Positions 1-64,000 of a DNA stretch of 64,000 bases are shown in pieces (positions within the stretch are counted from its first letter, which is position 1; each line of letters begins with the position of its first letter). The notes below the pieces were generated by a model, which saw nothing but the letters and a program-made list of their open reading frames with translations, searched no databases and was not told the DNA's origin. Location: assembly GCF_009792355.1 (NCBI RefSeq), contig NZ_CP047045.1:3002501-3066500 (forward strand), in the 5' to 3' direction. The translations under genes and the position numbers were made by a program. This DNA comes from Terricaulis silvestris (GTDB lineage Bacteria > Pseudomonadota > Alphaproteobacteria > Caulobacterales > Aquidulcibacteraceae).

Positions 1-1
1 G

Positions 2-625
2 GGCGAACTGTGCAAGCAATATAAGGCGAGCCGCAGTGTGTTGCGCGAAGCCGTCAAGATGCTGACGGCGAAGGGCCTGCTCAAAGCGCGGCCGCGTCAG
101 GGCACCTGGGTGCAAAGCGAAGAGCACTGGAACCTGCTCGACCCGGACGTGCTGCGTTGGATGCTCGAGCGCAAATTTTCACTTCGGCTGCTCATCGAGT
201 TCACGCAGATCCGCCTGGCGGTCGAACCCGGCGCCGCTGCGCTCGCGGCTCAATTGGCCGGCCCGGCCGAACAGGCCGCCATCACGCGCGGCATCGAACG
301 CATGCTCGCCGCCGACCGCGGCGAAGACGATCCACTCGATTCCGACATCGCCTTCCACTCGTCCGTTCTGCGCGCGAGCGGAAATCCCTTTTATGCGCAG
401 CTGCGCGAGTTGATCGAGACAGCTCTCCGCTTCTCAATCCGCCGCACCAATACTTACAAAGGCGTGAAGTTCGCGAGCGTGCTTGACCATAAGCGGGTCG
501 CCGACGCCATCATTGCAGGCGATGCGACGGGCGCCGAGCGGTTCATGCGAGCGCTGATCCAAGAGGCGCTGGATCTGATGATGGCCGAGGAGCGCAAACG
601 CAAACGCGACCGGCGCTCCGCCTAA
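2..625 (+). CDS. GntR/FadR-family transcriptional regulator, 5' truncated by window edge
   Basis: The frame is open from base 2, so the true start lies before the window. The visible N-terminus, beginning with residues GELCKQYKASRSVLREA, is the end of a GntR winged helix (recognition helix SRSVLREAVKML, then the wing RPRQGTWV). The rest, about 150 residues, is helical with the pattern of an FCD ligand-binding domain (ELIEFTQIRLAVEPGAAALA, then SDIAFHSSVLRASGN with the metal-ligand D and H). It ends 3 bases before the sugar dehydrogenase gene, so the two are probably co-transcribed. The likely role is a sugar- or sugar-acid-responsive repressor of a catabolic cluster upstream of the window; the effector is not known. 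A GTG at 38 is an internal codon, not the start. Confidence 0.9.
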   Translation, partial: GELCKQYKASRSVLREAVKMLTAKGLLKARPRQGTWVQSEEHWNLLDPDVLRWMLERKFSLRLLIEFTQIRLAVEPGAAALAAQLAGPAEQAAITRGIERMLAADRGEDDPLDSDIAFHSSVLRASGNPFYAQLRELIETALRFSIRRTNTYKGVKFASVLDHKRVADAIIAGDATGAERFMRALIQEALDLMMAEERKRKRDRRSA

Positions 626-628
626 AGC

Positions 629-1552
629 ATGATCAAGCTCGGCCTCGTCGGCGTCGGCAAGATCGCACGCGACCAGCATTTGCCGGTCATTGCCGCGAGC
701 GCCGAGTTCGAACTCGTGGCCGCCGCAAGCCGCAACGCTTCGGTTGAAGGCGTCCGCAACTACGCCTCGCTCGAAGCCATGCTCACTGCCGAACCGTCGG
801 TCGACGCGGTGACACTCTGCACGCCGCCTGGCCCGCGCGAAGCGGACGCGCGACTCGCGCTGGCGCGCGGGCTTCACGTGCTGCTTGAGAAGCCTCCGGC
901 CGCGACGGTAGCGGCGGCGCACGATCTCGTTTCCCGCGCGAACGGATGCGCGTTGCACGCCTCCTGGCATTCACGCCACGCCCCGGGTGTCACGCCGGCC
1001 CGCGACTGGCTGCACGGCCGCCGCATCCAAAGCGTGGAGATCGTCTGGAAAGAGGACATCCGCCGCTGGCATCCGGGCCAGGACTGGATTCTGGCGCCGG
1101 GAGGCATGGGCGTGTTCGATCCCGGCATCAACGCGCTCTCGATCCTAACCGAGATCATCCCGTCGAGGATCAACCTAATCAGCGCCGAACTGGACATCCC
1201 CACAAATCGCGAGATGCCGATCGCCGCGCGTTTGCTGGCGCATACGAGCGATGGCGCCGCTATCAGCGCTAAGTTCGATTTTCTGCAGACCGGCGATCAA
1301 ATCTGGGAGATTGCGATCGAAACCGATCGCGGCGTGCTTCGTCTCATCGACGGCGGAGACCGGCTCTTGATCGATAACAACGAGCAAGTGCTTGGAACGC
1401 TCAGTCGCCATCACGAGTATGCTGGAGTCTACCAGCACTTCGCCACCCTCATACGCGAACACCGCGTCGATTTTGATTTGCGCCCGCTTGAACTCGTCGC
1501 GGGCGCTTTCACCTTTGGTCGTCGCAACGAAAAGCCCAATTTCGAGTTCTAG
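629..1552 (+). CDS. Gfo/Idh/MocA oxidoreductase, D-galactose (or L-arabinose) 1-dehydrogenase-like
   Basis: 307 residues. The N-terminal Rossmann fold has the GLVGVGKIA nucleotide-binding loop (residues 5-13), and the conserved EKP of the Gfo/Idh/MocA family is at residues 87-89. The segments KIARDQHLPVI and ASWHSRHAPGV resemble bacterial D-galactose 1-dehydrogenases and L-arabinose 1-dehydrogenases, which oxidise the sugar at C1 with NAD(P) to the lactone as the first step of a non-phosphorylative pathway. It follows the GntR-type regulator by 3 bases, consistent with one sugar-catabolic transcript. The length is normal for the group. The family is firm; galactose versus arabinose preference cannot be decided by eye. 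Confidence 0.82.
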   Translation: MIKLGLVGVGKIARDQHLPVIAASAEFELVAAASRNASVEGVRNYASLEAMLTAEPSVDAVTLCTPPGPREADARLALARGLHVLLEKPPAATVAAAHDLVSRANGCALHASWHSRHAPGVTPARDWLHGRRIQSVEIVWKEDIRRWHPGQDWILAPGGMGVFDPGINALSILTEIIPSRINLISAELDIPTNREMPIAARLLAHTSDGAAISAKFDFLQTGDQIWEIAIETDRGVLRLIDGGDRLLIDNNEQVLGTLSRHHEYAGVYQHFATLIREHRVDFDLRPLELVAGAFTFGRRNEKPNFEF

Positions 1553-1563
1553 TTGGCGAATAA

Positions 1564-2490
1564 ATGTTTCCGAGGGCCGTTTCTACACGGAGGGCCGAAC
1601 AATTATCTGCCCACGGACTCCACGGTGTTTCCTGCCCGTTCCGCGCACAATTTCAGGATCCAGCGCCGATGGCGGAAATGTTCTACGCGCAGGTCGCGGA
1701 AACATCGGTGCTTCGCTACCACGGTGAGACCAGCCGCATTTCGCGCGGCGTCAACGAGCTCGCAGCCGCGACACCGGACAATCTCGCAATCCTCGCCTAC
1801 GATGAGTCCGTCGATCTCGTGGAAGGAGGCCAGCGCCTCTCTCTGAGGCCCGGCGATCTTTATCTTTATCATCCTAGCCGGCCGGTCGAGGTCATCGGCG
1901 ACGACTGCCTGGGCCTCAGCGCGTTCTGCGTGGCGACAGGGCTGATCGAGTCTGCGCATGCCGAGATGTGGAGCCCGTCAGGCGCTGTGCTCCATCGCGA
2001 AAGGGCGACGACACGGCTGCTGCGCGCCGTGCTCCTGCCGCTGCTGGACCTAGCACGAGATCTGCCCGAGACGACCTTCCTCTCCACGCTGCGCCACGCA
2101 GCGCAGGTGGCCGCACTGGAAGTTGGCGGACGAACGCACGAGCGCGGACGGGAGGCGAAACGCAGCCTGCGGCTCCACCGCGCGCAGGCTCTGATCGAAG
2201 TCCGCCATCGCGATCCCGCATTCGGGCCCGGAGTGGCTGCCCGTGAACTCGGATGCTCTGTGCGCTTGATCCACCAGATTTTTGAAGCCGCGGACCGCAG
2301 TTTCGGTGCGCATCTGCTGGAAGCGCGGCTCCGCACAGCGTGGAAGTTGCTGGCTTCTCCAGACAATGACCAGCGGGCAATCACACAGATCGCCTACGAC
2401 TCGGGGTTCAACGATCTATCGACATTCCACCGCGCATTCCGGCGGATGTTTGGCGTCTCTCCGCGCGACGTCAGGTCTGGACTCATCTAG
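1564..2490 (+). CDS. AraC-family transcriptional regulator
   Basis: Up to 308 residues. The C-terminal 100 residues form the double helix-turn-helix of the AraC/XylS family (AARELGCSVRLIHQIFEAA, then QIAYDSGFNDLSTFHRAFRR and the typical FGVSPRDVR ending). The N-terminal part (about 20-180) fits the AraC-binding-like beta-barrel (LVEGGQRLSLRPGDLYLY). A stop codon lies directly before the ATG at 1564, so that is the longest possible start; no good ribosome-binding site is visible, and an ATG at 1669 is an alternative. It sits 11 bases after the sugar dehydrogenase and about 250 bases before the efflux operon on the same strand, so it could regulate either; the sequence does not decide. Confidence 0.85.
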   Translation: MFPRAVSTRRAEQLSAHGLHGVSCPFRAQFQDPAPMAEMFYAQVAETSVLRYHGETSRISRGVNELAAATPDNLAILAYDESVDLVEGGQRLSLRPGDLYLYHPSRPVEVIGDDCLGLSAFCVATGLIESAHAEMWSPSGAVLHRERATTRLLRAVLLPLLDLARDLPETTFLSTLRHAAQVAALEVGGRTHERGREAKRSLRLHRAQALIEVRHRDPAFGPGVAARELGCSVRLIHQIFEAADRSFGAHLLEARLRTAWKLLASPDNDQRAITQIAYDSGFNDLSTFHRAFRRMFGVSPRDVRSGLI

Positions 2491-2647
2491 CAGATCGCCG
2501 CCGTCGTTCGGCGCGCTGCCCCGGGCTTCGGCGGCGCGGGTGCACCAGTGTGCGAGCAGAAACCCCATCCGCTTCCAGTTGTCATCGGGCGTGCAAGGGG
2601 CAAGCTGCATCAGAAATTCCCCAACCGATCACTATCCCTTGAATGAC

Positions 2648-2667
2648 ACTCGCGCGTTCGCGCGAGT
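2648..2667. promoter_or_regulatory. 20-bp perfect palindrome upstream of the RND efflux operon (candidate operator)
   Basis: The arms ACTCGCGCG and CGCGCGAGT flank a TT centre. The two-base centre is too tight for an efficient RNA hairpin and no T-run follows, so a dimeric repressor site is more likely than a terminator. It lies 77 bases before the adaptor ATG. No tetR or marR gene adjoins the operon; the nearest regulator is the AraC-type gene upstream, whose family usually binds direct repeats, so the cognate protein is unknown. Confidence 0.5.
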
Positions 2668-2743
2668 AGCGTATGCACTACCGAACGCGTCGCGGGCGCC
2701 TATGTTGTGGGGCGCAAACGGATCGACGGCGCGGAACTCTCGT

Positions 2744-3862
2744 ATGAATTCTAAGAAAGACTATCGCGGCCGCACCCTGTGCGCGATGCTGCTCGCGCTC
2801 ACGCTTGCGAGTTGCAGTCAACCCGAACAGCCAGCGCCGCCGCCAGCGGAAGTCGGCATCGTGGTGATCGCGGCGCAACCGTACGAGCACGTCATTCGGC
2901 TGCCCGGCCGCGTCAGTGCGTTTGAAGTTTCCGAAGTGCGTCCGCAGATCGGCGGCATCGTGCGCAGCCGCAACTTCCGCGAAGGCGCCAGCGTGCGCGC
3001 TGGCCAAGTGCTCTACGAAATCGATCCCGCACAAGCGCGCACGCAGTACGCCGACGCGCAGGCCGCGTCCGCATCAGCACAAGCACGATTCGAGCGCTAC
3101 GAGCGCCTCATCGACATCAACGGCGTCAGCCGCCAGGAGTATGACGACGCCCGCGCCGCCGCCAACCAGGCGCGCGCCGGCGTCGATGCTGCACGCATCA
3201 ACCTCGGCTACACGCGCGTCACCGCTCCGATCAGCGGCGTCATCGGCGCCTCGACGGTGACGCCAGGCGCGCTGGCCACGCCGTCGCAAGCCGAGCCTTT
3301 CGCGGTGATCCAGCAGATCGATCGCGTTTACGTCGACATGACGCGCTCTGCCTCGGAGCTGCTGCAGTTGCGCGGCACGGCCGCAAGCCCGCGCGCTCGC
3401 GTGCGCATCATCCTGCCCGGCGGCGAGTACTACCCGACCGACGGCGAGCTCCAATTCTCCGACGTCACCGTGAACGAATCCACCGGCGCGGTTCGCCTGC
3501 GCGCGCTCTTCCGCAATCCGAACCGCACGCTGTTGCCCGGCATGTTCGTCAACGCCGAGGTTTCGCAAGCCGTGCAGCAGGACGCGATCCTGGCGCCACA
3601 GCGTGGCGTGACGCGCAATGCCCGCGGCGAAGCCACAGCGCTTGTCGTCAATGCGCAAAACGTCGTCGAGGAGCGCACCCTGGAAACCGGCCCGACCGCC
3701 GGCGATCAATGGGTTGTGCTCTCCGGCCTCAACCCCGGTGACCGCGTCATCATCGAAGGCGTGCAACGCGCGCAAGCAGGCGCAACCGTGAACCCGGTGC
3801 CAGCGGGCTCGACGACGCCGCCGCCTGAAGGCCCACCGCAACAGGGCGGCGGTGGTCACTGA
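2744..3862 (+). CDS. RND efflux periplasmic adaptor (membrane fusion protein), lipoprotein
   Basis: 372 residues from the ATG at 2744, chosen because it gives a lipoprotein signal peptide (lipobox LASC, lipidated Cys24); the frame is open further upstream but that part is not protein-like. Order: barrel-sandwich half [19 protein letters not shown] (about 50-70), alpha-hairpin [25 protein letters not shown], second lipoyl half [11 protein letters not shown], beta-barrel, and a C-terminal proline/glycine-rich tail. This is the AcrA/MexA type that links an inner-membrane RND pump to an outer-membrane channel. Its TGA overlaps the pump ATG by one base (TGATG), indicating translational coupling in a three-gene operon. 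Confidence 0.93.
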
Positions 3863-6800
3863 TGCTACCGCGCTTTTTTATCGACCGGCCGATCTTCGCA
3901 TGGGTGATCGCTATCGTGATCGCGCTCGCGGGCGCGCTCTCGATTTTGCGTTTGCCGGTGGCGCAGTATCCGCAGATCGCGCCACCGAGCGTTACGATTA
4001 CCGCGATATATCCCGGCGCCTCTGCACAAACGGTTGAAGACACGGTCACGCAAGTGATCGAGCGGCAGATGACCGGCCTCGACGACATGCTCTACATGAG
4101 CGCGTCGAGCGATTCCTCCGGCTCATCCACCATCACCATCACGTTCGAGCAAGGCGCCGATCCCGACGTCGCGCAGGTGCAAGTTCAGAACAAACTCGCC
4201 AACGCACTGCCGGCGCTGCCGCAAGTGGTCCAGCAGCAAGGCGTCAACGTCGCCAAATCGACCGGCAACTTCCTGCTCATCGTCGGCCTTCTCTCCGACA
4301 ACCCCGACGTCACCGCCAACGACATGTCGGATTTCGCGTCCGCCACGCTGCTTGATCAACTGAGCCGTGTCGAAGGCGTAGGCCAGGTGCAATTGTTTGG
4401 CGCCGCGTACGCGATGCGGATCTGGCTCGATCCCAACCGGCTGCAGGGCTTTTCACTCACGCCCGGCGATGTCATTGCCGCCATCCGTGCGCAGAACGCC
4501 GAAGTTTCCGCCGGCCAGATCGGCGCTCAGCCTTACGTCGAAGGCCAACAGCTCAACGCGACAGTCTCAGCGCAATCGCTGCTGGAGACGCCCGAAGAAT
4601 TCCAAAACATCCTGCTGCGCACGTTGCCCGATGGATCGACCGTGCGCCTGCAAGACGTTGCCCGCGTCGAACTCGGCGCCGAGTCCTACGGCTTCGACAG
4701 CCGCTTCAACGGCCAACCGGCCACGGGTCTCGCCGTGTCACTCGCCTCCGGCGCCAACGCCGTGGACACCGCCGCGCGCGTCCGCCAGCGCATCAACGAC
4801 CTCTCGCCATCCTTCCCCGATGGCATTCGCGCCAACTTTCCCTACGACACCACACCGTTCGTGGCGAAGTCGATCGAAGAAGTCGTCAAGACGCTGATCG
4901 AAGCCGTCGTGCTCGTCTTCCTGGTTATGTTCCTGTTTCTGCAGAGCTGGCGCGCGACCATCATCCCGACCATCACCGTGCCGATCGTTCTGCTCGGCAC
5001 GTTCGGCGCGCTCGCCATGTTCGGCTTTAGCATCAACACGCTCACCATGTTCGCCATGGTGCTGGCGATCGGCATGCTGGTCGATGACGCCATCGTCGTG
5101 GTCGAGAACGTCGAACGCGTGATGCGCGAGGAAGGGCTCGACGCCAGAGAAGCCACGCGAAAATCGATGGACCAGATTACCGGCGCGTTGATCGGCGTCG
5201 CACTGGTGCTCGCGGCGGTGTTCGTGCCGATGGCGTTCTTCCCGGGATCGACCGGCGTCATCTACCAGCAGTTCTCCATCACCATTGTCGCGGCCATGTC
5301 GCTATCAGTGCTGATGGCGCTGACACTGACGCCCGCACTCACTGCTGCATTGTTGCGTCACGAGCCGCCACGCCGCGAAGGCTCACGCGTCGGCGCTGTG
5401 TTCAACCGTTTCAATGCCGGCCTCGCCTGGGTCTCCACGCGCTACCAGGGCATTCTCGGCCGCACACTGGCGCCGAAGCGCGGCAGCCGCATGCTCGGCA
5501 TCTACGTGATTATCTGCGTCGCGCTCGGCTTGCTGTTCGCGCGCCTGCCCTCTGCGTTCTTCCCGGATGAGGACCAAGGTTTCTTCATCACCGTGGTGCA
5601 GCTGCCGCCTGGCGCTTCCGCAGATCGCACCTCCGCCGTGCTTCGCCAAGTCGAGGATTATTACCGCGAGAACGAAAGCGAGACGATTGAATCGTATTTC
5701 GCCGTGCAAGGCTTCGGCTTCGCCGGCGCTGGCCAGAACCAAGGCCTCATGTTCGTTCAGCTGAAGCCATGGGAAGAGCGACGCGGCGCCGGCCAGCGCG
5801 TCGATGCAATTGTCGGCCGCGCTTTCGGCGCGCTCAGCCAAATCCGCGACGGCTCAGTCTTCCCGGTGCAACCACCGGCCGTGGTTGAACTCGGCTTCTC
5901 CGGCGGCTTCGACATGCAGCTCGTGAACGTCGCGGGGCTATCACGCGAGCAGTTCACCGATGCGCGCAATCAATTGCTCGGGCTCGCCGGCCAGAACCAA
6001 CGCCTAAGCCAAGTGCGCCCCAACGGCCAGGATGACACGCCCCAACTGCAGCTCGACATCGATCAGCATGCGGCCGCCGCGCTGGGCGTCTCCATCCCCG
6101 ACATCAACACCACGCTGGCGGGCGCGTGGGGCGGCGTCTACGTCAACGACTTCATCGATCGCGGCCGCATCAAGCGCGTCTTCCTGCAAGGCGATGCGCC
6201 ATTCCGCATGGCGCCTGAAGACATTGGCCAATGGCACGTGCGCACAGAATCCGGCGAGATGGCCCCCTTCTCCGCGTTCGCGACATCGCGCTGGATCTCC
6301 GCGTCACCGCGGCTTGAGCGCTTCAACGGCGCGCCATCGTTCAACATCCAAGGCGCCGGCGGCCAAGGCGTCAGCTCCGGCGCGGCCATGATCGAAATGG
6401 AATCGCTCATTGACCAACTCCCCGCTGGCGTCGCCGCCAACTGGACCGGATCGTCCTACGAAGAGCGCCAGTCCGGCGCGCAGGCGCCCGCGCTTTACGC
6501 GCTCTCGTTGCTGGTCGTGTTCTTGTGTCTCGCTGCGCTCTACGAGAGTTGGACCATCCCTCTCGCGGTGCTGATCGTGGTGCCGCTTGGTCTGCTCGGC
6601 GCGGCGCTGGCAGCAAACCTGCGCGGGCTTTCCAACGACATCTACTTCCAAGTCGGCTTGCTGGCGACCATGGGTCTCGCGGCGAAGAACGCGATCCTAA
6701 TCGTCGAGTTCGCGCGCAACTTGGCCGAGCAAGGCCGCTCGTGGGGGGAAGCGGCAATGGAAGCGGCGCGCATCCGCATGCGTCCCATTCTGATGACGTC

Positions 6801-7032
6801 GTTCGCGTTCGTGTTCGGCGTAATGCCCATGGCGCTCGCATCCGGCGCCGGCTCCGGTGCGCAGAACGCAATCGGCACCGCGGTGATAGGCGGCATGCTG
6901 GCGGCCACCATTCTAGTGCCGTTGCTCACGCCGTTCTTCTTCGTCGAGGTCCACAAACTGTTCGAGCGCGACTGGTTCAAACGCCGCGAACCGGCGACTG
7001 AGCCGCCAGCATTGTCGGGGCCAGCCGAATGA
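3862..7032 (+). CDS. RND efflux pump, AcrB/MexB (HAE1) family inner-membrane permease
   Basis: 1056 residues, the usual length of HAE1 pumps. It starts with the family signature [18 protein letters not shown]. Two six-TM halves each carry a large periplasmic loop. The proton-relay residues are present: Asp408-Asp409 in [18 protein letters not shown] and Lys942 in [14 protein letters not shown]. It exports hydrophobic or amphipathic drugs by proton antiport as a trimer, together with the adaptor before it and the channel after it. Downstream coupling is by an ATGA overlap. The substrate range cannot be inferred from the sequence. Confidence 0.96.
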
Positions 7033-8417
7033 TCCAGCGCCTCGCCCTCCTACCCGCGCTCGCACTGCTCAGCGCGTGCGCCGTGCTCGAACCCCGATAC
7101 GAGCGTCCCGCCCTGCCGGTTCCGGGTCAATGGCCCGCCGCAAGCCTGCCGGCGCAAGGCAAGCCGACGCTGCCTGAATGGCAGGCTTTCTATGCCGACG
7201 ACAAGTTGCGCGCGCTCATCACACTCGCGCTCGAAGAAAACCGCGACCTCCGCGTCGCCGCCATCAACATCGAACGCGCCCGCGCGCTTTATCGCATCCA
7301 ACGCGCCGAGCGTTTGCCGGCGATCGACGCCGCCGCCGCCGGCAACATCCAGGGTGTGACGCCGCGCGGCGGTGATGAAAGCGTCGAGCGCACCTACACC
7401 GCCGGTCTCAATCTAGCGGCGTTCGAGATCGACTTTTTCGGCCGCGTCCGCGGCCTCAGCCGCAGCGCGCTACAGCAATATCTCGCCACCGAAGACGCCC
7501 GCGATAGCGCCCAGATCAGCCTCATCTCCGAAGTCGCCGCCGCCTACATCACCTATGCCGGCGACCTTGAACTCCTCGCGCTGGCCCAACGCACGCTCGA
7601 CGCCCAAGACCAATCGCTCACGCTGACGCAGCGCCGCTTCGAGGAAGGCGTATCCTCTCAGCTCGACGTCTATCGCGCGCAAACCATCGTCGAAACCGCG
7701 CGCGCCGACGCCGCCCGCTACACCCGCTTCGTGGCGCAAGACGAGAACGCGCTGGCGCTGCTGCTCGGCGCACCCGTGCCTGAAGAACTACGTCCCACAA
7801 CGATTGACGCTGTCACCTTCGGCGTCGCCGAACTGCCGCCCGGCCTACCGTCGGACGTGCTGCTCGACCGCCCAGACATTCGCCAGAGCGAACACCTGCT
7901 CCGCTCCGCCAATGCCGATGTCGGCGCCGCGCGCGCCGCGTTCTTTCCGAGCGTCACCATCGCGGGCTTCGCCGGCGAAACCGATAGCCAGTTCGAGAAC
8001 CTGTTCGCCGGCGTCTCAGGCCAGTTCTGGAACTTCACGCCGCAACTCAATCTGCCGATCTTCCGCGGTGGCGCGCTGCGCGGCCAACTCGGCGCCGCCA
8101 ACGCCGACCGCGACATCGCCGTGGCCCAGTACGAACGCGCCATCCAAGTCGCCTTCCGCGAAGTCGCCGACGCGCTTGCCGCGCGCGCCACGCTAGGCGA
8201 CGAACTCGCCGCGCGCCAATCGCTCGCCAATGCCGCCGGCGGCAGCTACCAAATCTCCGAAGCGCGCTACCGCGAAGGCGTCGATTCCTATCTCGGCCTA
8301 CTCGACGCCCAGCGCGAGCTCTACACCGCGCAACAAGGCCTGGTCACCGCCCGCGTCGCCCGCGCCACCAACTTCGTCACGCTCTACAAAGTGCTAGGCG
8401 GCGGCGCTCAAGAGTAG
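7029..8417 (+). CDS. Outer-membrane efflux channel lipoprotein, NodT/OprM family
   Basis: 462 residues with a lipoprotein signal (lipobox LSAC, Cys17). Two repeated OEP domains are visible, each with long helical stretches ([40 protein letters not shown]) and the typical [12 protein letters not shown] and [13 protein letters not shown] segments. It forms the trimeric TolC-like duct of the tripartite pump. The ATG at 7029 overlaps the pump stop (ATGA), so all three components are made from one message. The coding strand is rich in C-ending codons like its neighbours, with no sign of recent transfer. Confidence 0.94.
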
Positions 8418-8593
8418 ACATCTCGTCAGTGATGCGCGTGAGCCACGTCAGCACGCTGGCCTCGCCACGGAACGCGCCTCGTCCGCAACTCTATTCGATG
8501 CGCTAACCCGCACAAGGGTTCCCAAGTCGAGAAAACGTCCCAGCGATCGGAACCAACAAGCATCAACGCGCATCTATCCAGCAGACGATAGCA

Positions 8594-9361
8594 ATGCTGA
8601 CTCTGTTCCTATTCCTGATCGGCGCTGCCGCCGCGCTCCTCGAAGCCTCAGCGCGCGCCTACCCGAACCGCGCCGAATGGCGGCGCGAAGCGCGCATCAG
8701 CCTCATCCTCGGCGCCTGCGCTGTGCTGGTCGAAATGGTCATGCCCGATCACGGCGCCAAACATGCGCCCGGCATCACCGTCGCGCTCGCCCTTGCCGTC
8801 TTCCTGGCTGACGATCTGCTCTACTATTGCACGCACCGCCTCGCACATCGCGTCGCGTTGTTTTGGGCTTCACACGCGGTGCACCACTCGCCCAGCCGCT
8901 ACAATTTCTTCACCGGCCTCCGTCAGCCGCCAACGTGGCTGCTCACCCCCGCCGCGGTGGCGCCGCTCGTGCTGATCGCCGTTGGTGCGCCCGTGGCGCT
9001 CGTCGCCGCATCGGCCGCCGTGCGGGGCGTGCATCACTTCCTCGTTCACACCGAGCGCGTGCGCCGCTTGCCAGTTTGGGTCGAGTTCATTTTCAACACG
9101 CCCTCGCACCACCGCGTCCACCACGCCACCGAACCCGGCTGCATCGACCGCAATTTCGGCGGCGTCCTCATCATCTGGGACCGCCTGTTCGGCACCTACG
9201 CGCGCGAGCCGACGGCGGGCGTCCACCGCTACGGCCTGCTTCATCCCACGCGCCCCAGCGCGCTCCACACCGCGCTCGACCCTTGGATAGCTTTGATCGG
9301 CTCTGCGCGCCGCGCGCCGACACTGCGTCGCCGGCTCGGCACGTTGCTCGGGCCGCCTTAG
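8594..9361 (+). CDS. Sterol desaturase / fatty acid hydroxylase family membrane protein
   Basis: 255 residues with several hydrophobic segments and the di-iron histidine boxes of the fatty-acid hydroxylase superfamily: HRLAH, HAVHH, HHFLVH and SHHRVHH. WDRLFGTY near the C-terminus is also typical. Members insert a hydroxyl or double bond into lipids, carotenoids or sterols in the membrane using O2. The 176 bases upstream hold no gene and only a weak AACCC/GGGTT inverted repeat. It is convergent with the VWA-like gene, 12 bases apart. The substrate is unknown. Confidence 0.86.
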   Translation: MLTLFLFLIGAAAALLEASARAYPNRAEWRREARISLILGACAVLVEMVMPDHGAKHAPGITVALALAVFLADDLLYYCTHRLAHRVALFWASHAVHHSPSRYNFFTGLRQPPTWLLTPAAVAPLVLIAVGAPVALVAASAAVRGVHHFLVHTERVRRLPVWVEFIFNTPSHHRVHHATEPGCIDRNFGGVLIIWDRLFGTYAREPTAGVHRYGLLHPTRPSALHTALDPWIALIGSARRAPTLRRRLGTLLGPP

Positions 9362-9373
9362 TCCGCGACAAAG

Positions 9374-10144
9374 CTAGTTGATCTGACGCCAGTCGTAGGT
9401 CGCGTTGATCTGCTGGAATGCGCCATCCCACGCCGTACGCACATCGTCCTCGCTGACGTTGTGATCCTGGCCATGCGCGATGAAGTACACATCGAACCGC
9501 ACGCCTTGCGCCGCCGGGCCAAACTGATGCTGCACCACCTCTGCCAAATCCTGCCCGTCTCGCGCATTATAGATGCTGTAAAGCGGCGAGTTCTGCCGCA
9601 TGTCCGACACCAGGATCAGCCGGCGATTATCAATCGACGCATTAAAATCGTCGCCACCCAACCAGCGATGCACATACTCGACGATTGGGCTAGTCGCGGC
9701 CTGTGATGGTTCGCGGATCTGCTCCACGACATGATCTGCCGCGCCGACGAAACGATCCTCGAAATCCCGCTGCGTGTAGCGCCGGCCGCGATAGAGGTCG
9801 GACCAAAAGCTCGGTGCCCCCGGATTGCAAACCGAAAACAACGGCCGCACCGAGTTTTCAGCGTCCAGCGCAACGATTGAGAACTTCTGGTACTGCTGCG
9901 TCTCGCGCTGCGCGTTCTCGACAATCTCAGTCAACGTCGCCCCAATCGACGGGGACCAGATATCGGTGCGATCGACGATCACCACCGTGTGCCCCTCGAT
10001 TGGCCGATTGGTCGGACACAAGGTCGCCTCATCGAGCGTCGCCGGCCGCAGCAGAAACACCGTGAGGCTAATCGCCAACAGACCGCCGATCACCGCGCCT
10101 GTGCCGATGGCATAGCGGCGGTTGGCGCTATCACGTTCCCGCAT
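9374..10144 (-). CDS. Membrane-anchored VWA-like protein of unknown function
   Basis: 256 residues: a short basic N-terminus, one transmembrane helix (about 11-33, IGTGAVIGGLLAISLTVFLL), then a soluble domain. HTVVIVDRTDIWS near residue 50 and RRLILVSDMRQNS near 175 match strand 1 and strand 4 of a von Willebrand A fold, but the metal-site motif DxSxS is degenerate (DRTD). Two cysteines (CPTN, CNPG) could form a disulfide. Its ATG follows directly on the TAA of the upstream gene, so the two are a tight operon. I do not recognise a characterised homologue; the VWA assignment is inference from fold-like motifs. Confidence 0.75.
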   Translation of the reverse strand: MRERDSANRRYAIGTGAVIGGLLAISLTVFLLRPATLDEATLCPTNRPIEGHTVVIVDRTDIWSPSIGATLTEIVENAQRETQQYQKFSIVALDAENSVRPLFSVCNPGAPSFWSDLYRGRRYTQRDFEDRFVGAADHVVEQIREPSQAATSPIVEYVHRWLGGDDFNASIDNRRLILVSDMRQNSPLYSIYNARDGQDLAEVVQHQFGPAAQGVRFDVYFIAHGQDHNVSEDDVRTAWDGAFQQINATYDWRQIN

Positions 10145-11683
10145 TTAACGCTGGCCCCGCAGACGCTTGAACGATAACGGCCCACGCGACGGCTCCTCCG
10201 GCGGCTCGTCGCTCACCGGCTCTTCGACACGCGGCGCGGCGCGCTTGGCGGCCGGGCCATCGTCGAACTCGCTGCGCACGTTCACGGTGGCGTTGTTCTC
10301 GATGTTCTTCAGGAACGGCGTCAGCTCGTCATCGTAGAACGAATGATACTCCGCCTCGAGCTGCGCCCGCGCGCCCGCGAGCTGGCTCTTGCACGCGGTG
10401 ATGTTGTTGGTGGCCCGCGCAAACGCCGTCTGCAGGCTCTCCAGGATTTCCGCGCTGCTCGGCGGCTCGACGTCTTCGAATGCGTCCGTATCGAAATAGC
10501 TCGGCGCCTTGCCCGACCGAGCCTCGCGGTTGGCGTCGCGATAAATCTCGATCGCGTCGCGGCCCTCGCTCAGGATTTGCAGGACCTGGAAGTCCCAGAT
10601 CGGCGCATTGTCCTGCGTGCGCGCAATGGCCTGACGCAAAGCACCAACCGACGCCGTGCTGCGCTGCGCAATCTCAGCCAGCGCCTGATCCGCGTCCTGC
10701 TTGGCCTCGTCCACTTCCTGCGACAAACCCAGCGCCAATTCCTGCGCCCGCTCACGCGCGCCTTCCATGCGCCGGTGACGCGGACCGTAACCAGGATACG
10801 GATCATCCCAATGCGCACCACGCGCCACCGCGAAAATCCCGATCAGCAGCGCGATGATAAACAGCAACAGCGATTCCATCTGCTGGAACGGCTGGAACGG
10901 CGCGCTCGCGATCGAACTCAGAATGTTGTCCGGCGCCGGCGAATCCAAATCGCTGTGCGATAGCGCGTAGCGATAGTGCGCGATGTAAAACGCAAACAGC
11001 AGCAGCAACAGCCCGCCGATCACAACGGACGGCACGGCCCACAACCGGTGCACCGCGCCGTTCCCGTCAGCGCCACGATAATTGAGATAGCGCCACGGCC
11101 CCGCACCGATGAGCGATCCCGTCAGCACCACCAGCACCGAGATCATCAACGCCGTCGTCCAGCCTTGCACTAAACCGCCGGGGCTCGCTTGCCCGATGAT
11201 CCAGCCATTCGCCGCGACTTCCACCGTGAACAGCAACGCCAAGAAGAACACCTTGCGCCAGAACACCGTGTCGTAGCTCGGCTCGGTTTCGGTCAGCTGA
11301 TGCTGAATGCGGAACGCGCGATAGTCGCGATAAGCGCGCGCGAAATCGGAGTGCGTGTTGTTGAGCTCCAGGCCCACCGCGCTCTGCGCACGCGCCTTCT
11401 TGGCGCGAAACTGCGTGAGGATCGTCTGCGGCTCGCCCGCAAGCGTCTCCAGATCCTGCGGCAGCGTCGTAAAATCTTGCCCCGACCCAACGCCGAGAAT
11501 TTCGTTCGAGCGCTGGCCGATGACGCCGTCAATGCGGCTCACCACCATCGCCTCCACCGCAGACAATTGATCATCGCCGGATGCCGGCAAATTCTTGCGA
11601 CCGTCGGCGGCGCCGCGTTCGCTAAGCTTCAACTCGCTGTCGAGTTGGTCTGCGGTGAGATTTGAAATGGCGCGCCCTCCCAC
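10145..11683 (-). CDS. Uncharacterised four-TM protein with long C-terminal coiled coil
   Basis: 512 residues from a GTG at 11683. About 130 N-terminal residues are hydrophilic and helical, four transmembrane segments follow (about 135-158, 170-192, 213-235, 265-285), then a heptad-like region rich in Ala, Gln and Glu (about 300-460) and a Pro/Glu-rich tail. It is co-transcribed with the VWA-like gene. The start is not secure: no ribosome-binding site is evident, and another frame upstream (about 11684-11770) reads like protein. No enzymatic motif is seen. A structural or sensing role at the inner membrane is a guess from the layout only. Confidence 0.72.
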   Translation of the reverse strand: MGGRAISNLTADQLDSELKLSERGAADGRKNLPASGDDQLSAVEAMVVSRIDGVIGQRSNEILGVGSGQDFTTLPQDLETLAGEPQTILTQFRAKKARAQSAVGLELNNTHSDFARAYRDYRAFRIQHQLTETEPSYDTVFWRKVFFLALLFTVEVAANGWIIGQASPGGLVQGWTTALMISVLVVLTGSLIGAGPWRYLNYRGADGNGAVHRLWAVPSVVIGGLLLLLFAFYIAHYRYALSHSDLDSPAPDNILSSIASAPFQPFQQMESLLLFIIALLIGIFAVARGAHWDDPYPGYGPRHRRMEGARERAQELALGLSQEVDEAKQDADQALAEIAQRSTASVGALRQAIARTQDNAPIWDFQVLQILSEGRDAIEIYRDANREARSGKAPSYFDTDAFEDVEPPSSAEILESLQTAFARATNNITACKSQLAGARAQLEAEYHSFYDDELTPFLKNIENNATVNVRSEFDDGPAAKRAAPRVEEPVSDEPPEEPSRGPLSFKRLRGQR

Positions 11684-11841
11684 TGGCGACGGAACAGAAC
11701 CACGGTGCGGATCAGTTGAGTCGTGCGGTAGCTAAGACGTTCATAAGGCGGATTCTTGGCGCGCGCAGCCAGTGAAAAGTTCCCAATGCCCTGGCCAAGC
11801 CTGGGCCGGAACCTTAGATGTGATGCTCGGAGGCAGACTGT

Positions 11842-12009
11842 ATGTTTTGGGTTTGGATCGTAATTTTGGTGGCGGTCATCGTCGGACTCTCGGTCCTCGT
11901 CGGCCGCAATCTGAGCAAACCGGCGCAACGGCCACTGTCGCGCGAGGAGCGCATGACAGCTCTCAAGGCCTCCGGCGCGCTGCGCCACCGCAAGTCGAAC
12001 CGCAACTAG
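11842..12009 (+). CDS. Small single-TM membrane protein, 55 aa
   Basis: The ATG at 11842 follows a strong GGAGG (11829-11833) at 8-base spacing. The 55-residue product starts MFWVWIVILVAVIVGLSVLVG, a single transmembrane helix, followed by a polar basic tail (LSREERMTALKASGALRHRK). It ends one base before the ATG of the methionine sulfoxide reductase gene, so both are probably on one transcript. The good Shine-Dalgarno and the classic membrane-then-basic layout support a real gene. Function unknown. Confidence 0.75.
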   Translation: MFWVWIVILVAVIVGLSVLVGRNLSKPAQRPLSREERMTALKASGALRHRKSNRN

Positions 12010-12010
12010 A

Positions 12011-12511
12011 ATGGCGGAACCCGCCCGCGCAGCACTCCCGGCCGACAAAGCCGAGCGCTACGCCACGCTCCGCGCTGAGATCGCCGCCGTCATCGCCGGC
12101 GAGCCAAACATCACTGCGCGCTATGCCACCGCCTCATCGCTGTTGGCGCAAGCCTTTCCCGATCGCTTCTTCTGGACCGGCTTCTACGTCGTTGATCCAC
12201 AGAAAGATCGCGAACTCGTCGTTGGCCCATATCAGGGGACGCTGGGCTGCCTGCGCATCCCGTTCGGCGAAGGCGTCTGTGGCGCCGCCGCCGCGCAGCG
12301 CGAAACCATCATCGTGCCTGACGTGCACGCCTTCCCAGGCCACATCGCCTGCGATAGCCGCTCAAACTCTGAGATCGTCGTCCCGGTGTTCGACAAAGCC
12401 GGCGCACTCGCCGCCGTACTCGACGTCGACTCCACACAATTCAACGCCTTCGACGGCCTGGACCAAGCCGGCCTCGAAGCCATCTGCGCCGATCTGCTGA
12501 CGCTACCCTGA
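12011..12511 (+). CDS. msrC: Free methionine-(R)-sulfoxide reductase (GAF-domain fRMsr)
   Basis: 166 residues forming one GAF domain. It has the three cysteines of the fRMsr family in the expected context: Cys80 in TLGCLRI, Cys90 in GEGVCG and Cys114 in HIACDSRSNSEIVVPV. The enzyme reduces free methionine-R-sulfoxide in the cytoplasm with thioredoxin; a thioredoxin reductase gene is in this window at 43.9 kb. It follows the 55-aa membrane protein by one base and abuts the convergent S9-like gene, with stop codons adjacent. Confidence 0.92.
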   Translation: MAEPARAALPADKAERYATLRAEIAAVIAGEPNITARYATASSLLAQAFPDRFFWTGFYVVDPQKDRELVVGPYQGTLGCLRIPFGEGVCGAAAAQRETIIVPDVHAFPGHIACDSRSNSEIVVPVFDKAGALAAVLDVDSTQFNAFDGLDQAGLEAICADLLTLP

Positions 12512-14731
12512 CTACTGCTCTGGCGGTTGCGGCGGCGAGGGAGAACGCGGCGTGATTTCGCGCGCGACCGGATCGGCCGGCGCCGCTGATGTCGCCACTG
12601 GCCCGCCAGCGCCATCATCCGCCACAGGCAACGCCTCTTCCGCCGGCGGCGGCGTCGGCACCACAGCGCGCCGCGCAAACGCCGAGAGTCCCGGCACGCT
12701 CGTCGCGCCATCGTAAGCAATCATCTCCGCGCCTTCGAGCGAGGCGCCCGCGGGCTCAGCGCGACCGCCCAAGCAATCCGACAGGAAGTGCTCAAGCACC
12801 GCGTAATACGCGAGCCGGTTCTGCGGCCGCACCAACTCAGCGCCCTCTTCCGGAAACACCAACGACGTCAGCCCAACACGCCGCGCCCGCAGCGATTGCG
12901 CGATCACGTCGAACTCACCGCGCGTCGCCGCGCTATCGCGCGCGCCCATCGCCAACAGCAGCGGTCGCGTGATCTGCCCCGCGCGTTGCAGTGGGGATCG
13001 CGCCCGCAGCGCCGAACGGCCCTCCGCACTACGCACATCGCCCACGCGCAGATACCAAGCGTCGCGCGAAGCTGCGGGCGAACCTTCCACCAACGCACTC
13101 AAATTCGCCGGCGCGCCGTACGACGCCGCGCACCGAAACTGATCCGGCGAGAACGTCAAACCCGCCAACGCCGCGTAACCACCAAAGCCCTGACCCACGA
13201 TCGCGACACGATCCGCCTGCGCGATGCCGTTCGTCACTGCCCATTGCACCGCGTCGAGCAAGTCTTCCTGCATACGCCCGCCCCATTCGCGATTGCCCGC
13301 ATTGAGGAAGGCTTCGCCGAACCCGGTCGAACCACGGAAGTTCACGCTCATCACTGCGTAACCGCGATTGGCCAACCACTGATGCATTGCGTTGAAGCCA
13401 TACGCATCGCGCGACCATGGACCCCCATGCGGCACGATCACCAACGGCACAGCGCTCTCGGGCCGCGCGTCGCCATTGGCATCAGCGCCGATCGGCAGCG
13501 TCAGATACGAGACCAGCGTCAGCCCATCGCGCGCTTCAATTTCCACCGGCGTCATCGCCTGCAGCGGCGCCTGATCCAAGCCAGGCCTATGCCTGAACAA
13601 AAGCGAAAGTCTGCGATTGGCGCGGTCGCCGCGATCGTAGAGATACGACCGCGCCGCAACCGTCGGCCCTTCTTCGACGACAATCCACCGCGCATCATCC
13701 GCACTGCGCGACACCACGCTAAAGTCACCGGTCAGCTGCCGATCGAGATAATCAATATCCGCCTGCGCATCCTGATCGAGCGCGCGCCACTCCGGACGCA
13801 GATAGTTCGCCGCGAACGCCTCCGGCGCATTGGTCGCCGGATCGAGCCATACGTCGGAAACATCCGCGCGCGCGCTTTCACCCAGCACGCTCTTTGCCGC
13901 CGTGTACGCATCCACCCGCACCAACGCCGCGCGGTCGCGCCCGGTGGAATCCAACATCAAGAACGAGCGCCCATCCGCGTCGAACGCTAGCGGCTGCGAC
14001 GACAGCGCGTCTTCGAACGGAATGGTGAGCAAGCTGTACCAGCGCGCATTCGCGTCTCGCGCAAACACTTCAACACTGCCATCAGCCAGGGTCTTCAGGC
14101 CCAGCCGCAACCGGTTCTGGCGATCGAGCACGAAGCGCGAGAACCCACGCACCGCCGCCGTATTCGCATTACGCACCAAACGCGTCTGCGCGCCCGTCGC
14201 CAACTCAACGCGGAAAAGATCCGGCCAAGCCGCGTCGCGCTGGTTCAACGACACCACAACGCCGCCCGGATCGGCGGCGCTCAGCCCCACGATCTCCGCC
14301 CGCGCGCGCGCCGGCGTCAGCGCCCGCGCTTCGCTAGCGCCACCCGCGTCCACCGCATAGAGCCGCAGATTGCCGTCGCCCTGGTCGTCCAACTGGTAGA
14401 GCAGCGTCGCGCCATCCGCCGCCCACGCGAACGCCCGCACGCCCCGCGCCCGGTCGTCCGTCACCGCCCGCGCCTCATCCATGGCGCCAACCGACATCAC
14501 CCAGAGGTTCGTCACCCCATCCCGCGGCGCCAAAAACGCGACCCGATCGCCACGCGGCGAAAGCTGCGCGCCGAAACGAACCGGTTCGCCAAACAGATCA
14601 GCCCGTGCGATCGTCGGCGGCGCAACGGGCGCGGCGGCAGGCGCGCGCTCGCGCTGCCCGCACGCGGCAGTTCCCAGGAGCCCGAGAGCGGCAAGCGCCC
14701 CGGCCCAAACTCTGATCCTCTTCGTCCCCAC
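12512..14731 (-). CDS. S9 (prolyl oligopeptidase-like) family protein lacking catalytic Ser and His; probable pseudo-peptidase
   Basis: 739 residues from a GTG start with an N-terminal signal; the AACG near residue 24 could be a lipobox. A beta-propeller-like region (about 40-380) is followed by an alpha/beta-hydrolase domain (VPLVIVPHGGPWSRDAYGF; RGYAVMSVNFRGSTGFGEAF). The nucleophile elbow, normally GxSxGG, reads GQGFGG with Gly515 at the Ser position. The loop that normally carries the histidine (EGHGF) reads EGAEL. The Asp-loop region GARDS remains. Two of three catalytic residues are therefore missing while the fold and the open frame are intact, which suggests a non-catalytic binding or regulatory role. 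A Pro-rich tail of about 60 residues follows. Confidence 0.88.
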   Translation of the reverse strand: MGTKRIRVWAGALAALGLLGTAACGQRERAPAAAPVAPPTIARADLFGEPVRFGAQLSPRGDRVAFLAPRDGVTNLWVMSVGAMDEARAVTDDRARGVRAFAWAADGATLLYQLDDQGDGNLRLYAVDAGGASEARALTPARARAEIVGLSAADPGGVVVSLNQRDAAWPDLFRVELATGAQTRLVRNANTAAVRGFSRFVLDRQNRLRLGLKTLADGSVEVFARDANARWYSLLTIPFEDALSSQPLAFDADGRSFLMLDSTGRDRAALVRVDAYTAAKSVLGESARADVSDVWLDPATNAPEAFAANYLRPEWRALDQDAQADIDYLDRQLTGDFSVVSRSADDARWIVVEEGPTVAARSYLYDRGDRANRRLSLLFRHRPGLDQAPLQAMTPVEIEARDGLTLVSYLTLPIGADANGDARPESAVPLVIVPHGGPWSRDAYGFNAMHQWLANRGYAVMSVNFRGSTGFGEAFLNAGNREWGGRMQEDLLDAVQWAVTNGIAQADRVAIVGQGFGGYAALAGLTFSPDQFRCAASYGAPANLSALVEGSPAASRDAWYLRVGDVRSAEGRSALRARSPLQRAGQITRPLLLAMGARDSAATRGEFDVIAQSLRARRVGLTSLVFPEEGAELVRPQNRLAYYAVLEHFLSDCLGGRAEPAGASLEGAEMIAYDGATSVPGLSAFARRAVVPTPPPAEEALPVADDGAGGPVATSAAPADPVAREITPRSPSPPQPPEQ

Positions 14732-14854
14732 GCCGAAACCTTACAAGGCCGTCATCCCCCGGCCAACTGACATGGCTGACAGGGAGTTCACCTTTACGGC
14801 AGGGATTGGGCAGTGGCTGTGACGCGAACCCCAATAGGTGGTGACTGGGCGGTT

Positions 14855-14883
14855 TTGACACCCCGCCCGGCGCGCCTTATCTC
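14855..14883 (+). promoter_or_regulatory. Sigma-70-type promoter of carA (near-leaderless)
   Basis: TTGACA (14855-14860) and TATCTC (14878-14883) are separated by exactly 17 bases. Transcription would start near 14890, three bases before the TTG that opens the carA frame, so little or no 5' leader is expected. No Shine-Dalgarno is visible before the TTG, in line with leaderless translation. Confidence 0.65.
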
Positions 14884-14892
14884 CCGTGCGCT

Positions 14893-16071
14893 TTGGCACA
14901 ACCGACTCGTCCCCCGCCCACCGGCGCGCTCGTCCTCGCCGATGGAACCGTTTTCCTGGGCGAAGGCCTGGGCGCTGTTGGCGCCGCCGAGGGCGAAGTC
15001 TGCTTCAACACCTCGATGACGGGCTACCAGGAGATCCTCACGGACCCCTCCTACGCCGCCCAGATCGTCGCCTTCACCTTCCCGCACATCGGCAACGTCG
15101 GGACCAACAACCAAGACATCGAAACCTCGTCGCCCGCCGCCGCAGCTGCCGCACGCGGCGCTGTCTTCCGCACGCGCCCGACACAATCATCGAACTGGCG
15201 CAGCGATGACGAACTCTCCGCCTGGCTCGCCAAGCGCAACGTCATCGCTCTCGCCGGCCTCGACACCCGCGCGCTCACCAAGCGCATCCGCGAACACGGC
15301 ATGCCGAACGCCGTTATCGCGCACGCACCCGACGGCAAGTTCGATCTCAAGAAACTACACAAGCAAGCGCAAGCCTGGTCCGGCCTCGACGGCCTCGATC
15401 TCGCGAAAGACGTCACCACCGCGCAAAGCTACGTCGTCAACGAAAAGCGCTGGCAATGGCCGCTGGGCGTCGCGCCCGTGACCAAACCCAAATTCACCGT
15501 CGTCGTCATCGACTACGGGGTGAAGCGCAACATCCTGCGCGCCCTCGGCGACATCGGCGCCAAAACCATCGTGCTTCCCGCCACCGCAACGGCGGAAGAA
15601 GTGCTCGCGCACAAGCCCGACGGCGTGCTGCTCTCAAACGGTCCAGGCGACCCGGCCGCCACCGGTAAGTACGCGGCGCCGCAAATCAAAAAGATCGTGG
15701 ATTCTGGCACGCCGACAATGGGCGTCTGCCTTGGCCACCAAATGCTCGGCCTCGCCCTCGGCGCCAAGACCATGAAGATGGCGCAAGGCCATCATGGCGC
15801 GAACCATCCGGTGCAAGACAAGTCGAACGGCAAAGTCGAGATCGTCTCGATGAACCACGGCTTCGCCATCGATCCAAAGACGCTGCCGAAGGGCGTGAAA
15901 GAAACCCACGTCTCGCTGTTCGACGGCTCCAATTGCGGCATCGAACTCGACGGCAAGCCCGTCTTCTCAGTGCAATACCACCCCGAAGCGTCCCCCGGCC
16001 CGCAAGACAGCCACTACCTCTTCGAACGCTTCGCCAAGCTCATGGCGAAGAAAGCCAAGAACGCGGCTTAA
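14893..16071 (+). CDS. carA: Carbamoyl-phosphate synthase small (glutaminase) subunit
   Basis: 392 residues, normal for CarA. The N-terminal domain ([34 protein letters not shown]) precedes a class I glutamine amidotransferase domain with the nucleophile Cys279 in GVCLGHQML and the His363/Glu365 pair in QYHPEASPG. It hydrolyses glutamine and passes ammonia to CarB, whose gene is about 22 kb away at 38.4 kb. TTG at 14893 is the only initiator that keeps the conserved start of the protein; an in-frame upstream start was not found. The role is arginine and pyrimidine synthesis. Confidence 0.96.
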
Positions 16072-16074
16072 CTC

Positions 16075-16194
16075 CCCTCGCCCCGCGAAGTGGGGGAGGG
16101 GTTGGGGGCGGGGGACATGCCTGTCCCTCCGAGTTGAATCACTGTCCCCCTCCCGTCGCTTCGCGACACCCTCCCCCGCTTTGCGGGGCGAGGG
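16075..16194. repeat. Inverted pair of REP-like palindromic units between carA and the dehydrogenase gene
   Basis: The left arm (16075-16100) and right arm (16169-16194) match as reverse complements at 24 of 26 bases; each has the pattern CCCTCGCCCCGC, a short turn, then GGGGGAGGG. A small GTCGC-TTC-GCGAC hairpin lies inside (16155-16167). The right-hand part, read on the minus strand, matches the element inside the ORF at 26.5 kb (GGGGGAGG, then TCGCGAAGCGA, then GGAGGGGG), so this is a dispersed family. It may also act as a terminator for carA, but no T-run follows. Confidence 0.75.
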
Positions 16195-16229
16195 TTGATT
16201 GTGCGCGGTGATCGCCGTCACATTGCGCC

Positions 16230-17132
16230 ATGACCAAGCCCGCGCTTCTGATCCACCCGCCCCTCGGCCTCTTCGAAATGCGCCTCGCCGACTACGACGT
16301 CGTGCATTGGCCAACCGACCGCAAAGACGTCCGCGCCGCCGTCACCATCGGCTCCGTTGGCATCTCCAACGCCATGATCGACGCGCTGCCCGAACTCGGC
16401 GCCATCGTCTGCTTCGGCGTCGGCGTGGACGGCATCGATCTCGCCTACGCCGCCAAGCGCAACATCGCCGTCACGCACGGCCGCGAGATCAACCACGAAG
16501 ACGTCGCCGACGTCGCCATCGGCCTCATGATCGCCGTCTGCCGCGGCTTCACCGAAGGTGAGCGCGTGCTGCGCGAGAACCGCTGGGCGCCGCCGCTCGC
16601 CATCCCGCCGCAACGCCGCTTGCGCGGCCGTAAACTGGGCGTCGTCGGATACGGCGCGATCGGCCAAAGCATCGCGCATCGCGCTGAAGCGTTCGGCCTT
16701 GAGATCAAATGGTTCGGCCCACGCGCAAAGCCGGAGGCCCAACACGCCTACGAACCCGATCTCCCCAAGCTCGCCGAATGGTCCGACATTCTCGCCATCG
16801 CCGCCCGTGGCGACCAAGGCCGCATCATCACCGCTGACATCATCAAAGCCCTCGGCAGCGACGGCATCCTCATCAACATTTCGCGCGGCAGCCTGGTAGA
16901 CGAAGACGCGCTGATCGCCGCGCTCAAATCCGGCGCGCTCGGCGGCGCTGGCCTTGACGTGTTCCAGGAAGAACCAACCCCCGCCGTCCGATGGGAGAAC
17001 GTCCCCAACACCACGCTCACGCCCCACCTCGGCGGCGGCACCCGCGAAGCGCTCTACGCCGGCTCACAGAACGTGATGGAAAATCTCCGCCGCTTCTACG
17101 CCGGCGAGCCGCTGCTGACGCCTGTCGCCTAA
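16230..17132 (+). CDS. D-isomer-specific 2-hydroxyacid dehydrogenase (glyoxylate/hydroxypyruvate reductase-like)
   Basis: 300 residues. NAD(P)-binding motif VVGYGAIGQSIA near residue 145. The catalytic Arg is in INISRGSLVDEDAL, the Glu in DVFQEEP and the His in TPHLGGGT, giving the complete Arg-Glu-His triad of the family. NAD-dependent reduction of a 2-keto acid such as glyoxylate or hydroxypyruvate is the usual activity of this short subgroup; the exact substrate is inference. It starts with an ATG at 16230 after the REP-like repeat and stands as a separate unit. Confidence 0.88.
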   Translation: MTKPALLIHPPLGLFEMRLADYDVVHWPTDRKDVRAAVTIGSVGISNAMIDALPELGAIVCFGVGVDGIDLAYAAKRNIAVTHGREINHEDVADVAIGLMIAVCRGFTEGERVLRENRWAPPLAIPPQRRLRGRKLGVVGYGAIGQSIAHRAEAFGLEIKWFGPRAKPEAQHAYEPDLPKLAEWSDILAIAARGDQGRIITADIIKALGSDGILINISRGSLVDEDALIAALKSGALGGAGLDVFQEEPTPAVRWENVPNTTLTPHLGGGTREALYAGSQNVMENLRRFYAGEPLLTPVA

Positions 17133-17199
17133 CGCGCCGGGAACCGCAGCGCCCAGCCCCATGTTTACCAGCCAGGGCGTGACCCTGGAGGATTGGAAC

Positions 17200-17427
17200 A
17201 TGGCAGAGAGAGAAGGCGGCGGCTCGTCGTGGCTCGCGTTTCTGTGCGGTATCGTTCTCGTGGCGATCGTTGCCGTCGGCATCGTCGCCTATAATGGCGG
17301 TATGCAACCGCGCGAAACGGCTTCGCTCGAACTCAACGTGCCCGACGTAAACATCAACCCACCGGACGTCGATCTCCCGGAAGCGCCACCGATTCCGGTG
17401 CCCGAGGCCGAAACGCCCGCGCAATAA
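17200..17427 (+). CDS. Small single-TM protein with Pro-rich C-terminus, 75 aa
   Basis: The ATG at 17200 is chosen over 17161 because GGAGG (17187-17191) lies 8 bases before it. The product has a short acidic/glycine start, one transmembrane helix (about 10-32, WLAFLCGIVLVAIVAVGIV), then a periplasmic tail dominated by Pro, Val, Asp and Glu (VPDVNINPPDVDLPEAPP). Unknown function; this layout is common among short alphaproteobacterial envelope proteins. Confidence 0.68.
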   Translation: MAEREGGGSSWLAFLCGIVLVAIVAVGIVAYNGGMQPRETASLELNVPDVNINPPDVDLPEAPPIPVPEAETPAQ

Positions 17428-17435
17428 GTAGTAGA

Positions 17436-17459
17436 GGGCGGCGGATCGCGCCGCCGCCC
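17436..17459. terminator. Hairpin between convergent genes, probable bidirectional terminator
   Basis: Nine-base-pair GC stem GGGCGGCGG/CGCCGCCC-type with a six-base loop, located in the 38-base gap between the stop codons of the 75-aa gene and the first SIMPL gene. No long T-run follows on either side, so its strength is uncertain. Confidence 0.5.
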
Positions 17460-17465
17460 CCACGT

Positions 17466-18200
17466 TCAGCGCAACTCGTACGACACGCTGACAAACGCCC
17501 GCGTCTCCAGCTCACCTGGCGCAATCGGCGTCGGGGATGAGCCGCCTCCAGCGCGGCTCGCCGTCACCACGATTTCTTCGCCGAGCGAAACCGGCGCCGC
17601 GGCCCCAGCCTCGCTGACGGAAATCACCCGCACCACGCGCAGCCCGAGCGCATCCGCGTAAAGCTCCGCCCGCTCGCGCGCGACCCTGATCGCATCGCGC
17701 CGCGCACGGTTGACGTGAACCTCCGGCTCCTGAAATCCGAACGAGACGCCGTTCACCTGATTGCCGCCTGCCTGCACCGTTGCGTCGATCACCCGCCCCG
17801 TCGCATCGATGTCGCGCACTTTCGCCCGTACCGAATTCTGCGCCTCGTAGCCGTTGATCAGCGGCGACTGATCGGCCCTATACTGATACCGCGGACTGAC
17901 GCGGACGTACGAGGTCTGGATATCGCGCTCCGCAACGCCCGCACGGCGCAGCGCTGCCGTGAGCGCCGTCATCCGCCGCGCGTTCTCGGCCCGCGCCCCT
18001 TCTGCGCTCTGGCCCATCGTGAGGACGCCGACATTGATCGTCGCCATATCCGGCCGCGCCTCGACTATGCCGTACGCATTCACGCTGAGCGCCGTCGCGC
18101 GCGGCGCATCTTCGCGCTGCGGCTCCGGCCGCGGCTGCGCCGTCGCCGGCGCGATCAGAACCAAAACCACGGCCACAGCCGCCAATGTCGTCAAACGCAT
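17466..18200 (-). CDS. SIMPL-domain periplasmic protein (copy 1)
   Basis: 244 residues with a Sec signal peptide (about 1-22, ending at ATAQP). The SIMPL (DUF541/BP26) pattern is clear: VNAYGIVEARPDMATINVGV, then ENARRMTALTAALRRAGVAERDIQTS, RDIDATGRVIDATVQAGGNQVNGVSF, and RRDAIRVARERAELYADALGL. Such proteins form oligomeric periplasmic or outer-membrane assemblies linked to stress tolerance; the function here is unproven. It is the second of two tandem paralogues on this strand, about 150 bases and one terminator after the other. Confidence 0.88.
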   Translation of the reverse strand: MRLTTLAAVAVVLVLIAPATAQPRPEPQREDAPRATALSVNAYGIVEARPDMATINVGVLTMGQSAEGARAENARRMTALTAALRRAGVAERDIQTSYVRVSPRYQYRADQSPLINGYEAQNSVRAKVRDIDATGRVIDATVQAGGNQVNGVSFGFQEPEVHVNRARRDAIRVARERAELYADALGLRVVRVISVSEAGAAAPVSLGEEIVVTASRAGGGSSPTPIAPGELETRAFVSVSYELR

Positions 18201-18288
18201 GATGTGTCCTCCCTCATCTGCACCACCACGCTAGGCACGGCCGGCGCACAACCGCAGGACACATTCGCGCGAGCCACGGGCGCTCCGC

Positions 18289-18321
18289 AAAAAGTGAAGG
18301 CGGCGGATCGCTCCGCCGCCT
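18289..18321 (-). terminator. Rho-independent terminator after SIMPL gene copy 2
   Basis: A perfect 10-bp stem AGGCGGCGGA/TCCGCCGCCT (18298-18307 and 18312-18321) with a TCGC loop. Read on the minus strand it is followed after four bases by TTTTT (18289-18293). It lies 33 bases past the SIMPL stop codon. Confidence 0.75.
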
Positions 18322-18354
18322 CCTCTCGGTTTAGTTTTTCGCGCGTTGAGCGTT

Positions 18355-19077
18355 TCAGCGCAGTTCGAACGTCACGCTCACACTGACGCGCGTTTCGATC
18401 TGGCCCGGCGAAATCGGCGTCGATTGTGCATCGGCGCCTTCCATCCGCGCCATCATCATCGGCATCGGCGGCGAGAACCCGCCGCCTTCCTGCACCGCAA
18501 CGATGCGCACGACGCGCATATTCAGCGCGTTCGCATAAAGCTCCGCCCGCCGGCGCGCTTCAGCGATCGCGTCGCGACGCGCCACATCCAATTGCGCGTC
18601 CGGATCCTGATACGTGAACGAGACCCCGTTCACCGTATTGCCGCCCGCGCCGACGGCCGCATCGATCACGCGCCCGGTATTATCGATCGCGCGCACTTTC
18701 GCCGTCACCGTGTTGTTGGCCTGGTAGCCCGTTATCCGCGGCTGTTGGCCTTCGACATATTGCTGTTGCGGATAGACCGAGACGTTCGACGTCTGGATAT
18801 CGCGCTCGGCGATCCCAGCGCGCCGCAGCGCCGCCGTCAGCGCCGTCATGCGCCGCGCGTTTTCCGCGAGCGCGGCGGCGGCGGTTTGGCCTTCCGTCGT
18901 CACACCGAGATTGATGATCGCCATGTCGGGCCGGCCTTCCGACAGCCCTTCCGCACTCACGCTCAACAGCGTGCCTTGCGTGCTTGGCGCCACGACCTGC
19001 GGCGTCTGCGCCGAAGCCATCGGCGCTGCTGCCGCCGCCATAACGGCGAAGGCCGCCGCAGCTCTACTCAAACTCAT
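18355..19077 (-). CDS. SIMPL-domain periplasmic protein (copy 2)
   Basis: 240 residues from the ATG at 19077, preferred to a start further upstream because AGGAG lies at the right distance and a clean signal peptide follows (SLSRAAAAFAVMAAAAAPMASA). The same SIMPL segments as the neighbour occur in the same order (GLSEGRPDMAIINLGV; ENARRMTALTAALRRAGIAE; NTVNGVSFTYQDPDAQLD). Copies 1 and 2 are clearly a tandem duplication, with long near-identical stretches. Separate transcription is likely because a terminator lies between them. Confidence 0.9.
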   Translation of the reverse strand: MSLSRAAAAFAVMAAAAAPMASAQTPQVVAPSTQGTLLSVSAEGLSEGRPDMAIINLGVTTEGQTAAAALAENARRMTALTAALRRAGIAERDIQTSNVSVYPQQQYVEGQQPRITGYQANNTVTAKVRAIDNTGRVIDAAVGAGGNTVNGVSFTYQDPDAQLDVARRDAIAEARRRAELYANALNMRVVRIVAVQEGGGFSPPMPMMMARMEGADAQSTPISPGQIETRVSVSVTFELR

Positions 19078-19232
19078 CTGGAAACTCCTGGTCGTCCCTT
19101 GCGGGCGCGAGATTGGAATGGAGGGCGCCCGAATTGCGGCGGAGTCACGCACTCCCGCCCCGTTCCCAAGAAAGTGAGCGCGGCAACCTTTGTTCCCCGC
19201 CGCGCGTTGAATCCGGGACACAGGAGTCCCTC

Positions 19233-19406
19233 ATGCCCCACAAAGACACCCACGCTCCGAAGAAAACCGAGACCCCGCCGCCAAAGCCCAAAAAGGTCCG
19301 CGACGCCGGCCCCGACGCGATGGCCAATCCACCAAAGAAGTGGAACGACACCGACGAAGCCAGCGACGAAAGCTTCCCCGCCAGCGATCCGCCGGGGAAG
19401 TACTAG
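19233..19406 (+). CDS. Small hydrophilic protein with [11 protein letters not shown] motif (57 aa, copy 1)
   Basis: The ATG at 19233 is preceded by AGGAG (19222-19226). A Lys/Pro-rich N-terminus leads into [12 protein letters not shown], then [16 protein letters not shown] near the end. A second gene 390 bases downstream (19795-19959) encodes the same C-terminal pattern, which supports both as real genes. Short proteins with this ending are widespread in alphaproteobacteria and uncharacterised. No signal peptide or membrane segment. Confidence 0.8.
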   Translation: MPHKDTHAPKKTETPPPKPKKVRDAGPDAMANPPKKWNDTDEASDESFPASDPPGKY

Positions 19407-19420
19407 CGTCGACGCTTCGA

Positions 19421-19708
19421 TCATTGATTGAGATGCGCGCGTTCTCGATTGCGAGCTAAGTCGCGCTTGCCGATTTTTATCGTGATGGTGCCATGCTCGT
19501 TCACGGCGACTGAGCTGTGCTTGTCGATGGAAGAGCCGGAATTGCGGCGTTTGCGCCAAAAACGCGTCAAGTAGTAGGCGACACCAATCGTCGCCAACAC
19601 GAACGCAAAGGCTATCATCCCGGGACCCGCCTCGGGATACATCAAGGCAGATCCAGCCAAGGCTAGATCAACCGCCCAAAAGAGCATGTGAGGCGCGAGA
19701 CGTGGCAC
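19421..19708 (-). CDS. Small two-TM protein, 95 aa, hypothetical
   Basis: 95 residues on the minus strand between the two [11 protein letters not shown] genes. Two hydrophobic stretches (about 6-22 and 30-47, ending FWRKRRN) are followed by a polar tail with NEHGTITIKIGKRDLARNRE. The hydrophobic-hydrophobic-basic layout favours a real gene, but no ribosome-binding site stands out and G+C is lower than in the flanking genes. Function unknown. Confidence 0.55.
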   Translation of the reverse strand: MPRLAPHMLFWAVDLALAGSALMYPEAGPGMIAFAFVLATIGVAYYLTRFWRKRRNSGSSIDKHSSVAVNEHGTITIKIGKRDLARNRERAHLNQ

Positions 19709-19725
19709 CGCGCAATCGTATCTGA

Positions 19726-19959
<234 letters not shown>

Positions 19960-20006
19960 AAACCCCAGCTAAATCAGCGCATCCGAATCGTTTCGGCGAA
20001 TCGCTG

Positions 20007-20012
20007 TATAAT
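20007..20012 (+). promoter_or_regulatory. Perfect TATAAT -10 element upstream of dnaG
   Basis: TATAAT at 20007-20012 would place transcription start near 20019, about 21 bases before the dnaG ATG. No good -35 hexamer is found at 16-18 bases, so only the -10 is supported. Confidence 0.5.
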
Positions 20013-20039
20013 AGGCCCAGCGTCTCACTTCAGGTTTTC

Positions 20040-21944
20040 ATGCGGTTCACCGACACCTTGCTACGAGAGGTGCGCGACCGGGTTTCGATTGCCGACTACG
20101 CCGGCAAGCGTCTGACCTGGGATAAGCGCAAAACCCGCCCTTCGGCGGGTGACTTCTGGGCGTGCTGTCCGTTCCACCAAGAGAAGACGTCCTCGTTCCA
20201 CGTCCTCGACCAGAAGGGCATCTTCAACTGCTTCGGCTGCGCCGAAAAAGGCGACGTGTTCGGCCTGTGCATGAAGCTCGAAGGCCTCTCCTTCCCCGAA
20301 GCCGTCGAACGTCTCGCCGAATACGCCGGCGTGCCGCTGCCCAAGGATGACTACGCCGATCGCGGCCAAGACGATCGCAGGAAGCGCCTGCTCTCGATCA
20401 CCGCCCGCACCGCGAAACTCTACGCCGACGCGCTGCGCTCCTCGGGCGGCGCCGACGCGCGCAAGTATCTGCAAGGCCGCGGCATCGGCGCGGACGTCAT
20501 CGAGCAATTCGGCATCGGCCTCGCGCCCGACGAATGGACCTGGGCGCTCGACAAACTCAAACTCGAAGGCTTCACCGCCGAAGAAATCGTCGCCGCCGGC
20601 GTCGCGCGCGAAGGCGATGAAGGCAAGCGCGCCATCGACACTTTCCGCGGCCGCATCACCTTCGAAATCCACGATCCAAGCGGAAAAGTGATCGGCTTCG
20701 GCGGCCGTGCGTTGGCCAAGGACGCCAAAGCCAAATACATCAACAGCCCCGAAAGCCCGCTCTATTCCAAGAGCCGCGTGCTCTATCGCTTAAAGCAAGC
20801 TCGCGAATTGCTGGCGCGCACCAAGGCCAACGGGCTCGTGGTCGGCGAAGGCTATCTCGATGTCATCGCCTTCGAACGCGCCGGCATCGCCGCGGTCGCC
20901 CCGTGCGGCACCGCGCTCACCGAAGACCAACTGCAACTGCTCTGGCGCTCCGGCGGCGAGCCGATCTTCTGCTATGACGGCGACACCGCAGGCCGTCGCG
21001 CCGCCGACAAAGCCATCGATCTCGCCATTCCGCATTTGGCGCCGAGCCACACGCTCAAGATCGCCTACGCCCCCGAAGGCCAAGACCCCGACGACATCTT
21101 CCGCGCCGGCGGCGCCGATGCACTCAACGCGCTGCTTGAAGCTGCCGCCCCCGCCTCCACGGCGTTGTTCGATCGCGAACACGCCCGCCACGGCCTCGCG
21201 ACACCCGAAGCCCGCGCCGCGCTCCAAGCCGCGCTCAAGGAAGCCGCCGGCAAGATCGCCGACCGCGACACATCCCGCGCCTACTTCAGCGATCTCCTCC
21301 AGCGCTACAACGCCCTCATCCGCGCCCAGCGCCCAGCCTGGACCCCGCCCCAACCCGGCCAACGCTGGGGCCGCAACGCGCCCCCACCCGGCGCCACCAC
21401 CGAACTCAAGGCTCAAGCCCCAGCGCGCGCCCGTCCCGCCGCCGAAAACTTCCTGCGCGCCGCGGTGGATCATCCCGAAGTCCTCGCCCGCTACGCCGAC
21501 TGGCTCGACCGCCTCGCTGTCGCCGACCCCGAACTGGCCGCCATCCGCGACACCCTGGTGGGTCTGGCGGATGCCCATGAGGCGTCTGGGGCCATTGACC
21601 GGGAGGTCTTGAGCCTCCATCTCACCCGATCGGGTCAAGAACGCGCCGCGGCGCGCGTTTTGCGCTGGAAACACGATGCGAAGCCGCCAGGGACCTCGAA
21701 GCCGCCAACCGGCTACGAGGCCCGCCCAGAAGAATGGGCCGCCCTGGCTTCACTCCACGTCGTGCTTCCCGCGATCAGGGAGGAACTCGCCGAGCTAAAA
21801 CGGGCGGCGGCCGAAGGCGACGATGACGCTTTCGCCCGCTTTCAGGCTTTGAACAAAGAGGCGTTGGCCATCGAGATCCGCGCCCGTGAAGCCAAGCTTG
21901 ATGATGACGTGCAGCAAGACGATGCCGGCGACCTAGTCGCCTAG
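20040..21944 (+). CDS. dnaG: DNA primase
   Basis: 634 residues. An N-terminal CHC2-type zinc finger has ligands Cys43, His46, Cys64 and Cys67 (CPFH ... FNCFGC). The TOPRIM core follows (VVGEGYLDVIAFERAG, then CYDGDTAGRRAADKA with the metal-binding acidic residues). The C-terminal part is the DnaB-helicase-binding domain. It makes RNA primers at the replication fork. It is followed by rpoD with 6 bases between, the conserved remnant of the macromolecular-synthesis operon. Confidence 0.97.
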   Translation: MRFTDTLLREVRDRVSIADYAGKRLTWDKRKTRPSAGDFWACCPFHQEKTSSFHVLDQKGIFNCFGCAEKGDVFGLCMKLEGLSFPEAVERLAEYAGVPLPKDDYADRGQDDRRKRLLSITARTAKLYADALRSSGGADARKYLQGRGIGADVIEQFGIGLAPDEWTWALDKLKLEGFTAEEIVAAGVAREGDEGKRAIDTFRGRITFEIHDPSGKVIGFGGRALAKDAKAKYINSPESPLYSKSRVLYRLKQARELLARTKANGLVVGEGYLDVIAFERAGIAAVAPCGTALTEDQLQLLWRSGGEPIFCYDGDTAGRRAADKAIDLAIPHLAPSHTLKIAYAPEGQDPDDIFRAGGADALNALLEAAAPASTALFDREHARHGLATPEARAALQAALKEAAGKIADRDTSRAYFSDLLQRYNALIRAQRPAWTPPQPGQRWGRNAPPPGATTELKAQAPARARPAAENFLRAAVDHPEVLARYADWLDRLAVADPELAAIRDTLVGLADAHEASGAIDREVLSLHLTRSGQERAAARVLRWKHDAKPPGTSKPPTGYEARPEEWAALASLHVVLPAIREELAELKRAAAEGDDDAFARFQALNKEALAIEIRAREAKLDDDVQQDDAGDLVA

Positions 21945-21950
21945 AGAGAA

Positions 21951-24053
<2,103 letters not shown>

Positions 24054-24058
24054 GACGC

Positions 24059-25498
24059 ATGGCTGGCCCGAGCATCGATCAGCGCCGCCTCGACGAGTTG
24101 GTTGCCCAACCGTCCGAGACATTGAATGTCGAGCTGAAAAGCTGGCTCGACCTCTCTGATGCACACGGAGCAGCGAAGGTCGCCCGCGCGGCGTTGGCCA
24201 TTCGCAATCGCAACGGCGGATTCATCGTCATCGGGTTCGACGACAAGACGCTCAAGCCGCTACCGGTGCCCGTCGGCATGGACGTGGTGAGCGCGTTTCA
24301 CGTCGACACCGTGCAAGGCATTGTTTCGCAGTTCGCGTTCGAAAAGTTTGAAGTGACCGTTGGGTTTGGCGTGCGTGACGGAGTTCAGCACCCGATCATC
24401 TCGATCCCAGAGGGCGTCAAAACACCAGTCGCGGCGAAAGCCGACCTGTTTAATCCCACGGACCCAAAGAAACGTGTGATCGCCCGCGGCGACGTATTTT
24501 TTCGCACGCTGGAATCCAACGGCACTCCCAGCACGGCTGTCGCAAGACCGGAGGACTGGAAAGATATTGTCGAGATTTGCTTCGACAACCGCGAAGCAGA
24601 TCTCGGAAGATTTCTTCGGCGTCAACTGGCATCACATAGCGCCGCCGAACTCTTGAATGCCCTTCAGGGTGGACCCGGTGGCGGCGAACCGGAAAAAAAA
24701 AGAATCTCCTTGAAGGAAGCTAGTTCAGCCGTCCTGGAACGAGGCTATCAACGCTACCTTGAGGCCATTGGCGGCCGTTCGCTATCGGACGAGGAAAAAG
24801 CACTCCTTGACCACGGCACGTGGAGTGTTGGCCTTCAATTCGAACCTGCGAGAGAAGGCGAGGTTGCAGACGAAGCATTCTTCTCGACCGTCACATCAAG
24901 CAACCCGGGGTACACTGGGTGGCCAGTTTGGCTCGACTCTCGCGGCTTCCGAAACACTGCCGATCAGCCCTACGTCTCTTCGAACGGATGGGAAGCGCTG
25001 ATCGTATCCGCTGAAAGCGGCTGGATGTCTTCGACCCATTTCGATTTCATGCGATTTGAACCCAACGGGGCGTTTTACCTTCGCCGCGTCCTTCAAGACG
25101 ATACAACACCGAACAAGATCACGCCCAACGAGGCCTTTGATCCACTTCTCATGATCTATCGCGTCGCCGAAGTGGTTGCGGTTGCGCTCGCTATTGGAAA
25201 GGGGCTGAAGTTCGATCAACAGCAAACCCGACTGGGGCTTACTTTTTACTGGACGGGTCTAAGGGGCAGAAAGCTGGTCCGATGGGCCGACGATTTTCGC
25301 ATGACTTTGTCCTATGACGTATGCCGCGAGGACACGATCACCACATTTATCGACTTGCCGCTGGATACTGCACCCAACGCTATCGCACCGACAGTTGATG
25401 CAGCGACCAAACCACTTATCGCGGCGTTCGGTGGGAAGCGCATTCCGGCAGAGGATATTGAGGCGCACGTTGCGAAGCTGCTTGAACGTCGCCTTTGA
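24059..25498 (+). CDS. AlbA_2 (Schlafen-type) putative DNA/nucleic-acid-binding protein
   Basis: 479 residues. The first 150 match the AlbA_2 domain pattern: [11 protein letters not shown], then [24 protein letters not shown], the place where related proteins have E..EFK and A.AN..GG.l.iGv.d. The remaining 330 residues are not recognised; they contain aromatic-rich stretches ([26 protein letters not shown]). G+C and codon use look lower than in rpoD or dnaG, suggesting acquisition. It starts 5 bases after the rpoD stop. Proteins with AlbA_2 domains act in nucleic-acid binding and sometimes in defence; no function can be assigned here. Confidence 0.75.
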
Positions 25499-25513
25499 CC
25501 TCACCTAGGTCTA

Positions 25514-25543
25514 TATGACGAACCACGAGCATTCTGCTAGAAT
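25514..25543 (+). promoter_or_regulatory. Extended -10 promoter of the toxin-antitoxin operon
   Basis: TGC followed by TAGAAT (25535-25543) is an extended -10; ATGACG or TATGAC lies 17-18 bases upstream. The predicted start is near 25550, one base before the ATG at 25551, so the antitoxin message would be essentially leaderless. This favours 25551 over the ATG at 25515, which lies inside the promoter. Confidence 0.5.
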
Positions 25544-25550
25544 GCAACCC

Positions 25551-25844
25551 ATGCCCGCCGACACGCTCACCATCTCCATCCCCGGCCCGCTTGCGGACGA
25601 AGTCCGCGCGGCGGCGGAGGCGCGCGGCGTCTCGCCGGAAGAATACGTGCGCCAGCAACTCGCCTGGGACATCGCCATGGACGGCGATCCCATCGAGCAA
25701 GCTGGCGTCGAAGAAGATGAGGCGGCGCTGGCGGACTTTGAGGTCACGGGCATGGGTGTCCCGTGGGAAGAAGTCCGCGACTGGATGAAATCGTGGGGCA
25801 CCGCCAACGAGCTTCCGCGGCCTCAACCGCGCAAACTCCGCTAG
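25551..25844 (+). CDS. Antitoxin of a ParDE/RelBE-like module (ribbon-helix-helix type)
   Basis: 97 residues from the ATG at 25551. The N-terminus TLTISIPGPLADEVRAAAEARGVSPEEYVRQQL has the strand-helix-helix pattern of CopG/ParD-like DNA-binding antitoxins. An acidic middle (VEEDEAALADFE) leads to a C-terminal VPWEEVRDWMKSWGT segment typical of antitoxins that wrap the partner toxin. It lies 6 bases before the toxin gene. It should neutralise the toxin and repress the shared promoter. Confidence 0.85.
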   Translation: MPADTLTISIPGPLADEVRAAAEARGVSPEEYVRQQLAWDIAMDGDPIEQAGVEEDEAALADFEVTGMGVPWEEVRDWMKSWGTANELPRPQPRKLR

Positions 25845-25850
25845 CGACGC

Positions 25851-26132
25851 TTGCACCGCGTACTTTTCACCGAGCGCGCACGCGCCGATCTCGACAGACT
25901 TCACGCCTTCCTCGACGCTAAGAGCCCGCGTGCAGCCAAGCGCGCTGTTCAGCGCATCATCGAAGGCATCGACCTACTGGCGCTCTTTCCACGCTCCGGC
26001 GTGATCGTGAAAGGCGACCTCCGTAACGCCTTTATCCGCTTCGGCCACAGCCGCTACGTCGTGCGCTACAAGATCGATGCGGACACCGTGCTGATCACGC
26101 GCATCTGGCATGGCAAGGAAGCGCGCAAGTAA
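25851..26132 (+). CDS. ParE/RelE-superfamily toxin
   Basis: 93 residues from a TTG at 25851. The sequence VLFTERARADLDRLHAFLDAKSP, ALFPRSG, then FIRFGHSRYVVRYKIDADTVLITRIWHG follows the RelE/ParE fold order (helix pair then beta-sheet with the conserved R and terminal H). It probably poisons gyrase (ParE-like) or translation (RelE-like); the choice cannot be made from sequence alone. It is paired with the antitoxin in the usual antitoxin-first order. Confidence 0.87.
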   Translation: MHRVLFTERARADLDRLHAFLDAKSPRAAKRAVQRIIEGIDLLALFPRSGVIVKGDLRNAFIRFGHSRYVVRYKIDADTVLITRIWHGKEARK

Positions 26133-26208
26133 TCCGCCCGAAAAATACGAGGATAACCCGCCCCCAATCCGACCGACCCCACCACCGGCGTAAACTCCAC
26201 GCCGACAA

Positions 26209-26859
26209 ATGCAGACAGCCACACTCCCCCGCACCGCGCCGCTCGCGCTTTGGCGCATCGCGGAAGCGTTTCTGCACGTCCTGCATTCGCTCTTCGGCGC
26301 GCCTGAAGACGTCGCGCGCGAACACACGCTAACGCGCCGCGCTCACACGCTCATGCTCTCCTGGCTGCGCGTCGGCGAAGCGCTGCTGCGCCGGCTTCTC
26401 CTCATCGAAGCCGCGGCGTTCCCCCAAACCATCACGCCCCAACGCGCACGCCACCCGCGCCAACGCGCACGCAAACTCATGAGCTTCACCCCCGAAAATC
26501 CGGAGGATTGGCGCGTCGCCTTCCGCTGCTTTGTGAACCTATCCTCCCCCGCTCGCGGGGGAGGTGGTCGCGAAGCGATCGGAGGGGGCGCAAACGCGCC
26601 AATGTCAAACGTCTGCGCCTCCGATCGCCCCGCCGGCTTCCGCTCCGCCTGGCCCCTCGCCGAACGCTACGAAGCCCTGCTCCGCGTCTTCAACGCGCCG
26701 CACGCGTTCGCACGCCGTCTAGCCAAGCGCCTCCACGCCCAACCGCAACGCCTCAGCGCCGTGCTCGAAGCGCCCGACGATTATTTCCATCGCGTCGATC
26801 AAGCCGAAGAACTCACCGCCGCCGCCAAGAGCGCGTGGCGAAAGCCCGACACCAGTTGA
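26209..26859 (+). CDS. Hypothetical protein carrying an in-frame palindromic repeat
   Basis: 216 residues, unrecognised, Arg/Ala/Leu-rich, with helical segments (APLALWRIAEAFLHVLHSLFG; RRAHTLMLSWLRVGEALLRR) and no signal peptide. A REP-like element (26543-26588) is translated in the middle, giving SSPARGGGGREAIGGGA (about residues 112-127) between two otherwise continuous halves. The C-terminal half (AWPLAERYEALLRVFNAP ... RLSAVLEAPDDYFHRV) looks protein-like, so the insertion seems to have kept the frame. Coding status is moderately supported by codon bias. Confidence 0.65.
   Translation: MQTATLPRTAPLALWRIAEAFLHVLHSLFGAPEDVAREHTLTRRAHTLMLSWLRVGEALLRRLLLIEAAAFPQTITPQRARHPRQRARKLMSFTPENPEDWRVAFRCFVNLSSPARGGGGREAIGGGANAPMSNVCASDRPAGFRSAWPLAERYEALLRVFNAPHAFARRLAKRLHAQPQRLSAVLEAPDDYFHRVDQAEELTAAAKSAWRKPDTS
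26543..26588 (+). repeat. REP-like palindromic element inside a coding region
   Basis: CCTCCCCCG-CTCG-CGGGGGAGG (26543-26564) is a perfect hairpin, followed by TCGC-GAA-GCGA and then GGAGGGGG. The same order occurs on the opposite strand in the intergenic element at 16.1-16.2 kb, so this is a second member of one repeat family. Confidence 0.75.
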
Positions 26860-26898
26860 CCTCGCACTTTCGCGCCCTCTAAGTTTCGGCACTAGGGG

Positions 26899-27594
26899 AT
26901 GTCCAACATGATCCGAATTCTCGCAGCAGCACTGTTCAGCGCAGCGCTTTGCGCCTGCGCGTCCGTGCCGGAAAACCTGACGCTCGACGCCACTTCAAAT
27001 CGCGGACTCATCATCGTCGAAGCGACGCCAAGCCTGACTGGGGTCGCCATGCCGGACTTCAGCCTCAACATCGCGCGCTATTCCGACGCGGAAAATCGCC
27101 TCGACGCCAATTCCTTCGGCGGCTGGGCCGGTGTGAACGACGCGACACGCGGACCGAATGGGCGCTACTGGATTGCCGCACAAGCCGAGCCCGGTCGGTA
27201 CGTCATCACCGGCCTCACCCACCAGAGCTTCTGGGTCTCGTGTTTCAACTCCGGCACGCGCGCCTTCGATGTGCGCCCAGGCGAAGTTGTCTTCCTGGGC
27301 CGCCTCGATCCTCTGCCTGCCCTGCTAACAATGGCGCGCACACTGCCACCGTCGACGAGCACCTACGTATTCGCGATGGATCAGCGCATCTCGATTGTCG
27401 GCCCGGATCGAATTCCTGATTGGCAACCCACCGTCGATGCCTACGTGCGCGGCGCGTTTCCCAATGTCACCGCTCCCGTCACCGCCGGCGGCTCGGATCA
27501 AGTCACGTTCAACACCGGCTGGGATATGACGCGCAGCAAGCGTGTATGCGGCGGCTATTACGCGCCCTCAGGCGCACAGCCGCAGGCGAACTAG
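26899..27594 (+). CDS. Hypothetical lipoprotein, 231 aa
   Basis: The N-terminal signal ends in LCACAS, a lipobox with the lipidated Cys near residue 20. The remaining 210 residues are beta-rich (GLIIVEATPSLTGVAMPDFSL; RYWIAAQAEPGRYVITGLTH), with several Cys (SCFN, VCGG) that could form disulfides. No known domain is recognised. Its TAG abuts the stop codon of the convergent small lipoprotein (TAGCTA). Confidence 0.78.
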   Translation: MSNMIRILAAALFSAALCACASVPENLTLDATSNRGLIIVEATPSLTGVAMPDFSLNIARYSDAENRLDANSFGGWAGVNDATRGPNGRYWIAAQAEPGRYVITGLTHQSFWVSCFNSGTRAFDVRPGEVVFLGRLDPLPALLTMARTLPPSTSTYVFAMDQRISIVGPDRIPDWQPTVDAYVRGAFPNVTAPVTAGGSDQVTFNTGWDMTRSKRVCGGYYAPSGAQPQAN

Positions 27595-27840
27595 CTACGG
27601 CGTCGGCGTCCGGATCGGATCCGTCGCGCCAATCGGCCGGCCATTCTCATCGACCGCATCGTCCTGCTTCTCAGCCGCCGGCTCGCCTTCGTTACGCGGA
27701 ACAGTCGTCGACGTCTCACCGCCACCCGGCGTCGCACTCACATCATTCGCCGGCGCAGCAACGCTGTCGCCGGTGTCAGCGCCCGTGCACGCCGCCAGCG
27801 CCACGAACGAGCCAATGGCCAGCACCTGATAAATCCGCAT
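27595..27840 (-). CDS. Small lipoprotein, 81 aa
   Basis: The ATG at 27840 is preferred to 27846 because GGAG lies 7 bases before it. The signal peptide MRIYQVLAIGSFVALAAC ends in a lipobox LAAC (Cys18). The mature part is short, Gly/Pro/Asp-rich and low in complexity (TPGGGETSTTVP, ENGRPIGATDPIRTPTP). A probable envelope lipoprotein of unknown function. Confidence 0.68.
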   Translation of the reverse strand: MRIYQVLAIGSFVALAACTGADTGDSVAAPANDVSATPGGGETSTTVPRNEGEPAAEKQDDAVDENGRPIGATDPIRTPTP

Positions 27841-27931
27841 CGCCATCTCCGTCGCCCTGACAAAGCCCAGAGCCGCGAAAGCGTTCCGGCGGGAACTTTC
27901 GCACAAAGATGTCCCGCGCTACGTTCACATC

Positions 27932-28132
27932 ATGGCGCGCGCACTCATCATCGCCGGCATCGTGCTCTTAGCGCTCGGCTTGCTGTGGCCGTGGCTGTCG
28001 AAATTGGGACTAGGCCGTCTCCCCGGCGACATCGTGGTCCGCCGCGAAAATTTCAGCCTCTACTTCCCGATCGTCACCAGCCTGATCGCCAGCGCCGTAC
28101 TCACGCTGCTGTTCTGGCTGTTCCGCCGCTAA
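27932..28132 (+). CDS. DUF2905 family small membrane protein
   Basis: 66 residues with two transmembrane helices: ALIIAGIVLLALGLLWPWL (about 4-22), and VTSLIASAVLTLLFWLF at the end, separated by GLGRLPGDIVVRRENFSLYFPI. The GRLPGDI and F.FPI motifs are the DUF2905 signature. Function unknown. Its TAA shares a CTAA tetranucleotide with the TAG of the convergent oxygenase. Confidence 0.88.
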   Translation: MARALIIAGIVLLALGLLWPWLSKLGLGRLPGDIVVRRENFSLYFPIVTSLIASAVLTLLFWLFRR

Positions 28133-28728
28133 GCGTAGTTGAAGCTCACACTGACGCGCGCCTTCTTCGCGGCATTCGCCGGCACTTCGTGACGCACAAA
28201 GCTCTCCCACATCAGCACCTCGCCCGCTTTCGGCGTCACATACACAAACGTCCGCTCACTCTCCGGCGCATCCTCGCCGCGCGTCGGCGCCGCCATCATC
28301 ATCGCGAGCCGAGGATCTTCCAGCTTCAGCGCCGAGGCGCCAGCAGGCACATCGACATAGAACGTCCCACTCAACACCGAATGCGGATGGATGTGCCCCG
28401 AATGCGCGCCACCGGGCTCGAGCACGTTGATCCAAATCGAATCCAACTTCAGCTTCCGCGTGCTCGCAAAGTTCAGCTCCCGCGCGAAAGCGGCAGCATG
28501 CTTATCCAACAGCTTCGCTAGCGTGCTAAACTCGGGATTGCGTTGTGGCAGATCGTTGAGCGACGCATACGAGGTGTACCCGCGATAGCCCTTCTCCTTG
28601 CTCCACGCCTTCCCCGCTTCATCCTCCGCCGCGATCATGCGGCACGACGCGAGCAGCGCGCGCAGGTCCACCCCCTCCACCGCGGCGCGGTAGAGCTTGG
28701 TCACGAACAGCGTCTTGATCTCGGCCAT
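28129..28728 (-). CDS. 2OG-Fe(II) oxygenase family protein (TIGR02466-like)
   Basis: 199 residues. The pattern LDSIWINVLEPGGAHSGHIHPHSVLSGTFY carries HxH metal-ligand candidates, and VLMWESFVRHEVPAN....RVSVSFN supplies the distal His and the Arg that binds 2-oxoglutarate. This matches the short putative 2OG-Fe(II) oxygenases found across proteobacteria and cyanophages. The substrate is unknown. It ends in a shared CTAA with DUF2905. Confidence 0.86.
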   Translation of the reverse strand: MAEIKTLFVTKLYRAAVEGVDLRALLASCRMIAAEDEAGKAWSKEKGYRGYTSYASLNDLPQRNPEFSTLAKLLDKHAAAFARELNFASTRKLKLDSIWINVLEPGGAHSGHIHPHSVLSGTFYVDVPAGASALKLEDPRLAMMMAAPTRGEDAPESERTFVYVTPKAGEVLMWESFVRHEVPANAAKKARVSVSFNYA

Positions 28729-28777
28729 GGCGCCTTAAAGCGCGCGGTGCGCGCTTCCGCAATTCCATTCGCCCGAC

Positions 28778-28805
28778 AAAAAAGCGCCCCCGCGAACGGG
28801 GGCGC
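28778..28805 (-). terminator. Rho-independent terminator
   Basis: A 9-bp stem GCGCCCCCG/CGGGGGCGC with a CGAA loop (28784-28805) is followed on the minus strand by six T residues (A-run 28778-28783). It lies 55 bases past the stop of the minus-strand periplasmic gene and 50 bases before the next minus-strand gene. Confidence 0.87.
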
Positions 28806-28860
28806 TAGGCGGATCACGCATCACCGCGGGAGGCGAACGATGCGCTTGGGCAGAAAAGCG

Positions 28861-29178
28861 TTACTGCGCGACGGCGGCCGTCTGCAGCGTCGGCGTGATG
28901 GACGCGATCGCAAGTGGTTCGCCGCGGGTCACTTCGCAGCGGATGTTCTGGAGATCGCCATTGCGCCAATAGTCGAAATCGACGCGCACCAAGCGAGCGC
29001 GGACATTGACCTGATCCAAGCGGACCTGGCCGGTCTCGGCGCCTGTCTGGGCGACGACTTCAGCGCGGCAGAGCCGGATCGCGGCAGTCCGGTCGGCGAC
29101 ATTGTCACCAGCGAAAGCGGCGGTCGGGGACGCCAGGACGGCGGCGGCTAATACAGCGTAAGAAAAGAACTTTTTCAT
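28861..29178 (-). CDS. Small periplasmic protein with signal peptide, 105 aa
   Basis: ATG at 29178 with GGAGGG at 8-base spacing. Signal peptide KKFFSYAVLAAAVLASPTAAFA, then about 80 residues with two cysteines (RLCRAEV, NIRCEV) and a beta-like VRLDQVNVRARLVRVDFDYW stretch. No recognised family. It is divergent from tetR and shares the intergenic operator pair, so it is probably under TetR-type control. Confidence 0.75.
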   Translation of the reverse strand: MKKFFSYAVLAAAVLASPTAAFAGDNVADRTAAIRLCRAEVVAQTGAETGQVRLDQVNVRARLVRVDFDYWRNGDLQNIRCEVTRGEPLAIASITPTLQTAAVAQ

Positions 29179-29212
29179 GGGTAGACCCTCCGGGGAAGAG
29201 ACGAGCCGGTCA

Positions 29213-29263
29213 TGTATGACGACCGGTCTATTTGTTGGATATCACTAGACCGGTCGTCATACA
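29213..29263. promoter_or_regulatory. Double TetR-type operator: 18-bp perfect inverted repeat with GACCGGTC cores
   Basis: TGTATGACGACCGGTCTA (29213-29230) is repeated as its exact reverse complement at 29246-29263, with 15 bases between. Each half contains the 8-bp palindrome GACCGGTC, so each can bind one dimer. LmrA/YxaF-type TetR regulators are known to bind TAGACCGGTC-like cores. The right-hand site covers the predicted tetR -35, and the left-hand site lies 34-52 bases before the ATG of the periplasmic gene, so both divergent genes should be repressed. Confidence 0.87.
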
Positions 29264-29274
29264 AGTGCTATTTT
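29246..29274 (+). promoter_or_regulatory. tetR promoter, predicted leaderless start
   Basis: TAGACC (29246-29251), 17 bases, then TATTTT (29269-29274) preceded by TGC, an extended -10. The predicted +1 is 29281, the A of the tetR ATG, so the transcript would be leaderless. No Shine-Dalgarno is visible. The -35 lies inside the right operator. Confidence 0.55.
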
Positions 29275-29280
29275 GCGGTC

Positions 29281-29862
29281 ATGGCAAAAGTTTCATCGGC
29301 CCGTGAAGACATGCTCTCCGCCGCCGTCGAGCTCTTCCGCGCGCGCGGATATGAGGGCGTCGGCGTCGCTGAGTTATTGGAGAAATCTGGCGCGCCCCGC
29401 GGCTCGCTCTATTTCCATTTTCCAGGCGGCAAAGAGCAAATCGGCGCCGAAGTGGTCGAACGCGTCGGGGCGACAGTCGCCGGCCGCTTTCGCGAGCTAC
29501 ACGAAAGCGGTGTCGACATGCACACGTTCATCGAGCGCGTGTTCAAGACCACCGCCAAGGAATCCAAGTCGCGCGACTTCAAAGCGTCCTGCCCGATCTG
29601 CGCCATCGCAACGGGCTTTGCAGCCACGGACTTGAAGCTCACCGTGGCTGTGCGGCAGGTCTTCAATTCCTGGGAAGAAGAAATCCGCCTCGCCGCCGTT
29701 ACGCGCGGTATGACGGAAGCCAACGCCAGCGTCTTCGCCTCCGCGTTTCTCTGCGCCATGGAAGGCGCGTTTGTGGTAGCGAAAGCGCAAGGCACGTCAG
29801 CGCCACACGTGAACGCCTCACGCGCGATCCAAGCACTCGCCGCCCAATTGCTGCCGAACTAA
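29281..29862 (+). CDS. TetR/AcrR-family transcriptional regulator (LmrA/YxaF-like)
   Basis: 193 residues from the ATG at 29281. The N-terminal HTH reads MLSAAVELFRARGYEGVGVAELLEKSGAPRGSLYFHFPGGKEQI, the variant with SLYFHFPGGK typical of LmrA/YxaF-type repressors. The C-terminal ligand domain contains a SCPICAIATGF cysteine pair. It should bind the GACCGGTC operators just upstream, repress itself and the divergent periplasmic gene, and be released by a small ligand such as a flavonoid-like compound in known homologues. Its TAA shares a CTAA with the DUF1203 gene. Confidence 0.92.
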   Translation: MAKVSSAREDMLSAAVELFRARGYEGVGVAELLEKSGAPRGSLYFHFPGGKEQIGAEVVERVGATVAGRFRELHESGVDMHTFIERVFKTTAKESKSRDFKASCPICAIATGFAATDLKLTVAVRQVFNSWEEEIRLAAVTRGMTEANASVFASAFLCAMEGAFVVAKAQGTSAPHVNASRAIQALAAQLLPN

Positions 29863-30323
29863 GCCCGATCGATTCGCGCCGCGAAGCAGCCGCGCCGCGC
29901 GTAGTGCGCATGGATGTAGGCGACGTTGGCATTGTCAAAAAAGCGATCGATCATCGCCTTTGCGTCGGCGCCTTCCACAACTTCGGCCTCGACCATCATG
30001 TGCCCCGCATCAAACCCACGCAGCGAAAGCGTCCGCCGCGTTAGCGCCGCCGGAATCGCATCTACGCCGTCGAATCGCACGCGGGTCTCGCGGACGAAGA
30101 TCGGCCCCTGCTGACGATAGGGCGTATCAGCGGGTTGATGATCAAAGCTCAACAGCAGCACCGGTTCGCCGATCTCCGCGTCGTCCAACGAAATCCTGCA
30201 TGGCGCACCGGGCTTCTCATCGACACGGACGCGTTCGATGCCCTTCGCCGTCAGCTGCTCATCGCTCAGCGACTGCAGATCTGCGAACAGCTCAGGATCG
30301 AGACCCTGGATACGAAAGCTCAT
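29859..30323 (-). CDS. DUF1203 family protein
   Basis: 154 residues. The signature CRISLDDAEIGEPVLLLSFDHQ followed by TPYRQQGPIFVRE is typical of DUF1203, as is the DAKAMIDRFFDNANVAYIHAHYARRGCFA ending. A cytoplasmic single-domain protein of unknown function. It is convergent with tetR, overlapping four bases. Confidence 0.88.
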   Translation of the reverse strand: MSFRIQGLDPELFADLQSLSDEQLTAKGIERVRVDEKPGAPCRISLDDAEIGEPVLLLSFDHQPADTPYRQQGPIFVRETRVRFDGVDAIPAALTRRTLSLRGFDAGHMMVEAEVVEGADAKAMIDRFFDNANVAYIHAHYARRGCFAARIDRA

Positions 30324-30392
30324 TCAATCTCTCCTACAGCGGCCATCGTGCGCTAAAGTAGCGAACCGTGCTCGCCGCAATCGGACCTTCGG

Positions 30393-31028
30393 ATGCCCAT
30401 GCGCCTCAACCAAGTGACCGCCGCCACAACCGATCTCGACGCCTCGATCGCGTTCTACCGGCTGCTCGGCCTCAAGCTCATAGTGAAGAGTACGCACTAC
30501 GCGCGCTTCGAGTTACCGCGCGGCGAGGCGACGTTTTCGCTGCACCTCACCGAGGGCCCGATCCCGCGCGAAAACGCACCGCAGCTTTATTTCGAAGTGC
30601 TCGATGTCGATTTCGAAATTCGCCGCTTGAAGCTCGCCGGTGTCGCTATCAAGCGCGAAGCCATGGCGCAGAGCTGGCTCTGGTACGAAGCCTGGCTGCG
30701 CGACCCCGCCGGCAACGCGATCTGCATCTATCACGCCGGTGACGCGCGCCGGTATCCGCCCTGGCGCATCGACGCGCCGCCAAGCGAAAACACGCTGCAC
30801 CTCGTCATCCGCGACGGTGAGAAATGGGCGCTGGTGAAGCACGAGGGCGGCGCCGAGACCTGGCGCGCACTGCAGGACCGCTATGGCGATTACAACGCCT
30901 CGCTCGGCCCGTTCGATCTCTTCAGCTTGCTTGCGATGCTCGAAACCGAATGGCCCGACCTCTTCCTCGCGCACGACCAAGCCATCCGCGCCTTCGCCGT
31001 CAGCGATGCAACTGAGCTGGAGCTCTAG
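30393..31028 (+). CDS. VOC/glyoxalase-fold protein with extra C-terminal domain
   Basis: 211 residues. The first 125 form a vicinal-oxygen-chelate domain (LNQVTAATTDLDASIAFYRLLGLKLIV; YFEVLDVDFEIRRL; WLRDPAGNAICIYHAG). About 85 residues follow that are not part of a usual VOC monomer (HLVIRDGEKWALVKHEGGA ... ETEWPDLFLAHDQAIRAFA). It could be a metal-dependent lyase, dioxygenase or resistance protein; metal ligands are not certain by eye. It shares a CTAG stop with the next gene. Confidence 0.8.
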   Translation: MPMRLNQVTAATTDLDASIAFYRLLGLKLIVKSTHYARFELPRGEATFSLHLTEGPIPRENAPQLYFEVLDVDFEIRRLKLAGVAIKREAMAQSWLWYEAWLRDPAGNAICIYHAGDARRYPPWRIDAPPSENTLHLVIRDGEKWALVKHEGGAETWRALQDRYGDYNASLGPFDLFSLLAMLETEWPDLFLAHDQAIRAFAVSDATELEL

Positions 31029-31507
31029 AAGTCCATCGGCCCAAGGCCGTGCCACGCGGCAGCGAAGCCCATCGTGCCGAAGAAGGCGACGATCGCCAGG
31101 AGGATGAGCACGCCGAGGATCAACAGCACCAGCGCGCCGATCCAGGCAATGCGGTTCAGCAACAGCGCCGTGTCGTCGTGGTCGCGCTGCGCCTGGCTGG
31201 CGCCGACAACGCCGAGCACGAACGCCGCAACCGTCGGCAAGAACGGAATGATGAAGCCGACCACCAGGCACGCGACGCCGATCCAGCCCAGCACGCGCGA
31301 GCTCGATTGCGGCATGCCAGCCGCTGTCATGCCCGGCACGGCGAACACGCTTTTCGCCTGCCCGCCCTCTTCGACGAAATCGACGATCTGCCCAGCCATC
31401 GGCGGACCGGCCGAACGCCAATCGCTCATGGCGAATTCGAGCCTTTGATCGTTTGGTCCAAGCAGGACGCCGCGTCCTTCGTGGACGCCGAGAATGGTTC
31501 CGCGCAT
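31025..31507 (-). CDS. Membrane protein with N-terminal cold-shock-like beta domain
   Basis: 160 residues. The first 55 (RGTILGVHEGRGVLLGPNDQRLEFAMSDW ... GQIVDFVEEGGQAKSVFAV) resemble a cold-shock/OB-type barrel, a known arrangement in small membrane proteins. About three hydrophobic stretches follow (VLGWIGVACLVVGFIIPFLP; FVLGVVGASQ; IGALVLLILGVLILLAIVAFF). It follows the lipoprotein gene by 20 bases on the same strand and is probably co-transcribed. Function unknown. Confidence 0.78.
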   Translation of the reverse strand: MRGTILGVHEGRGVLLGPNDQRLEFAMSDWRSAGPPMAGQIVDFVEEGGQAKSVFAVPGMTAAGMPQSSSRVLGWIGVACLVVGFIIPFLPTVAAFVLGVVGASQAQRDHDDTALLLNRIAWIGALVLLILGVLILLAIVAFFGTMGFAAAWHGLGPMDF

Positions 31508-31527
31508 GCGCTTGCGTTACGCGGTGA

Positions 31528-32703
31528 TCACTCCGCGATCAAGCGGCTGGGCGCCCGGATCGCATCCGGCGATTGGTTCAACGCCAAGATTTCCGCGATC
31601 AGCGACAGCACCGAAGACGAGCGATCGCCTTCCTCCGCCGTGTCCTGGCAGCGTCCTTCTCCGCTCGCGGCGCCGCATGAGCGTCCGATCGCGGGGCCGG
31701 CGTAATAGCGTTGTCCGCCATAGACCACCGAAGCTGCATAGATATCAGCATCCGCCGCGCCTTCCGGCACGACGCGAAACAGTGGCACGCCTTGCCCGCC
31801 TCCACGCAGACCGGCGGCGCGTACGTTAAGCTGCGCTTCAATCGGCGCGCCCTCTTCGGCAACCATTGCGCCGGCGCGCATCAGCTCTCCGACATAATAG
31901 ACCATGTCGTCCAACGATCGCAGACGCAGGCGCACCAACGTCGAGCCAATCGGAAACACCGGATCGCAATCCAACCCTTCGCGCGGCGGCATCGGCCGCA
32001 CCGGCGTTGTCGGCGCATAGGTTTCCACCACGCCGCACAACGGCCGACCATGCGCCATGTCGATGCCGCTCTCGTTCGGCCGCCCGCTGGTGGAGATCAG
32101 AAATTCACGCAGCTCACGCACGAACGCGCACCCATTGGTGTCCACGTTCGGCGCGCAATCCTCGAAGATCGTATTGGCTTCATTGACGTAGGAATGGCGC
32201 ACACCTTCGGCGTCCGTCTTCTCGATCCCCTCCACCATCACCAGCAACAGCAAATCGCGCGGCCAGCCGCTGCGCCAATAATGCTCGAACACATAGGGCG
32301 CAGTCGGTTCGAACGCCGTTCGCGTCAGCGTTTCCGCGCTGAACGGCTGCACTGCATACGATGGCCGCGTCTGGGTTTGGCGCTCAACGCCCACATTCCC
32401 GAAACCCCAAGGCGACCCGCTTTCACCGAGCGGAATACCGCCGATGGAGCCGCTTTGAGTCATGCTCCAGGACGGGCTGTCGGAGATGCCCGTCATCGCC
32501 AAGTAGTAACGCGGCAGCCGGTCCCGCGAGCGCAAGATGTTCAGCAGGATTTGCGCCGACACCGCTTGACCATAGGCGTCGTTGAACGCGGCAGCATCGT
32601 CGGCAATTTGGCGTGTCAGACGTTCGCGGCGGACATCCGCCGGCGCCGTCGCGCACGCGGTCAAGAACGCGCACGCCGCGATCAAACCAAGCCAAGCCTT
32701 CAT
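31528..32703 (-). CDS. Hypothetical lipoprotein, 391 aa
   Basis: The ATG at 32703 is chosen because it opens a lipoprotein signal (KAWLGLIAACAFLTAC, lipobox LTAC) and GGAGA lies 9-10 bases before it; the frame is open further upstream but that part is Arg/Pro-rich and not protein-like. The mature part contains RRERLTRQIADDAAAFNDAYG and ILLNILRSRDRLPRYYLAMTGISD, a pattern seen in large uncharacterised proteobacterial lipoproteins. Several Cys in the middle (FEDCAPNVDTNGCAF; GRPLCGV) may form disulfides. Outer-membrane location is likely; function unknown. Confidence 0.82.
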   Translation of the reverse strand: MKAWLGLIAACAFLTACATAPADVRRERLTRQIADDAAAFNDAYGQAVSAQILLNILRSRDRLPRYYLAMTGISDSPSWSMTQSGSIGGIPLGESGSPWGFGNVGVERQTQTRPSYAVQPFSAETLTRTAFEPTAPYVFEHYWRSGWPRDLLLLVMVEGIEKTDAEGVRHSYVNEANTIFEDCAPNVDTNGCAFVRELREFLISTSGRPNESGIDMAHGRPLCGVVETYAPTTPVRPMPPREGLDCDPVFPIGSTLVRLRLRSLDDMVYYVGELMRAGAMVAEEGAPIEAQLNVRAAGLRGGGQGVPLFRVVPEGAADADIYAASVVYGGQRYYAGPAIGRSCGAASGEGRCQDTAEEGDRSSSVLSLIAEILALNQSPDAIRAPSRLIAE

Positions 32704-32813
32704 CCGGTCTTCTCCCCGTGCGCGAGAATGCCGCGCGGCCGGAGCGGTCGCCAAGCGACTTCTCCTGACCGGAAGCGCTTGCTCTTCGCCGCCATCGGCG
32801 CTTGAAGGACGCC

Positions 32814-33422
32814 ATGGAGCACCTGATCGAAGGTTATCGCGTCTATCGCGAGAAACGCTGGCCGGAACTTCGCGCGCTGCACCGCAGCCTCGCGCAGCGG
32901 GGGCAAGCGCCACAAACCTTGGTGATCGCCTGCGCCGATAGCCGCGTCGATCCCGCCACCATCTTCAACGCCGATCCGGGCGAGCTCTTCGTGGTCCGCA
33001 ACGTCGCCAACTTGGCGCCGCCGTTCGAGGAAGCGCCTGGTTTTCATGGCGTCAGCGCCGCGATCGAGTTCGCGGTCACACAACTCCAGGTGCAAACCAT
33101 CGTGGTCATGGGCCACGCCCAATGCGGCGGCGTGGCCGCAGCACTCGACGATCATGTGCGCGATCCGCACTCTTTCCTGGACGCCTGGATCGGTCTGCTC
33201 GACACCGCCAAGGAGCGCGTTATTCACCTCGACGGCGATCGGCACTCGGCGCTCGAGTACGAGTCCATTCGCGTCACGCTAGAAAATCTCGCCACCTTTC
33301 CATTCATTCAGAAAGCGATGCGCGAGCGCGATTTGAAGCTGGTCGGCATGCACTACGGCGTGGCCGACGGCAGCCTCGAACTGCTCGACACTGAGACTGG
33401 GGACTTTAACCCTGTCCTTTGA
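32814..33422 (+). CDS. Beta-class carbonic anhydrase
   Basis: 202 residues from the ATG at 32814, with AAGGA 6 bases before it. Zinc ligands Cys40, His101 and Cys104 and the Asp42-Arg44 dyad appear in CADSRVDP and GHAQCGG. It interconverts CO2 and bicarbonate, which supplies carbamoyl-phosphate synthase and carboxylases; carA and carB are in this window. It is divergent from the lipoprotein gene. Confidence 0.94.
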   Translation: MEHLIEGYRVYREKRWPELRALHRSLAQRGQAPQTLVIACADSRVDPATIFNADPGELFVVRNVANLAPPFEEAPGFHGVSAAIEFAVTQLQVQTIVVMGHAQCGGVAAALDDHVRDPHSFLDAWIGLLDTAKERVIHLDGDRHSALEYESIRVTLENLATFPFIQKAMRERDLKLVGMHYGVADGSLELLDTETGDFNPVL

Positions 33423-33527
33423 TGCGTTTTCATCACGTGCAACGTCCGATCCCCTGTTTGCACTGGTATGTTCCATGCTATGGCCTGAAGGCCGCACGGG
33501 GACCTGGGGAGGGACGCAGGAGACGGC

Positions 33528-35144
33528 ATGTCGGACGTTCTGATTGTCTGTGTTCGCGAGGACGAACCTCAAGCGAAGGCGCTTGCGGAGATGTTCGAGG
33601 CTGCGGGCTTCTCGATCGGCGGCGCGCCGTCGAGCGACGGCGCCCTGCGTTCAAGCGGCGCCGGCCTCGTGGTCTGGTCGCAAGCCTCCATCCGATCGCG
33701 TCCGTTTCTCGACGCCGCCCAGCGTGTGATCAATGCTGAAAAGGCAGTCGTCGCGAGCCTGATTGAGCCGCCGCCGCCGTCCAGCATCGGCGACTCTCCG
33801 GTGTTCGATCTCTCCCGCTGGGACGGCGATCCCAACGATCCTTCACTCGACCCGCTGTTCTTCGCCGTCGACCGCATGGTGAATTCCGCGCGCGCCGCTG
33901 TCGGCGCCAGCGCAGTGCAAGAGCCTTCGCGCTATGAGGCGCCGCCGCAGCGCGAAGCGCCGCGCGCGCCGAAGCCGTCTTCTGCGCCACCGCAGGCCTC
34001 GTATTCCCGCCCCGCATCCGACCCACTCGGCTCAGAAGCCGAGCATTGGCGCGCAATTCGCGACAGCCGCAATCCGTCGGACTTCATGGATTACCTGGCG
34101 CGCTATGGTCCCGAGGGCGCGTTCTCCGAAGTCGCCGAACTGCGCTTAAAACAACTGACCTCGCACTCGGACCGCCCCATGTCGGCCAGCGCACGCCCTG
34201 CCGTTGGCGCGCCACGCACCGCTCCGGCCACGCCGTCGCGGCCAATGTTGCCGCCGCGCGCGGACGCGCCGCGCCGGGACGTTCCACCGATCCTGCGCCG
34301 GCCTGAACCATCACGCCGCCCCCCGCCGGAACGCGGTTTCGATCGCGGCGATCTGCGTGAACCGCCGAAAGGCGAAGGCGGCCCGCTGCGGGCCTTCATC
34401 CTTATTGCGCTGCTCGGGGGCGCCGCTCTGATTGGCGGCCTCTACTTTGGCGGCGGTATGCCGAACTTCGGCGGCGCGCCCCAGGAAGAACAGATCGCCG
34501 ACGCCGGCCCGCCGCCGGGGTCTTACGACGAACCCGCCGACGCCTCGACGCTCGACGAGCCGACAGGTGTGCCAATTGAGGACATCGCCACGCCGGCGCG
34601 CCGCACCGAAACGGCAGCGCGGCGGGAAACGCCCGAACCGGCGCGTCGCGAGGAGCGCCCGCGCCGTGAAGAAGCCGCGCCGCCGCCGCCCGTCACGTCT
34701 TGGAGCGGCGCCAATGGCCAGCCGGCCGGCGGCCCGACTTCGCTTTCGCCCGGAAGCACCGGCGCGCCGTCCACGGTCGCTCCGCCGGCGCTGACGGCGA
34801 GCGTGCCGACGCCAACTACCACTATCTCGCGCTCGACGACGACAATCCGCCAAGGCAGCGTGGTGTGGGCCCAGCGCCCGACGGCGCGGCGCATCAGCGA
34901 ACTCTATCCCGAGCGCGCCGGCCGCGATGGCGTCGGCGGCCGGGTCGAGCTCGACTGCAGCGTGCGCACAAACATGTCGCTGGCGTGCTCGGTGGCGAGT
35001 GAATCCCCGGCGGGCGTTGGCTTCGGCCGAGCCGCGCTAAGCGCGGCCGCTACCTATCGCTCCCGCGGCGCTCTGAGCGACGGCGCGGACGCAACTGGCG
35101 CCCGGACCCGCATCGTGGTGCAGTTCCAGGCGCCGACGAACTAA
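33528..35144 (+). CDS. TIR-like domain / transmembrane / TonB C-terminal domain fusion protein
   Basis: 538 residues; AGGAG lies 8 bases before the ATG. Residues 1-125 are TIR-like (DVLIVCVREDEPQAKALAEMF; GAGLVVWSQASIRS; VFDLSRWDGDPNDPSLDPLF). A linker holds HWRAIRDSRNPSDFMDYLARYG, a motif common in TIR and caspase-like proteins. One transmembrane helix follows (about 289-308), then a Pro/Glu/Arg-rich spacer as in TonB. The last 90 residues are a Caulobacter-type TonB domain (AQRPTARRISELYPERAGRDG; FGRAALSAAATYR) with two cysteines. The TIR catalytic Glu position (after S..W) appears to be Ala, so NADase activity is doubtful. The topology is cytoplasmic TIR and periplasmic TonB. Confidence 0.85.
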   Translation: MSDVLIVCVREDEPQAKALAEMFEAAGFSIGGAPSSDGALRSSGAGLVVWSQASIRSRPFLDAAQRVINAEKAVVASLIEPPPPSSIGDSPVFDLSRWDGDPNDPSLDPLFFAVDRMVNSARAAVGASAVQEPSRYEAPPQREAPRAPKPSSAPPQASYSRPASDPLGSEAEHWRAIRDSRNPSDFMDYLARYGPEGAFSEVAELRLKQLTSHSDRPMSASARPAVGAPRTAPATPSRPMLPPRADAPRRDVPPILRRPEPSRRPPPERGFDRGDLREPPKGEGGPLRAFILIALLGGAALIGGLYFGGGMPNFGGAPQEEQIADAGPPPGSYDEPADASTLDEPTGVPIEDIATPARRTETAARRETPEPARREERPRREEAAPPPPVTSWSGANGQPAGGPTSLSPGSTGAPSTVAPPALTASVPTPTTTISRSTTTIRQGSVVWAQRPTARRISELYPERAGRDGVGGRVELDCSVRTNMSLACSVASESPAGVGFGRAALSAAATYRSRGALSDGADATGARTRIVVQFQAPTN

Positions 35145-35160
35145 CCTCCCTACGTTCGCG

Positions 35161-37002
35161 TTAGTGCGTCAGGCGCAGCTGGCCGATGCCTGAACCGATC
35201 GCATCGAATGCTTCCGAGAGTTCCTGCGCGTTGTCGGCGCGGAAGAAGTTCTCGTCGCTCGAAGCGCAATTGCGCATCAAGGTCTCGGTTGCCTGGTCGG
35301 TCTCCCGGAAAATCACCGTGTAGATTTCGATGCCCGCATTCTTGATGTTCGTGCAGAGCGTGGCTTCGCGTTGGTTCACGTAACTCACGTAGCTTGTCGA
35401 GGACGAGATGTTGCGCCGGTATTGCGGGGCCAGGATGCCACGCACAATGCCGCCGATCAGCTGACCCAACAGGCCGCCATCGGCCAGGTCGGTCCACACG
35501 CCCAAATGGTTGTAGGCCGAGTAGTCGCTGTCGAGCACGGGATCGGAACCGACATTGGTGTTTTCGCCGTCAGACATCAGCACGATTACCTTGCGCACGT
35601 TCGGACCGTAGGCCGCGCCTTCGCTGAACGGAGCGTTCGGTGAAAGCACGCGCCAGCCCCAGGCCAGGCCTTCCGCCTGGTTGGTGCCGCCGCCCGACCA
35701 ATGACGCATCGCGGCGACGTTGGTCTGAAGTAGGTTCTCGTTGGTGGTCAGCGGCACGATCGGAGTCGGGCAGCCACGGTTCGGACCGCGCGTGTCCGGC
35801 GGCGAGGCGTCGATCGAAGCGCTGTTATTGCGATACTTGAACACGTTGAACATACGCGCTTGCAGACCGTCGTCATCATTGGCGGTGCCGCTGCCGCTGG
35901 ACATGCGCGAGCTCATCGTCGCGCTCGTGATGTTGCCTTGGCTGTCAGTGATGTAGGAGTTCGAAGAGGTCACGCCGTTATCGACGGTGTCCAGCCAAAA
36001 GAACGGAACGAACATGGTGTCAGGCGTACCGATATTCGGCGCTGCATCGGTGACGTCGTACGGTTCAGGGCGGGCTTCGACGCAGCCCTTCCAGTCATCA
36101 TTCGGCAGCAAGTCGAACAAGGTAAGATAATTGATCCCATCGGACGGCGTCCACGCGTAGCAACGATTGGCCTGTCCGCCGGACGAGCCCAAGAGCCCGC
36201 CAAGCAAAGAGGCGTCGCCACGGCGCCACGTGATGCGGTACGAGCCCGGATAGCCCGTGAACGGCAGCGTCGAGATGTTTTGGCAGTTGTTGCCCGTGTT
36301 GCCAGTGCCGCTCGTCGTGCGCGCGCGGTATGCGATCGAACGATCTTCGAGAATTTCGCCGTTGTAAGCGGCCTGGCCAGCCTGATCCATCCAGGCCAGG
36401 TGCGAGGCTTCGTTGCCGATGTTCACCTGCGCCACAAACGGCACCAGCGCCACCCTCACAGTGTCGCCATCGATCGACAGCAGATCGCCCACGAGATCCG
36501 AAGCCGCGCTGCGAAGGCCGTCCATGTCGGCCGACATCGAGCCGGTGTTGTCGAGCACGAGCGCGACTTCGATCGGCGGGCTGGCGTTAGCTTCAGCCAC
36601 GGCCTGGACCGCGATGTCCCAATCCTGGTTCTTGATGACGCGCGCGAGGCTGAGCGGCATTGGCATCGACGCCGACGCCATGTGCCCACCGTCGTCGAGG
36701 TGCGTAATCGTGAATGTCGCGCCCGTGGCCAGATCGCCCATTTCGGCGTCGAAGAACGCCTCGGCCGCCGCTTGGCGCTGGGCCAGGGTGAGGTTGGAGC
36801 TTCGTTCAGCCACCAGAGCCGCGCCATCGACCGCGTTCTGCATCTGGTTGCGCAGCGCCTGCGCGCGCGTGAAATCCACGGTGATGCCGATCAGGCCCAC
36901 CAGGACGGCCCCCATCAGGCCCCACATCATGGCCACGTTGCCCCGGCGATCGCGCCCAAAGGCGCGAGCCGATCGCTCGCCGATGAATTCCTGGGTAACC
37001 AT
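35161..37002 (-). CDS. TadG-like pilus assembly protein with TadE-like N-terminus and VWA domain
   Basis: 613 residues from the ATG at 37002 (GAGG upstream; a TTG at 37014 also opens the frame). The N-terminus RDRRGNVAMMWGLMGAVLVGLIGITVDFTRA is the TadE/TadG hydrophobic leader, followed by QNAVDGAALVAE. A VWA domain begins EVALVLDNTGSMSADMDGL, with the full MIDAS DNTGS and later VIVLMSDGENTN. Such proteins act with Flp (Tad) pili at the cell surface; no other tad genes are in the window, so this is a stand-alone copy. Confidence 0.88.
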   Translation of the reverse strand: MVTQEFIGERSARAFGRDRRGNVAMMWGLMGAVLVGLIGITVDFTRAQALRNQMQNAVDGAALVAERSSNLTLAQRQAAAEAFFDAEMGDLATGATFTITHLDDGGHMASASMPMPLSLARVIKNQDWDIAVQAVAEANASPPIEVALVLDNTGSMSADMDGLRSAASDLVGDLLSIDGDTVRVALVPFVAQVNIGNEASHLAWMDQAGQAAYNGEILEDRSIAYRARTTSGTGNTGNNCQNISTLPFTGYPGSYRITWRRGDASLLGGLLGSSGGQANRCYAWTPSDGINYLTLFDLLPNDDWKGCVEARPEPYDVTDAAPNIGTPDTMFVPFFWLDTVDNGVTSSNSYITDSQGNITSATMSSRMSSGSGTANDDDGLQARMFNVFKYRNNSASIDASPPDTRGPNRGCPTPIVPLTTNENLLQTNVAAMRHWSGGGTNQAEGLAWGWRVLSPNAPFSEGAAYGPNVRKVIVLMSDGENTNVGSDPVLDSDYSAYNHLGVWTDLADGGLLGQLIGGIVRGILAPQYRRNISSSTSYVSYVNQREATLCTNIKNAGIEIYTVIFRETDQATETLMRNCASSDENFFRADNAQELSEAFDAIGSGIGQLRLTH

Positions 37003-37114
37003 TTTCCGCCTCAAAATCGGACCCTTAGAACCCTCTGAGGTACCAGAAGGCGCTTAATTTCCGATTTGGAAGGGTCCTTAACGCCGGCTTATTCGCTTGC
37101 GTGGCGACCGAATT

Positions 37115-37135
37115 TGCTATTATGATGATATCATC
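37115..37135 (+). promoter_or_regulatory. Extended -10 promoter with overlapping 12-bp palindrome upstream of the SPFH operon
   Basis: TGC plus TATTAT (37115-37123) is an extended -10, placing +1 near 37130. GATGATATCATC (37124-37135) is a perfect palindrome directly across that start site. Its position suits a repressor site; the ribbon-helix-helix protein encoded as second gene of this operon is a candidate binder. Confidence 0.5.
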
Positions 37136-37158
37136 TTGATGGCATGAGAGGGTAGATC

Positions 37159-38049
37159 ATGACCGCAGCCGCACTGAATCGAACGCACGAGCGCAAAGCC
37201 AACACCAACAATGGCGGCTTGATGCTACTCCTGAACTTCGTGGTTTTGGGAGCCGCGATTTGGGCGCTGACCCAGACCATAGCCTACGACGACGGCTCGT
37301 TCGCGCTGCTGATGGCCTTCCTGGTCGTGCTCTTTGTTTTCATCCTCGTCGGCTTCTATTCGCTGCAGCCCAACGAGGCCGCCGCGATCACGCTGTTCGG
37401 CAATTACAAAGGCACTGACCGCACACCCGGCCTCCGCTGGGTGCTGCCTTGGTACAAGCGCACCAAGATCAGCCTCCGCGTCCGCAACGTCACCGGCGAG
37501 AAGCTCAAGGTGAACGACAAGCGGGGCAACCCGATCGAGATCGCCGCTGTCGTAGTCTGGCGCGTCACCGACACCGCCCGCGCGCTGTTCGACGTCGATC
37601 ACTACCAAACCTTCGTCGACATCCAGATCGAAACCGCGGTCCGCGAGATCGCCTCGCACTTCGCCTACGACCACGCCGAGGAAGGTGAAGCCACGCTCCG
37701 AGGCGACGCCGATCAAGTCTCCGCCCTGTTGCGCGAAAAGCTGCAAGAGCGCACGTCGGTCGCTGGCGTCGTGGTCGATGAAACCAAGCTCAGCCACCTC
37801 GCCTACGCGCCGGAAATCGCCGGCGCCATGCTGCGCCGCCAGCAAGCCGAAGCCGTGCTCGCGGCGCGGCGCTTCATCGTGCAAGGCGCCGTCGAAATGG
37901 TGCAGCACGCGCTGGAGCAGCTCAGCGAGCGTGACATCGTCAAGCTCGACGACGAACGCCGCGCGGCGATGGTGTCGAACCTGCTGGTCGTGCTGTGCGG
38001 CGATCGCGACGCCCAGCCTGTCGTCAACACAGGAACGCTCTACCAGTAG
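37159..38049 (+). CDS. SPFH/Band-7 domain membrane protein (stomatin/prohibitin-like)
   Basis: 296 residues with two N-terminal transmembrane segments (about 21-42 and 50-70). The SPFH domain follows: [29 protein letters not shown], then [33 protein letters not shown] and a helical region [28 protein letters not shown]. These proteins oligomerise in the membrane and organise microdomains or guard proteases. The gene has GAGAGGG before the ATG and is followed after 6 bases by a small DNA-binding protein. Confidence 0.9.
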
Positions 38050-38055
38050 GCGCCC

Positions 38056-38244
38056 ATGCCCGCCGATCGCAAAGCCTTCGCGCTACGCCTCGATCCCGCT
38101 CTCTACGAGTGCGTGGCGCGCTTGGCCGCGAACGATCTGCGCAGCGTGAATGCCGAGATCGAATGTTTGCTGCGCGAAGCGTTGAAAGCGCGGGGCATCA
38201 AGCTCGATGCGCCCGCGGCCGACGCCCCGGAGAACCCTGGCTAG
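38056..38244 (+). CDS. Arc-like ribbon-helix-helix DNA-binding protein, 62 aa
   Basis: 62 residues; DRKAFALRLDPALYECVARLAANDLRSVNAEIECLLREALKARG fits the strand-helix-helix of Arc/MetJ proteins (F.LRLDPALYE on the strand and SVNAEIECLLREAL as helix B). It lies 6 bases after the SPFH gene. It is not paired with an obvious toxin, so an autoregulator of the SPFH operon is more likely than an antitoxin. Pairing of these two genes also occurs in related genomes, as far as I know. Confidence 0.83.
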   Translation: MPADRKAFALRLDPALYECVARLAANDLRSVNAEIECLLREALKARGIKLDAPAADAPENPG

Positions 38245-38287
38245 GCCGGATCGGTCCCGCGACGATCTGGCTTGGGCAGGGCGGCCC

Positions 38288-38316
38288 TTGCACCACCGTC
38301 CCCCGGCTTATATGCA
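38288..38316 (+). promoter_or_regulatory. Candidate carB promoter
   Basis: TTGCAC (38288-38293), 17 bases, TATGCA (38311-38316). Predicted start near 38323, giving a leader of about 48 bases before the carB ATG at 38371. Moderate match only. Confidence 0.4.
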
Positions 38317-38370
38317 GGCGCGATCCGCTGAATGGATCGATTCTAGCCGCATGAACGCGGGCGGAGACGC

Positions 38371-41664
<3,294 letters not shown>

Positions 41665-41870
41665 AATCGTCCACGGATAGGGACGAGGTCTTCCGAGGCT
41701 CCTGGCCAGACCGCCCAGTGCGGATTCCGGTCGCCAGCCGGCGGCGGTCGCCTGGGCGCGGCTGAAAATCGCGGCCCCCTAGGAAAAACCGCCTTTTCGG
41801 CCTATCCTTGACGACTGGCCGGACCGGGTACATTTTTACCTCTCCTAGACGGACTAAATTACACACCCCC

Positions 41871-42344
41871 ATGGAAAAAATACCAATGACCGCCGAGGGT
41901 TATGCAGCCCTCGACGTAGAAATGAAGCGTCTTAAGACGGTGGAGCGCCCGGCGGTAATCCAGGCGATCTCGGAAGCGCGCGCCCACGGCGACCTCTCCG
42001 AAAACGCCGAATATCACGCCGCCAAGGATCGCCAGTCCTTCATCGAGGGCCGCTTGGCCGAGCTCGAGGACAAGATCGCGCGCGCCCAGATCATCGACGT
42101 CTCGAAGCTCTCGGGCAAACAGATCAAGTTCGGCGCAACCGTGAACCTCCTCGACGAAGATTCCGGTGAGAAATCAAAGTACAAAATCGTCGGCGAAGAC
42201 GAGTCCGACGTGAAGGGCGGCAAGATCTCCGTCACCTCCCCGATCGCGCGCGCGCTTATCGGCAAGGAAGAGGGCGACGTCGTCGAGGTCATGGCTCCGG
42301 GCGGCGCCAAGTCGTACGAAATCGTCAAGGTGAAGTACCTCTGA
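41871..42344 (+). CDS. greA: Transcription elongation factor GreA
   Basis: 157 residues from the ATG at 41871, the normal GreA length. The N-terminal coiled coil ([43 protein letters not shown]) carries the acidic tip DLSENAEY that stimulates RNA cleavage in the RNA polymerase secondary channel. The C-terminal FKBP-like domain contains [25 protein letters not shown] (41808-41813) with CATTTT 17 bases later is a possible promoter. There is no Shine-Dalgarno in the C-rich leader. Confidence 0.96.
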
Positions 42345-42366
42345 CGCCTCACGCGGAGCTGGTCTG

Positions 42367-43371
42367 ATGCGCAGCGTCGGCTACCAGCCCGCGGAAGCCC
42401 TCACCGTCTGGGCCGTCAGCGACGGCCGCGCCGGCATCGAGAACCAAGCTCTGGGGCTGGCTGAAGCGCTGGGCCGCCGGACGCCGATTAAGCTGATCAC
42501 CAAGCGCGTCAATCTCCGCACGCCGTGGAGCTGGATGCCGCCCGGGTTCGTCCCGGCGCCGCGCAATGCGCTGACCCTCGACTCTGACGCCATCGAGCCG
42601 AGCTGGCCGGATATCTTCGTCGGCTGCGGTCGCGCCTCGATCCCGTTCGCGCTTGGCATCCGCGAGTGGTCGCGCGGCAAGACCTTCGTGGTGCAACTGC
42701 AAGACCCGCGCGTGAATCCGCGCGAGTTCGACGTGGTGATTCCACCGATCCATGACGGTCTCGAAGGCCAGAACGTGCTGCCGATCGTCGGCGCCTGCCA
42801 CCGCGTTACGCCGGAGAAGGTCGACGAAGCCGTGCTCTCCTATCCGGCAGCGCTCGAAGACATGGCCTCGCCGCGCTTTGCCGTGCTGGTCGGCGGGAAG
42901 TCGAAGCGCCAGGACATTTCCGCAAAACGCGCCCGCGCCATTGCGGATTCGTTGGTGACGCTGCAACGCGAAACCGGCGGCACGCTGCTGGTCACGCTCT
43001 CACGCCGCACCGGCGACGCCGCGCGCATGATCTTCCGCACTTGGCTCGCGCCGCATTGCGCGATCTTCTACGAGGGCGAGGGCGTCAATCCCTACTTCGC
43101 CCTGCTCGGCGCAGCCGACCACATCTTCGTCACCGCAGACAGCGTGAACATGGCGACAGAAGCCGCCGCCACGGCGAAGCCAATCCACATCCTCGCTGTC
43201 GATGGCCAAGCTGGAAAACTCGCGCGCTTTCACCAGAGCTTGGCGCGACGGGGTTGCGCGCGGCCCTTCATTGGCAGGCTCGAAACCTGGTCATACCCGC
43301 CACTTCTGGAAACAGATCGCGCCGCGGCCGCTGTGCTCACCGCCTGGACCGCGCGCGCCAAGGCGCGCTAG
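42367..43371 (+). CDS. ELM1/GtrOC1 family protein (mitochondrial fission ELM1-like)
   Basis: 334 residues. The N-terminus VWAVSDGRAGIENQALGLAEALG and the later VLVGGKSKRQDIS, TLLVTLSRRTGD and TADSVNMATEAAATAKPIHIL segments are the ELM1 family pattern, a glycosyltransferase-like fold found in many alphaproteobacteria and related to plant ELM1. The role in bacteria is not established; envelope polysaccharide work is a guess. It starts 22 bases after greA and shares a CTAG stop with the response regulator. Confidence 0.86.
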   Translation: MRSVGYQPAEALTVWAVSDGRAGIENQALGLAEALGRRTPIKLITKRVNLRTPWSWMPPGFVPAPRNALTLDSDAIEPSWPDIFVGCGRASIPFALGIREWSRGKTFVVQLQDPRVNPREFDVVIPPIHDGLEGQNVLPIVGACHRVTPEKVDEAVLSYPAALEDMASPRFAVLVGGKSKRQDISAKRARAIADSLVTLQRETGGTLLVTLSRRTGDAARMIFRTWLAPHCAIFYEGEGVNPYFALLGAADHIFVTADSVNMATEAAATAKPIHILAVDGQAGKLARFHQSLARRGCARPFIGRLETWSYPPLLETDRAAAAVLTAWTARAKAR

Positions 43372-43727
43372 CCGCCGAAGAGCTTTTTTACGCCAGCGAC
43401 TAAGTCGGCTTCACTAATCGGCTTGGTCAGGATCGGTGTGTTGGCCAATTCCGGCGGCGCGTCTTTGATCTGGTCGTAGCCTGTGCAAAACGCGAGCGGC
43501 ACGCCCATACCGGCAAGCTTCACACCGATCGGCACGCTGGAGACGCCGGCCAGATTGGCGTCCAGCAGGGCGGCGTCCGGACGCGTTTCAGCGATGACAC
43601 GCTCGGCGTCCTCCACGGTCGCGACCGGCCCCAGGACCTCGTAGCCGAGCTCCTGCAGGCGCTCCTCAAGCTCCATCGCAATAAGTGCGTCGTCCTCGAC
43701 AACGAGGATTTTCAATCGCCCCGACAT
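43368..43727 (-). CDS. Single-domain response regulator
   Basis: 119 residues from the ATG at 43727 (a TTG at 43742 is in frame). A CheY-like receiver: acidic pair in LVVEDDALIAMEL, phospho-acceptor Asp in DAALLDANLAG, Thr in AFCTGY and Lys in LTKPIS. No output domain, so it acts by protein contact. No sensor kinase gene is adjacent. It resembles the many stand-alone receivers of Caulobacterales. Confidence 0.92.
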   Translation of the reverse strand: MSGRLKILVVEDDALIAMELEERLQELGYEVLGPVATVEDAERVIAETRPDAALLDANLAGVSSVPIGVKLAGMGVPLAFCTGYDQIKDAPPELANTPILTKPISEADLVAGVKKLFGG

Positions 43728-43883
43728 TGTCCGCCCAATCAAGTCCCCGGCGGGACCATAACCGCCTAGGATTTAAGCGCAATTCCAGCCAACACCAGCA
43801 TGGCAGCACCCCGCCAGCGCGCCTTTCGAACCAGCGGCAGCGCCGCCATATTGGGCAAACGCGAATCCCTGCAAGGCCAGTCC

Positions 43884-44870
43884 ATGACCGAACCCGTCGC
43901 CCGCCACGCGCCCATTATCATCATCGGCTCCGGCCCGGCCGGCTACACCGCCGCCATCTACGCCGCGCGAGCGATGCGCAAGCCGATGCTGATCGCGGGC
44001 CTCCAGCCCGGCGGCCAGCTCACCATCACCACCGACGTCGAGAACTATCCGGGTTTCGCCGACGTGATCCAAGGCCCGTGGCTGATGGAGCAGATGCGCG
44101 CGCAAGCGAAGCACGTCGGCACCGAACTGGTCGACGACATCATTGTCAAAGCCGAACTTGGCCAGCGTCCGTTCAAGCTCACGGGCGACAGCGGCCAAGT
44201 CTATCTCGCTGACTCGGTTATCATCGCCACCGGGGCGCAAGCGAAATGGCTGGGCTTGCCCAAGGAGCAGCATTTCGGCGGACATGGTGTTAGCGCCTGT
44301 GCGACGTGCGACGGCTTTTTCTATCGCGGTAAGGACGTCGCTGTAATCGGCGGCGGCAACAGCGCCGTCGAAGAAGCGCTTTACCTCGCTCACCTCGCGC
44401 GCAAGGTCACGGTGATCCACCGCCGCGACAGCTTCAAAGCAGAAAAGATCCTCCAGGAGCGGCTCTTCAATCACCCATCGATCGAAGTGATTTGGGACAA
44501 TGTGCTCGAAGACATCGAAGGCACGGAAGACCCAAAGAGCGTTACCGGCATCGTCATCCGCAACGTGAAAACCGGCCAGCGCGAAGAGCGCAAGCTCGAT
44601 GGCGTGTTCATCGCCATCGGCCATTCGCCGGCGACGGAGATTTTCAAAGGCCAAGTCGAAATGCGCGACAACGGCTACATCAACGTCAAACCCGGCACGA
44701 CCGAAACCAACATCCCCGGCGTCTACGCCGCCGGTGACGTCGCCGACGACACCTACCGCCAAGCTGTCACCGCCGCAGGCCTCGGCTGCATGGCCGCGCT
44801 GGAAGCCGAGAAATTCCTCGCCGTCCAAGAACTCGATCACGCCCGAACGAAAGCCGGCGCAGCGGCCTAA
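43884..44870 (+). CDS. trxB: Thioredoxin-disulfide reductase
   Basis: 328 residues from the ATG at 43884 (an upstream in-frame start would add an unlikely Arg-rich extension). FAD-binding GSGPAGYTAAIYAAR near the start, NADPH motif GGGNSAVEEALYLA in the middle, redox pair Cys139/Cys142 in ACATCDG and the C-terminal FAD motif GVYAAGDVADDTYRQA. It reduces thioredoxin using NADPH; thioredoxin in turn supports fRMsr encoded at 12.0 kb. It shares its CTAA with the MscS gene. Confidence 0.96.
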   Translation: MTEPVARHAPIIIIGSGPAGYTAAIYAARAMRKPMLIAGLQPGGQLTITTDVENYPGFADVIQGPWLMEQMRAQAKHVGTELVDDIIVKAELGQRPFKLTGDSGQVYLADSVIIATGAQAKWLGLPKEQHFGGHGVSACATCDGFFYRGKDVAVIGGGNSAVEEALYLAHLARKVTVIHRRDSFKAEKILQERLFNHPSIEVIWDNVLEDIEGTEDPKSVTGIVIRNVKTGQREERKLDGVFIAIGHSPATEIFKGQVEMRDNGYINVKPGTTETNIPGVYAAGDVADDTYRQAVTAAGLGCMAALEAEKFLAVQELDHARTKAGAAA

Positions 44871-45889
44871 CGTTCGGCGCGACGCGCTTCCACGTCATCG
44901 GCCTGTGTTTCTTCCGGCGCTTCCGGGCGCGACACTTCATCGGCCGCATCGTTGATCGTCGCGGGCGCGGGAATACTCGGCGCGTGTTGGACGCGTTCCA
45001 TATTGAGCGCCTGCAGCGCGTCCTCGCCTTCTTCGCCGAAGAAGGCCCGCAAGCGGATGTCGCGTTGCGGATACGGAATCTCGATGCCGGACTTGCACAG
45101 CGCGTCGTCGATCGCCCACGTGTAAGCGGCGTTCATCGCCTTTGGCCGCTTCACGGCTTCAAGCGTCGGCCACACGATGAGCTCGAAGTTAAGCGCGCTA
45201 TCGCCGTAGCCGACGAGCCAAACTTGCGTGCGATGCTGATCTGTATCGGGCAGCGTGAACGGCACGTCGCGCGCCGCTTCGATCACCGCCGCGCGCACCT
45301 TCTCTTTGTCCGTTCCAATAGCGACTTGGAATGGCACGTGGATACGCCGCGTCTCGCCCTTCAGCGTCCAGTTAATCACGGTGTTTTCGATCAGCTTCGA
45401 ATTCGGCACCAGCAGATAGACATTGTCGTTGTTGCGGATGCGTGTCGCGCGCGGGCCAATCTCCTGCACAATGCCGCGCGTGCCGTCCTGCATCTCGACG
45501 TAGTCGCCGATGTGAATGGCCCGGTCGAAGATCAGCACCAGGCCGGAGACGAATTCCTTCACCACGCCCTGCAGGCCGAGCCCCAAGCCGATGCCAAGGC
45601 CGCCGGCGAACACGGCGATCGAGGACAGGTTGAGCCCGAGCGTTGAGAGACCGGCGAAGATTCCGAACAGCACCAAGCCGTAGCTCAGCAGCTTCTCGAA
45701 CAGGTAGAGCGCGCCGGTGCCTTCGCGCAGCCGCATCCGCACGCGCTTCAGCGCGTTGCCGATTAGCCAGGCGCCGAGCATGAACAAAGTCGTCAGCGCG
45801 ATTGCCGCTCCGAGCCCGCCCACGGTCACGACCGAGTCCCCGATCGTGAGCAGCGGGATGTGGGCGATGTCCTGGAAGCCGTCGAACAT
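44867..45889 (-). CDS. Mechanosensitive ion channel, MscS family
   Basis: 340 residues from the ATG at 45889. Three transmembrane helices, with the pore-lining TM3 in SIAVFAGGLGIGLGLGLQGVVKEFVSG and the beta-domain GDYVEMQDGTRGIVQEIGPRATRIRNNDN, the MscS hallmark. A C-terminal acidic tail of about 50 residues follows. It releases osmolytes on sudden hypo-osmotic shock. It is divergent from the LysR gene. Confidence 0.93.
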   Translation of the reverse strand: MFDGFQDIAHIPLLTIGDSVVTVGGLGAAIALTTLFMLGAWLIGNALKRVRMRLREGTGALYLFEKLLSYGLVLFGIFAGLSTLGLNLSSIAVFAGGLGIGLGLGLQGVVKEFVSGLVLIFDRAIHIGDYVEMQDGTRGIVQEIGPRATRIRNNDNVYLLVPNSKLIENTVINWTLKGETRRIHVPFQVAIGTDKEKVRAAVIEAARDVPFTLPDTDQHRTQVWLVGYGDSALNFELIVWPTLEAVKRPKAMNAAYTWAIDDALCKSGIEIPYPQRDIRLRAFFGEEGEDALQALNMERVQHAPSIPAPATINDAADEVSRPEAPEETQADDVEARRAER

Positions 45890-45935
45890 GAGAATCCCTG
45901 GAAACGCTTCCTCTATCGACCCGCCCGCGGAGCTA

Positions 45936-45947
45936 TGCAATATTGCA
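45936..45947. promoter_or_regulatory. 12-bp palindrome TGCAATATTGCA between mscS and lysR (LysR-type box candidate)
   Basis: A perfect palindrome TGCAATATTGCA in the 101-base intergenic region, 43 bases before the lysR ATG. A-T-rich dyads with T...A ends are typical LysR binding sites, so autoregulation and control of the divergent mscS gene are plausible. Confidence 0.5.
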
Positions 45948-45990
45948 ACGCGCGAGGACGCCAAATGGGCGCCTGCGGGGCGTCGTGGTG

Positions 45991-46881
45991 ATGGACTGGG
46001 ACAAACTCAAAACTTTTCACTTCGCCGCCGAGACCGGCAGCCTGACGGCGGCGGCGGAGAAACTTGGCGTCAGCCAGTCCTCAGTGAGCCGCCAGATTGC
46101 TGCGCTGGAAAACGACATGGGCGTGCCGCTGTTCCAGCGTCACGCGCGCGGGCTGCTGCTGACCGGCCCCGGCATGGCGCTCCGGGAGTTCACGCGGGAA
46201 ATGGCCGGCGCCGCGATCATCGCCGAATCGACGTTGAAAGACGCACGCGAAAAGGTCATCGGCGACCTGACGGTGACGGCGCCCGTTGCATTTGGCTCGA
46301 CTTGGCTGGCGCCGCGCCTCGGCAACTTCGCCGACACCTATCCCGAGACGCGGCTCAAGATCATGCTCGACGACCGCGAGTACGATCTCTTGAAGCTTGA
46401 AGCCGAGTGCGCAATCCGCCTCTGGGCCGCGACGCACGCCGACCTGATCCAGCGCAAGCTCCTGGAAGTGCACGTCAGCCTCTACGCGTCGGCGAGCTAC
46501 CTGCAACGCCACGGCACGCCGAAGAAGGTCGAGGACCTCGATCATCACCGCATCATCGCCTACCAGGCCGGCGTGCCGACGCCGATGCGCGAACTGGATT
46601 GGGCGCAACGCGCCGGCCGCGAAGATGCCAAGCCGCGTACGCCGCTTCTGGAGATCAACAACGTTTACGGCATGCTGCGCGCGGTGGAGTCCGGCTTCGG
46701 CATCGCCAGCGTGCCCGACTACATGGCGCGCGAAAATCCGACGCTGGTGAAAGTGCTGCCCGACTTGCCGGGTCCGAGCTTCGAAGTCTATTTCATCTAC
46801 CCAAGCGACCTGAAGCGCTCCAAGCGCATCGCGGCTTTCCGGCAGTTCCTGATCGATCAGGCGGCGGGCTGGGAGGCGTGA
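45991..46881 (+). CDS. LysR-family transcriptional regulator
   Basis: 296 residues from the ATG at 45991. N-terminal winged HTH WDKLKTFHFAAETGSLTAAAEKLGVSQSSVSRQIAALE, then the periplasmic-binding-protein-like effector domain (LTVTAPVAFGSTWLAPRL; AECAIRLWAATHADL; VESGFGIASVPDYMA). The effector is unknown. Downstream, two bases after the stop, begins the first heptamer array. Confidence 0.92.
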   Translation: MDWDKLKTFHFAAETGSLTAAAEKLGVSQSSVSRQIAALENDMGVPLFQRHARGLLLTGPGMALREFTREMAGAAIIAESTLKDAREKVIGDLTVTAPVAFGSTWLAPRLGNFADTYPETRLKIMLDDREYDLLKLEAECAIRLWAATHADLIQRKLLEVHVSLYASASYLQRHGTPKKVEDLDHHRIIAYQAGVPTPMRELDWAQRAGREDAKPRTPLLEINNVYGMLRAVESGFGIASVPDYMARENPTLVKVLPDLPGPSFEVYFIYPSDLKRSKRIAAFRQFLIDQAAGWEA

Positions 46882-46882
46882 C

Positions 46883-47320
46883 AGGTGTCAGGTATCGGGT
46901 GTCAGGTATCACTTTAGCTTGGCAATGAGGCCGTTGAGCATCTTCGCTATCTCAACGTACTGCCCGCTGAGCTTCTGAAATTGATCCTCGGTGAGATATC
47001 CCAAATCCTTGGCGAATCTGCACCACAACGCGGATTCATCGGTGCTTCCGAGAGCGATCAACGCGAACCTTCTGAATTCAGCCGTTGAGCCCTGTTGTCT
47101 TGCTCGCCCTTCCGCCAAGTTGGCGCAAATGGACTTGCTCGAACGGCGGAGTTGGCTAGCCAACTCATACTGCTCGTGCTTCGGAAACGTTTGCGCAATT
47201 CGGTGGATTTCGAGCGCTGCGGCGTAGGCCTTCTGGAACACGATCATGTCCCAAACCGAAGTCGCTACGCCGACGCGCCCGTCAGCCATTCTGACACCTG
47301 ATACCCGGCACCTGACACCT
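46883..47320. mobile_element. Four-helix-bundle element 1 (inverted heptamer arrays around one gene)
   Basis: Four tandem 7-mers of form RGGTRTC stand at 46883-46910; four more in inverted orientation (RGGTRYC) stand at 47293-47320. The four-helix-bundle gene fills the space: its stop is in the left array and its ATG is 4 bases from the right array. The element is 438 bases long and lies between the convergent stops of lysR and the zinc peptidase gene. No transposase, recombinase or reverse transcriptase is present, so any movement would need help from elsewhere. Confidence 0.65.
46909..47289 (-). CDS. Four-helix-bundle protein (S23/IVS-encoded family), copy 1
   Basis: 126 residues: four amphipathic helices with the family signature. 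Helix 1 WDMIVFQKAYAAALEIHRIAQTFP; then YELASQLRRSSKSICANLAEGRAR; FRRFALIALGSTDESALWCRFAKDLGYL; ending QYVEIAKMLNGLIAKLK. Related proteins are encoded by intervening sequences in bacterial 23S rRNA genes and resemble the Avd accessory protein of diversity-generating retroelements. The stop codon lies inside the left heptamer array, so gene and repeats belong together. Confidence 0.86.
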   Translation of the reverse strand: MADGRVGVATSVWDMIVFQKAYAAALEIHRIAQTFPKHEQYELASQLRRSSKSICANLAEGRARQQGSTAEFRRFALIALGSTDESALWCRFAKDLGYLTEDQFQKLSGQYVEIAKMLNGLIAKLK

Positions 47321-47322
47321 AC

Positions 47323-48228
47323 TCAGAGCTGAGCTTGGCTCACCGCGAACGTATCGCACTGGCGCGCATCGCCGCTATCAAACCCGCGCCGGAACCAGCG
47401 CATGCGCTGCGCGCTCGTGCCGTGCGTGTACTGGCCAGCGTTGGCGCCCAGCGTATCGTCGCCGATCGCGTGCGCGGCGTTCAGTGCTTCACGCAGATCG
47501 GCTTCGTCGATCGCCAAAGATGCGCGCGCGGTATGGCCCCACACCCCGGCAAGGCAATCGGCCTGTAGTTCGACACGCACGGACGTCTGATTCTGGTTTT
47601 CACCGGAAACCGAGCGCTGCGTCGCGCCGATCAAATTCTGCACGTGGTGACCGACTTCGTGCGCGATCACGTAAGCCTGCGCGAAATCCCCCGGCGCGTT
47701 TAGCCGGCTCTGCATGACCTGATAGAAGCTCGGATCAATGTAGAGATTGGTGTCGGCCGGGCAGTAGAACGGTCCGACGTCCGCAGTCGCGTTGCCGCAA
47801 CCGGTGGCGACGCCGCCCGAGAACACTACGAGCGTCGGCGCGCGATAGCTGCCGGCCTGCACGCTATAGTTCGGCAGCCGGTTCTGGCTAAACTGCGCGC
47901 TCCACACATCTTCGGTTGAGCCCAGCACCGCGCGCGAGAAATCGCAGGCTTGCGCTTCAGCTTCGCACACGCTGCCTTCGCCGCTGGTGGACTGGCTTTG
48001 GCCCGGCACGCCGCCAAGCAGTGCGCCGAAGACCATTTCCTTGATGTTGGCGGGCGCGAAGAACCAAATGCCCGCGAGCACGAGGCCCACGATCAGGATG
48101 CCGCGCAGGCCGATCCGGCGCAGGATCGCGAACAACGCGCCCGCCGCCAGGCCGCCGCCGACTGCACCGCCACCGCCACGGCCGCGATCTTCGAAATTGT
48201 CGGAACGGCGCTGGTTGTCTGTGCGCAT
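47323..48228 (-). CDS. Neutral zinc metallopeptidase (YpfJ family)
   Basis: 301 residues: polar Gly-rich N-terminus, one transmembrane helix (about 43-58, GILIVGLVLAGIWFFAPA), then the peptidase domain with HEVGHHVQNL (HExxH-type zinc site near residue 190), FYCPADTNLYIDPSFY and LQADCLAGVWGHTA. The family is membrane-anchored with the catalytic part probably periplasmic. The stop lies 3 bases past the right heptamer array of element 1. Confidence 0.92.
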   Translation of the reverse strand: MRTDNQRRSDNFEDRGRGGGGAVGGGLAAGALFAILRRIGLRGILIVGLVLAGIWFFAPANIKEMVFGALLGGVPGQSQSTSGEGSVCEAEAQACDFSRAVLGSTEDVWSAQFSQNRLPNYSVQAGSYRAPTLVVFSGGVATGCGNATADVGPFYCPADTNLYIDPSFYQVMQSRLNAPGDFAQAYVIAHEVGHHVQNLIGATQRSVSGENQNQTSVRVELQADCLAGVWGHTARASLAIDEADLREALNAAHAIGDDTLGANAGQYTHGTSAQRMRWFRRGFDSGDARQCDTFAVSQAQL

Positions 48229-48257
48229 CTGGCGTCTCCCTGGGGTCGGAGGCGACC

Positions 48258-49508
48258 TTAGCTCGCCCCGCCTGCCTCGGGCAACGCGGAAGCGGGCTGA
48301 CGGGCGCCAACGCGAAGAAAGATGATCAGCGACAGGATGGCCAATCCACCGGAAAGCAGGAACACCGCGCCTGGAAAGTAGATTTGCGCGTCGGCGCGCG
48401 AGAAATGGCCGAGCGTTTGCGTCAGCAGCAACGGCCCGATGATGGTCGTGAGGCTCATCATGCTGGCGACGCCGCCCTGTAGCTCACCCTGTTGATCCGG
48501 CGGCGCCTGCTTCGACATTATCGCGTTCATCGCGGGATAGGCGAGCCCCTGCACCGCACCCGCAGCCAGAGCGATGTAAACCCACGACGTCGTCGTCGCG
48601 AACGCCAGCATCAGCATGCTCGCCGTGCCAGACATGACGCCGATGATCGCCGCGCGATATTCGCCGATCTTCGGCACCACGCGGCCAACCAAATAGCCCT
48701 GCGTGAAAATCATGCACACGCCGACGAACCCGAGCGACAACCCGATCTCGAACTCCGACCAGTTGAGATTGATCTTGGCAAAGAACGACCACGTGCTCGG
48801 GTAAACCTGGTGCGCCAGCTGCCATAGGAACACCGCGCCCGCGATGGCGAGGATCGCCGGGAATTTGCTAAATGCTGTGAACGTGCCGATCACATTGGCG
48901 CGCTTCCAATCAAAGGCGCGCCGCCGCTCCTTCGGCAAACTCTCCGGCAGCACAAACAGGCCGTATAAGAAGTTGAGCGCGCCCAGCGCCGCCGCCGCGA
49001 AGAATGGAGCACGTGGGCCAAGCTCGCCCAGGAAGCCGCCAATGGTCGGGCCGACGATGAAACCGATCCCAAACGCCGCGCCGATCAAGCCGAAGCTCTG
49101 CGCACGCTTCTCCGGCGGCGTGACGTCGGCGATGTAGGCCATCGACGGCGAGTACACGGCGCCCGCAATGCCCGCGATGGCGCGCCCGATGAACAGCAAC
49201 GCCACCGTCGGCGCGAAACCCATCAGCATGTAATCGAGCGCGAACGCGGCCAGCGAAAACAGCAATACCGGCCTGCGTCCGAACCGATCGCTGAGATTGC
49301 CCAGGATCGGACCGCACACGAATTGCAGCACCGCGTATGTCGTTAAGAGGAAGCCGGCGAGGATCGTCACATCCGAAAGCGACTGCCCGGTGATCTCCAC
49401 CAACAGCTGCGGCATCACCGGCATGACGATGCCGAACCCGATCGTGTCGATCAGGATGGTGAGAAAGATAAACGCTAAGGCGTGCTTGCTTGGTCCGCGC
49501 GACATCAT
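48258..49508 (-). CDS. Major facilitator superfamily transporter, tetracycline-efflux-like (TCR/TetA family)
   Basis: 416 residues from the ATG at 49508 (49505 is a second ATG); GGAG lies 5-8 bases upstream. Twelve TM segments. Motif A GNLSDRFGRRPVLLFS in the TM2-TM3 loop and GIAGAVYSPSMAYIADVTPPEKRAQSFGL match the TetA/TCR proton-drug antiporters. The exported compound is unknown. Element 2 inserts 12 bases upstream of the start, so its promoter lies inside the element or upstream. Confidence 0.9.
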   Translation of the reverse strand: MMSRGPSKHALAFIFLTILIDTIGFGIVMPVMPQLLVEITGQSLSDVTILAGFLLTTYAVLQFVCGPILGNLSDRFGRRPVLLFSLAAFALDYMLMGFAPTVALLFIGRAIAGIAGAVYSPSMAYIADVTPPEKRAQSFGLIGAAFGIGFIVGPTIGGFLGELGPRAPFFAAAALGALNFLYGLFVLPESLPKERRRAFDWKRANVIGTFTAFSKFPAILAIAGAVFLWQLAHQVYPSTWSFFAKINLNWSEFEIGLSLGFVGVCMIFTQGYLVGRVVPKIGEYRAAIIGVMSGTASMLMLAFATTTSWVYIALAAGAVQGLAYPAMNAIMSKQAPPDQQGELQGGVASMMSLTTIIGPLLLTQTLGHFSRADAQIYFPGAVFLLSGGLAILSLIIFLRVGARQPASALPEAGGAS

Positions 49509-49520
49509 TCGGCTCCGCCC

Positions 49521-50025
49521 GGCAGTCGGCAATCGGCAATCGGCAATCGCTACTCCTGAAGTGACTTGATAAGGCCACGGAGCATCTTTCCAACGGTCTC
49601 GGACTGTTCCAGCACCTTCGCGCCATCAACGCCGAGGACACGCTCCGAAAGCATCACGTGAGTTTCAAGCTCTTTGCATGAACCCTGGGCGATCCGCAAA
49701 AACTGAATATACGAGCCTGTGCTTTCTCGCCCGTATCCCTCCGCGATGTTTGCCGCGATCGAAACCGAGGCACGGCGCGTTTGTGAGGTTAATCCATACA
49801 GCTCGTCGCGGGGAAAATCTCTGGTGAGACCATAACACATCTCCGCGAGCGTCATGGCCTCACGCCAAACTCGTAAGTCGCGATATGCTTGCAAGACCTC
49901 CATACCATCCCCCTGATAGACTACTGATCTGACTCACGAACCATGCCAGCACTAGGCGTGCGGTTGCTTTCGTATCGCACATCGGCTTGTTTTTCGCGAT
50001 TGCCGACTGCCGATTGCCGACTGCC
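49521..50025. mobile_element. Four-helix-bundle element 2 (inverted heptamer arrays)
   Basis: Four tandem 7-mers of form GGCARTC (49521-49548) are matched in inverted orientation at 49998-50025. The second four-helix-bundle gene starts its stop codon 2 bases past the left array. Its start is 94 bases from the right array. Total length is 505 bases. The heptamer differs from element 1 (RGGTRTC), but both fit RGSWRTC in the same phase, and both have four units per side. The right array is translated in the 3' end of the radical SAM gene. Confidence 0.65.
49550..49903 (-). CDS. Four-helix-bundle protein (S23/IVS-encoded family), copy 2
   Basis: 117 residues with the same family layout as copy 1 but clearly diverged: YRDLRVWREAMTLAEMCYGLTRDFP; YGLTSQTRRASVSIAANIAEGYGR; YIQFLRIAQGSCKELETHVMLSERV; ending VGKMLRGLIKSLQE. 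The conserved S.AANIAEG.GR motif is present. It is co-directional with the radical SAM and MFS genes. The two copies are not recent duplicates, so they probably arrived separately. Confidence 0.87.
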   Translation of the reverse strand: MEVLQAYRDLRVWREAMTLAEMCYGLTRDFPRDELYGLTSQTRRASVSIAANIAEGYGRESTGSYIQFLRIAQGSCKELETHVMLSERVLGVDGAKVLEQSETVGKMLRGLIKSLQE

Positions 50026-51090
50026 GCCATCAAACAAATCTGGCTGCCCGTTCGTTTCGAGCGGCCGGCGGAATTGCGTGTGATCCAGCGCCAGGCGCGG
50101 CTTGTCCAAGCCCAAACGCCGTGACGCTTTCGCAAACCGATCGGCGATCAGCTGTGCGTACGGCCCTTCGCCTTTCTGTCGCTTGCCCCATTCGGGATCG
50201 TAATCCAGCCCGTTACGCATCCCGCGCACCAAAGTCATCACCCGCGTCTTGCGATCCGGGAAGTGCTTGCTCAGCCATTCGCGGAACAGATCCTTGATCT
50301 CCAGCGGCAGCCGCAACACCACATAGCCGGCCGACGTCGCGCCCGCCTTCGCGCATTCTTCCAGAATCGCTTCGATCTCCCGATCGTTGATCGCCGGCAC
50401 AATCGGCGCGACCATCACCGTCGTCGGCACACCGGCTTGCGCCAACATGCGTATCGTCTCGATGCGCCGGTGCGGCGCTGCCGCGCGCGGCTCCATCACG
50501 CGCGAAATACGACGCTCCAAAGTCGTGACCGAGATCGCCGCTTTCGCCAACCCGCGTTCCGCCAAACGCGCCAGAATATCGATGTCGCGCACCACGAGTT
50601 GGCTTTTGGTGATCAGCGCCACCGGGTGACGCCACCTCTCCATCACTTCAAGCAACGCGCGGGTGACGCCATATCCGCGCTCAATCGGCTGATAGATGTC
50701 GGTGACGCCGCCCAGCATGATGGTCTTCGGCTTGTAGCTCGGCTTGGAGAATTCCTTCTCCAACAACTCTGCCGCGTTCGCCTTCACGAACAGCTTGGTC
50801 TCGAAATCCAAGCCCGGCGACAAACCCACGTAGGCGTGGTTCGGCCGCGCGTAGCAATAGATGCAGCCGTGCTCGCAGCCCCGATACGGGTTGATCGACT
50901 GATCGAACGAGATGTCGGGGCTGGTGTTGGTGGAGATGATCGACTTCGCCAGCTCCGGCGTGACGATCGTCTCGAACGGCTGCAGCTCCTCCTCGGACCA
51001 GCCGTCATCGAAGGCTTCGCGGGCAAAGCGCTCGTACCGGCCGCTCGCATTGGTGCGCGCGCCCCTGCCGCTCAGAGGGTCCTTGGTCAT
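49921..51090 (-). CDS. PA0069-family radical SAM protein (SplB-like) with element-derived C-terminal tail
   Basis: 389 residues. The radical SAM cluster motif is Cys72/76/79 in GCEHGCIYCY; SINPYRGCEHGC is typical of the PA0069 family, a spore-photolyase-like group. ITKSQLVVRDIDIL and MVAPIVPAINDREI are also family segments. The usual C-terminus, ending in -DLF, is at about residue 353; about 36 more residues (starting DGGSRQSAVGNREK) are read through the right array of element 2. The natural stop therefore seems to have been lost by insertion. Confidence 0.9.
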   Translation of the reverse strand: MTKDPLSGRGARTNASGRYERFAREAFDDGWSEEELQPFETIVTPELAKSIISTNTSPDISFDQSINPYRGCEHGCIYCYARPNHAYVGLSPGLDFETKLFVKANAAELLEKEFSKPSYKPKTIMLGGVTDIYQPIERGYGVTRALLEVMERWRHPVALITKSQLVVRDIDILARLAERGLAKAAISVTTLERRISRVMEPRAAAPHRRIETIRMLAQAGVPTTVMVAPIVPAINDREIEAILEECAKAGATSAGYVVLRLPLEIKDLFREWLSKHFPDRKTRVMTLVRGMRNGLDYDPEWGKRQKGEGPYAQLIADRFAKASRRLGLDKPRLALDHTQFRRPLETNGQPDLFDGGSRQSAVGNREKQADVRYESNRTPSAGMVRESDQ

Positions 51091-51322
51091 GGCGGCTAGG
51101 AGTATAGTCCTACGTTAGAACAAATCAAGAACATGTTTGAATACGGCCTAAGTGCCGCCCTCATCGGCATCGTCATCATCACGGAAGACGCAGAGTGATC
51201 TGGATGATCGAAATTATCGAAGTAATTTCAGCCGTCTGTTCGATGGTGACCGCTGTTGCGACACTTCTCCTAGTGATCTGGAGACGCGGCGAGGACAAAA
51301 GGGACGATCTGAAGCGCGCAGC

Positions 51323-51351
51323 AAAAAGGGCTCCGGTCATCCGGAGCCCTT
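51323..51351 (-). terminator. Rho-independent terminator
   Basis: An 11-bp stem AAGGGCTCCGG/CCGGAGCCCTT with a TCAT loop (51326-51351). On the minus strand it is followed by a run of T residues (A-run 51323-51327). It lies 78 bases past the stop of the 30-aa peptide gene, the only likely source of transcription. Confidence 0.8.
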
Positions 51352-51429
51352 CAGCAGTTCTCGATTTTCATAGCGCTCTGCCTGTTTCTTGCGCCCTTTC
51401 GTGGGCTTGGGATCTCGGGCTAAAGCGCC

Positions 51430-51522
51430 TTACGAGACGATTTGCGCAGCTTGGTTCAGCGTGGCGAACGCGGCCGGGGCGAACACTGCCAGAGCGGCGA
51501 CGAGGGCATAAAACTTGGTCAT
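51430..51522 (-). CDS. 30-aa hydrophobic peptide with signal-like N-terminus
   Basis: ATG at 51522, TAA at 51430-51432; GGAG (complement 51529-51532) lies 6 bases before the start. The product is a single hydrophobic helix (MTKFYALVAALAVFAPAAFA) followed by TLNQAAQIVS. A terminator follows 78 bases later, so it has a complete small transcription unit. Short peptides of this type occur in related genomes, as far as I recall; the function is unknown. Confidence 0.68.
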   Translation of the reverse strand: MTKFYALVAALAVFAPAAFATLNQAAQIVS

Positions 51523-51654
51523 TGGTGGCTCCGTTTGGCTCTCGGATCACCATCGATCCGATACATAGAACCTAATCGGCCGTTAGCCCTATTGCCGTGA
51601 CGGTGGTCACGCTCCGTGCTTGCGCTCTGTAACCACAGCACTTAGCCAATCCCC

Positions 51655-52035
51655 ATGTCCGCCGACGCGCCCTCCACGGTCTCAATCGCCATGCGCGGCA
51701 TCGATCTCAACGTGCGCATCGGCGAGCACGCCTGGGAGAAGGGTGAAGCGCAGCGGCTCACGCTCGACATCACGCTGACGTTCGCCTTCGCCGACTACAC
51801 TGGCCGTCTCGGCGGCTATGTCGATTACGACCCGCTGCGCGATTTCCTGAAAGACTTGGAAAGCCGCCCGCACACTGAGCGCCTTGAAACACTCGCGCGC
51901 GATATCCTCACCGCATGCTTCGCACTCACGCCCGCCGCGCGCACGCAGCTCTCGATCCTGAAGCGCGATATCTTTCCAGAGATGGCCGGCGTCGGGTTGG
52001 AATACGACGTTGCACGCACGGACTTCGGCGCATGA
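51655..52035 (+). CDS. FolB-like dihydroneopterin aldolase / FolX-like epimerase (copy 1)
   Basis: 126 residues with the tunnelling-fold pattern: MRGIDLNVRIGEHAWEKGEAQRLTLDITL, DYTGRLGGYVDYDPLRDFL, ETLARDILTACFA, and a C-terminal strand. The expected catalytic region E.LA is present. Its TGA overlaps the SDR start (ATGA). The partner reductase suggests it may act as a FolX-type epimerase rather than the folate aldolase; a second FolB lies on the other strand. Confidence 0.82.
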   Translation: MSADAPSTVSIAMRGIDLNVRIGEHAWEKGEAQRLTLDITLTFAFADYTGRLGGYVDYDPLRDFLKDLESRPHTERLETLARDILTACFALTPAARTQLSILKRDIFPEMAGVGLEYDVARTDFGA

Positions 52036-52781
52036 CGCGCGGCTGTGTTCTCGTCACCGGCGCCGGCAAGCGCGTGGGTAGCGCGATCGCGGCGCGTTTG
52101 GCGCGCGATGGCTGGGCAGTCGCGCTGCATTGCCACGAGTCACGCGACGGCGCCGACAAGCTCGCAGCCGAGATTCGCGCGAACGGCGGCAAGGCCGATG
52201 TAGTTCAAGCCAACCTCTCAGACGAAGGCGAAGCAAGCGCACTTTGCGATGCCCTCGCCGCACGGGGCGATTGGCTTGGTCTGATCAACAGCGCCGCGAG
52301 CTTCACGCCCGATGACATCGCTTCGTTCGCTTATGACGCCGCAGCCGCGCAGTTGCGCTTGAATCTGATTGCACCGGTGTATCTCGCGCGACGTCTTGCT
52401 TCCGCACTCCCCGCCAATGCGCGCGGCTTTGTCACCAGCATTGGCGATCAAAAAGTCATCAACCCGAACCCGGACTTCCTGTCCTACACCCTCTCCAAGC
52501 TCGGCCTCGCCAACGCCACTTCAACGCTCGCCATGGCGCTGGCGCCGCGGGTGCGGGTGAATTGCGTGTTGCCGGGGCTGATGCTGCCGAGCGGCGATCA
52601 AACAGCTGAAAACTTCCAGCGCGTGCACGACGCCAATCTGTTGAAGCGCGGCGCCACGCCGGAGGATGTGGCTGACGCCTGCGCCTATCTCGCCAGCGCC
52701 GAGGCCGTCACCGGCGCGACGATTGCCGTGGACGGCGGCCAGCATCTCGTGCCGTCAGCGCGCGATGTGATGTTCGACTAA
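52032..52781 (+). CDS. Short-chain dehydrogenase, pteridine reductase / FolM-like
   Basis: 249 residues from the ATG at 52032 (overlaps the previous TGA). Nucleotide loop TGAGKRVGSAIAARLA near residue 10, NSAAS after strand 4, catalytic YTLSK in FLSYTLSKLGLANA, and a C-terminal VDGGQHL. The GAGKRVG loop with the Arg is the pteridine-reductase variant. With the FolB/FolX-like gene in front it could make dihydro/tetrahydromonapterin or recycle dihydrofolate. It shares its CTAA with the second FolB. Confidence 0.85.
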   Translation: MTRGCVLVTGAGKRVGSAIAARLARDGWAVALHCHESRDGADKLAAEIRANGGKADVVQANLSDEGEASALCDALAARGDWLGLINSAASFTPDDIASFAYDAAAAQLRLNLIAPVYLARRLASALPANARGFVTSIGDQKVINPNPDFLSYTLSKLGLANATSTLAMALAPRVRVNCVLPGLMLPSGDQTAENFQRVHDANLLKRGATPEDVADACAYLASAEAVTGATIAVDGGQHLVPSARDVMFD

Positions 52782-53140
52782 CGCTCGCGCCGGATTGAGA
52801 CCGACACCAAGCCATCGCCAGAAAGCACCGACGGCTTTTTCACCGTCACCTCAACCCAGCGCGCCCGCTCGCTCAGCGACAAGCAATGCCCCGCGACGCG
52901 GTCGGCCAGCGTTTCGATCAAATGCGCGGGCGCGCCCAGGTCATCGCGGATGAAGTGCAAGATACGGTCGTAGTCCACCGTCGCGCCAATCCGATCGTGC
53001 TCCGGATAAGCCGGCGGATTGGCCAGCGCCATCGTCACGGAAATCCGTACTTCCTGCGGGTTCGCACGCTCGGGCTCCGGCACGCCGACGCGCACCAGCG
53101 CCTTGGCGTCCTCGATGCGGATAATCTGGAGATCGGCCAT
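52778..53140 (-). CDS. FolB-like dihydroneopterin aldolase (copy 2)
   Basis: 120 residues from the ATG at 53140. The pattern ADLQIIRIEDAKALVRVGVPEPERANPQEVRISV, RIGATVDYDRILHFI, HLIETLADRVAGHCL and WVEVTVKKPSVL fits FolB better than copy 1, with the typical P near the end of a strand. It follows the DMT transporter by 14 bases on the same strand. FolB cleaves dihydroneopterin in folate synthesis. Confidence 0.85.
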   Translation of the reverse strand: MADLQIIRIEDAKALVRVGVPEPERANPQEVRISVTMALANPPAYPEHDRIGATVDYDRILHFIRDDLGAPAHLIETLADRVAGHCLSLSERARWVEVTVKKPSVLSGDGLVSVSIRRER

Positions 53141-53154
53141 CGTGGCCCTTCTAC

Positions 53155-53988
53155 TCAGGCAAACGCGATCAGGCCAGCGCCAGCGGCCACCACGACCGCG
53201 CCCAGCCACCGCCGCGACCCTAGATGCTCGCGCAGGAAGAGAAACGCGATGATCGCGCCGAACACCACGGACGTCTCCCGCAACGCCGTCACCTGCGCGA
53301 TCGGCGCAAACGTCTGCGCCCACAGCACCAGACCGTAGCCGGCGAACGAAATCACGCCGATGAAAATGCCCTTCAACGGCTGCACGGCCGCATCCTTCAA
53401 GAGCTGCCGCCCGCGCCGCCAGAACGCGAACGCGATCATCGGCACGCCCATGATCCCGGAGGTCCACGCCACATAGATCAGCGCATCGCCGCCAGCGCGC
53501 GCGCCCAACGCGTCGATCAGCGAGTACGCGGCGATGCAAACGCCAATGCTCAGCGCCCACAGCGTCGCCTTCAGCGGCGCGCGCGGACTAAAGCCCACCA
53601 GCAGCACGCCGACCGACACCAAAGCCACGCCGATCATCTTTACCACGGGCGGAATCTCGTGCGCCGTGATCGCCGCGCCGAACGCCACCAGCATCGGCGC
53701 CGAACCGCGCGACAGCGTGTAGATGTGGCTCATGTCGCCGGCGTCGTAGGCGCTGAACAGCGTGTACCAATAAACCAGATGGATCAGCACCGAGGCGATC
53801 AGATACGGCCACGCTGCCGCAACGGGAGGCGGCAACAGCAGCGCAACCACGCCCCATGTCAGCATGCCGCCGACCGCAATCAGAAACGCATCGGCGATCC
53901 GATCCCCGCGCCCGCCCTTCAACGCCGCATTCCAGCTGGCGTGAATGAGCGCGGATGTCAGCGCGGCGGCGATGGCGAGAGGCGGCAT
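53155..53988 (-). CDS. DMT/EamA-family transporter
   Basis: 277 residues with about ten transmembrane helices in two EamA repeats (SALIHASWNAALKGGRGDRIADAF; SLIDALGARAGGDALIYVAWTS). ISRGSAPMLVAFG and ETSVVFGAIIAFLFLREHLG are typical. The substrate (possibly a metabolite exported from the cell) is unknown. It leads an apparent operon with the second FolB. Confidence 0.85.
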   Translation of the reverse strand: MPPLAIAAALTSALIHASWNAALKGGRGDRIADAFLIAVGGMLTWGVVALLLPPPVAAAWPYLIASVLIHLVYWYTLFSAYDAGDMSHIYTLSRGSAPMLVAFGAAITAHEIPPVVKMIGVALVSVGVLLVGFSPRAPLKATLWALSIGVCIAAYSLIDALGARAGGDALIYVAWTSGIMGVPMIAFAFWRRGRQLLKDAAVQPLKGIFIGVISFAGYGLVLWAQTFAPIAQVTALRETSVVFGAIIAFLFLREHLGSRRWLGAVVVAAGAGLIAFA

Positions 53989-54043
53989 GTTGTGCGCGAA
54001 TGACTACAGCACGCCGACAGCTCGTAACATGCGACCCAACCTC

Positions 54044-54197
54044 CACCCATTCCCCGGGCGATGCGCAGCATCGAACCGGGGACCCATGAACACGGAGCGA
54101 GCCGCGAGAAGCGCGTCTGTGAGCCGTACTTGCCTTGAACCCGCCGGTGTTCATGGGTCCCCGGTTCTCGGCTAGCGCCGAGCCCGGGGAATGGGTG
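54044..54197. repeat. Inverted pair of nested-palindrome repeats (REP/BIME-like)
   Basis: Unit 1 (54044-54093) and unit 2 (54147-54197) are inverted copies. Shared outer parts are CACCCATTCCCCGGG and AACCGGGGACCCATGAACAC. The inner hairpins differ: CGATGC-GCA-GCATCG in unit 1, CTCGGC-TAGC-GCCGAG in unit 2. The stem parts are kept while loops vary, as in REP families. The repeat lies in the 256-base space between divergent genes and overlaps the probable promoter region of both. Confidence 0.82.
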
Positions 54198-54244
54198 CGT
54201 GGGTGAAACGGCTGTGCTAATGCGGCTCACGCGGGAGGACGCGC

Positions 54245-56742
<2,498 letters not shown>

Positions 56743-56917
56743 TCACGATTCAATGCAGGAAAGCCGTGGCAAAACGCCGTTTTTGCCGGGGCCGAGGGGC
56801 GCCGTCGCCGCGGTTTCGGCTTATTTTGGCATCTTCGACTGACGTTCGCCGCGCGACGCAGCCGCTTCGCAGAGCTGTTATTGCCGCCGTAACCGAACGC
56901 GCCGATCAGTTCCCCTC

Positions 56918-59092
56918 ATGGGGATCGGACGACGCCTGACATGGCTCGCGACGGCATCGCTCGCGCTTAGCGCGGCGGGCCTTGCACACGCGCAACAAAC
57001 GCCGCAGCCGCAGCCGGCCGCGCCGCCTGAAGCGGCGGAGGAAGAGATCGATGAGTCCGACGATATCGTCGTCCTCGCCGAACCTGGCGACCAGGTCCGC
57101 ATCGATCGCCGCACCTACACGTTGCGCGACGATCCCGCCGCCCAAAGCACGGACATGTTCGAAGTGCTGGGCAAAGTGCCCGCGGTCAGCGTGGCGCCCT
57201 CGGGCGCGGTGACGCTCCTCGGCGCCGACAACGTCACAATTCAGATCAACGGCCAGCCGGTGCCGGGGCAAAACCTCGAACAAGTTCTGCGCGGCATTAC
57301 CGGCGCCTCGGTCGAGCGCATCGAGGTCATCACCAACCCGTCCGCACAATACTCCGCCGCGGCGTCAGGCGGCATCATCAACATCATCACGCGCCAGCGC
57401 TTCGACACCGGATTCAGCGGCACGGTGCAAGCCAGCTACGACACATTGGACTCCTACCACGCCGGGTTCTCGCCGACGTGGTCGAAGGGGCCGTGGTCGA
57501 TCAGCGGCAGCATCGGCGCCTTTGGCGGCACGCAAAACAGCCATTTCCTGCGCACCCGCGAAATCTTCGCCCCGGCGAATACCACCGTCGAAGAAGGCGC
57601 ACAGAATATCGATTACAGCGGCTTCTACGCGAGCCGGCTGCAAGTCGGCTATCAGATCGATCCGCGCCGCCGCGTCAGCGTAGCGCTCGACGGTGTCAGC
57701 GCCGACAACGAAATCGAACGCGCGACCTCCACCAGCGATAGCGGCGGGCCACTGTCCGATCAGCTCACGCTGGTGGACAATGATTTCGACAACCGCCAGC
57801 TCATTTTCGACGCGCAGCAAACCGGCGAACAGCCGCGTCAGTCGGTGAAGTTCAACAGCGTGCTGCAGCGTATTACGTTCAGCTCGGGCCAAGACATCAC
57901 CATCGAACCCGATGGCGGCCCCGTGCAGCACTTCCTCGCGAACTTCGAGACCGAGTCGGTCATCACCAATTCCAAGCTCGACTTCGAGCAACCCGTCGGC
58001 GAAGAGCGCTTCCTCACCTTCGGCGCCGCGTTCGACACCGCCGAGCAGGACATCGAAAACACGCGCGAGACGGTGGCTGGCCCGCCGGCAATTCCGGATT
58101 TCGACGCCCTGCTCGAAGGCGTGCAACAGACGGCGGCGCTCTACGGCACCTTCCAATTCCGCACCGGCGATTGGACCTGGCTGCCCGGCGTACGCGGCGA
58201 GAGCTACCGCCGCGAGGTGGTCTCCGGCGGAATCGAGAGCGACACCACGGACGAACGGATCTTCCCGAGCCTTCACATCCGCCGCAGCCTCGGGTCATCG
58301 GTCGAACTCGACGTCAGCTACACCCAGCGCATCCAGCGCCCCGGCTTCCAGCAGCTCGATCCATCGCTGCGCTTCATTGACGTTGATCGCGCGCTGAGCG
58401 GCAACCCGGACCTCGAACCTGCGATCACCGACGCCTACGAAGCCAACCTCACGTTCCAGCGCAACGGCGCAAGCTTCGGCCTCACCTTCTACGACCGCAT
58501 CACGACGGACGTCTTCTCACCATTCGTAGAAGTGAACCCGGACGGCATCATCGTCCAGCGGCCCGTCAACGCCGGCGAAAGCGAACAACGCGGCCTGCAA
58601 GCCATCCTGCGTGGGCCGATTGGCGACAACTGGCGCTACTCGCTCACCGCCAATGTGCTTAACCGCGAGTTCGACGTGTTGAATGGCGCGACGCTCTCGT
58701 CGCGCAGCGAGTTCGAGTACGACGGCGTCGCCCAGATCGATTATAGCGACGAAGATCAGGTTGAGATCGGCGCCGACCAAGTGCAACTCGAAGTCCGCTT
58801 CCAAGGCCCGCGCCACACGCTGCAGAGCGACTTCGACGAATTCATCGTCGCCAACGCCACCTGGCGCCGTCGGCTGACGCCGCAACTGTTCGGCGTCATC
58901 GCGGTGCAGGACATCTTCTCAAGCCAGGATCAAATCCAGGAAACGCTCACGCCGAACTATTTCGAGCGCAGCGAAACCCAGAGCCCGGGCGCGCGACTCC
59001 GCTTTGCCCTCACCTACCAATTCGGCGCCGCCACCGGCCGCCCGCCGCCGCCCGATCAGCCCATGGGTCCGCAGATTCCAGGTGGCGGTTAG
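56918..59092 (+). CDS. TonB-dependent receptor-like outer membrane beta-barrel protein
   Basis: 724 residues with a Sec signal (about 1-25, cleavage near LAHAQ). After an acidic linker a plug domain (FEVLGKVPAVSVAPSGAVTLLG; ERIEVITNPSAQYSAAASGGIINII) is followed by a 14-22-stranded beta-barrel region. Energy comes from a TonB protein; the TIR-TonB fusion at 33.5 kb is one candidate partner. The 213 bases before it hold no gene; the only feature noted is a GGCAAAA/TTTTGCC hairpin at 56768-56787. The substrate is unknown. Confidence 0.87.
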   Translation: MGIGRRLTWLATASLALSAAGLAHAQQTPQPQPAAPPEAAEEEIDESDDIVVLAEPGDQVRIDRRTYTLRDDPAAQSTDMFEVLGKVPAVSVAPSGAVTLLGADNVTIQINGQPVPGQNLEQVLRGITGASVERIEVITNPSAQYSAAASGGIINIITRQRFDTGFSGTVQASYDTLDSYHAGFSPTWSKGPWSISGSIGAFGGTQNSHFLRTREIFAPANTTVEEGAQNIDYSGFYASRLQVGYQIDPRRRVSVALDGVSADNEIERATSTSDSGGPLSDQLTLVDNDFDNRQLIFDAQQTGEQPRQSVKFNSVLQRITFSSGQDITIEPDGGPVQHFLANFETESVITNSKLDFEQPVGEERFLTFGAAFDTAEQDIENTRETVAGPPAIPDFDALLEGVQQTAALYGTFQFRTGDWTWLPGVRGESYRREVVSGGIESDTTDERIFPSLHIRRSLGSSVELDVSYTQRIQRPGFQQLDPSLRFIDVDRALSGNPDLEPAITDAYEANLTFQRNGASFGLTFYDRITTDVFSPFVEVNPDGIIVQRPVNAGESEQRGLQAILRGPIGDNWRYSLTANVLNREFDVLNGATLSSRSEFEYDGVAQIDYSDEDQVEIGADQVQLEVRFQGPRHTLQSDFDEFIVANATWRRRLTPQLFGVIAVQDIFSSQDQIQETLTPNYFERSETQSPGARLRFALTYQFGAATGRPPPPDQPMGPQIPGGG

Positions 59093-59108
59093 TACGGCGC
59101 ACAAAGTT

Positions 59109-59150
59109 AAACGGCCCGGGATTGCTCCCGGGCCGTTTTCGTTTTTTTTT
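59109..59150. terminator. Strong terminator between the receptor gene and rpoC (bidirectional)
   Basis: A 13-bp stem AAACGGCCCGGGA/TCCCGGGCCGTTT with a TTGC loop (59109-59138). The plus strand continues with TTCG and nine T residues; the minus strand continues TTTAACTTTG. It can stop the receptor gene message and the rpoC message from the other side. Confidence 0.9.
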
Positions 59151-59169
59151 CTTGGACGTTTCCTCTGCC

Positions 59170-63336
<4,167 letters not shown>

Positions 63337-63433
63337 CGTTTTGACCTTCCGTCGCTCCGGTGTGCGGCCAGAGCAGCCGTGGGTTCATTCTCGAATTATC
63401 CGGCGCGCCTCACCCGAGACGCGCCGGCTATTG

Positions 63434-64000
<567 letters not shown>

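Follow-up and report, generated by a model that had tools for sequence, protein, structure and literature searches.

Two repeat-framed IVP genes in the window

The window, i.e. the whole stretch of 64 kb that was analysed, carries two elements, 2.2 kb apart, in each of which a PF05635 gene, coding for a 23S rRNA intervening-sequence protein (IVP), is enclosed by tandem heptamers. The IVP gene of element 2 (49550..49903, minus strand) encodes a protein of 117 amino acids that matches the profiles PF05635, TIGR02436 and NF008911. Its 3' array (49521..49548, plus strand) reads GGCAGTC GGCAATC GGCAATC GGCAATC, and its 5' array (49998..50025) consists of four GGCARTC units on the minus strand. A repeat search returned the two sides as arms of 31 nt (49520-49550 and 49996-50026) that are 97% complementary and 445 nt apart. 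Upstream of the IVP gene, the frame of a radical SAM gene (49921..51090, minus strand) now crosses the 5' array (...DLFDGGSRQSAVGNR...). Downstream, an MFS transporter gene on the same strand (48258..49532, minus) is listed from a TTG at 49532, and an alternative ATG at 49505-49507 would put its start outside the array. These neighbour names, like LysR, nuo, acc, mraY and murD below, are our own assignments, made by reading the sequences. Element 2 is confirmed as a PF05635 gene framed by inverted four-unit heptamer arrays between two ordinary genes; coordinates, arms and the shuffles given below all agree with the earlier note, which had described GGCARTC heptamers, four per side and inverted on one of them, around a second gene of the family.

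Element 1 follows the same layout of array, gene and inverted array, again with four units per side as had been claimed, and its heptamer is RGGTRTC. Its IVP gene (46909..47289, minus strand; 126 amino acids, PF05635) lies between a 3' array (46883..46910, plus strand; AGGTGTC AGGTATC GGGTGTC AGGTATC) and a 5' array (47293..47320, minus strand; AGGTGTC AGGTGCC GGGTATC AGGTGTC when read on that strand), and the units begin one base past the stop codon of a LysR gene that ends at 46881. The left array had been said to touch the stop codon in both elements. In element 1 the units indeed overlap the IVP stop (46909-46911), whereas in element 2 one base separates them from it (49550-49552, minus strand). 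When RGSNRTC was sought in triplicate with at most one mismatch, the 64-kb window gave 8 matches, all within the two elements, whereas 100 shuffles averaged 0.16 and never reached 8.

The two window proteins match PF05635 with E values of 4.3e-32 and 9.8e-34 (110.9 and 116.2 bits, cut-off 33.8) and TIGR02436 with 109.9 and 117.8 bits (curated cut-off 24). A sequence search for solved structures related to the element 2 protein yielded 2gsc alone (XCC0516; E 2e-22), and the solved Xanthomonas relative is reported as a homopentamer (PMC4990558). The same source describes S23p/IVP as having no known function. Some likeness to Avd of diversity-generating retroelements exists, as the element 1 protein weakly matches the Avd and bAvd models, but its 37.4 bits against NF033474 fall below the cut-off of 80; for element 2 no match to this model was listed at E 0.001. 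In its predicted fold, the element 2 transcript forms a hairpin whose closing stem consists of the 31-nt arms (-230.4 kcal/mol; z -6.19 against 100 shuffles), and the region 46500-50500 gave no Rfam match at the gathering score.

The array plan across bacteria

IVP loci were gathered among relatives, where 21 of 61 genomes were positive, and in a phylum sample (46 of 299 genomes positive), part of the rows being read as loci in both cases. Genome contigs contributed the best 80 of at least 574 confirmed places, a sample that favours relatives of the window protein, and 34 viral contigs and 2 of 28 plasmid records were added. These 28 were the matches of the element 2 protein among 72,556 plasmid records at E 1e-5; a search of 50,697 phage records with the same query at E 1e-3 was negative. 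The resulting set comprises 194 loci, all containing the gene, with 183 distinct proteins and 172 loci with both flanks.

Strong arrays, defined as period-7 runs scoring at least 9 within 250 nt of the IVP gene, occur on the left in 106 loci, on the right in 111 and on both sides in 82 of the 172. In the same scan the other periods from 4 to 15, with the exception of 14, were found at no more than 8 loci on one side and 4 on both; control windows 1.1-1.4 kb away contained period 7 in 31, period 6 in 12 and period 8 in 2 of 498 cases. A softer score detected arrays on both sides of 109 of 175 loci, on either side of 154 and on neither of 21. The last figure depends on the threshold and counts against recognition of the repeats by the protein; in at least one of these 21 loci, L092, degraded heptamers are visible by eye. 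Left and right arrays of one element resemble each other in inverted orientation (similarity 0.830, compared with 0.425 in direct orientation, 0.528 between elements and a maximum of 0.561 in 2000 permutations), and the own partner array ranked best of 109 in 62 elements. For terminal inverted repeats, 150 mismatched pairs served as the reference; 102 of 182 loci lie above its 99th percentile, and the median length is 32. In the 109 elements the arrays lie at a median of 4 nt past the stop codon and 30 nt ahead of the domain start, and the median number of units is 4.4 on either side. The arrays are thus not placed at random relative to the gene, and the repeat-framed IVP plan is widespread, extending over many phyla.

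The pattern RGSWRTC, proposed as common to both elements, does fit the two in the window, but it is only one among many heptamers of such elements. When 135 elements were set in register, a single G proved nearly invariant (weighted 95%), preceded by A in 64%; the register holds 2.77 bits, compared with at most 2.33 in 40 column-shuffled sets. Another cognate heptamer type may be present in genome G289, which gave 9 matches to our reversed control pattern (CTAAGGG units) and whose IVP element has CTACGGG units.

No near-identical IVP gene copies without a shared flank were found, the highest DNA identity being 78.9%; L211 and L214 are 99.4% identical, with only the right flank shared by the rule used. 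Among IVP gene pairs we saw neither recent transposition nor a recent copy at a new site. A separate observation concerns two Calothrix brevissima NIES-22 plasmids (L081 and L082), which share a 3.6-kb block that is 97.5% alike. A gene of the phage integrase family directly precedes the S23/IVP gene there, and GGGTGTA-like arrays frame the IVP; an IVP element riding an integrase unit is possible.

Sites of the elements and gene-less arrays

Elsewhere, the family is known from genes inserted into bacterial 23S rRNA. In the Coxiella burnetii IVS three GACAGAT heptamers precede the ORF (PMC4990558), and for CPR bacteria, insertions with IVP ORFs have been described in both 16S and 23S rRNA (PMC11270868). 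The window elements resemble such an IVS in that an IVP/S23p ORF lies within complementary ends. One of our loci, L083, is situated within a bacterial LSU rRNA match (RF02541, 497-3795), whose strand it shares, and has GGRATCA-like units on both sides; its left array scores 5.5, which is under the softer threshold, and the locus is not among the 109 elements. The window elements differ in being situated between protein genes, in their heptamers and in having dispersed gene-less relatives.

Many alphaproteobacterial elements share the nuoC/nuoD junction, NuoD being recognised in 21 of 22 loci, and further elements occupy nuoA/nuoB and nuoB/nuoC. A nuo query matched 80 of 80 genomes of one Rhizobium-like genus, of which 50 loci were mapped and 46 fitted the anchors. 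These comprise three element types and empty spacers near 82 nt. One place (L265/L291) has an IVP gene with an internal gap, and L276, L280 and L285 are remnants that keep one array only, i.e. some single arrays at nuoC/nuoD are leftovers of an element. A quick, poorly resolved tree requires 7 changes over 19 rows, and a single origin of the nuoC/nuoD elements is conceivable. At the site of element 2, MFS directly adjoins radical SAM in G023 and G024, the anchors being 76 and 96 nt apart, compared with 551 in the window; the short spacer of the sister species G023 contains no array. G014 and G026 appear alike, judged by coordinates only. Most of the spacer differs between empty and filled sites, so no target-site duplication can be read.

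Elements likely prefer the sense orientation with their neighbours, although two counts disagree. Using the longest open frame, 157 loci were mixed (++66, --36, +-25, -+30). Gene calling by amino-acid composition, which kept 71 of 183 loci at 39 sites, placed both neighbours on the IVP strand at 30 sites (++), the upstream one only at 5 (+-) and neither at 4 (--).

Dispersed heptamers have been described in Xanthomonas (GGGNATC) and Nostoc (GGGGAYT; both PMC4692102) and in Beggiatoaceae (TAACTGA; PMC4679880); two Xanthomonas genomes contain 70 and 75 pairs in convergent orientation (PMC4692102). They share the unit length of 7 with the IVP elements, but the excerpts of both papers name no IVP link; that of PMC4692102 describes the heptamers as generally without association to mobile elements and assigns no clear role to those of Xanthomonas and Nostoc. 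Triples of GGGAATC, the type published for Xanthomonas, were present in 3 of 398 sampled genomes (G210, G337 and G179). Two of these, G210 and G337, are also IVP-positive, the G210 match covering positions 1-64 of 106; G179 is absent from the IVP positives at E 1e-15 in the phylum sample. In both G210 and G337 the IVP gene is located between an AccB-like and an AccC-like gene. The units around it are of GGGAATC type in G210, and those in G337 read GGGATTC/GGGATTG, one base off the long arrays of that genome. One of the G337 arrays (L450, contig C1 from 326879) contains at least 98 GGGAATC units in unbroken succession.

The genome to which the window belongs has 3 IVP genes and 22 triple matches, compared with 1 for the reversed control pattern, and several of its arrays are gene-less convergent pairs, for example at 1138794, 1618098 and 2721811. 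Across the genus, 65 array loci (7 from this genome and 58 fetched) include 38 convergent pairs with loops of 0-59 nt, and the commonest array length is four units (35 of 76 arrays). Both flanks of the mraY/murD junction were read in 26 species, 9 of which have a compact pair there, with GGCARTC units in G000, G018, G021, G022 and G025 and GGCARTA/G units in G001, G003, G015 and G023. The loops between the arms are not alike, and the tree requires 8 changes. The filled G001 and the empty G011 are close sisters that differ in the whole spacer, suggesting either loss or an exchange through recombination in the flanks. In all nine filled cases an open frame ends in TGA over the murD ATG, and GGCARTC units are stop-free in every frame. 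By eye, array integrity at this site showed no clear relation to the presence of a cognate IVP. At the same site, L366 (G009) instead contains about 200 nt of unrelated inserted sequence, whose G-rich and C-rich segments appear to be mutually inverted.

Among 141 array loci, of which 10 are IVP loci and three places are present twice, we distinguished 25 site groups. At least six differ in type, namely mraY/murD and the groups of L308, L004, L327, L334 and L313; a seventh, that of L303, has mixed heptamer types. Arrays are more numerous in the 17 IVP-bearing genomes than in the 13 others (one-sided p 0.002). All 5 genomes with an AGGTRTC IVP also have AGGTRTC arrays at a distance from IVP genes, as against 7 of the 25 remaining genomes (p 0.006); neither comparison takes kinship into account. 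Two observations count against recognition by the protein: G018, G023 and G019 are rich in arrays (16, 12 and 11 triples) with no IVP match, and GGCARTC-type and GGCARTA/G/T-type elements coexist in G003 and G007. An apparent genome-wide purity of GGCARTC or GGCARTA/G/T arrays (9 of 13 by exact triples) was rejected on account of these last two genomes. In the window's own genome, two convergent GGCARTC arrays surround an apparent intrinsic terminator (L024, about 3125708-3125824), and the sequence between them may be host DNA.

Heptamer type, protein relatedness and recognition

According to the earlier note, protein and repeat appear to stay paired while both drift, and it proposed to compare heptamer type with protein relatedness. 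For 124 elements this comparison gave a Mantel r of 0.433, with a maximum of 0.132 in 999 permutations, and different-site pairs alone gave 0.381 (permutation maximum 0.145), which bears the claim out. Different-site pairs with at least 60% protein identity have a heptamer similarity of 0.721 (n=201) vs 0.502 for those below 50% (n=6204). The heptamer thus tracks the protein, and clearly so above about 50% protein identity. Among pairs below 50% identity r falls to 0.159 (permutation maximum 0.129), and below 40% the correlation is gone (0.048; maximum 0.182); both values count against recognition, as does the finding that none of the protein columns tracked the heptamer beyond permutation (best 0.165; 95th percentile of the maxima 0.197).

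Linked inheritance alone yields some correlation between heptamer and protein. At 50-70% protein identity, fourfold sites are 0.27-0.31 identical and thus near random, whereas heptamer similarity is 0.59-0.71; in the 0.6-0.7 bin the values are 0.31 and 0.71, with about 0.50 for unlike proteins. In 190 nuoC/nuoD pairs, heptamers correlate with IVP at 0.42 and with NuoD at 0.07, as illustrated by L065 and L073, in which NuoD is 98% identical, IVP 58% and heptamer similarity 0.57. Elements that share a genome have unlike heptamers (0.547, 17 pairs), and the host genome hardly influences the type. In the protein tree the GGCARTC protein of the window groups, with weak support, with L041 and L042 (GGCARTC, same genus) and with L106, a GGCAGTC element at nuoC/nuoD of a Rhizobiaceae genome. 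The protein of element 1 is placed, with strong support, in a group with L101, L053, L100 and L083, the last being the 23S rRNA element.

The functional link between protein and repeat that the earlier note suggested is indirectly supported, because the correlation extends over unrelated sites with little host effect, because heptamers remain alike where fourfold sites are near random, and because gene-less arrays match the type of the resident IVP. The shared mobilising enzyme suggested as one form of this link was not found, Y1 transposases (PF01797) being the only family sought, and the interpretation offered there is partly supported overall. We regard recognition of the heptamers by the IVP as the best single inference, because a pentamer is reported for the Xanthomonas protein and the arrays hold four to five units. 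The target of an IVP oligomer would be its own heptamer type, present as RNA, single-stranded DNA or duplex, with roughly one unit per subunit. Recognition might join both ends of the element or control the IVP's own message, and the protein may also act in trans on gene-less satellites. Protein and heptamer would drift as a matched pair, and the unit would persist at fixed sites through descent, loss and homologous exchange of flanks, rarely reaching new ones. Such a gene-plus-satellite system would function in the manner of RAYT genes and their associated REPs and REPINs, the IVP replacing the transposase, and to this reading as a whole, in which binding is deduced from sequence patterns, we give about an even chance.

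The comparison with RAYTs holds in that a gene lies within inverted cognate repeats, that gene-less doublets of matching type occur in the genome and that repeats exist also where the gene is missing (PMC3686654). It fails in that the framed gene is PF05635 and no Y1/HuH transposase, that tandem GGCARTC units take the place of a palindrome tagged with GT(A/G)G (PMC3686654) and that loops between the arms are not conserved. This likeness of layout to REPs around rayt genes and to REPIN doublets is also what speaks for a RAYT/IS200-type transposase of the host or resident in it that moves the arrays, with the IVP as a passenger. We consider this very improbable, as PF01797 has 0 matches in the window's own genome, array number shows no difference between the 16 of 30 genomes with the family and the 14 without it (p 0.54) and no recent copy at a new site was seen. 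Alternatively, the arms might matter merely as an RNA stem, pairing in the transcript to a long hairpin that RNase III can cut as in the 23S rRNA IVS, the heptamer not being recognised at all. The predicted closed fold of element 2, the sense orientation at 30 of 39 called sites and the cleavage of the Coxiella IVS by RNase III in vitro (PMC4990558) are in line with this. Mismatches between arms, however, are not biased towards G-U in the sense RNA (90 vs 113; 20 elements with more, 36 with fewer), the order of units agrees between the two arms more than shared type would predict in only a few elements (7 of 52 at p<=0.05, where 2.6 would be expected), and tracking of the protein by the heptamer between sites is left unexplained; we therefore think it unlikely that pairing is the whole explanation.

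Homogenisation of arrays by slippage or quasipalindrome copying requires no protein. Tandem slippage and hairpin-templated copying could homogenise units and arms, heptamer and gene then drifting jointly through linkage only. These processes can explain the joint change of both arms and are a live rival in this respect: both arms of gene-less elements switch type together at mraY/murD, in five species vs four, and differences of type were seen in a minimum of five other site groups. Combined with linked inheritance, they could be the source of part of the pattern. That recognition plays no role whatever appears quite unlikely to us, since arrays mostly stay at four to five units, the near-invariant G, often with A before it, recurs across elements, and gene-less AGGTRTC arrays accompany a resident AGGTRTC IVP.

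Beyond recognition within single elements, it is conceivable, though we hold it to be doubtful, that a two-part system extends over many phyla, in which a four-helix-bundle ring protein would read its own 7-base code with one unit per subunit and both would change together. The 23S rRNA IVS, the nuo and acc inserts and the Xanthomonas-type heptamers would then all belong to it, with the gene-less array pairs as satellites. TRAP is an example of a ring protein that binds repeats. In titles and beginnings of abstracts, which covered few subscription papers or preprints, none of the matches listed tied an IVP or four-helix-bundle gene outside rRNA to heptamer arrays. A matched protein-repeat pair outside rRNA and across phyla makes both the function of IVP and the role of dispersed heptamers testable. 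The test system is small, with a protein of 117 residues and an array of 31 nt, and many natural variants are available for studying joint change of a repeat-reading protein and its repeat.

Two single elements, L329 (G020) and L309 (G013), mix AGGTRTC with GGCAATC or AGCAATC units and were perhaps caught midway through a change of type.
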